37,738 bases of DNA, from NCBI GenBank assembly GCA_012798435.1, contig JAAZNF010000093.1, forward strand, positions 1 through 37,738. Direction: 5' to 3'. Of the stretch, positions 1 through 37,738 are shown one piece after another. Source of the stretch: Myxococcales bacterium. Lineage in GTDB: Bacteria; Myxococcota; B64-G9. Positions within the stretch are counted from its first letter, which is position 1. The number at the start of each line of letters is the position of its first letter. Below the pieces are notes generated by a model. It was not told where the DNA came from. It worked only from the letters and a program-made list of their open reading frames with translations, and ran no database searches. The translations under genes and the position numbers were made by a program.

Positions 1-294
1 GCGGTGGAGAACGGCGTCTGCATGCTGCGCCAGTTCCCCACCCGCAAGCACCACCGGGCCGTGACCTGCCCGCCCGACAGGTGCCAGCCGGTGTGTACCG
101 GGCGCCTGGGCGAGGACCTCTCCGACTACGCCCGCCCGGTGGCCGAACGTTGCATCCGGCAGTTCGTGTGGTGGGCCAACCCCTACGACATTCGCAATTG
201 CGAGGAGAACCTGCGCCGGATCGAGCCCCCCACCGACTTCCTGCTGGCCTACTGGATGGGGCGCTACTACGGCTTCATCCCCGAGGATCTGTAG
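1..294 (+). CDS. C-terminal part of an unknown protein, 5' end outside window
   Basis: The reading frame is open from the first base and ends at a TAG at 292-294, so this is the last ~97 residues of a gene that starts before the window. The visible part has several cysteines and an aromatic-rich tail (YWMGRYYGFIPEDL) that looks like a real protein end rather than random translation. Several Cys in the first 50 residues suggest an exported, disulfide-bonded protein; this is inference. I do not recognise the family. Its last 28 bases overlap the last bases of the convergent papain-family gene, so the two genes share their 3' ends. Confidence 0.6.
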   Translation, partial: AVENGVCMLRQFPTRKHHRAVTCPPDRCQPVCTGRLGEDLSDYARPVAERCIRQFVWWANPYDIRNCEENLRRIEPPTDFLLAYWMGRYYGFIPEDL

Positions 295-3200
295 CGCCGG
301 CACAGGCACAGGAGCAGCACGGCCCCGAGGAACAGGCTGCCGAGACCGCTCCCGCCGACGCTACCGCAACCGCAGCCCGAGCCCGTCTCTACGCCCGGCA
401 GGCACAACCCCTGGACGCAAGACCCGTCGTCACAATCCCCGTCACCGAGACATTGTTCGAGACAGGTCCTGTCCGTCTGCTCGGCTTCCCCGTCGCAGGA
501 CTGCTCGCCGCCACCGGGACAGGGGAAGCGGATGAAGCCATCGCAGGCCGAGTCGTCGTCCAGCCACACCGACTCGCACTGGTGATCCGCGTTGCAGCGG
601 GCATCGCGGCGGGAACCCTGGCAGCGGCCCGGATCGTGGCACACCGGATCGGCCTGGTACTGCGCCGGGCAGTCCTCGGCAACAGAGCAACAGTCCGCGC
701 CCCGGGGGCAACACCACCCACCGCTACAGACTCCGCTCAGGCACTCGCGCTCGGATGAACAGATGTCTCCGTCCGGCTTGCGCTCACGACACTCGCCCGA
801 CGATGTCTCGCAGAAGCCTCTCGGATCGCACTCGTTGTCATTCAAACAAGAACTGGCGCAGGCGTGCTCGTCCGCGCAGGCGTAGGGTTGGCAACTCGAC
901 AGGCCGAACGGCAAGCAGGTCCCCGCTCCATCGCACTCGGCGCCGCCGTAGAGCACGCCCTCCAGGCACAGCGGCTTCTCGCACGGCGTGCCGGCCGGGT
1001 GGAAGGTAAGCGCGCACAACCCGGTGCCATCGCACTCGGCGGCAGAGAGGCACGGCCCGGCGTTGCACGAGTACGAGATGCCCCGGCAGATCCCACCCTG
1101 GCAGATGTCCTTGAAGGTGCAGTTGTCACCGTCGTCGCAGCCGTTGCCGTCCGCCGGGCTCCAGGCCTGTGCGGCCTGATCCGGCCGGCAGACCAGGCAC
1201 GGGTCGGTCGGGTGCGGCGCGCCCCAGAGGTGACAGACCCCGTCGATGAGACAGTATCCCTCTAGCAGACGGTGCGTGCACTCGATCGGATCCCCGTCCC
1301 GGCAGCCATCCTCGGTACACTCCAGAAGGTCGTCACACTCCTTGGGCGGATCGCCACGGCAGGCGCCGCTCCGGCAGGAGTCCTCGCGGGTGCAAGAGAG
1401 CCCGTCGTCGCAGGGCGCTCCCTCGTCGCTGCTCCAATGGAACGGCTCGAGCCAGGGCAGGCACCGCAGACAGATGTTGCCCGGGTTCGGCTCTCCCTCC
1501 AGCCAGCAGGCACCGTCGATGGCGCAGGTTCCGGGTTCGGTCTTGCGGATGCACACCGGCCCGGCGTCGGCGTATCGCAGCGACAACCCGTCGGACAAGT
1601 GGCCCTCGCACGACCAGGACAGGGCGTTCCAGGGATCGTCGCCGGTCAGCCCCACCGTCGCCGAGCGGCCGGCGTCGCCAGCGAGTCGCAGGTAGCGATA
1701 ATCGAGCCCGCCGCCCTCGCGCAAGATGGCCTCGAAGTCCAGCCACGCGGTCGGGTTATCCAGGGGCCGCGCCCGGTGCCACTGAACGACGAGGCGGCGC
1801 GTGGGGGCCGCACCTTCCCGCGCCACCAGCACCCGGCAGCCTTCCTCGGCGGCGCAGAAGAGGTCGTCCCAGTACACCGCCAACAGGCGAACAGGTGATG
1901 CCTCGTTGGGTAGGCACAGGTTCTTAGGGCCAGGCTCCACACCATCCGCGGTGATGGCTCCGTTGACGCTGACGAAGACGCGCTGAACCGGCTCGCTCGA
2001 TAGCGGGAAGACCCACTCGAACCCGATCTCGACGGGCCCGATGGTGATGTCGTCGCCGAAGAGCCCGATGTCCACCCCCTGGCGGGAGATGTCCTCGAAC
2101 GGTTCGTCGCATGGCTCGATGCGAACCGGGTAGTCGTCGCAGTCGTCGCGGGTGCAGTCGAGCCCGTCGATGCACTCGGGCGGGAGCGTGCCCAGGCACT
2201 CGCCGAGGACGCAGCGGTCGGCGCCGTTGCACTGGCGCTTGTCGTCGCACGGCGTGTCGTCGGGCAGCGGGGCGTGGGAGCACCAACCGGAGCGGCAGGC
2301 GTCTTCGGTACACTGCAGCCAGTCGTCCTGGCAGAGGGTGCCGTCGGGTAGCGGCGGATGGATGCAAGCGCCCGAGCGGCACTCGTCGGTGGTGCACTCG
2401 CTACCATCGTCGTCGCAGGCCTCGCCATCGGGGAGAAGGAAGTAACAGCTCCCGTCGCGGCAGGCGTCGTCGCTGCAAGGATTGCCGTCGTCGGGGCAGG
2501 CGATGGCGTTGTTGAAGTCGTGCTGGCAGACGCCGCCGGGGCAGGTGTCGTCGGTGCAGAAGTTGCCGTCGTCGCAGGGGCTCGAGCACACGCTCACCCA
2601 CACCCATCCCTCGCTCGAAGCCGGCGGATCCCAGCGATCGGTCGCAGTGAAGCGCACCCGGTACATCCCCTCCGAGCCCGCCGGCGGCGTCCACACGAAC
2701 TCGCCGCTGTCGCCGTCAAAGGCGGCGCCGATGAGCTCCGGCGGCGCCTCCATGCCATAGCGCACCCCGTCGCCATCCGGGTCGCGCGCCACGACGGAGA
2801 AGCGCAGCTCCTCGCCGGCGCGGGTGGTGCGGGTGTAGAGGGGGTCGAACACCGGCGCGCGGTTGAGCTGGATACCGTACACGCTCCCGCCGCTGCCGAT
2901 GTCGTTGTAGCGGATGCGGAAGAACCCCAGCTCGCCCCAGCCCGGTCCCCAGCTATTCTTGCAGATCCAGGCCTGATCCGCGTCGTCATAGCCGACCAGC
3001 TCCACCAGGTGGTAGCCGGTCGGCTCGCCGCTGACGTGTTCGTACACCCCGCCCTGGTACCAGTAGAAGTCCTCGTACACGGTGAAACCGAAGGTGAGCG
3101 GGGCCTGCTGGAGCGCGGCCTGGAGGCTTGATACGTCGCTCCCGGCGTAGAAGAAACCATGGATGGGGATGGCCCGGGTGGCCCAGTCGCTGCACTTCTG

Positions 3201-3869
3201 GGCGCAGGGCAGATCCTGGGCCGCGTACGGAAAGCACGCCTCGTCCACGATGCCGGTCTTCTGCATGAAGGCGAGCGCGCCCTCGACGAACCCGCCCTGG
3301 CAACCTCCCGCCTCGCTGCACGAGACCACGTCCTGCTCGGAGCGGTCGAAGTCCACCCCCGGGGTGCCGGCCTGGATGAGGTACGCCGACTCGAACACCG
3401 CGGTGGCGCCGAAGGCCCAGCAGCTCCCGCACCCGCCCTGGTCGCGGACCGGCGTCACGAAGTCCCCGCCGTTCTGGCGCCAGTCGAGGGCGGCCGGGAG
3501 TCTCAGCCCCTTGGGCGACGTGAAGCGCGGCACACCCGGCGGGACAGGGCCGGGCGCGGCGCCGAGGCGGCGGCGCTTCTCCTCGAGCGAGAGCCCGGAC
3601 ATCGAGGTGGGCCCGGCTTTCCAGCGAGCGCCGGCCCGCCGGATGGCGCTCTGCACGTCGTCAAGCTCGTCCGCGCCGGCCGGCACCGAAAGCAGCAACA
3701 AGCCACTCAGGAACACGAACATTCGGCCGCGGCTTTGGGCCGCCCGAAAAGCGCGCGACGGCCCGCTCGGGCAGCCGGGCCCTCGCGCTCGTTCGCACTG
3801 TCGATCGCCGTTCGCTGGCGTGCGGTTCTGTCGCTCCATGGATCTACCCCTGCTCCCGCTCATACTCAT
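267..3869 (-). CDS. Secreted papain-family (C1A) cysteine protease with Cys-rich stalk and MYXO-CTERM tail
   Basis: A 1200-residue secreted peptidase. The papain signature is complete: Gln144, Cys150 in GCGSCWAF, His287 in GYHLVELVGYDD and Asn305 in CKNSWGPGWGELGFF. After the protease (about 125-335) comes an Ig-like domain (about 336-427), a first Cys-rich block (428-579), a beta-rich domain (about 580-780), a second long Cys-rich block, and a C-terminal GSGCGCG motif followed by a hydrophobic helix and arginines. That tail is the MYXO-CTERM sorting signal, known for surface anchoring in myxobacteria. The hydrophobic signal segment (MFVFLSGLLLLSVPAGA) begins only at residue 50. The start at 3869 has AGGAG nine bases upstream; 3839 also has a fair Shine-Dalgarno (AGGGG), while 3722, right at the signal peptide, has none. 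The start is 28 bases after the FTR gene, so co-transcription with it is likely. Confidence 0.9.
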   Translation of the reverse strand: MSMSGSRGRSMERQNRTPANGDRQCERARGPGCPSGPSRAFRAAQSRGRMFVFLSGLLLLSVPAGADELDDVQSAIRRAGARWKAGPTSMSGLSLEEKRRRLGAAPGPVPPGVPRFTSPKGLRLPAALDWRQNGGDFVTPVRDQGGCGSCWAFGATAVFESAYLIQAGTPGVDFDRSEQDVVSCSEAGGCQGGFVEGALAFMQKTGIVDEACFPYAAQDLPCAQKCSDWATRAIPIHGFFYAGSDVSSLQAALQQAPLTFGFTVYEDFYWYQGGVYEHVSGEPTGYHLVELVGYDDADQAWICKNSWGPGWGELGFFRIRYNDIGSGGSVYGIQLNRAPVFDPLYTRTTRAGEELRFSVVARDPDGDGVRYGMEAPPELIGAAFDGDSGEFVWTPPAGSEGMYRVRFTATDRWDPPASSEGWVWVSVCSSPCDDGNFCTDDTCPGGVCQHDFNNAIACPDDGNPCSDDACRDGSCYFLLPDGEACDDDGSECTTDECRSGACIHPPLPDGTLCQDDWLQCTEDACRSGWCSHAPLPDDTPCDDKRQCNGADRCVLGECLGTLPPECIDGLDCTRDDCDDYPVRIEPCDEPFEDISRQGVDIGLFGDDITIGPVEIGFEWVFPLSSEPVQRVFVSVNGAITADGVEPGPKNLCLPNEASPVRLLAVYWDDLFCAAEEGCRVLVAREGAAPTRRLVVQWHRARPLDNPTAWLDFEAILREGGGLDYRYLRLAGDAGRSATVGLTGDDPWNALSWSCEGHLSDGLSLRYADAGPVCIRKTEPGTCAIDGACWLEGEPNPGNICLRCLPWLEPFHWSSDEGAPCDDGLSCTREDSCRSGACRGDPPKECDDLLECTEDGCRDGDPIECTHRLLEGYCLIDGVCHLWGAPHPTDPCLVCRPDQAAQAWSPADGNGCDDGDNCTFKDICQGGICRGISYSCNAGPCLSAAECDGTGLCALTFHPAGTPCEKPLCLEGVLYGGAECDGAGTCLPFGLSSCQPYACADEHACASSCLNDNECDPRGFCETSSGECRERKPDGDICSSERECLSGVCSGGWCCPRGADCCSVAEDCPAQYQADPVCHDPGRCQGSRRDARCNADHQCESVWLDDDSACDGFIRFPCPGGGEQSCDGEAEQTDRTCLEQCLGDGDCDDGSCVQGLCLPGVETGSGCGCGSVGGSGLGSLFLGAVLLLCLCRRYRSSGMKP
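2133..2588 (-). repeat. First Cys-rich repeat block in the papain-family protease
   Basis: Residues 428-579 are a run of short modules of the pattern C-D-D-G-x-x-C-x-x-D-x-C-x-x-G-x-C, repeated about six times with uneven spacing. The same pattern recurs in a second block nearer the C-terminus and in the gingipain-type protease at 8848-13530. The modules are probably small disulfide-bonded units that form a rigid stalk (inference). Confidence 0.7.
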
Positions 3870-3897
3870 ATTCCGCGCTCCTGCATCGACATGGGAC

Positions 3898-4407
3898 TTA
3901 TGCGAACCGCTCGAACCGATCCTGGTCCGCCTTGCAGATGGGGCACTTCAGCGGCGGCTTCGGCCGCGCGCACAGGTAGCCGCACACCACGCAGCGCCAC
4001 ACCGGGATGCCCGAGCGGGTGAAGCCCACCAACTCGTCCCGATGCTCCTCCCCCTGGGCCGTACCCGACGGTTCCGGACGTTTTTCCCCCCGCCGCTCCG
4101 GGACCGGTTTCAGCTTGCGCTTCCCCTCGGCCACGGCCTGGGACACGTACAGGCCGCAGTAGCAACCCCCGTGCTCGGCCAGGTCGTCATCGCGGTAATC
4201 GCAGGGGCAGATGATGTCGCGATCCTGCTCGCGCGTGCCGTCCGCCAGACGGCAGGGACAGGCCATGTAACCGTAGCGCGCCTGGTTGACAAGCAGGCCC
4301 TCCATGAGATCGAGCACCAGCTCGCGGTCGGGGTTGAGAAGATACCCTCCCGCCTCGGCCTCGCGCTGGAGCTTGAGCCTGAGCTTCTCGGCCTCTTCGC
4401 GGCTCAT
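3898..4407 (-). CDS. Ferredoxin:thioredoxin reductase catalytic-type protein fused to rubredoxin
   Basis: A 169-residue protein. The N-terminal part has the FTR beta-subunit cysteine pattern: CPC at 50-52, CPC at 68-70 and CYC at 82-84. In the family these bind a 4Fe-4S cluster beside a redox-active disulfide. A basic, charged linker (about 95-125) leads to a rubredoxin-like domain with two C-x2-C knuckles (139/142 and 155/158) for one iron. The expected role is to pass electrons from a donor through the rubredoxin and cluster to a protein disulfide. The ATG at 4407 overlaps the TGA of the upstream glutaredoxin gene (ATGA), so the two are translationally coupled and the glutaredoxin is the likely partner. 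No FTR variable subunit is seen here. The start before the coupling point would only add residues antisense-like in composition, so 4407 is preferred. Confidence 0.9.
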   Translation of the reverse strand: MSREEAEKLRLKLQREAEAGGYLLNPDRELVLDLMEGLLVNQARYGYMACPCRLADGTREQDRDIICPCDYRDDDLAEHGGCYCGLYVSQAVAEGKRKLKPVPERRGEKRPEPSGTAQGEEHRDELVGFTRSGIPVWRCVVCGYLCARPKPPLKCPICKADQDRFERFA

Positions 4408-4658
4408 AGCCCGAGCGCCTCGCGCAGTCGCTCCTCGTCGAAGCCGACGATCACCACCTTGTCGTCGATCACCACGGTGGGGTAGCTGCGCCGAGGGTTG
4501 AAGCGCACGACCTCGTTCGTCACGCGCTCCTTGTCCGGCCCGGTGAGGAGATCCACGTCGTCGCAGCTGAAAGCCTGGCCGTGGTCCTCCAGGAACTTCT
4601 TGGTCTTGCGGCACCAGCCGCAAGTCGATAGCGCATACAGGTGGATCTTGTGGACCAT
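4404..4658 (-). CDS. Glutaredoxin-like protein (CGWC active site)
   Basis: An 84-residue thioredoxin-fold protein with a CGWC redox motif at 13-16, a cis-proline segment (SYPTVVI) and a GFDEERLREAL C-terminal helix, all typical of small glutaredoxins and NrdH-like proteins. It is about the full length of the family. A good Shine-Dalgarno (AAGGAG, six bases before ATG) lies upstream. It sits 32 bases after the FHA gene and overlaps the FTR-rubredoxin gene by four bases. Because its neighbour is an iron-sulfur disulfide reductase, it is probably reduced by that protein rather than by glutathione (inference). Confidence 0.92.
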   Translation of the reverse strand: MVHKIHLYALSTCGWCRKTKKFLEDHGQAFSCDDVDLLTGPDKERVTNEVVRFNPRRSYPTVVIDDKVVIVGFDEERLREALGL

Positions 4659-4690
4659 GCGCGGCTCCTTGAAGTGTTTTCTTTCTCGGT

Positions 4691-5248
4691 TTACGGCCCG
4701 CCGAAGAGTCGCATCACCAAGTTCAAGAAGTCGGACGCCGGCAGGAAGGTCATGCGCCGGCCCCCGAGCTCCACGTCAGCGGCCACGGTCATCTCGACGG
4801 GCTTGCCGTGCCCGTGGCCCGGGACCTTCTGGCCGGAGACCTTGGTGCCGTTGCGCGAGTTCATGTCCTGGATGAAGTACCGATTCATGTGGTCCACCTG
4901 GACAAAGGCGTGAATGGCGGAAACCGAGGCGTCGGGGATCACCACGTCGTTCGACTCGCTCTGCCCCAGCCAGATCACCTCGTCGACGCTGTCGACCTTG
5001 CGCCGCAGCGGGAAGACCAGAAAATCGTGACGCGGGTTGAACGGGACGTCGGCCACGGTGCTGGGTGTCTCCAAATTGAGGGTCGATCCATCGAGCGAGC
5101 GCGGCTCGAGGCGCTGCAGCGGGCCGTGGTGGAGGAGGAACGCCCCGCCGTGTTTTTCCGCGAAGGCCTTGGCATCGAGGGTGCGGCTGTCCTCGGCGAA
5201 GTCCGCGAGACACAACACCGAAGAACCCTTGTTCGACACTGCCTCCAT
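4691..5248 (-). CDS. FHA-domain protein
   Basis: A 185-residue protein with a forkhead-associated domain at about 88-165. Visible landmarks are LGQSESNDVVIPD, SVSAIHAFV and DMNSRNGTKVSGQKV, matching the G-R, S-R-x-H and N-G strands that bind phosphothreonine peptides. The usual Arg positions are Gln95 and Ala111 here, so phosphopeptide binding may be weakened. The N-terminal 85 residues are not recognised; they do not look membrane-spanning. The start at 5248 is chosen because GGAGGT lies five bases upstream; the frame is open further to 5389 without a better site. It is the first gene of the run that continues with glutaredoxin, FTR and the papain-type protease. Confidence 0.85.
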   Translation of the reverse strand: MEAVSNKGSSVLCLADFAEDSRTLDAKAFAEKHGGAFLLHHGPLQRLEPRSLDGSTLNLETPSTVADVPFNPRHDFLVFPLRRKVDSVDEVIWLGQSESNDVVIPDASVSAIHAFVQVDHMNRYFIQDMNSRNGTKVSGQKVPGHGHGKPVEMTVAADVELGGRRMTFLPASDFLNLVMRLFGGP

Positions 5249-5278
5249 ACCGACCTCCCCAAAACAATGCTGAATTGT

Positions 5279-5307
5279 CTTATCCGTCTCCTCACCGGAT
5301 AAGTCAA
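5279..5307 (-). promoter_or_regulatory. Candidate sigma70-type promoter with overlapping inverted repeat, FHA gene
   Basis: On the minus strand TTGACT (5302-5307) is followed after 17 bases by GATAAG (5279-5284), about 30 bases before the FHA start codon. An exact 8-base inverted repeat, CTTATCCG at 5279-5286 and CGGATAAG at 5296-5303, covers both boxes and could be an operator. Seen by eye only. Confidence 0.45.
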
Positions 5308-5517
5308 GCCCGACAAATACCCGACCGAACCTCACCAATACCGTGTTTCGACTGAGAAATTGTTGAACCTGTCGTGGCGCGGCGCGCAAGGCGGTCCTCC
5401 ATGCAGCGGAGCCGGCTTGGCGGCGAGCAATCAGGTGGCCAAGATCATTCTCCTCTCTATCGCGTCGGATCGGGGTATCTGGTACGCTGGGGGTGTTCTC
5501 AAGCGGGAGGTGGCTTC

Positions 5518-7350
5518 ATGCGTGGCGCGATCGCGTTCCTGTGCCTCTTCGCTCTCTCTTGCCGGGGCACGGTGAGCGGCACCCAGGACGGAAGCCCGGA
5601 TGTCACCGAGGAGCCTTCCCCCGCCGATGGCGACGGGGGAGCATCCGATGACGCCGGCCCGCTGCCGGACGACGGCGGAATCACGCCCGACGACGCCGGC
5701 GCGGCGGCCGATGACGGAGCGGTCGTTCCCGACGGCGGCGACGCCTCCGGCGACGACGGCGGGCCGGCAGGCGAGATCATCCCGATGGAGCGGCGGGTGA
5801 TCTGGGAGGGCCACGTGGGCATCCCCGGCGGCATCCCCGCGCGCGCCACCTGCTGCGCCAACCTGCGCGCCTCGGACTTCGGCGACGGCACGGCCGACGC
5901 CACCGCCGCCATCCAGGGCGCGCTGGACAACTGCGCCCCGGAGCAGGCGGTGTGCCTGTCGGCGGGGACCTTCCGCTTCACCGCCACGGTCTTCATTCGC
6001 GAGCGCACCACGCTACGCGGCGCGGGCATGGGCCAGACCGTCTTGAGCTACCAGGGCCCCGCCGGCGGGCGCTCCGCCATCGCCTTCACCAACTGGCCCG
6101 ACTTCGACTCGGCCGCCCACCTGGCCGTCACCGGCGGGGCCGTCAAGGGCTCCACCCGCGTCACCGTTGCCGACGCCTCCGGCGCGGCCGCCGGGAGCGT
6201 CATGCTCATCGACCAGCTCAACGATGGCGATTTCGTAGATCCCGACGGCGTCGAGGGCAAGTGCACCTACTGCGGCCGGGCGAACGGCGACCGCACCCTG
6301 GGCCAGCTCGTCGAGGTCACCTCCGTCAGCGGCGACCAGGTGAGCTTCAACGTGCCGCTCTACTGGAGCTACGACTCGGCGCGCGCGCCCGAGGCCACCT
6401 TCGTGCCGGCGCGGCGCATGCTGCGCTGGGCCGGCCTGGAGGACCTCACCCTCACTCAGCCCCAGGTGTCGGTGACCTACCTCGTCGAGTTGCAGGGCGC
6501 CCAGTACTGCTGGCTGAAGGACGTCGAAGTGCAGAACGTCGACTGGCGGGCGGTGTGGGTCCTCAGCAGCCTGCAGAACGAGATCCGCCGCAGCTACTTT
6601 CACCACAGCATCAACGGCTACGGGCGCTCCCACGGCTACGGCGTGCTGCTGGACATGTTCTCCTCGGCCAACCTGGTGGAGGACAACATGTTCTACTCGC
6701 TGGACGGCGGGTTCATGATGACCGCCGGCGGCGCCGCGGGAAACGTGCTCTCCTACAACTACATGCACGAGGCGCGCTTCGACGACCCGTGGTGGGCCAC
6801 CGCCAGCCCGTGCCTCAACCACGCCCCGCACCCCATGATGAACCTCTGGGAGGGCAACGTGGGCTACCAGCTCAGCGCCGACTTCATCCACGGTTCCTCC
6901 AGCCACAACACCGTCTTCCGCTCAGTCTCGCGCGGCTTCCAGAACGAGACCATCACATCCAACAACAACGCCGTCGAGCTGGCAACGAAGAACTACTACT
7001 ACAACGTCGTAGGCTGCGTGCTGGGGACGGAGGGCCGCTCCAACCGTTATGAGGCCCTACCGGGCCAGGCGTATGACAACACCGAGATCGTCATCTTCGC
7101 ACTGGGGATCATGCACGGGGTCGACGACACGCGGGTGGCCCAGACGCTGCTGCGCCACGGCAACCACGACTTCGTGACCCGGCAGACCGCCTGGGACCCC
7201 GCCATCCCTGCCCGGGCCCTGCCGGCCTCGCTGTACCTTCCCGGCAAACCCGCCTGGTTCGGCGACGTTCCCTTTCCGCCCATCGGCCCCGACGTGACGG
7301 GCCTGATCCACAAGATCCCGGCCCAACTCCGTTTCGAGAGCCTGCCGTAG
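5518..7350 (+). CDS. Lipoprotein with Asp/Gly-rich linker and right-handed beta-helix (pectate-lyase-like) domain
   Basis: A 610-residue lipoprotein. The signal peptide ends in a lipobox (FALSC, Cys15). Residues about 20-85 are a low-complexity Asp/Gly/Pro/Ala linker, typical of surface spacers. From about 110 on the sequence looks like a parallel beta-helix of the pectate lyase superfamily: it opens with DFGDGTADATAAIQGALDNC, common at the start of such folds, then AGTFRFTATVFIRERTTLRGAG, and later has coils rich in Asn and aromatics (for example LVEDNMFYSLDGGFMMTAGG). Such proteins bind or cleave polysaccharides; catalytic residues cannot be assigned by eye, so lyase activity is not shown. 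The ATG at 5518 has GGGAGG seven bases upstream. A longer frame from 5374 lacks a ribosome site and would bury the signal peptide. Confidence 0.85.
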   Translation: MRGAIAFLCLFALSCRGTVSGTQDGSPDVTEEPSPADGDGGASDDAGPLPDDGGITPDDAGAAADDGAVVPDGGDASGDDGGPAGEIIPMERRVIWEGHVGIPGGIPARATCCANLRASDFGDGTADATAAIQGALDNCAPEQAVCLSAGTFRFTATVFIRERTTLRGAGMGQTVLSYQGPAGGRSAIAFTNWPDFDSAAHLAVTGGAVKGSTRVTVADASGAAAGSVMLIDQLNDGDFVDPDGVEGKCTYCGRANGDRTLGQLVEVTSVSGDQVSFNVPLYWSYDSARAPEATFVPARRMLRWAGLEDLTLTQPQVSVTYLVELQGAQYCWLKDVEVQNVDWRAVWVLSSLQNEIRRSYFHHSINGYGRSHGYGVLLDMFSSANLVEDNMFYSLDGGFMMTAGGAAGNVLSYNYMHEARFDDPWWATASPCLNHAPHPMMNLWEGNVGYQLSADFIHGSSSHNTVFRSVSRGFQNETITSNNNAVELATKNYYYNVVGCVLGTEGRSNRYEALPGQAYDNTEIVIFALGIMHGVDDTRVAQTLLRHGNHDFVTRQTAWDPAIPARALPASLYLPGKPAWFGDVPFPPIGPDVTGLIHKIPAQLRFESLP

Positions 7351-7362
7351 CGTCGCTCGCCC

Positions 7363-7475
7363 TCACCCGCCGGCGAACCGGGCGACTTTCCCGGCGAAGG
7401 CCTCCACCGCGGCCCAGCCGGTGCAAAGTTGTCCTTGCTGGTGTCGGTGTCGCCGCCCTCCTTGCGCAGTATGAA
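7363..7475 (-). pseudogene. Remnant of a flavodoxin-domain protein C-terminus, frameshifted
   Basis: On the minus strand the gap between two lipoprotein genes translates as FILRKEGGDTDTSKDNF and then, after a one-base frame change near 7428, as CTGWAAVEAFAGKVARFAGG followed by TGA at 7363-7365. Together this resembles the C-terminal end of flavodoxin-domain proteins of the HemG-like type, where an xGGDTDTSxD segment is followed by a TxW-x-AV-x-x-F helix (family recall, not a search). A TGA interrupts the frame just upstream at 7476-7478 and nothing recognisable lies beyond. It is therefore a decayed fragment, not a working gene. Loss of one T in the run at 7427-7429 would explain the frameshift. 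Confidence 0.5.
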
Positions 7476-7534
7476 TCATCCAGGCCAGGCGAATCCGCGT
7501 CGCATCTTACGCCCGAAGCGTTCCTCCCCGGGAT

Positions 7535-7562
7535 TTGCATAAAAGCATCAAATAAGTACTAT
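7535..7562 (+). promoter_or_regulatory. Candidate sigma70-type promoter for the TolB-like lipoprotein gene
   Basis: TTGCAT at 7535-7540 and TACTAT at 7557-7562 are separated by 16 bases. The stretch is A/T-rich compared with its surroundings. The ribosome site GGAGGAG (7571-7577) and the ATG at 7583 follow closely, so the leader would be very short. Confidence 0.4.
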
Positions 7563-7582
7563 TTCTCGAAGGAGGAGCCCTC

Positions 7583-8653
7583 ATGGCCTCACGGAATCGC
7601 CGACTTCCCTACTTGCTCGCGGCTTTTTTTCTGACCGGCGGCCTTGGAGGTTGCGTGACCGGCACCACCTCTTCGCTCCGGCCCGGGATGGTGACCGATG
7701 CCAAACGCAGCACCATCGGCAAGAAGATCATCCTGCGGGTGGATCCGCGCGAGTACCGCGAGGGCCACGCCATCGGCGAGGGCGCGGGGAAACGGCTCAG
7801 CCTGGGCCAGGACATGAAGAAGATCCTTCAGCAGGACCTGGCGGCGGCCTGGGCGCTCCCCGACTCGGTCATCGACGCCTTGCCGGGACAGACACCAGGG
7901 GAGCACCTGGTCACGCTGACCGTGGACTGGGTACACGTGGAATGGCCGGAAGGGATACCCATTATCGGCTCGCGAGCCACCGTCTCGGCCCAGGTCAGGG
8001 GCACGGTGACGGTGCAGCGGGTCGCGAGCGGCGAGGAGGTGTTCCGGCAGCAGTACGTGGGCGAGGCCGCCGACGACTTCATGGATTACCGCTACATCGC
8101 CAGCTTCCAACAGTGGCAGGGCGTGCTCGACCTCGCCTACCAGCGCTTCTTCAAGCAGATCGTCGAGGACAACCGGCTGACCGATCTCTTGCAGTCCTCA
8201 CCCGCCAAACCTCAACCGCAGGAAGAACCGCGACCGGTCGCGCCCAAGATCGGACCGGTGGTGGCGGTGTTCGACGTGGTCGATCGAGCCCGCAACCGCA
8301 ACCTGGACCAGGTCACGCGCTACCTCCAGACCGCGCTCACCCAGTCCCTCGGTTTCCGGGTCATTCCGCCCGATCAGATCCGCGCCCGCCTGGTCGAGGA
8401 GAAGAAGGGCACCTACAAGGAGTGCTACGACCAGTCCTGCCAGATCGAGCTGGGCAGGGCCCTGGCGGCGGAGAAGATGCTGGTCACCGAACTCCTCCAG
8501 GTCGGCGAAGAGTGCGTCATCACCGCAACCCTGTTCGACCTCAAGAGCGAAACCTCCGAGCGCGCCGCCAACGCCCGCACCGGCTGTTCCGACGCGGGGC
8601 TGCTGAACTCCATCGATCAGATCGTAAAGCAACTGGGAGCGGATTCTCGATAG
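7583..8653 (+). CDS. Two-domain lipoprotein with TolB-N/CsgG-like C-terminal domain
   Basis: A 356-residue lipoprotein with a clear signal peptide and Cys24 in GGLGGC. Residues about 45-205 form a first domain with beta-strands and a conserved-looking VDWVHVEW segment, not recognised. A Pro/Gln/Glu-rich linker (about 210-222) joins a second domain (about 224-350) whose pattern (VVAVFDVVDR, then YLQTALTQSLGFRVIPPDQIRARL, then CQIELGRALAAEKMLVTELLQVGEECVITATLFDLKSE) is like the nucleotide-free alpha/beta folds of TolB N-terminal and CsgG-type lipoproteins, common in myxobacteria. These act in the periplasm or at the outer membrane; no enzyme activity is implied. GGAGGAG lies five bases before the ATG. 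It is followed by a 194-base gap in which nothing was recognised. Confidence 0.8.
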   Translation: MASRNRRLPYLLAAFFLTGGLGGCVTGTTSSLRPGMVTDAKRSTIGKKIILRVDPREYREGHAIGEGAGKRLSLGQDMKKILQQDLAAAWALPDSVIDALPGQTPGEHLVTLTVDWVHVEWPEGIPIIGSRATVSAQVRGTVTVQRVASGEEVFRQQYVGEAADDFMDYRYIASFQQWQGVLDLAYQRFFKQIVEDNRLTDLLQSSPAKPQPQEEPRPVAPKIGPVVAVFDVVDRARNRNLDQVTRYLQTALTQSLGFRVIPPDQIRARLVEEKKGTYKECYDQSCQIELGRALAAEKMLVTELLQVGEECVITATLFDLKSETSERAANARTGCSDAGLLNSIDQIVKQLGADSR

Positions 8654-8847
8654 CATTCCGTACCAGCGCGCTTTCGAGCGCATCCCGATCGCGCGAGCTT
8701 TCGCGCCGGCCGCTTGGACCCCGCGGCCAACCGCGTGAAAGCAGGCGTACGCAGAAACGTGCGCTGCGTCACATACCCAGCCCGCATAAAAAACAAGGCT
8801 GGTTCCGTCCCGAATGAACGTACTCCTCTGCCCGAAAGGAGACCGGA

Positions 8848-11800
8848 ATGAGAACGCGATGGACCATGATCTCGATGTGCATGATGGCCGCGCTCTGGCT
8901 CACCGCCCTGCCCGTCCGGGCCGGCGACTTCGAACTCCGGCTTGCGGTGCCGAAGCCCGAGGTCACCCTGGACGAGCGCGGGTATGCCCACGTCCACATC
9001 CGCGGGTTCCTCAACCTCGGTCATGCGGGGGAGCCCGAGCTCCCGGTGGCTTCGTTGCAGGCGCTCATCCCGTCGGGCGAGCGGGTGGAATCGGTGACCT
9101 TGCTCCCGGCCGAACCCGTCGAGATCCCGGGTACGCATGCGGTGTACCCCAAGCAGGTACCCTGGCCACTCTCCAAGGGCGCGCCGCCTTTCACGCCGCC
9201 GGATGCGCGCATCTATGCCGCCGCGGCCACCTTTCCGCAGCGCCTGTTCTCCGCCGAGCCGGTGCAGTTCTTGCGCGGCTTCGCCATCCAACCCGTGACC
9301 CTGCGCCCGGTGGTCTACAACCCGGCCGCCAAGAAGCTCTACTACTTCCCGTCGCTGGCGGTGAGGGTGCGGACCGCGCCCGACCCCAAGAACGCGCTCC
9401 TTTCGGACCTGTACCGGGGCTTCGGGCGCGATTTCGAGGCCGTGCGGGCGCAGGTGCAAAACCCCGAGGCGCTCTCGAGCTACCCCGCTCGCGCCGAGGA
9501 TAGCAAGCTCGATTACCGCTACGTGGTCGTCACCAGCCAGGCGCTGGCGAGCTGCCCGGGGGCGAACAACCTCCAGGCGCTGCTAACCGAAAAGCAAGGT
9601 CGCGGCATCACTACCTTCATCAAGACCATGGAGGAGATCCGCACCGGCTACAGCGGCGCGGACGACGCCGCCAAGGTGCGGGCCTTCCTGCTGGACATGT
9701 ATCAGAACGCCGGGGCCGACTTCGCGCTCCTGGCCGGAGACGCCGACCTGCAAAACGTCGGCGGCGAGACCCAGGCCCCCATCGTGCCCGTGCGCGGGCT
9801 GTGCTGCTACCTGGACAGCTACACCGGCGACACCAACATCCCCTCGGATCTCTACTACGCAGCGCTGGACGGCACCTTCAACGACGACGGCGACGGCTGC
9901 TGGGGCGAGCAGACCGACGGGACCGATCTTCTGGCCGAGCTGTGGGTGGGCCGCGTGCCGGCGGACAACTGCACCGAGATCGCCAACTTCGTGCAGAAGA
10001 CGCTCAACTACCGCGCCGCCAGCGGCGACTGGCTGCGCAAGACCTACATGGTCGGCGAGTGGCTGTGGGACTACTACCCGGGCAACAACTTCGGCTACGA
10101 CTTCCTCAAGGACGTCCACTATTCCTCGACCACCGACGGCTACGACACCAAGGGCTTCTCCGAAAGCACCTTCTACCAGGTCACGGTGATGGACGATCAG
10201 TTCGAGGACGGGCCCAACTGCTCGGGCCAGCCCAGCCCGTGCTGGTCGGCCCAGGAGATGCTGGCGGTGCTGAACGGCGGCAACCACATCATCAACCACC
10301 TGGGGCATTCCTACACCGACTACAACATGCGCCTGTACTGCAACGACCTGGCCTCCCTCACCAACACCCTGCCCTTCTTCGAGTACTCCCAGGGCTGCTA
10401 CCCCGGCGCCTTCGACAACCGCGACGACCAGGGCGGCGTGATGAGCCAGGACTCGTTCTCGGAGTACATGGTGCTGGGCACGCGCGGGGCGTTCGCGGCC
10501 ATGCTCAACACCCGCTACGGCCTGGGCTGGTACTCGAACTACGAGCATCGCTACTTCTGGGACGCGGCCTTCCGGGAGAACAAGGCCCAGATCGGCGAGA
10601 TGCACGCCTACTCGCAGGCCAAGATGAGCCCGGTGATCTGGACCGACACCGGGGTACAATGGGTGTACTACGTGGCCAACATCTTCGGTGATCCCGAGGT
10701 CACCATCCACGGCATCCTGCCGCTCCAGGGCCCGTTCCTCAACTTCCAGAGCCGGGAGATCACCTCGGACGGCACCACCCCGGCCGTGCCCGGCCCCGGC
10801 CGGCACATCGTCATGCCCATCACCCTGAGAAACATCGGCACCGCGAACGCCACCGGCATCGTGGCCACGCTCACCACCTCGAGCCCCCAGGCCACCATCA
10901 CCCAGGCGAACCCGACCTTCGCCACCATCGCGGCCGGCGCCAGCGGGCGCTCCACCACCCACGCCGCCTTCGACATCTCGAACGCGGCGGCCGACGGCGC
11001 CGTGCTCGACTTCTCGCTGGCCTGGACCGCGGCGGGCGGGTACTCCGGCACGGTGCGCTTCTCGGTGAGCGTCCAGCGGGCGCGCATCGTCTACCTGGCC
11101 CACACCGTGGACGACTCGGCCGGCGGTTGCGACACCGACGGGGTGGCCGACGCCGGCGAGCCGGCGGTGTTCGCCGTCACCCTCCAGAACCAGGGCAGCG
11201 CCGCGGCCAGCAACGTGGTGGCGAACCTCACCGCCTCGAACTGCAGCATCACCGGGCCGGCCAACGTCGGCGCCATCCCCGCCGGCGGCACCGCCCAGGC
11301 GAGCTTCACCGTGACTCCCGGCGGGAGCATCGCCTGTCCCGCGCTCGCCTGGCCCTTCTCGCTCAGCATCCAGGCTGCGGAGCTTCCCCAACCGGACACA
11401 TCAAGTTTCGCCACGGACCTCAACGCCGACATCCAGCAGTCGCTCTTTGGGGACGACATGGAGGGCAGCACGCCGAACGGCTGGACGCACTCGGCCTCCA
11501 TCGGAGCCGACGACTGGGCCAAGGCGAACACCTCCTATCACTCGCCCAGCCGCGCCTGGTTCTGCTCGGATCCGGGCACCAAGTCGGAGAAGTTCCTGAT
11601 GACCCCGGCCTTCTCCATCGGCGGCAACACCCAAATGTCCTTCTGGCACCGCATGGAGAGCGAGGCCAACTACGACGGCGGGGTACTGGAGATCTCCGTC
11701 AACGGCGGTGCCTTCCAGGATCTCGGCTCGGTCATCACCCAGGGCGGCTACAACGACACCGTCGATCCGTCTACGGATTCCACCCTGGTCGGCCGTCCGG

Positions 11801-13530
11801 TCTGGGCCGGCACCGTCGCCTGGCAAGAGGTGCGGGCCGACCTCTCTTCCTTCGGCCCGGCCAGCGTGGTCATCCGCTTCCGCTTCGCCAGTGACTCCTA
11901 CGTGGCTGGCAGTGGCTGGTGGATCGACGACTTCTCCATCGACACCCGGAGCGCCAGCTGCCAGCAGCAGAGCTGCAACCAGGCGCCGGTGGTGAACGCC
12001 GGTGCGGATCAAAACGTCCAGAGCGGCACGCAAGTCCGCCTCTCGGGCAACGCCAGCGATCCCGGTGGCCTGCCGCTCACCATCACCTGGAGCCAGACCG
12101 CCGGCCCCGTGGTCACCCTGAGCGACACGCACTCGCTGAGCCCGACTTTCACCGCGCCAGCGGTGAGCAATTCCGCGACGCTCACCTTCCTTCTTACCGC
12201 CAGCAACGGCCAGACCCAGGCCAGCGACAGCGTGAATGTCACCGTGTGGAACTGCAGCGACAACGAGCCGTGCACCAACGACAGCTTCACCGGCAGCGGT
12301 TGCAATCACGCGCCGCTCGCCGACTGCACCGCCTGCGGCGCGGGCGGCGCCTGCATGAGCGGCGTCTGCCAGGCCAGCGGCCCGGTAGTGTGCGACGACG
12401 GCAACGCCTGCACCCGCAGCGACACCTGCCAGAACGGCCAGTGCGTCGGCGCCGAGCCGGTGGCGTGTCAGCCGCTAGACGCCTGCCACGACGCGGGCAC
12501 CTGCGATCCGTCGAACGGCGCCTGCTCCAACCCGCCCAAACCCAACGGGAGCCCCTGCGATGACGGCAACGCCTGCTCCGTGAATGACGCTTGCCGCTCC
12601 GGCGTGTGCGTCCCTGGAGAGCCGGTCACCTGTCCGGCGGCCGACGATTGCCACCAGAACGGCAGCTGCGACCCCCAGACCGGCCAGTGCTCGAACCCCG
12701 AGAAGCCCAACGGCACGCCGTGCGATGATCACAGCGTGTGCACCGAGAATGACGAGTGCCGCTCCGGGGTTTGCACCGGCGGCAGCACCGTGACTTGCAC
12801 TCCGCCCGATGCTTGCCATGGCGCGGTGTGCAATCCGCAGAGCGGCGGCTGCGAGTTCCCGCTGCTCGACGACGGCACCCCGTGCGACGACGGCGATGCT
12901 TGCACTCAGAACGACGCATGCCAGGCCGGCGCCTGTACGTCGGGAGCGCAGAAGGTATGCGAGGCGCAGGATTCCTGCCACGAGGCCGGCACCTGCGACC
13001 CGCAGACCGGCGAGTGCTCGAATCCTGTCAAGGCCGACGGCGCCGAGTGTGACGACGGCGACGGCTGCACCCAGGGCGACACCTGCCGGGCCGGCGCCTG
13101 CACCGCCGGCGAGCCGGTGACCTGCCAGGCGCAGGATGCCTGCCACGAGGCCGGGAACTGCGACCCGCTGACCGGGTCCTGCTCGAACCCGGCCAAGGCC
13201 GACGGCAGCGCCTGCGACGACGGCGACGCCTGCACCCGGACCGACGCCTGCCAGGCCGGCGTGTGCACCGGCGCCGATCCCGTGACCTGCCAGCCGCCCG
13301 ACGAATGCCACCAGGCCGCCTGCAACAGCGGAAGCGGCGCGTGCGACGTCACCACCAAAGCCGACGGGACCGCCTGCAGCCGGGGGACGTGCCAGAACGG
13401 CGTGTGCACCGAGGAGTCTTCGTCAGGGTCGGGCTGCGGCTGCGCCACCGGCGCCTCCTCTCCCGCCGGGGTTTGGCTGCTTCTCCTGCCGCTGTTCTCG
13501 CTGCGCCGGCGCCGCGCCGCGGGCCGCTAG
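8848..13530 (+). CDS. Gingipain-type (C25) cysteine protease with CBM-like, Ig-like and Cys-rich repeats and MYXO-CTERM tail
   Basis: A 1560-residue exported protease with a signal peptide (cleavage near AGD, residues 25-27). The C25 peptidase domain follows an N-terminal propeptide-like region (about 28-215). Catalytic candidates are His487 in INHLGHS and Cys517 in YSQGCYPGAF; the SDLYYAALDGTFNDDGDG segment typical of the family is at about 333-350. After it come two Ig-like/CARDB-like domains (about 640-860), a MAM/CBM-like beta sandwich ending at WWIDDFSI (about 868-1032), a PKD/cadherin-like domain (about 1040-1130), six Cys-rich repeats (1182-1510) and a MYXO-CTERM tail (GSGCGC, then hydrophobic, then RRRR). 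The AAAGGAG ribosome site is six to seven bases from the ATG. Role: a surface-anchored or released endopeptidase, with substrate unknown. Confidence 0.92.
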   Translation: MRTRWTMISMCMMAALWLTALPVRAGDFELRLAVPKPEVTLDERGYAHVHIRGFLNLGHAGEPELPVASLQALIPSGERVESVTLLPAEPVEIPGTHAVYPKQVPWPLSKGAPPFTPPDARIYAAAATFPQRLFSAEPVQFLRGFAIQPVTLRPVVYNPAAKKLYYFPSLAVRVRTAPDPKNALLSDLYRGFGRDFEAVRAQVQNPEALSSYPARAEDSKLDYRYVVVTSQALASCPGANNLQALLTEKQGRGITTFIKTMEEIRTGYSGADDAAKVRAFLLDMYQNAGADFALLAGDADLQNVGGETQAPIVPVRGLCCYLDSYTGDTNIPSDLYYAALDGTFNDDGDGCWGEQTDGTDLLAELWVGRVPADNCTEIANFVQKTLNYRAASGDWLRKTYMVGEWLWDYYPGNNFGYDFLKDVHYSSTTDGYDTKGFSESTFYQVTVMDDQFEDGPNCSGQPSPCWSAQEMLAVLNGGNHIINHLGHSYTDYNMRLYCNDLASLTNTLPFFEYSQGCYPGAFDNRDDQGGVMSQDSFSEYMVLGTRGAFAAMLNTRYGLGWYSNYEHRYFWDAAFRENKAQIGEMHAYSQAKMSPVIWTDTGVQWVYYVANIFGDPEVTIHGILPLQGPFLNFQSREITSDGTTPAVPGPGRHIVMPITLRNIGTANATGIVATLTTSSPQATITQANPTFATIAAGASGRSTTHAAFDISNAAADGAVLDFSLAWTAAGGYSGTVRFSVSVQRARIVYLAHTVDDSAGGCDTDGVADAGEPAVFAVTLQNQGSAAASNVVANLTASNCSITGPANVGAIPAGGTAQASFTVTPGGSIACPALAWPFSLSIQAAELPQPDTSSFATDLNADIQQSLFGDDMEGSTPNGWTHSASIGADDWAKANTSYHSPSRAWFCSDPGTKSEKFLMTPAFSIGGNTQMSFWHRMESEANYDGGVLEISVNGGAFQDLGSVITQGGYNDTVDPSTDSTLVGRPVWAGTVAWQEVRADLSSFGPASVVIRFRFASDSYVAGSGWWIDDFSIDTRSASCQQQSCNQAPVVNAGADQNVQSGTQVRLSGNASDPGGLPLTITWSQTAGPVVTLSDTHSLSPTFTAPAVSNSATLTFLLTASNGQTQASDSVNVTVWNCSDNEPCTNDSFTGSGCNHAPLADCTACGAGGACMSGVCQASGPVVCDDGNACTRSDTCQNGQCVGAEPVACQPLDACHDAGTCDPSNGACSNPPKPNGSPCDDGNACSVNDACRSGVCVPGEPVTCPAADDCHQNGSCDPQTGQCSNPEKPNGTPCDDHSVCTENDECRSGVCTGGSTVTCTPPDACHGAVCNPQSGGCEFPLLDDGTPCDDGDACTQNDACQAGACTSGAQKVCEAQDSCHEAGTCDPQTGECSNPVKADGAECDDGDGCTQGDTCRAGACTAGEPVTCQAQDACHEAGNCDPLTGSCSNPAKADGSACDDGDACTRTDACQAGVCTGADPVTCQPPDECHQAACNSGSGACDVTTKADGTACSRGTCQNGVCTEESSSGSGCGCATGASSPAGVWLLLLPLFSLRRRRAAGR
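12391..13377 (+). repeat. Six tandem Cys-rich repeats (54-55 residues, 162-165 bp)
   Basis: Units begin at 12391, 12556, 12721, 12883, 13048 and 13213, giving steps of 165, 165, 162, 165 and 165 bases. Each encodes CDDG.AC...D.C..G.C followed by a P-V-x-C...D-x-CH...G-x-CDP...G-x-CSNP..-x-(D/N)G segment. The last unit ends near 13377. DNA identity is only moderate, so these are old duplications kept by selection on the protein. Confidence 0.85.
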
Positions 13531-13583
13531 GCGCTCTCGCTCGCCTGCCGCCAACGGGTATTCTCCTCACCCTCATGTCGAGT

Positions 13584-13625
13584 GCGTCTGGCTGCGGGGC
13601 CACCAGAGCCAGCGCAGCCAGACGC
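13584..13625. repeat. Perfect 13-base inverted repeat, 16-base loop, after the C25 protease gene
   Basis: GCGTCTGGCTGCG at 13584-13596 is exactly mirrored by CGCAGCCAGACGC at 13613-13625. RNA from either strand would form a strong stem-loop. It lies 53 bases after the stop of the protease gene, where a terminator is expected, but no run of U follows, so a canonical intrinsic terminator is not shown. It may be an mRNA 3'-end stabiliser or a factor-dependent site. Confidence 0.65.
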
Positions 13626-13722
13626 AGAATGGAAACCCGCTGTCTGACCCATGAGCCACCATAGCCTGCACGGGTGATTGCGCGCTTGGGTCGCGGCCAG
13701 CGGCTATGCTAGCCTGCAATGG

Positions 13723-14718
13723 ATGCGACGAGTCGCTTTCTTTCTGGTCTGGGTGGCGAGCGCCACCCTTTTAGGCTGTCACGAGACCCGTCCGGCTGCA
13801 TCCCCGGCCGCGCCGAGCCCCACCGTTCGGACTGGCGGGGATGGATCCGCTCCGGACGTGACGAGGCACCTCTTGCGGGTCCTGCGTTGGGCCACCGCAC
13901 CCTGCGGCGCGGGGCAATCGTGCGAGACGTGGAGCGGCCTGGGGGGAAGAAAGGCGCTCGCCCCGGACGATCCGCTCTACCGCAGGCACGTCCGCCTGTT
14001 CAGCCGGGGCTGCGGCCTTTCCGCTGAACCGGCGCCGGCGGTGCCGCTGGGAAAACTCGTCCCATGGGACATCGACGCAGACGGCCGGAGCGAGCTGGTC
14101 TTCGCCGGCGGTTGCTCGCCGGAACCGTACTTCGTGATCCTCGCGGGCGGCCCGGAGTCCTTCACGCTGTGGAAGGAGTTTTCGGCGCGCCTGCTTTCAA
14201 TCGAGCATCGCGATGGCCGGCTGATCTTCGCCGCCTCGCAAGAAGGCTACGGCGTCGAACGGGACAGCGGACTCATCGTGTGGGATTGTCCACCTCGCGC
14301 CCCCGATCGTTGCACGGAGATTGCGTTCCGCTGGGCCGGAGAGCTGTCCGGCGATCTTCCCGCGCGTGCCATCCGGCCCTGCGCCGTCGTCCGGGACGAC
14401 GCGCTCCGTACCTCCCCGGCCGTTGACGACACTCCCGAGGAGAGCGGCATGGGGTTCGACTGGCCCGGCAACCTGTATCAGACGCTGGCCGCCGGATCGG
14501 AAGGCTTTGCGCTCGCCGAGGTGCAAGACAAAGAGGGCCGGGCCTGGTCGCTCCTGGCGTTCGGCGCGCCCCCGGCCGCGGAAAACCTCATCGCATCCGT
14601 GCTCCGGCCGTTCCTGGCGCGCCGGCCGGGCACGCCAGCGGCGGGGAGCCGCGCGGAGTGGATGCTGGGGTGGCTGCCGTCCGAGGCGCTGCGTTGCGAT
14701 CCCGCTCTCAATCCATGA
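13723..14718 (+). CDS. Lipoprotein of unknown function
   Basis: A 331-residue lipoprotein from the ATG at 13723, with a signal peptide ending in LLGC (Cys19) and a Pro/Ala/Ser linker. Residues about 45-330 are not recognised. A short WDIDADGRSELVFAGG segment resembles the Asp-rich loop of FG-GAP/VCBS repeats, but a single copy does not prove a propeller. Five or more cysteines suggest disulfides in the periplasm. There is no convincing ribosome site before 13723; the frame is open from a TTG at 13678, so the true start is uncertain. Its stop overlaps the 3' end of the convergent module lipoprotein by 11 bases. Confidence 0.7.
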   Translation: MRRVAFFLVWVASATLLGCHETRPAASPAAPSPTVRTGGDGSAPDVTRHLLRVLRWATAPCGAGQSCETWSGLGGRKALAPDDPLYRRHVRLFSRGCGLSAEPAPAVPLGKLVPWDIDADGRSELVFAGGCSPEPYFVILAGGPESFTLWKEFSARLLSIEHRDGRLIFAASQEGYGVERDSGLIVWDCPPRAPDRCTEIAFRWAGELSGDLPARAIRPCAVVRDDALRTSPAVDDTPEESGMGFDWPGNLYQTLAAGSEGFALAEVQDKEGRAWSLLAFGAPPAAENLIASVLRPFLARRPGTPAAGSRAEWMLGWLPSEALRCDPALNP

Positions 14719-16768
14719 AGGTAAAACCGGACTTCACCTGCTCCGAAGGAATCGCCTGACTGTTGCGCTCACGGCTGATGATCAAGGCGTAGAAGGTCCG
14801 GTCGCGCATCAGGAAGTACGCGTCCACGCCGCCGATGAACCTCCACGACAGGTGTTGGGCGGGCAGGCCGCCCAGGATGCTGGCCTCGCGCCTGGGCTCT
14901 CCGAACTTCGTCTCGCGCAATTTCTCGCGCAGGATCTTCTGAATGAAATCCATGAACCAGGTCTCGTCCTGGCCCACCTGCAAGGCGCACAGACCGAGCA
15001 CCAGCACCGCCTGGCCCTGGTGCTCCCAGGTATACAGCGCGCCGATGGAACCGATGCCGGCGGGCGTCTTGTCGGAGAAGGACCACTCCGCCGACGGCGG
15101 CGAAAAGGAGAACCCGAAGCGCCGCTCGCGAAGCATGCGCCCGACCCGTTCGTTGGGAACAAGGCCCGCTGGATCCAGTGTAAAACCCGCGAACACGGCC
15201 TTCACGGCGTCCTCGGCGGCGGCCACGTTGTCGGGCATGCCCCACACGTGGATCTGGTAGGCGCGATCGCCGGACACCGCCGTGGCCACGCGGTAGCGGA
15301 GGCGTAAACCGTCGCGATCGATGACGCCCTCCGCGAGACGGCCGGAGACCGTGCCAAACTGGATGGGGGTGGACTTCGGCTTCACCTTATCGAACAGACC
15401 CTCCACCACCACCTTGTGGTACACCGCGGGCTGGCTACCCAGGCTGGGCTCCCCCACCACCAGCCCGAACAACCCCAGGGCGGGCTCCTCGAAGTAAAGA
15501 CAGGCCACCGAGTTGATCCGCCGGGCGTCCTCGCCGACCATGATGCGCCAGTTGCCGCGGGGCTTCTTCCAGGTGAAGCGGTTTTCGAAGTCGAGATAGG
15601 CGCCCCGGCGCAGCGCGAAGGTGGCCCCGATCTGATTTTGCGTGTCGGGCCCGGCCTCCAGCTCGGCCTGCAGCGCGGCGGCCTCCTCGGCCGACATGAA
15701 ACGCAGGTAGCCCAGCGCCTCGGGGACGAGTTGCTGCAGGCGTTCGGCGTGGCCGGCCATGGACCAGGCCAGCACCTGCATGCACACGTCGCCCTCGAAA
15801 CGTATAGCGTGCCAGTACTCCATGGCGGGCTCGGCCTGGGTGCGAAAGCGCGTGAACTCGAGCGGCTGGCCCGCCAGCGAGCCCTTCCACGTTCCCAGCG
15901 GCGAGGACACTCCGACGTTCTTCATGGTGTCCTTGGCGATCTTGGCGGCGAAGGCCTTGCGGTCCACGCCCGATGCTCGTTCGAAGATGAGGATGAAGTA
16001 CACCCCCTCCCGGTTGGCCACCAGGCCCACCTCGGCGCTGCTGTTCATCTGGGAGAGCTCGGTGCCGATGGCCAGGCGGAATGCGCCGGCGGGCTGGACC
16101 CGCAACCGGTACGAGGCGCTCTCGAACACGCCGTTCTTCACCCGCCAGCCCACGCCGGTGGTGTCCGGGGTGGCGCGCGCGCCGGTGCGGCCGCGCACCT
16201 CTCCGGGCAACAGCCGGAAGGCGTCGAAGAAGGGCCCGAAGGCGGCGCCCGCGGCGTCAGTGGCCGAGGCCATACCCCAGGCCATGAGCTGGTAGGCGTG
16301 GCCGCCGTTTAAAAAGAGCAGGCACTGGAAGCGCGCGCGCATGCCGTTGGTGATCCCGGTGACGGAAAAACGCAACGCGCTCTTTTGCTGAAACTGGACC
16401 TCTTCCATTTCTCCCGCCTGTTTGTCCTCCAGCGGCATGTTGTCCACGAGCAGCTTTCCAAAGGCGCGCAGGTCTGCCTCGGGCGCCGGCTCCACGATCA
16501 CCACGCCGAAGATGCCATTCAGGCTCATGGCGCCGGCAGAGGCGTCCGGGACGATCTTCTGGACCTCGCTCTCCTTGAGGACGCGCCAGCCCGGCCCGGG
16601 ATGGGAGAGTGAAAAGCGATAGTCCTCGTCGACGTGCACCGAGCCGTCCGCCTGCACGGCACCCGGCTCCTTCGCCCGCTCCGGCGCCGGCCCTTCTTCC
16701 GGCGCCTCTTTCTTGCACGCGGCCAGAAGACACAACCCGACAAGGATGGCAAACTGCCGGTATCTCAT
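14708..16768 (-). CDS. Lipoprotein built of four repeated PsbP/DcrB-like modules
   Basis: A 686-residue lipoprotein (lipobox LLAAC, Cys18) with a short Glu/Pro/Ala linker. The rest reads as four degenerate modules of about 145 residues: roughly 48-195, 212-355, 385-535 and 548-686. Each opens with an F/Y-x-F/L strand, then a Trp or Phe, has a middle strand with VV-like hydrophobics, and closes with a strand such as AYQLMAWGM, CMQVLAWSM, AYQIHVWGM or FYALIISRE before a final helix. This pattern resembles PsbP/DcrB-type domains, which occur in exported lipoproteins; the assignment is by eye. No enzyme motif was seen. The start at 16768 has AAAGGTGG six bases upstream. It begins 36 bases after the stop of the membrane protein at 16805 and may be co-transcribed with it. 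Confidence 0.8.
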   Translation of the reverse strand: MRYRQFAILVGLCLLAACKKEAPEEGPAPERAKEPGAVQADGSVHVDEDYRFSLSHPGPGWRVLKESEVQKIVPDASAGAMSLNGIFGVVIVEPAPEADLRAFGKLLVDNMPLEDKQAGEMEEVQFQQKSALRFSVTGITNGMRARFQCLLFLNGGHAYQLMAWGMASATDAAGAAFGPFFDAFRLLPGEVRGRTGARATPDTTGVGWRVKNGVFESASYRLRVQPAGAFRLAIGTELSQMNSSAEVGLVANREGVYFILIFERASGVDRKAFAAKIAKDTMKNVGVSSPLGTWKGSLAGQPLEFTRFRTQAEPAMEYWHAIRFEGDVCMQVLAWSMAGHAERLQQLVPEALGYLRFMSAEEAAALQAELEAGPDTQNQIGATFALRRGAYLDFENRFTWKKPRGNWRIMVGEDARRINSVACLYFEEPALGLFGLVVGEPSLGSQPAVYHKVVVEGLFDKVKPKSTPIQFGTVSGRLAEGVIDRDGLRLRYRVATAVSGDRAYQIHVWGMPDNVAAAEDAVKAVFAGFTLDPAGLVPNERVGRMLRERRFGFSFSPPSAEWSFSDKTPAGIGSIGALYTWEHQGQAVLVLGLCALQVGQDETWFMDFIQKILREKLRETKFGEPRREASILGGLPAQHLSWRFIGGVDAYFLMRDRTFYALIISRERNSQAIPSEQVKSGFTFMD

Positions 16769-16804
16769 GTCAGGACCACCTTTCTGCGGTTCAGCCGCAT
16801 GACT

Positions 16805-17227
16805 TCACGTGGGACGGGCATTGGGGCGCGGCAGGCGCGCGCGCCACACCAGACCGAAGATGGCCACAAAGGCCGAAAGCAACTCGACGGGTGCCAGCGT
16901 GAGAGCCACCAGCTCGGCCGCGGCGGGCAGAGAAAAGATGCTGTTCAGCCACAGGGTCGCGGCCGCGAAGGCGATCCCCAGGCCGGCCCCGATCCACAAG
17001 AGCGCCGCGGCGAAGCGCCGGGTCATCCGCCCCCGGCAGGCCTTGACGATGCCCCCGATGGCCAACACCAGGAGCGCAAGAAAACAGATGATGCCCAAGG
17101 GCCAGACGATGAGCAGAAACCCGAGCCCGCCGAGGTTGTCCGCGCGGGCCGGACCCGAAAGCAGGGTCAGCGCAACAAGCGTCGCCGCCTGGAGGGATCT
17201 TCCCTGGGCATCTAGTTGCATCATCAT
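16805..17227 (-). CDS. Small membrane protein, four hydrophobic segments
   Basis: A 140-residue protein if it starts at the first of three consecutive ATG codons (17227, 17224, 17221); a longer frame reaches 17251. The first hydrophobic segment is followed by ARADN and looks like a cleavable signal peptide. Three more segments follow: GFLLIVWPLGIICFLALLVL, a second around LLWIGAGLGIAFAAATL and a third near the end. Only a weak GGTGG ribosome site is present. The function is unknown. It lies upstream of, and on the same strand as, the four-module lipoprotein. Confidence 0.6.
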   Translation of the reverse strand: MMMQLDAQGRSLQAATLVALTLLSGPARADNLGGLGFLLIVWPLGIICFLALLVLAIGGIVKACRGRMTRRFAAALLWIGAGLGIAFAAATLWLNSIFSLPAAAELVALTLAPVELLSAFVAIFGLVWRARLPRPNARPT

Positions 17228-17584
17228 GACGTACCACCGGCCCGCACCCATATCAAGCCCTGGACCTGCCGTAATGAAACCAGCGTGTCCATTCCCTCGG
17301 TACCGGGCCTTCCGGCTTTCTTGTTTGCATCCTTCTTTCTTTCGCCCTCTCCCCTTACTAGTAGCGTTTTTTTCAGGTGTTTTTTCTCAGCCTCCACTCG
17401 GTCCATGCAGTCAAGGGCTCTTTTCATAGCCTCCCGTTGTCAGCAGGTTTTTCTGGTTTATCCCAAGGGTTCCATGGGGCAGAGGCCCCTCGCGAAGTCC
17501 AGCGCCTTTTTGGGAGGGTGGCAAAAACACGCCTGTTCAGGCACAGTGCGACGGGGTACAGTTGCGTTGTCCGGGAGGTTTTCG
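17228..17584. other. 357-base divergent intergenic region
   Basis: The region separates the minus-strand membrane protein from the plus-strand glycosidase-like gene. It is T-rich on the plus strand (several T5-T7 runs between about 17330 and 17520), unlike its GC-rich surroundings, and has a short palindrome GCCTGTTCAGGC just before 17550. The glycosidase gene has GGGAGG six bases before its ATG. No promoter pair was convincing and no gene or RNA was recognised. Confidence 0.5.
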
Positions 17585-19975
17585 ATGGGATCGCCCGACA
17601 CGACCTGGAGGCGCTGGCTAGCCGTTCTGTCGCTCGCGGCCGCCGGCCGAAGCTTCCTCGCCTGCGCCGACTCCGGCTCCGAGCCGCCCGAGCCGTACCT
17701 CTGGCCCCGGCCAGAGGTGCCGGCGCTCGAGGGACCGATCTTCGACGAACTCGCGTATCTTGGCGACGTGAGTTCGTGGACCGCGAGCGGGTGCGGCGTG
17801 GGACAGCCGCGCGACGCCGGGCACATGGGGGACTTCGGCGTCGGGAACGGGCATGTGTTCGCCCTCTCCGGCTACGCCTGCCCGCTGAACACGCTGCACA
17901 CCATGGCCGGGCCGGACTACCAGCAGGAGGCGGCGTTCTACCCAGACACCTGGTTCGAGGTGCTGGCGGACGATCGGCCGCTCGAGATCGCGCGCGGGTT
18001 CGTCTTTCGCCCCCGGCGGACGGCCGTGCTCATCAGCAGCGAGGAGGCCGGCGACCTCCGCTGGCACGCCGTCACGTTCGCGCCACCCGGCGGCGGGCCC
18101 ACACAGCGCGCCCTGGTGCGCCTGGTCGAGATCCACAACCGCGCCAAGCAGCCTAGCCCCAGCTTGAGCCTGGTGACCCATGAGGGAAACGCCAGCCGGG
18201 AAGGCCGCCTGCGTCGGCTGGCCTGCCTTGCGCCGGCCAACAGCCCGGACCCGTCCCGGGTGACCCTCGGCCCGCTCGGCGCGGGAGAGTGGAAGCGCCT
18301 CGTCTTCGCCTATCTCACCGGCCGCGACGAGGCCGAGTGCCAGGAGACGCTGCTCGCACTCCAGGGGACGGACCCGGCGACCCTCCTCGGCGCCACCCGC
18401 GATGACTGGGAGCGGTTCTTCGACGGCGCGCCGCGCCTCGAGTCGCCGGACGTGCGAGTGAACGACCTCTTCGAGGGTGTGCTGGCCACGGTGCGCGCGC
18501 AGCAGACCCACCTCGGCGGGATCTCGCCCATGAGCCGCTACAGCCTGATGTGGATTCGGGACACCGCCGGCACGGTGCGCCTGCTCGCCCGGGCGGGCCT
18601 CTACGATGACGCACGTGCCCTGATCGACTACTACCACCGCGCGGCCGCCGCCCGCGGCGACGTGAACAACGCGGTGGACCTGGACGTGCCGGCCGAGCCG
18701 CCGCCGCCCGAGCCCGACTGGGACGCGCTGGGGCCTTTCTCCGGTCGCCAGGCCGCCGAGGGCCCCTCGTACATTCCCCTGATGGCGCACTGGTACGCCC
18801 GGGCCGCCGGCGACGCCGAGACGCTCGTGCGCCTGTATCCCATGCTGCGCCGGTGCCTGCTTTCGCAGACGCTGGACGAGCACGACCTGCTCACCTTCTC
18901 CGGGGACGAAACCTACCGGGCGGCCATGTCGCTTGCGCTGGGGCTGCCCATCGAGCACGACTACCCTGGCTGCTGCCGCTCGGCCAACTCCTCGTTCTTG
19001 TTCGTGGCCGCGGCCGAGGCGCTGGCCGGGTACTCCCGCGCCGCAGGCCGGCCCGAGGACGAGGCGCTGTTGCTCGCTCTCGCCGCACGGGTGCGCCAGG
19101 CCGCCGACGCGACGTACCGTCGGCCCGACGGCACCTTCGCCCCGTTCGTCGATCTCGGCCGGCCAGAATACCTGCCGCCCTGCTACGAGGACGTCTCCAC
19201 CCAGCCATTGTGGACGGGCTATCACTCCGCGAGCGAAGCGGCGGCCCGAGAGAACCTCGACGGCTGCGTCCGCTTGCTCGACAACGGCAATGGTTTTCTG
19301 CAATCGCCGCTGCACCCCGATTACCAGGGGTATATGGGCCTCGACATCCGATTGGGCGTCCACACCGGCATGACGCCAGGGTACTACCTCTACAACCTGG
19401 CGGCGACGGACCACCCCCAGTTGGAGGCGGCCTTCAACGCCCTGGGCACGGCGGCCTCGCCCTCGGGCAACTACTCGGAGTACCATATCTACGACGACCA
19501 CTCGGTGCTGCAGCCGATCTACGATGCAAGCGGCTCGCTCGGGGATCTCACCGCGCGCTACCGCCACTGGGAGGGTGCCATCGACATGGACGCGCTCCTG
19601 TTTGCGCTCACCGGCCTCGATTGTGACGGCGGCACGCCCGAGGCGTCGCTTGCGCCGCGGCTCGTCAACGACTGGCCCCGCATGCGCTGGCGCAACCTGC
19701 GCTGTGGGAACATCCGCTTCGAGCTGCTGGTCGAGGAGCTGGGCGGGCGGCGCAGGGTCACCGTGAGCCCGAGTCAGGGCGATCTCTCGGTCCGACTCGC
19801 GGTGCCACTCCCCGCCGCTTCGATCCGCTCCGTATCCCTCAACGGAAAGCGCTTGCAAGAGACCGACTATCGCATCCTGTCCTGGTTCGGCCTGCCGCGG
19901 GTCGAACTCTTGGCCACCATGGACTCGGTCGAGCAGCCCATGGTCGTCGAGGTCGATTACCGCCGGACCCATTGA
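17585..19975 (+). CDS. Exported (alpha/alpha)6-barrel glycosidase-like protein, probable lipoprotein
   Basis: A 796-residue exported protein. The N-terminus is a signal peptide with Cys27 in FLAC, a weak lipobox. An N-terminal beta-sandwich-like region (about 60-270) contains GNGHVFALSGYACPLNTLHT. From about 300 on, helical repeats with YSLMWIRDTAGTVRLLARAG, ARALIDYYHRAAAARGD, SYIPLMAHWYARAAGD and MTPGYYLYNLA resemble six-hairpin glycosidases of the GH15/GH65/GH63 type. A C-terminal beta-domain (about 690-796) has the VSLNGKRLQ strand seen after such barrels. The probable job is trimming of an external glycan; the substrate and acid/base residues are not identified. The start at 17585 is set by the ribosome site GGGAGG; the frame is open far upstream but that part is not protein-like. 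Confidence 0.8.
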   Translation: MGSPDTTWRRWLAVLSLAAAGRSFLACADSGSEPPEPYLWPRPEVPALEGPIFDELAYLGDVSSWTASGCGVGQPRDAGHMGDFGVGNGHVFALSGYACPLNTLHTMAGPDYQQEAAFYPDTWFEVLADDRPLEIARGFVFRPRRTAVLISSEEAGDLRWHAVTFAPPGGGPTQRALVRLVEIHNRAKQPSPSLSLVTHEGNASREGRLRRLACLAPANSPDPSRVTLGPLGAGEWKRLVFAYLTGRDEAECQETLLALQGTDPATLLGATRDDWERFFDGAPRLESPDVRVNDLFEGVLATVRAQQTHLGGISPMSRYSLMWIRDTAGTVRLLARAGLYDDARALIDYYHRAAAARGDVNNAVDLDVPAEPPPPEPDWDALGPFSGRQAAEGPSYIPLMAHWYARAAGDAETLVRLYPMLRRCLLSQTLDEHDLLTFSGDETYRAAMSLALGLPIEHDYPGCCRSANSSFLFVAAAEALAGYSRAAGRPEDEALLLALAARVRQAADATYRRPDGTFAPFVDLGRPEYLPPCYEDVSTQPLWTGYHSASEAAARENLDGCVRLLDNGNGFLQSPLHPDYQGYMGLDIRLGVHTGMTPGYYLYNLAATDHPQLEAAFNALGTAASPSGNYSEYHIYDDHSVLQPIYDASGSLGDLTARYRHWEGAIDMDALLFALTGLDCDGGTPEASLAPRLVNDWPRMRWRNLRCGNIRFELLVEELGGRRRVTVSPSQGDLSVRLAVPLPAASIRSVSLNGKRLQETDYRILSWFGLPRVELLATMDSVEQPMVVEVDYRRTH

Positions 19976-19995
19976 GAACGCTCGAGACCGCCCCC

Positions 19996-20724
19996 TCAGA
20001 ATACCGACAGCCGGTAGATGGTCACCCAAGTCACCAGTTCTCCGGTGTCGCTCCTGCCACCACTCATCCTTCCATTGCTGCTTCCGGTGAAGAGACGGAG
20101 CGACACGCTGTCGCCGGGTACGAGCACGATCTCACCGGAACCCGAAAGACTCATCTCCATGGAACCCGCGTGCAGACGGGCCAGGCGCCGTTCAGAGACT
20201 CCGTTCTTGTACAGGATCAAGGACCAAGGATTCCAGTCCGCGGAGCCCGAAAACGACACATTGGTCGAGATCCGGTAGAGCCCTCCCCCGCCTTCGGGAA
20301 CCGTGAATCTCCAGTTCGAGCCAGGAGTTACCGCCGCTTCCGTGTCCTGCTCGCAGACGTCGAAGTTGACGGTCCAGAACCGCGTGTTGATCGTCGTGGA
20401 ATCGGCCGAGACATGACACGAGACGAAGATCGGCGCCGGTGGTTCGCTCCCGGGCCCCGGAGGGCCAGGAGGCCCGGCGGGGCCTTCGATACCCTGAGGC
20501 CCTTGCACTCCCTGGGGCCCCGGCGGCCCCTGGATGCCTTGAGGACCCTGCGGCCCAGGCGGGCCCTGGGGTCCCTGGGGTCCCTGCGGTCCCGCCGGTC
20601 CCGGTATCCCCTGTTCGCCCCGTTCTCCCTGCGGTCCTGGCAGGCCCTGGGAGCCGGTGTTCTCCGAACAGCAGGAAAGGGCCAAACCCACCGTGAGCGT
20701 CAACGAGATCATCGCATGGTTCAT
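19996..20724 (-). CDS. Collagen-like lipoprotein with C-terminal C1q/TNF-like jelly-roll domain
   Basis: A 242-residue protein. The signal peptide ends in LALSCC, so it is probably lipidated at Cys18 or Cys19. A collagen region of 23 Gly-X-Y triplets follows (24-92), with many GPQ, GPP and GPA triplets. The C-terminal part (about 100-242) reads as a jelly roll of the C1q/TNF type ([19 protein letters not shown], then [13 protein letters not shown], then SLILYKNG, then [11 protein letters not shown], then a terminal [11 protein letters not shown] strand). Bacterial collagen-like proteins often trimerise through such heads and stand out from the cell surface. GGAGG lies five bases before the ATG at 20724. 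Its stop lies 20 bases from the stop of the convergent glycosidase gene. No ligand can be inferred. Confidence 0.9.
20449..20655 (-). repeat. 23 collagen Gly-X-Y triplets
   Basis: A 207-base stretch encodes 23 uninterrupted Gly-X-Y triplets. It is low-complexity and C/G-rich, with the codons for Pro and Gln repeated, so the copy number could change by slippage between strains. Confidence 0.85.
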
Positions 20725-20871
20725 GCAAACCTCCACAAGCTTCTCGTGCGGGCGAGTGGACCGGGCGTGCTGAATGGATACGGAAAAAAATAGATACTTT
20801 TCGCTTCCGGGATCCGAACCTCGCGCCATCTGCAAGGAAACCGCCGGACAAGCCCGTCCCCGGGGGCGCCC

Positions 20872-21660
20872 TTAGCCGTGCACGTGGCGTCCGATGCGCC
20901 GGATGCGCTCGTCCTCTTGCGGGGTCAACGGGCCGGCGGGAAGGGCGGCCAGCGCCTCCTCTAGCTGGGAGCCATCGCGCGGCCCGCACAGGCACACGTT
21001 GAAGTTGGGGTTCGAAAGCACGAAGCGATAGCAGTCCCTCGCCCGCAGCGGAGGCTCGCCAGGCGGCATCTTCGCGGCCTTCAGCAGCTTGCCCCAGGCG
21101 GTGGCCGTGTAGCACACCAACCCCGGCCGACCCTCCCTGGGAAGGTGCGGAAAGATGTCCGTCTCCGCACCTGGATGGGCGGCGTTATAGCGGATGTGCA
21201 GGACCGAAAGGCGCGGGTCCGCCGCGTAGCCCACGAAACTCGGCCGGCGATGCCCCGAGACCGCTAGGTAGCGGACCATTCCCTGGTCGCGCAATTTCAG
21301 GGCGCGCTCCATGATCCGTTCGCCCGGCAGGTGGTTGTACCAGCCCAGCAAGAGCACATCGGCGTGGTCGAGGCCAAGCTCCGTCAATCCCCGGCGCAGC
21401 CCGCGCTCCAGGTACCAGGGCCAGCGGGAGTAGCTCTGGAGAACGACCACCAGTTGCTCGCGCTTGCCCATGCCGACCAGCTCCCGGATGGCCTGCGTCA
21501 TCCCGGCCCGCCGCGGCGTGCTGTGATAGAAGTAGTTCACCCCGCGATCGAAAGCAGACAGCAATGAGCGTGCATCCACACCGTATCCCCCCGCCACTCC
21601 GAGGGGAGAGACCTGGAGGCCCGTGCGGCCGAGGAGGACACGATCGGGAAATGGAGCCAT
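20872..21660 (-). CDS. Aldo/keto reductase-like protein
   Basis: A 262-residue protein with an aldo/keto reductase-type TIM barrel. The start RTGLQVSPLGVAGGYG, the FDRGVNYFYHS segment, LDHADVLLLGWYNHLP, and the end LSNPNFNVCLCGPRDGSQLEEAL follow the family order. The catalytic Lys normally found in the TK motif is replaced in VVVLQSYSR, while the Tyr (NYFYHS) and His (YNHLP) can be placed. It may be a diverged subgroup with altered chemistry or no reductase activity. A purine-rich site (GGAAGGGAA) lies just upstream. The gene lies 70 bases downstream of the beta-propeller gene and is read in the same direction. Confidence 0.8.
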   Translation of the reverse strand: MAPFPDRVLLGRTGLQVSPLGVAGGYGVDARSLLSAFDRGVNYFYHSTPRRAGMTQAIRELVGMGKREQLVVVLQSYSRWPWYLERGLRRGLTELGLDHADVLLLGWYNHLPGERIMERALKLRDQGMVRYLAVSGHRRPSFVGYAADPRLSVLHIRYNAAHPGAETDIFPHLPREGRPGLVCYTATAWGKLLKAAKMPPGEPPLRARDCYRFVLSNPNFNVCLCGPRDGSQLEEALAALPAGPLTPQEDERIRRIGRHVHG

Positions 21661-21730
21661 GGCTGCTTCCCTTCCTGTTGGTTGACGAAACCTCCACGAT
21701 AGCTGAGGAACCCATACCCGGCTGCATTCC

Positions 21731-23266
21731 TCACTCGAGCCGGTAGGCGTCGCGCTCGAATCCTTGCTCCGTCCGCCGCAATCTCAGGAGCTGATTGTGT
21801 CCCCCGACCCACACGTCGCCCGCCTCGTCCAGCAAGAAGTCTCGCATGTAGTTCAAGTCGCGAAGGTTCATCTTCTCGATGACTTGCCCGTTTTGCTTCT
21901 GCACCAGACCGTCGGTGTAGTGCAGCAGCCACAGGATCTCGCGCCGACCATCCCAGGCCACCCCCATCCCCTTGGCCACGACACCATCTTCGTGGATGAA
22001 CCTGCCTGCGGAATCATCAAAGCGAAACATCCCCGCGTTGAAGTCTCCGACCCAGAACCGCCCCAACTCGTCCGTGTAAAAAGCTCGCGGATCCGAGCCA
22101 GGATACACCTCGCTCTTCAGCGCGATCCGTTCCTTGCCTCGGCAGATGGCCCGCAGAAAGTCGATCCACCACAGCTTCCCATCCGGACCGACGGCGGCGT
22201 CGAAGGGCGAACCGCTCCAGGGCGACTCGATGCGCTCGAAACGATCCCGTCGCGCATCGTAGGCGTAGAGCCTCCGCCCATAGCGGGCCCAGAGTCTTCC
22301 TCCCGGCCCCAGCATCGGCGCATAGTAGGTGGCGTCGTTCGCCTTGCTTTCGAGGTAGCTGCGAAAGCCATTGCCGTCCCAGCGCACCACCTGCCGGTCG
22401 CACCCCGCGAACACGGCGTCTTTGAAATTCACCAGGTGGCTGCAGATGAACGCAGGGAAAATCGCCACGGGGTCTTTCTTCCCCGGCTGCCACACCACCA
22501 CCCCGCCCTGTGTGCCAACCACGATGGAGCTACCGAGCCGCGCAAGCGAGTAGATCTGGTTGAGCTGCTCCCGCTCTTCTCGGCGTGCGGCGGGCGAGCC
22601 GGGACAGTCCTTCTCGTAGAGCCCCATGTAGCTCTCGATCGACGCCACCGCCGCTGGCCGCAGGTTGCGCCGGTCGGGTGCGAAGCGTTCGAGCACCGCG
22701 GCGGACTCCCGGTACACCTGGCACCAGTCCTTGTTCATGGCCTTCTGGGCACGCACCAGGGCCCGCACCATGGCGACACAGAAGTCGTCGGGGAGCTCCC
22801 GCGCGGCGCTGTCGAGAAGCTCATCGGGCGTGGCGCCCAGGATGCCTGGAGCGCCCTTCTTCAGGGGTTTGAGCTTGAAATAATCGTCCAGGGCCAGCAG
22901 GTACCCCAGCACCATGCGGTCCGCCGGCGAGATGTCCAGCACGCGCAAGCCCTCCAGCGACGCTTGCCGAACGCCGGCCAACGCCCTGGCAAACTCCAGG
23001 CCGTTCTGCCGGCCCTCGAACTTCCACCCCAGCGCGTTGACCACCGCCGCCTTCTCGCCGGTGGGAGCGTTCGAGAGCAAGAAGCTCAGCACCTCGCCCG
23101 CGACGCGACCCGTTTGCGCCGCCTCCGCCACCGCCGGAACGTCACCATAGGCCGAGGCCAGGTCGGTGGAGGTGAGCGGTGAGTCGGCGCGCGCGTTCGC
23201 GGAGAAGACAAGCAGGATGGACACGCTGATGAGCCACGGGCATCCGCGCGAAAAAGCCCCTCTCAT
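21731..23266 (-). CDS. Exported protein with C-terminal beta-propeller repeats
   Basis: A 511-residue exported protein with a signal peptide (residues 1-28, ending in SANARAD). Residues about 30-235 are helical and unrecognised. From about 240 on, repeated strands such as SSIVVGTQGGVVVWQ, LGPGGRLWARYGRRLYAYD, AVGPDGKLWWIDF, ELGRFWVGDFNAGMFRFD and EAGDVWVGGHNQLLRLR match the two-component-regulator type beta-propeller (G-x-x-W-x-G). No kinase or DNA-binding part follows, so this is probably a sensing or binding domain rather than a regulator. The ATG at 23266 has AAGGAGG six bases upstream and is preferred to the open frame from 23290. Confidence 0.8.
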   Translation of the reverse strand: MRGAFSRGCPWLISVSILLVFSANARADSPLTSTDLASAYGDVPAVAEAAQTGRVAGEVLSFLLSNAPTGEKAAVVNALGWKFEGRQNGLEFARALAGVRQASLEGLRVLDISPADRMVLGYLLALDDYFKLKPLKKGAPGILGATPDELLDSAARELPDDFCVAMVRALVRAQKAMNKDWCQVYRESAAVLERFAPDRRNLRPAAVASIESYMGLYEKDCPGSPAARREEREQLNQIYSLARLGSSIVVGTQGGVVVWQPGKKDPVAIFPAFICSHLVNFKDAVFAGCDRQVVRWDGNGFRSYLESKANDATYYAPMLGPGGRLWARYGRRLYAYDARRDRFERIESPWSGSPFDAAVGPDGKLWWIDFLRAICRGKERIALKSEVYPGSDPRAFYTDELGRFWVGDFNAGMFRFDDSAGRFIHEDGVVAKGMGVAWDGRREILWLLHYTDGLVQKQNGQVIEKMNLRDLNYMRDFLLDEAGDVWVGGHNQLLRLRRTEQGFERDAYRLE

Positions 23267-23334
23267 GAGCAACCTCCTTCGAGCCGCCATTTGTGACGAC
23301 CTGCCTCGGCTGGCGATCGCACGGTATTTTTGTC

Positions 23335-23361
23335 ATAGTACCCCTCGGCGATTGGCGTCAA
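23335..23361 (-). promoter_or_regulatory. Candidate promoter for the beta-propeller gene
   Basis: On the minus strand TTGACG (23356-23361) is followed after 15 bases by TACTAT (23335-23340). The spacing is short; CTATGA at 23333-23338 gives 17. It lies in the 126-base divergent gap with the small lipoprotein gene. No clear promoter was seen for the plus strand. Confidence 0.35.
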
Positions 23362-23392
23362 CCGTGCCATAGGATGTTCGACGGAGAAAACC

Positions 23393-23995
23393 ATGAGATG
23401 CCTTGCCCTGATGACCTTCGCTTTGCTGGTGGGCTGCGGCTCGAGCAGCGAAGGCGTGTGCGCGGACGACGGCGACGCGCGCGGGCCGGCGTGCCTGTGC
23501 CTGGTCGCGGCCCGGACGGAATTCGAGCTCGTCAGCAAACCGGGCGGTGCCTTCCCCGCGCCCGAGCGTGGCACCAAGTACATGACCCCCGTCCCGGGCG
23601 ATCCGGCGCTGCTGCCCGCGCTGTGGCAGAACATTAACCGCTACGAGATCCACCTCCTGTTCCTCAAGCAGGTGTTCCCCGAGCGCTTCGCCGACCTTGA
23701 CGAGCAGAAGTACCTCGAACTGGTCATGCTGCGAGACACACGCAAGTACTACTCAGGCAACTTCTTCTCCTTCGCGCCGGCGGGGCAGGAGCCCTTCTAC
23801 GGCTTCACGGTCTATACCGCTACCCGCTCCGAGGAGCTGCTGGAGGCCGCAGAGGTGAAGTCCATCTACGACGACCTCAAGGCGCATTTCACCGCCGGCG
23901 AGCTCCGTTACACCTTCGACCCCTACGACGCCATGGCCAAGGAGAAGGCCCGCGGCTGGACCGACCCGGGTTTTCCCATCTACTTCGGCGAATGA
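23393..23995 (+). CDS. Lipoprotein, unknown function
   Basis: A 200-residue lipoprotein (LLVGC, Cys15) with GGAG upstream of the ATG. After a short Cys-containing linker, the sequence RGTKYMTPVPGDPALLPALW continues into a helical stretch (HLLFLKQVFPERFADLDEQKY) and ends with YTFDPYDAMAKEKARGW. I recall a similar N-terminal region in some myxobacterial PEP/pyruvate-binding proteins, but the ATP-grasp part is absent here, so this may be a stand-alone version or a truncation. The next gene is 72 bases on and in the same reading frame. Confidence 0.75.
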   Translation: MRCLALMTFALLVGCGSSSEGVCADDGDARGPACLCLVAARTEFELVSKPGGAFPAPERGTKYMTPVPGDPALLPALWQNINRYEIHLLFLKQVFPERFADLDEQKYLELVMLRDTRKYYSGNFFSFAPAGQEPFYGFTVYTATRSEELLEAAEVKSIYDDLKAHFTAGELRYTFDPYDAMAKEKARGWTDPGFPIYFGE

Positions 23996-24067
23996 ACCCC
24001 GGCCGCGCCAGCGCCGACATGTGAGACGAAGCTGACCACGCGCATCCCACCCAGCCACTTCGAGGCC

Positions 24068-25024
24068 GTGTTGCTCGGCCTCGCCATCGGCGACGCCCTG
24101 GGCTTCCCCGCCGAGTTCCGCAGACGCGCCCAGATCCTCCAGGCCTTCGGGCCCGCGGGGCTGACCGGCTTCGTCGCCGTGCACGACCCGGCCTGGCCGC
24201 GGCGGCCGGCCATCCTCGGGCCCCGGCACCCGGCCGGAACCTACTCCGACGACACCCAGATGACGCTGGCCGTAGCCGAGGCGCTGATCGAGGCGTGCGA
24301 CGCCGACCTGGACACCCTGATGGGCGCGCTGGCCCGCCGCTTCGTCGCCTGGAGCGAAGCGCCGGACAACGACCGCGCCCCGGGCGACTCCTGCGTGCGG
24401 GCCTGCCGGTACCTGGCCGCCGGCGTGCCCTGGGACGAGGCTGGCATCCTCGGCTCGAAGGGCTGCGGCGCCGCCATGCGGGTGGCCCCGATCGGGCTCG
24501 CCTTCCACGCGCGCAGGGACCGGCTGCTCGAGGTCGCCCGCGCCCAGGCGAAGCTCACCCACCGTCACGCGGCCGCGGGCGAAGCCGCGGCGGCGGCGGC
24601 CCTGTTCGTGGCCATGGGGCTTCGGGGCCACACCCCGGAGGCCATGTTCGCCGCGGCGCTCGCCGAGTGCGCGCCGCGCTCCACTGATTTCAGAACCTGC
24701 TTCGAGAAGCTCCCGGGCTTGTGCGCGGCCGACCCGGCGCTGGCGCTGTCGAGCCAGGGCCTGGGCGAGGGTTGGGTGGCCGAGGAGGCGGTGGCCGCGG
24801 CGCTGTGGTGCCACTGGCGGGCGCCGAACGACTTCCGCACCGCGGTGCTGCTGGCCGTCAATAGCGACGGGGACTCCGACTCCATCGCCTGCATCGCCGG
24901 GGGCATCTCCGCCGCAGTGAACGGGCTTGCGTCCATTCCCGCCGAATGGATCGAGAGCGTCGAGAACCGCGAGGGCCTGCGCGACGTCGCCCGCCGCCTG
25001 CACGCGGCCTGCCAGGCGACCTGA
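24068..25024 (+). CDS. ADP-ribosylglycohydrolase (DraG-type)
   Basis: A 318-residue protein with all main DraG motifs: LLGLAIGDALGFP at the N-terminus, TYSDDTQMTLA (60-68) for metal binding, SKGCGAAMRVAPIGL, THRHAAAGEAA and the second metal site NSDGDSDSIACIAGGI (265-280). The enzyme would remove ADP-ribose from proteins or small molecules using two Mg ions. The start is uncertain: GTG at 24068 leaves only a few residues before LLGL, whereas the upstream codons (HFEA) fit the usual FxGxLLG lead; CTG at 24032 is the only other candidate. No good ribosome site was found. No ADP-ribosyltransferase partner is seen in the window. Confidence 0.88.
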   Translation: MLLGLAIGDALGFPAEFRRRAQILQAFGPAGLTGFVAVHDPAWPRRPAILGPRHPAGTYSDDTQMTLAVAEALIEACDADLDTLMGALARRFVAWSEAPDNDRAPGDSCVRACRYLAAGVPWDEAGILGSKGCGAAMRVAPIGLAFHARRDRLLEVARAQAKLTHRHAAAGEAAAAAALFVAMGLRGHTPEAMFAAALAECAPRSTDFRTCFEKLPGLCAADPALALSSQGLGEGWVAEEAVAAALWCHWRAPNDFRTAVLLAVNSDGDSDSIACIAGGISAAVNGLASIPAEWIESVENREGLRDVARRLHAACQAT

Positions 25025-25060
25025 CGTCATGGCTCCGCCGCGAGCGGCGGCGATCCGCCT

Positions 25061-25816
25061 TCACTCTGCCCGCATCACGAAGAAGACGTACCCGTAGAGC
25101 CCGCGGTGCTTTCGGAAGAGATCGATCTCGCGCTGACAGTGCTCCGCCACTGCAAGCGCCTCCGGCTCGCCGGCGTGGTCGTGGCGGAAGCGTTCGAGCC
25201 GGACAGCCAGGGGGACGTGGTAGTTCTCCCACCAGCCGCGCTCGGGGAGCGGAAAGTCGCCGACCAGGCGGTAACCGGCCTCGGCCACGGCTTTCCTGCG
25301 AATCGCCACGCCACCGACGTCCGGGGAGTCATCGAGGAAGAACTCGCGAAGCTCCGCCGGCGGGCTTTCGCAGAACCAGCAGAAGTCGGACACGACCAAG
25401 TGCCCGCCCGGCACGAGCAGCCGGCGCCAGGCCGCGAGGCCCTTCTGGAATCCGATGATGAAGATAGCCCCCTCCGACCACAGCACATCGAACGAACCGT
25501 CGGGAAAGCGAAGGTCGTTCATGTCGCCGACCGAGGCCGTGATTCGCCTCGCCAGACCGAGCGCCTCGGCGCTCTTCTGGAGCCGGGCGATGAACGGCGC
25601 GTGGCTATCGACGGCGACGATGCGTGCGGCCGTCGCGCGGGCCAGATCGATGGTCTGCGTCCCCGTGCCACACCCGATGTCGAGGATGCGCAGGTTAGCT
25701 CCGAGCGGCGGCAGCATGGCGAGAGCCCGTTCGGTGCTCTCCCTGTCGCCGGGGCCCTGGCGGGGCAGGTCCTCGTAGATCTCGAAAAAGTACTTCCAGA
25801 ACTCCTCCGTGAACAT
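25061..25816 (-). CDS. SAM-dependent methyltransferase (class I, UbiE/type 11-like)
   Basis: A 251-residue protein with a class I methyltransferase fold: motif I is ILDIGCGTGTQTIDLA (44-59), the acidic motif IVAVDSHAPF follows, then ASVGDMNDLRFPDGSFDVLW and LLVPGGHLVVSDFCWF. The substrate is unknown; the aromatic N-terminus (MFTEEFWKYFFEIYED) resembles small-molecule methyltransferases. The ATG at 25816 is chosen for the AAAGGGAA ribosome site; a longer frame to 25867 would cover an upstream hairpin. Its stop is 36 bases from the stop of the convergent ADP-ribosylglycohydrolase. Confidence 0.85.
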   Translation of the reverse strand: MFTEEFWKYFFEIYEDLPRQGPGDRESTERALAMLPPLGANLRILDIGCGTGTQTIDLARATAARIVAVDSHAPFIARLQKSAEALGLARRITASVGDMNDLRFPDGSFDVLWSEGAIFIIGFQKGLAAWRRLLVPGGHLVVSDFCWFCESPPAELREFFLDDSPDVGGVAIRRKAVAEAGYRLVGDFPLPERGWWENYHVPLAVRLERFRHDHAGEPEALAVAEHCQREIDLFRKHRGLYGYVFFVMRAE

Positions 25817-25832
25817 GAGCAATTCCCTTTCG

Positions 25833-25850
25833 CGGGCACACCCGTGCCCG
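25833..25850 (-). promoter_or_regulatory. Hairpin or operator just before the methyltransferase gene
   Basis: CGGGCAC at 25833-25839 and GTGCCCG at 25844-25850 form a perfect 7-base inverted repeat with a 4-base loop. It lies just upstream of the ribosome site and 16 bases from the start codon, where it could act as an operator or an mRNA hairpin. Confidence in function is low. Confidence 0.4.
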
Positions 25851-26005
25851 AATGAGCCGTTTCTCACGTCTTGCGAACTCGAGTGGATTTAGGCGGCAAG
25901 CACCATCCGGTGATGCTTGTACTCGCGCTGGCACCGGATGTCAACCTGCGGTATCGAAGGCACCCTCATCAATGGTCCAAGGCAGGCACCCGAATGGAAG
26001 CAATC

Positions 26006-26653
26006 TTACGCAGGAAAGGACACGCTGGCGGCGAGTAGCAGTTGGGCGAGGTAGTACACCGGCCAGCCCCACAGCTTGTTGACATACCCCGGATGCACGA
26101 ACTTGTCCCGGGCTACCGTGAGGTCCGACAGGTAGAACAGCGCCGCCCCGGCGATGACGGTCCAGCCCGCCCCGGCCCGCGTCGCGGAGGCGGCCAGCGC
26201 CACCATGGCCGTGATCACCACGAGGTACACCAGCACCGGGCCCTTCATCTCACGCTCCACGTGCGGGCCGAGCCAGCGCCAGGTGATCGCCCCCGGGACG
26301 AGGAGCGCGCAGAACCCGATAGCGGCGGTCGTAAGCTCGACGCCGGCGATGACAAACGCCACACCGAAGAGAACGTGGCCGAGGAGAAAACTCACCAGCC
26401 CGCCGAGAAAGCTGGCCTTGGCCTCCCACAGCAAGAGTATGTCCCCGGCAAGACAAAGTACCAGCGCGGCGAACACCACCTGGCCATACGCGCTCGCCCA
26501 GGCCCGCGCGCCGAACGCGGCGAGCAAGAATCCCAGCGAGGCGATGGGTTTGCAGATCATCCGCCCGGTACGGGATCCGGCCCGCTCGAAAAGGAGCAGC
26601 GCGGCCAAAAACACCCCCGTCACGCCCACGCCGGCGAAGAAGACCGGGTTCAT
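26006..26653 (-). CDS. YhhN family integral membrane protein (lysoplasmalogenase-like)
   Basis: A 215-residue membrane protein with about eight hydrophobic segments. Typical YhhN/TMEM86 blocks are present: ICKPIASLGFLLAA, LVLCLAGDILLLW, FLGGLVSFLLGHVLFGVAF, LFYLSDLTVARDKFV and LWGWPVYYLAQLLLA, including the conserved Asp in AGDILL and SDLT. Animal relatives (TMEM86) hydrolyse the vinyl-ether bond of lysoplasmalogens; the activity of bacterial members is less certain. The ATG overlaps the TGA of the FkbM gene by four bases, so the two are translationally coupled. Confidence 0.9.
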   Translation of the reverse strand: MNPVFFAGVGVTGVFLAALLLFERAGSRTGRMICKPIASLGFLLAAFGARAWASAYGQVVFAALVLCLAGDILLLWEAKASFLGGLVSFLLGHVLFGVAFVIAGVELTTAAIGFCALLVPGAITWRWLGPHVEREMKGPVLVYLVVITAMVALAASATRAGAGWTVIAGAALFYLSDLTVARDKFVHPGYVNKLWGWPVYYLAQLLLAASVSFPA

Positions 26654-27579
26654 TCGGGCTCCTTTTTATAGAAGTAGATCAAGCCGCCCCAGTGCGGCTC
26701 TCCCGGCAGCGGCCGGGGCTGCTCACCGATGACCACCTGATACTTCGGCTGGGCCTCGAGCACGACTTTCGGGAGCACCTCACGATCATCCGGCTTGTGA
26801 TAACCTGACATGGCCATGGAGGGCGCGAACCGGGCCAGCGTGTCTCGGGCGCCGCGAAGCGCGTAGCGCTCCGAGCCCTCGATGTCCATCTTGATAAAAT
26901 CGACTCGCGCAAGGCCGAGCTCCCGCACCGCCTCGTCGATGGTGGTCGCCGCCACCTCGATCTCGCCAGCCTGGGCCTGCCCCTCGGGGAGCTGGTTCGC
27001 CTCATCGGCGTGAAAGTCGAGCCCGTCGTCGCGGAAGTGGAGCTTTCCCGGGGCCTCCCAGACCGCCTTCTCGACGAGCACCACCCGCCCCGCCGCGATC
27101 TCCTTGGCGAAGGTCTTTTTGAAACACGGGATGCAGGCCGGCTGCGGCTCGAAGGCGACCACCTTGCCGGCTCCGTGGTTGAGCGCAATCCGCGTGAACA
27201 CGCCCAGGTGCGCCCCGACGTCCAGCACGGTGTCGCCACGCCGGATGAACACCGGCCCCGCCTCGTAGGCGTCCGCGCTGCGCTCGGAGGTCTGTTCGTA
27301 CACCACCTGAAGCATGTCGTGCTCCTGCCCCGCCGGACTCCAGAAGAAACCGAACGGGGTGGCGAACTTGAGCGGGCAGGCCTCTCCCTTGCGATCCTCC
27401 ACCGTGTAGAAGAGCTCGAACGTCTCGTAGAACTCCGGCGGGTGCTCGGGCTCCTCCGATGCGGTGGGTGGTGGCTCCGCCCGCCGCACGGCGCCGATCA
27501 GCAAGACGGCGATGCCGGCGTTGATCCCCAACGAGAGCCCCAAAAGTACATTTCGAACCGATAGCGCGCGTTGTCCCAT
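26650..27579 (-). CDS. Membrane-anchored FkbM-family methyltransferase
   Basis: A 309-residue protein. An N-terminal hydrophobic helix (about 11-30, GLSLGINAGIAVLLIGAV) is followed by a Pro/Glu-rich stretch, so the enzyme is probably tethered with its catalytic domain outside the cytoplasm or uncleaved in the membrane. The domain has VLDVGAHLGVF (118-128), VVAFEPQPACIPCF and VDFIKMDIEGSE, the hallmark FkbM motifs for SAM binding and catalysis. A SAM-dependent enzyme facing the periplasm would be surprising, so orientation is open. GAGGAG lies upstream of the ATG. It sits between the MORN protein (33-base gap) and YhhN (overlap), as part of one operon. Confidence 0.85.
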   Translation of the reverse strand: MGQRALSVRNVLLGLSLGINAGIAVLLIGAVRRAEPPPTASEEPEHPPEFYETFELFYTVEDRKGEACPLKFATPFGFFWSPAGQEHDMLQVVYEQTSERSADAYEAGPVFIRRGDTVLDVGAHLGVFTRIALNHGAGKVVAFEPQPACIPCFKKTFAKEIAAGRVVLVEKAVWEAPGKLHFRDDGLDFHADEANQLPEGQAQAGEIEVAATTIDEAVRELGLARVDFIKMDIEGSERYALRGARDTLARFAPSMAMSGYHKPDDREVLPKVVLEAQPKYQVVIGEQPRPLPGEPHWGGLIYFYKKEPE

Positions 27580-27612
27580 ACCCGTCTCCTCGTCGCCGGC
27601 AGCGGTCCGCCA

Positions 27613-28788
27613 TCAGCGCACCTGCCGGCCGTCCTTCCACACGCCGGGAACCTTCTTGCCGTCGGGCTGGATGAAGACGCCCTTGCCGTTCGGCTGGTCG
27701 TTTTCGAACCGGCCCTCGTAACACGAACCGTCCGCAAGACACCACCGGCCCTGGCCGTGCTTCTTGTCGTCCTTCCACTCGCCCGTGTACCGCTCGCCCT
27801 TGGCGCTCGACGACAGCGTCCCCTGACCGTTCCGGCGGTCGCTCTTCCACTGGCCCTCGTACTTCCAGCCGTCCGGCCACACCATGGTCCCGGCACCATC
27901 GCGCACATCGTTCTGCCAGGTGCCATCGCAGCGCGAACCGTCGGGCCAGGTGAAGACCCCCAGCCCGTGTTTCTTGTCGGCCTTCCAGTGTCCGGTGAAG
28001 CGTTTTCCGTCGGGCCAACTCATCGTCCCCTGCCCGCTGGCCTTGCCGTCCTCGACCTCGCCCTGGTAGGAGCGGCCGTCCTTCCAGGTCATGCTCCCCC
28101 GCCCGGTACGCTTGCCCGCCCGGAACGACCCCTGGTAGCGTGCGCCGCTCGGCCAGCTCATCTCGCCTTCACCGTCGGGCTTTCCATGCGCAAAGGCGCC
28201 CTGGTAGCGCCGCCCGTCCGGCCAGGTCAGCACGCCCTGCCCCTCGCGCTGGTCGTCGCGGAAGCCGCCCTCGTAGCGCCGTCCGTCGGGCAGGGTGTAC
28301 GTCCCGCGACCCTCCATTTTGCCCTTCACGAAGTCGCCCTCGTAGCGCCGGCCGTCCTTCCAGGTGAGTACGCCCCGGCCGTGCATGAGGTCGTCCTTCC
28401 ACTCGCCCTCATAGACTCGCCCGTCCGCTCCGGTGTGGCGGCCGCGGCCGTTGCGCTGGTTGTTGCGCCACTCGCCCTGGTAGCGGCTCCCGTCCTTGCG
28501 CTCGAAGGTCCCCTCGCCCTCGAAGCGCACCTCGACGAAATCGCCGTTGTAGCGCGAGCCGTCCTTCCAGGTGTACGTCCCGCGGCCGCTGATCACGCCT
28601 TTGACGAACTCGCCCTCGTAGGTGTCGCCCTGCGCGTTCGAGGCCTTGCCCCGGCCGTGGGCCAGGCCGTCCTGGCAGCCGCCGCCCAAAAACGTCCAGG
28701 ACGCTCCCTGGGTGGCCAGCACGCGGCACTCCTCGGCCCAGGCGCCCGCGCAAAAAGCGATGATGGAAATGACCAGGATGCCTCTCAC
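27613..28788 (-). CDS. Exported MORN-repeat protein, 14 full repeats
   Basis: A 391-residue protein with a signal peptide (MRGILVISIIAFCAGAWA, cleaved near AWAEE). Residues 54-376 are 14 MORN repeats of 23 residues (one of 24), each with a G-x-x-Y-x-G-x-(F/W) start and an (H/N/E)G-x-G-x-(hydrophobic)-x-W-x-D end; a further partial unit closes the protein. MORN repeats form elongated beta-sheets and can bind lipids or proteins; in an exported protein they may contact the envelope (inference). GGAGGAGG lies just upstream of the ATG. The gene is the first of the MORN-FkbM-YhhN operon. Confidence 0.92.
   Translation of the reverse strand: MRGILVISIIAFCAGAWAEECRVLATQGASWTFLGGGCQDGLAHGRGKASNAQGDTYEGEFVKGVISGRGTYTWKDGSRYNGDFVEVRFEGEGTFERKDGSRYQGEWRNNQRNGRGRHTGADGRVYEGEWKDDLMHGRGVLTWKDGRRYEGDFVKGKMEGRGTYTLPDGRRYEGGFRDDQREGQGVLTWPDGRRYQGAFAHGKPDGEGEMSWPSGARYQGSFRAGKRTGRGSMTWKDGRSYQGEVEDGKASGQGTMSWPDGKRFTGHWKADKKHGLGVFTWPDGSRCDGTWQNDVRDGAGTMVWPDGWKYEGQWKSDRRNGQGTLSSSAKGERYTGEWKDDKKHGQGRWCLADGSCYEGRFENDQPNGKGVFIQPDGKKVPGVWKDGRQVR
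27661..28629 (-). repeat. MORN repeat array, 69-base units
   Basis: Fourteen consecutive units of 69 bases (one of 72) encode the MORN motifs of the exported protein. The units share GC-rich codons but are clearly diverged, so this is an old array rather than a recent expansion. Confidence 0.85.
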
Positions 28789-29046
28789 GTTCCTCCTCCT
28801 CGGGTTCTCAGCAAGACAATTTCCGCCCGGACGACCCCGGAGTCAAATCACCGAGAGCACCCTGGCTTGTCTCTCCTTGATCCCCCAGGAAAGAATCCTT
28901 CCAAACTCCTCCCCAGCGAATATTCTGAAAAAAACCTGCTGGCGATAAAAAGCCTCTGAAAGAACCGGCTTCGAAGTAGCAAGAGCAGGAGGGGCCCGAA
29001 CAGCGCCTGGCAGATAAAACGGCACGGGCCGGGCGAAGGCCATGCC

Positions 29047-29910
29047 TTACAAGAAATTCTGCCCGAAGAGCACCTCGTCGACCGTTGGAGCGGGCGGGCG
29101 GACCTGTTGCAGCACCCGGCGGGCGGCGCGGATCCTGAGCTGCTCGAGCTCCAGCCAGCTCCGCCCGGTGACCCGGCTCAGCGCCTCCTCGGGCGATTCG
29201 TCCCCGAGCGACCGGATGAAGAACCGCACCGCCTCCGAGCCGAACTCGTCCGCGACCCCCTGGAACAGAAGCGCGCCCTCCAGGTAGTCGTCGCCAAGCG
29301 ACGGGAGCAACGGCTGCTCGTCGAGGAGGGCGGCGAGATCGAAGCCTTCCTCTTCGGCAGCGGACTGCGCGAACCGTGCCCGCTCCAGGATCTGCGAGCC
29401 GGCCCACACCGCCAGGCCCTCTCGCACCCAGTCGGGGAGTTCCCGGTAGCGCGCTCCCAGGCGCTCGCGCATGAGCCCGTGGACCAGCTCGTGCGTCATG
29501 GCGTCCTCGAGGTCCATCTGCTCGAGCTTGAGCTGGCGGCTTGCGACGCTGATGAGCAAGACGTCGCCGGACTCGCTTCGCACCGGCCGGCTGGAGGCGC
29601 CCACCTCGTCGGAGGAGAAGTCCCGCACCCGCACCACGTAGCGTTCGGGATGCGGGGTGCGCAGGCCGGTCATGAGCTGGGCACGGGCCAGCGCCCGCTC
29701 CCGCATAATGGAAAGATCCAGAAGGCGGTGAGCCACCACCTCGTTAAAGCGCAGGTTGCCCCCGTAGGGCTCGACCCCGGCCCGGGGCGAGAGCGCCAGC
29801 ACCGGGTATCCCTCGCGGCCGGTCCGGGCCAAGAGCAGGTTCATTCCGCTGCAAAAGATGAGCACCAACCCGACGGCGACGATGACGGACAGGTTTTCAC
29901 TGGAACGCAT
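29047..29910 (-). CDS. Membrane-anchored zinc metallopeptidase (HExxH, peptidase MA-like)
   Basis: A 287-residue protein with one N-terminal hydrophobic helix (about 7-27). The HELVH motif at 140-144 supplies two zinc-binding His and the catalytic Glu; Glu164 in LPDWVREGLAVWAG is the likely third ligand, as in gluzincins. The C-terminal part is helical. It probably works in the periplasm while tethered to the inner membrane. GGAGG lies four bases before the ATG at 29910; a longer frame to 30054 overlaps the DUF4405 gene and is not favoured. It starts 58 bases after that gene, so it is probably in the same operon. Confidence 0.82.
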   Translation of the reverse strand: MRSSENLSVIVAVGLVLIFCSGMNLLLARTGREGYPVLALSPRAGVEPYGGNLRFNEVVAHRLLDLSIMRERALARAQLMTGLRTPHPERYVVRVRDFSSDEVGASSRPVRSESGDVLLISVASRQLKLEQMDLEDAMTHELVHGLMRERLGARYRELPDWVREGLAVWAGSQILERARFAQSAAEEEGFDLAALLDEQPLLPSLGDDYLEGALLFQGVADEFGSEAVRFFIRSLGDESPEEALSRVTGRSWLELEQLRIRAARRVLQQVRPPAPTVDEVLFGQNFL

Positions 29911-29968
29911 GACGCCTCCAATGAAAACACTGACAACCGAAAAAAAACAAGGTTCCGGATGATTGGTC

Positions 29969-30700
29969 TTACTGACACACCCGCTTGCGCACCGCGTGGA
30001 GGTCGATGCCATATCTACGCTTGAGCCGTCCCAGACGCTCATGCGAATCGACATCGGTCGGCAGTCCGACCTGCCGAATGAACTCGTCGATACTCAGCCC
30101 GCAGGCCTTGGCCGCACTCTCGAGTGTTGTCCGTCCATTGATCGCGGCAGCCGCCGGACAATCCTCGAGATGTTTGTCGTGCGCCTCGCCAACGGCACCA
30201 CCGGCCGAGGCACTTTTGCCGCTCACTTCCATTGGCGGTCTTGCCGATGAGACCACCTCATCGCCCGGAGGCGATATAGGTGCTTTTTCCAATACTGCGA
30301 CATGGCCCCTCGGGCCAAGATCCCCCGCCGTTTTCTGAACGCCGCTCGATGCCCACCACAAACCTCCGACAAGAACGAGCAACGTGGCGACAATCAGTGC
30401 GACCCCCGCGGCCAGACGCCCCCGGGAGGACGGAGACGCCCCGCCACAAGCCTTGGCGATGACACAGCATATCCAGTTCCAGTGAAGAACGATGTGGAGA
30501 AAAAGGAGTGCGACGGCAGCCACCGCCAGGTAGAAATGAAGTTGGCCGTAGTCGTGCCGGCTCCAGCCCAAGAGATGGTAGTGGTGCCCGGTCCCGGCCG
30601 GCAGGACAAAATGAATCAGCCCTCCGGTCAGGGCGAGCCCCAGCATCACCAGCAGAGAGACCAGGTCGAGCCAAAAATTGAAAACGGTTCGTTTGGGCAT
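29969..30700 (-). CDS. DUF4405-type membrane protein with C-terminal soluble domain
   Basis: A 243-residue protein with three membrane helices (about 10-34, 52-74 and 96-117). The N-terminal part has the DUF4405 pattern: TGGLIHFVLPAGTGHHYHLL, then RHDYGQLHFYLAVA, then LHIVLHWNWI. His30, His55, His69 and His73 lie in or near helices and could bind haem b, as proposed for related cytochrome-b-like proteins (inference). After a low-complexity loop the C-terminal domain (about 190-243; TLESAAKACGLSIDEFIRQ and then ERLGRLKRRYG) resembles the small helical domain often found at the end of DUF4405 proteins. GGGAG lies upstream of the ATG, and the gene starts 21 bases after DUF5320. Confidence 0.82.
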   Translation of the reverse strand: MPKRTVFNFWLDLVSLLVMLGLALTGGLIHFVLPAGTGHHYHLLGWSRHDYGQLHFYLAVAAVALLFLHIVLHWNWICCVIAKACGGASPSSRGRLAAGVALIVATLLVLVGGLWWASSGVQKTAGDLGPRGHVAVLEKAPISPPGDEVVSSARPPMEVSGKSASAGGAVGEAHDKHLEDCPAAAAINGRTTLESAAKACGLSIDEFIRQVGLPTDVDSHERLGRLKRRYGIDLHAVRKRVCQ

Positions 30701-30721
30701 TGAGCAGCTCCCGGCCGAGCA

Positions 30722-31048
30722 CTAGTCGTCTTCCCGAGAGGTCGCTGTGGGAGGCGGACTTGCGAGTTTCTGGAGCTTCGCCTGGATTGCCGACAGCGCC
30801 TTCTCCAACTGCGACACTTGCTCCGCCAAGGCGGTCAACTCCTCCGTTCCCTCGGCGTCGTTTCTCTCTGGCCGCAGGTCGGTCTGGCCAGCGAACCCGA
30901 TTCCTCCCTCCTGTCGCCGGCCGCCTGCGCGCCGACCACGCCGGCCCGCCCCAAGCCCCACGCCGAACCCCGCGCCCCGGCACCTGCCTCTCCCGCCGCC
31001 CGTCACCGGCCCCTGTCCCATCGGCCCCGTTCCGTCTCGGCCTGGCAT
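30722..31048 (-). CDS. DUF5320 family protein
   Basis: A 108-residue protein starting MPGRDGTGPMGQGPVTG, the standard start of DUF5320 proteins, followed by a Gly/Arg-rich stretch and a C-terminal coiled coil (about 66-97, EELTALAEQVSQLEKALSA). In other genomes members sit beside genes for NifX-type iron-molybdenum proteins or Mrp ATPases; neither is seen here. The function is unknown. AAAGGAG lies seven bases before the ATG. It is the first gene of the DUF5320-DUF4405-peptidase operon. Confidence 0.88.
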   Translation of the reverse strand: MPGRDGTGPMGQGPVTGGGRGRCRGAGFGVGLGAGRRGRRAGGRRQEGGIGFAGQTDLRPERNDAEGTEELTALAEQVSQLEKALSAIQAKLQKLASPPPTATSREDD

Positions 31049-31062
31049 AGCGTTCTCCTTTC

Positions 31063-31074
31063 GAAAACGTTTTC
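31063..31074. promoter_or_regulatory. Candidate operator palindrome, DUF5320 leader
   Basis: A perfect 12-base palindrome, GAAAACGTTTTC, lies between the predicted transcription start and the ribosome site of the DUF5320 gene. This position suits a repressor site. The regulator is not known. Confidence 0.5.
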
Positions 31075-31087
31075 CCCCATGAGAGAC

Positions 31088-31115
31088 ATTATGAACATAT
31101 GCCCATAACTGTCAA
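31088..31115 (-). promoter_or_regulatory. Strong sigma70-type promoter of the DUF5320 operon
   Basis: On the minus strand TTGACA (31110-31115) is followed after 16 bases by CATAAT (31088-31093), the best consensus pair in the window. The leader runs about 30 bases to the start codon. Confidence 0.6.
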
Positions 31116-31234
31116 GGGCAAAGATCGCCTGCCGGGACAAACCACCTACGGATCCAACGGGCACCTCGACCAACGGTTCGATTCATCCGTTAGGCGCGGC
31201 TAGGGCGAGGACGTTGCGGCGGGCCCCAAAACGC

Positions 31235-31582
31235 TTATGCGGCAGGGGTTGATTCTTCCGGCTTGGGGGGCTTCTTTTCCTTGGGCGGCTTTTCGCCCTT
31301 GGGCTTGGCTTCCTTGGCGGGCTTTCCGCCCTTTTCGCCTTTTTCCGGCTTGGCGGGCTTCTCGGGCTTTTCGGAAGCCTCGACCTTGGGCGGCTCCCAC
31401 TTGAGGGCCTCGATGGAGCGCAGCACCTCCCGGACCTCCGCCTTCAAGGCGCGTATGGTCACGTCCTTCTCGACGTTCTTCGCGTCCAGGCCCCTGGCGG
31501 CGAGCAGTTTCTTGCGCTCCTCGAGCTGAGCCTTCACCCGACTCAGGCGGTTCTCACGGGCTTGCACCTTCTTCGCGTTCAT
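31235..31582 (-). CDS. Small Lys/Pro-rich coiled-coil protein
   Basis: A 115-residue basic protein. The first 60 residues are helical with heptad-like spacing (ENRLSRVKAQLEERKKLLAA, then IRALKAEVREVLRSIEAL). The rest is a disordered Lys/Pro/Glu tail with repeated KPEKP and KPPK patterns. It has no signal peptide, so it is probably cytoplasmic and may bind nucleic acid (inference from charge). I do not recognise a family. The ATG at 31582 has GAGAGG upstream; a frame to 31627 is open but lacks a site. Confidence 0.65.
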   Translation of the reverse strand: MNAKKVQARENRLSRVKAQLEERKKLLAARGLDAKNVEKDVTIRALKAEVREVLRSIEALKWEPPKVEASEKPEKPAKPEKGEKGGKPAKEAKPKGEKPPKEKKPPKPEESTPAA

Positions 31583-31625
31583 GGGGGACCTCTCCAAGGG
31601 TTTGTGGTGTGAAAAATGCGGAGCC

Positions 31626-31655
31626 AACCTATGACAATTCTGGGGGATTTGTCAA
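31626..31655 (-). promoter_or_regulatory. Candidate promoter for the Lys/Pro-rich protein gene
   Basis: On the minus strand TTGACA (31650-31655) is followed after 18 bases by TAGGTT (31626-31631). The -35 box is perfect and the -10 box weak. It lies in the gap after queC. Confidence 0.4.
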
Positions 31656-31700
31656 AGCGGAAATTCGACCGGCTGAACCTTGCCGCAACCGCAGGCTGCA

Positions 31701-32390
31701 TCAGGCGTATTCCACCGGGTCCTTCTGGTCCGCCTCGGTGAACCCTTTACGCCGGAGCCGGCAGGCGTCGCAGCGTCCGCAGGCGCGTCCCCTCTCGTCG
31801 GGGTCGTAACAAGTCGACGTCAGTCCGTAGTCCACACCGAGGGCGAGGCCGCACCGGATGATCTCGGCCTTGCTGAGGCGTAGCAAGGGAGCGTGGATGC
31901 GCAGGCGGGTCCGTCCCTCCACGCCGGCCTTCGTCGCCAAGTTGGCCATGCGCTCGAAGGCCTCGAGGAACTCGGGGCGGCAGTCCGGGTAGCCGCTGTA
32001 GTCGATGGCGTTGATGCCGATGAAGACGTCGGAGGACTCCAGCACCTCGGCCCAGGCCAGCGCGAACGAGAGGAAGATGGTGTTACGCGCCGGGACGTAG
32101 GTGGCCGGGATGCCCCGCCCGATCTCCTCTACGGAGCGCTCCTTGGGGACCGGGACGTCGCTGGTCAGGGCCGAGCCGCCGAACATACGCAGGTCGATGT
32201 CCGCGATCAGGTGCTCTTCGACACCCATGGCGGCCGCCACTCGCCGAGCGGCCTCGATCTCGACCTGGTGCCGCTGGCCGTACCGGAAGGTGAGCGCGTG
32301 GAGCGAAAACCCCTGCTGTTTCGCCACCGCTAGCGCGGTCGTCGAATCGAGCCCGCCACTGAGCAGCACCACGGCCTTCGGCTGCGCCAT
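31701..32390 (-). CDS. queC: 7-cyano-7-deazaguanine synthase QueC
   Basis: A 229-residue protein, the usual QueC length. It has the PP-loop SGGLDSTT (11-18) that binds [14 protein letters not shown], the conserved [12 protein letters not shown] and [16 protein letters not shown] segments, and four zinc-binding Cys (194, 204, 207, 210) at the C-terminus. The enzyme converts 7-carboxy-7-deazaguanine to preQ0, a precursor of queuosine in tRNA. AAAGGAG lies eight bases before the ATG. The other queuosine genes (queD, queE, queF) are not in this window. Confidence 0.97.
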
Positions 32391-32427
32391 CTCGCCGGCT
32401 CCTTTCGGGACGAGGCGACTCGGGGGC

Positions 32428-32457
32428 AGAATCGCACCCGGTGTCGCCCGCTGTCAA
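32428..32457 (-). promoter_or_regulatory. Candidate promoter for queC
   Basis: On the minus strand TTGACA (32452-32457) is followed after 18 bases by GATTCT (32428-32433). The -35 box is perfect and the -10 box weak. It lies about 38 bases before the start codon. No preQ1 riboswitch fold was recognised in the short leader. Confidence 0.35.
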
Positions 32458-32536
32458 CGGACCCTCCTTGATTTTTTCTCAGGTATCGAAGCCCTTCCGG
32501 CACCAGGGCGCGAAGACGCGGCAAACCCCGCGGGCC

Positions 32537-33088
32537 TCACTCGTCCTGGGGCGGCTCGTCTGCGCCGCATACGAACATGATCTCGCCGCCGGCGCACTCC
32601 ATCATGCTGGCGATCTCGCCCAGGGTGAAGCCCTCGCACTCGGAGCGATCGACCTCTTCGCAGAAATCGACCTTCTTCGCGTCGAAGCGCTCGTCCCAGC
32701 AGGACTCGCTCAGGTTGAGGGCCTCGATGCTCTCCCGCATGAGCGCAAAGCGCGGATCGTCCTTGGAGGCGCAATACAGGACGGCTCCGTGCTCTTTGTG
32801 GAAGAACAGCGCGCCCTCGTGGGGCGCCGAGAACTCGATGTTTTTGGCGATGGCGCTCGGGATCGAATGCCCCAGCAGGGCGAAGGGCTGAAATTGCTCC
32901 AGCCACTTTCTCCCCTTCTTCTTTTGCATGGCCCGGTCCGCTGCCGCGAAGTGGCCCTGGATGAGATCCTTCTTCTTCTGCGACGAGAGAGCGTCCCAGT
33001 CGAAGCAATAGGCCTCGGCGTCGCCGAGGATCTGGACGATGGCCACCTTCTCGAAAAACGTCTTCAGGGCCTCTGCGTGCTTCGACAT
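32537..33088 (-). CDS. Hypothetical protein, 183 residues
   Basis: A soluble, acidic protein with no signal peptide or membrane segment, so probably cytoplasmic. It starts with a helical region (AEALKTFFEKVAIVQILGDA) and has five Cys spread over the length, two near the C-terminus (MMECAGGEIMFVCGADEPP). I do not recognise a family. The ATG at 33088 has AGGGAG upstream; the in-frame ATG at 33115 lacks a site. It is the last gene before the rRNA operon on this strand. Confidence 0.7.
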   Translation of the reverse strand: MSKHAEALKTFFEKVAIVQILGDAEAYCFDWDALSSQKKKDLIQGHFAAADRAMQKKKGRKWLEQFQPFALLGHSIPSAIAKNIEFSAPHEGALFFHKEHGAVLYCASKDDPRFALMRESIEALNLSESCWDERFDAKKVDFCEEVDRSECEGFTLGEIASMMECAGGEIMFVCGADEPPQDE

Positions 33089-33211
33089 GAGCACTCCCTT
33101 TTCGTCCAAGGCCATGACAGGATCGGAACGCGTCGGGCATACCATACCAGACGCGCCGCAGTCCAGCCCCGCGCAGCGTATTTTTGCCTGTTCGCATAGG
33201 CCCCTTCCGCC

Positions 33212-33224
33212 GGTGCCAGGCACC
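33212..33224. repeat. Palindrome GGTGCCAGGCACC in the gap before the rRNA terminator
   Basis: The 13-base sequence is a perfect palindrome around one A, in a 260-base stretch (33089-33348) with no gene. Similar GGTGCC-x-GGCACC motifs are scattered through many bacterial genomes, so this may be one copy of a dispersed repeat. Apart from an A-rich run near 33290-33320, nothing else was recognised there. Confidence 0.4.
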
Positions 33225-33348
33225 CCGGATTGCCCCGGATTTGCACCCAGGGAAGAGATTACAGACTTGATTCGGTCAACGAAACTACTCGAAAAAAAAA
33301 GATTTCCGAAGGACAGAAAAGATCTGGAAACGAAGGCTACAGAAAAGA

Positions 33349-33379
33349 CAAGGCCCCCGGCTTGTGACCGGGGGCCTTG
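33349..33379 (-). terminator. Intrinsic terminator of the rRNA operon
   Basis: CAAGGCCCCCGG (33349-33360) and CCGGGGGCCTTG (33368-33379) form a perfect 12-base stem with a 7-base loop. On the minus strand the stem is followed by GTCTTTTCT, a short U-rich tail. It lies just after the 5S gene. Confidence 0.88.
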
Positions 33380-33388
33380 AAATAAAAT

Positions 33389-33502
33389 CCGGCAGCGTCC
33401 TACTCTCCCACACGGTCGCCCGTGCAGTACCATCGGCGCAGGAGGGCTTAACTTCCGAGTTCGGAATGGGATCGGGTGTAACCCCTCCGCCATTGCCACC
33501 GG
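33389..33502 (-). rRNA. rrf: 5S ribosomal RNA
   Basis: About 114 bases on the minus strand, with the conserved core CCCATTCCGAACTCGGAAG and the central CGATGGTA segment and a closing terminal stem (CCGG...CCGG). It sits after the 23S gene and before the terminator. The ends are set from the stem and may be off by a few bases. Confidence 0.93.
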
Positions 33503-33627
33503 AATGCGGTTTTCAAAGCGTTCAACCTGAGCCTCTCAAACGAGACTCTCGCGCTCAACCCTGGCCATTTCCGCCACGTTTCTGATTCAGCGTTCCGACT
33601 CTCGTCGGCGCGCTCAATCAAAAAATG

Positions 33628-36687
<3,060 letters not shown>

Positions 36688-36826
36688 ATCCTTGTGACCT
36701 TTTCAGGCGACCTCCCCGGATAAGACCGGTTCGATCAGGGAAATGGTCAGGGTTCAGGACGAGAATTCCTCGTTTGAATTGCTCAGTACAAAATTGAACG
36801 CTTTTTTTACCGCGTTCCTCTATTCG

Positions 36827-36840
36827 ATTGTCAAAGAACC
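36827..36840 (-). promoter_or_regulatory. boxA-like antitermination element in the tRNA-Ala/23S spacer
   Basis: On the minus strand the spacer holds GGTTCTTTGACAAT, close to the rRNA boxA motif (TGCTCTTTxACA). boxA is known to recruit Nus factors that keep polymerase reading through rRNA. Confidence 0.5.
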
Positions 36841-36860
36841 AAAAAAAACTGCTAAGTTCA

Positions 36861-36933
36861 TGGAGCTGATCGGGCTCGAACCGACGACATCCAGCTTGCA
36901 AAGCTGGCGCTCTCCCAGCTGAGCTACAGCCCC
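36861..36933 (-). tRNA. tRNA-Ala (anticodon TGC)
   Basis: A 73-base cloverleaf: acceptor stem GGGGCTG/CAGCTCC with a G3-U70 pair, the alanine identity element, and anticodon loop TTTGCAA (TGC). The CCA end is not encoded. It lies in the 16S-23S spacer. Confidence 0.96.
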
Positions 36934-36956
36934 ATCCACTCCATGACAAAGACCGA

Positions 36957-37031
<75 letters not shown>

Positions 37032-37135
37032 TCTCCAGTTGTCAGACGCACGCCTCGGCCCTTCAAAACCGAAAAGCAGCTTGCAAGATCGCGGATTGAC
37101 CTAGGATACTCCCGCGCCCGAAGGCGCAAGAAGAG

Positions 37136-37738
<603 letters not shown>

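Follow-up and report, generated by a model that had tools for sequence, protein, structure and literature searches.

A putative lipid-anchored collagen-like fibre with a phage-type C1q/TNF tip in a Myxococcales bacterium

Introduction

Proteins in which a collagen-like stalk precedes a C1q/TNF-type head have been described from several sources. BclA, F-BclA and L-BclA, the collagen-like glycoproteins of Bacillus spores, share this arrangement, and the collagen stalk of F-BclA ends in a presumed adhesive tip, solved as a trimer of TNF-like domains (PMC11952670). C1q tips and collagen-like shafts have likewise been catalogued, in 2026, among the fibres of contractile injection systems (PMC12923769). 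In Bdellovibrio, the tips of the mosaic adhesive trimer (MAT) fibres are TNF-like domains, one of which was found bound to GlcNAc (PMC10769870).

Here, we analyse a gene of a Myxococcales bacterium whose product combines a lipobox motif, a collagen stalk and a C1q/TNF-type head (Table 1). We consider it probable that this product is a lipid-tethered, self-assembling surface fibre with a trimeric adhesive C1q/TNF tip of the phage type; that no close orthologue of the protein is known counts against this reading.

Results

The gene and its lipoprotein signal

The window, by which we mean the whole 37.7 kb stretch of DNA analysed, contains a minus-strand ORF that runs from an ATG at 20724 to a stop codon ending at 19996; both coordinates are exact. 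Third-position G+C over the whole gene is 0.737, above that of positions 1 and 2, and reaches 0.757 in the part encoding the head, which is lower than in the neighbouring genes (0.83-0.90). The two ORFs that overlap it in other frames fall short of the high third-position G+C typical of these neighbours (0.63 for 19972-20793, plus strand, and 0.57 for 20192-21115, minus strand). A sigma-70-type promoter or terminator pattern was looked for and none was found.

Table 1. Features of the collagen-head gene and its product
Feature	Coordinates	Strand	Basis
Complete gene, 242 aa	19996..20724	-	Signal peptide, collagen stalk and C1q/TNF-like head; GGAGG (ribosome site) 5 nt before ATG
Predicted signal peptide with lipobox, residues 1-18	20671..20724	-	PROSITE-style pattern ending at residue 18; hydrophobic h-region
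Collagen-like stalk, 23 Gly-X-Y triplets, residues 24-92	20449..20655	-	Pfam PF01391, E 1.1e-14
C-terminal head, predicted C1q/TNF-type jelly roll, residues 93-242	19999..20448	-	AF2, Foldseek, profile, PHROG

The protein begins with a hydrophobic segment (mean hydropathy up to 2.05) and, as in bacterial lipoproteins, a lipobox cysteine follows it: the lipobox-like sequence ...GLALSC ends at Cys18, the predicted site of lipidation, which is itself followed by Cys19. The n-region, MNHAMISL, is neutral and lacks the Lys or Arg expected of a lipoprotein, and export and lipidation are less certain for this reason. Judged from the sequence, the lipoprotein assignment is thus reasonable but not clean, and the lipid anchor proposed in a preliminary description of this DNA is made plausible by the lipobox pattern and the h-region, though not by the n-region.

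The collagen stalk and its counterparts in the Myxococcota

The 23 Gly-X-Y triplets noticed in the preliminary description were confirmed as unbroken, a length well above chance: in 5000 shuffled sequences of identical composition, no run exceeded seven. Eight of the triplets are GPQ and four GPP, proline occupying the X position in 15/23 and glutamine the Y position in 12/23, and the stalk scores 54.3 bits with the Pfam Collagen family (cut-off 27.2 bits), which places it among collagen-like proteins. A collagen triple helix rises by about 0.29 nm per residue, and a triple helix of 69 residues would measure about 20 nm.

Collagen repeats were found in 172/193 of the Myxococcota genomes sampled. 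From the best matches we drew 98 distinct collagen ORFs, and 43 of them, the window protein counted, have a lipobox cysteine at most 12 residues before the stalk; this fraction is not a census because the ORFs were picked by their collagen score. Their tips are diverse, and Pfam confirmed MtrC/OmcA-type multihaem cytochromes and laminin-G domains among them. A search for collagen proteins with a C1q/TNF head in the phylum had been suggested in the preliminary description; stalks are common, but such a head, as detected with the A1 profile (see below), was found only in the window protein among the 98 ORFs. Six myxococcal collagens with short beta heads (L068, L069, L074, L091, L108 and L138) showed no significant relation to the head studied here.

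The survey also brought up several proteins that deserve mention on their own account. In outer-membrane multihaem cytochromes of the MtrC/OmcA type (L084 and L096, confirmed by Pfam, and L082 and L088, similar in look), the lipobox cysteine is immediately followed by a collagen stalk of 17-20 triplets, which might keep the electron-transfer domain at a distance from the membrane. Four small proteins, one of them from the same genome as the window (C102:106148-106276), have a perfect (Ser-His-Gly)n repeat at their C-terminus, SHCSHGSHG...GSHGSW; they share an N-terminus with a KLTRRDLL-like sequence, come from four or more genera of the family and seem to be a family of repeat peptides rather than collagens. 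C1q domains scoring above the Pfam cut-off occur in 8/193 Myxococcota genomes; the proteins that carry them have apparent signal peptides but lack collagen. An apparently secreted C1q-domain family without collagen (L053-L060 and L066), with conserved cysteines and the motif GGGTFxAPCxGLY, is found in several large-genome Myxococcota, and one member (L056) has an extra C-terminal domain that is fibrinogen-like in look.

These data bear on whether the protein stays attached to the membrane. It could be freed by signal peptidase I, or by inefficient processing, and act as a secreted or periplasmic collagen-C1q protein, a soluble multivalent lectin in the manner of animal C1q or cerebellin; the neutral n-region and the tandem Cys-Cys do make the lipobox atypical, and other Myxococcota have secreted C1q-domain proteins with neither collagen nor lipobox. 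We nevertheless find a soluble protein unlikely: the lipobox pattern is present and Cys18 sits five residues ahead of the stalk, within the spacing (12 residues at most) common to 42 other Myxococcota collagen ORFs.

The head has a predicted C1q/TNF-type fold

An AlphaFold2 model of the head built from an eight-row alignment (pLDDT 77.7, pTM 0.75) has ten strands and no helix, with low confidence around residues 124-129 of the modelled head. When this model was compared with the PDB by Foldseek, the first match was the central spike of phage phi812 (E 8.6e-8); the C1q domain of caprin-2 (TMq 0.72, TMt 0.80, 2.7 A) was also retrieved, with C1QTNF5, C1QL3, C1q, TWEAK and the F-BclA tip (9h38) among further matches. 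Against viral models (BFVD), phage tail fibres came out on top, together with phage proteins annotated as "C1q domain", and several matches bear the name "Collagen triple helix repeat". A control model of the head alone, without relatives, was poor (pLDDT 56), yet its matches again included receptor-binding proteins of phages and structures of the C1q/TNF type, so that the C1q/TNF assignment does not depend on the phage rows of the alignment.

A profile made of the head and four phage or prophage relatives (A1) matched C1q/TNF proteins only among PDB sequences: the NC1 domain of collagen X (E 4.5e-5), that of collagen VIII (0.0099) and, weakly, CD40 ligand (about 0.09). At the family level, the head gave no match to Pfam C1q (PF00386, cut-off 23.7 bits), and hhalign related it weakly to the myxococcal Pfam-C1q proteins (prob 46%). 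A Pfam C1q scan of the bacterium's own genome gave no match either. Profile and models, the latter made with and without relatives, thus bear out the jelly-roll head first suspected from the sequence, and support an all-beta C1q/TNF-type domain of about 150 residues.

Phage tail proteins stand closest to the head

The best direct profile matches of the head are phage families: PHROG 22682 (tail fibre, 5.7e-7), 746 (minor tail, 6.4e-5) and 25122 (1.5e-4). Among 195 genomes of the phylum, its best relative (E 1.2e-10, 32% identity) is encoded in a prophage of Anaeromyxobacter oryzisoli, surrounded by genes that read as phage structural, and itself scores only 14.3 bits with Pfam C1q against the cut-off of 23.7. 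Two more relatives in the phylum are tail-like proteins; two phage records also match the head, and a phage "caprin-2 domain protein" is among the phage matches. By these comparisons, the head is most closely related to the tail tips of phages and not to animal C1q. No relative was found in the viral contigs scanned with the head or with two of its relatives, and a plasmid search gave no match. A match in a Sphingobacteriales MAG falls on the strand opposite an ATP-synthase-beta-like ORF and was attributed to chance; weak A1 matches in four myxococcal genomes had an alternate-frame or low-complexity appearance and were set aside.

Could the gene then be a stray phage tail-fibre gene, left by a prophage, rather than one for a cellular surface protein? 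The head has its nearest relatives exclusively among the tail proteins of phages and prophages, phage proteins also pair collagen with C1q-like heads (by name), and the head has the reduced third-position G+C noted above. However, nothing recognised as a phage gene lies in the 37.7 kb window, which holds C1 and C25 peptidases, a beta-helix protein, an aldo/keto reductase, an ADP-ribosylglycohydrolase, methyltransferases and QueC, with a ribosomal RNA operon at its right end, and which is ordinary chromosome; moreover, the gene has its own start and encodes its own lipobox-bearing signal peptide, for which a tail fibre has no use. We consider a prophage remnant quite unlikely. Within the same window, the large papain-family (C1) and gingipain-like (C25) peptidases (267-3869, minus strand, and 8848-13530, plus strand) have Ig/PKD domains, and a protein of 391 aa (27613-28788, minus strand) has 13 MORN repeats.

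The gene converges on a glycosidase-like gene (17216-19975, plus strand), from which a role in glycan recognition had been proposed. That the two form a pair for glycan capture and degradation is highly improbable: they are adjacent, both encode predicted lipoproteins, and C1q/TNF heads can bind sugar (PMC10769870), but being convergent they are not co-transcribed, the glycosidase-like gene is kept in 7/9 genomes of the family without the collagen protein, which is absent from the eight others (1/9), none of the flanking genes tested alongside is shared, and the glycosidase label is itself weak (Pfam MGH1-like, E 0.089, below the cut-off, and no PDB sequence match). The inference from adjacency therefore fails and, given its absence from the eight other genomes, nothing links the collagen-head gene to a pathway.

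Discussion

The architecture studied here is not unique: the association of collagen with a C1q/TNF head is already known in bacteria (BclA and F-BclA) and in phages, BclA-type spore proteins and phage fibres combining both. What looks new is the Gram-negative, lipid-anchored form; neither this form nor a phage-type tip on such a protein was found described in the open-access literature and collections searched.

The protein differs from each known system in its own way. BclA, F-BclA and L-BclA belong to Bacillus and are anchored by an exosporium or pilus leader instead of a lipid; reading the N-terminus of the window protein, we find a signal peptide with lipobox where BclA has the exosporium leader, its head is unmatched by BclA-C (PF18573), Pfam giving collagen alone, and the sequence match to BclA (1wck) spans residues 31-108, essentially the collagen part. 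The C1q-like tips of phages (PHROG 22682, 746 and 25122, the caprin-2-domain proteins and the receptor-binding protein of lactococcal phage 1358) are the closest relatives in sequence and fold, but they are virion parts without signal peptide, whereas the present gene is chromosomal, encodes a lipobox and lies outside any recognised prophage. Animal C1q, collagens VIII and X, C1QTNF proteins and caprin-2 have in common with it the collagen and gC1q layout, the fold and a profile-level similarity, while its head falls below the Pfam threshold and is closer to phage proteins in sequence, and the protein is lipid-anchored by prediction. The likeness to the animal C1q layout drawn in the preliminary description needs amending as regards the nearest relatives of the head. 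The Bdellovibrio MAT fibres resemble it as bacterial surface fibres with a trimeric TNF-like binding tip, but they are large (about 1000 aa) and collagen is unmentioned in their description (PMC10769870). Finally, NCBIfam models of the Lcl (Legionella) and Scl1/Scl2 (Streptococcus) adhesins match the collagen stalk, but this is essentially the sole match, far below the equivalog cut-offs, and these adhesins have other anchors and heads.

A mechanism may be suggested for the surface fibre. Three chains would be exported, each lipidated at Cys18; the C1q/TNF-type heads would drive trimerisation and so nucleate the collagen triple helix, and a trimeric binding tip would be projected from the outer face of the outer membrane. 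A trimeric rod is likely because homologous proteins with collagen and C1q domains are known as trimers. The fibre may then act as an adhesin or lectin whose target is another cell, a surface or a polymer. Its tip falls in the branch of the C1q/TNF superfamily that tailed phages use for the tips of tail fibres and receptor-binding proteins. It was probably taken from such a phage-type source and joined to a collagen scaffold with a lipid anchor, a kind of scaffold that is common in Myxococcota.

It is tempting to go one step further and to imagine a modular surface system of the Myxococcota, in which lipid-anchored collagen stalks carry exchangeable tips (phage-type C1q/TNF domains, MtrC/OmcA-type multihaem cytochromes, laminin-G domains and further beta domains), phage receptor-binding domains being recruited for the recognition of prey, kin or surfaces. 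We offer this as a tentative idea, possible rather than probable.

Our survey points to the collagen stalk with a lipid anchor as a scaffold widely used in the Myxococcota; no paper on it was found in the open-access literature searched. If the fibre proposed here is real, the BclA-like display of a C1q/TNF head on collagen would reach beyond Gram-positive spores and occur, with a lipid anchor, in a Gram-negative phylum that counts predators among its members, and a fibre of cells would be seen to have its tip in common with the receptor-binding proteins of phages.
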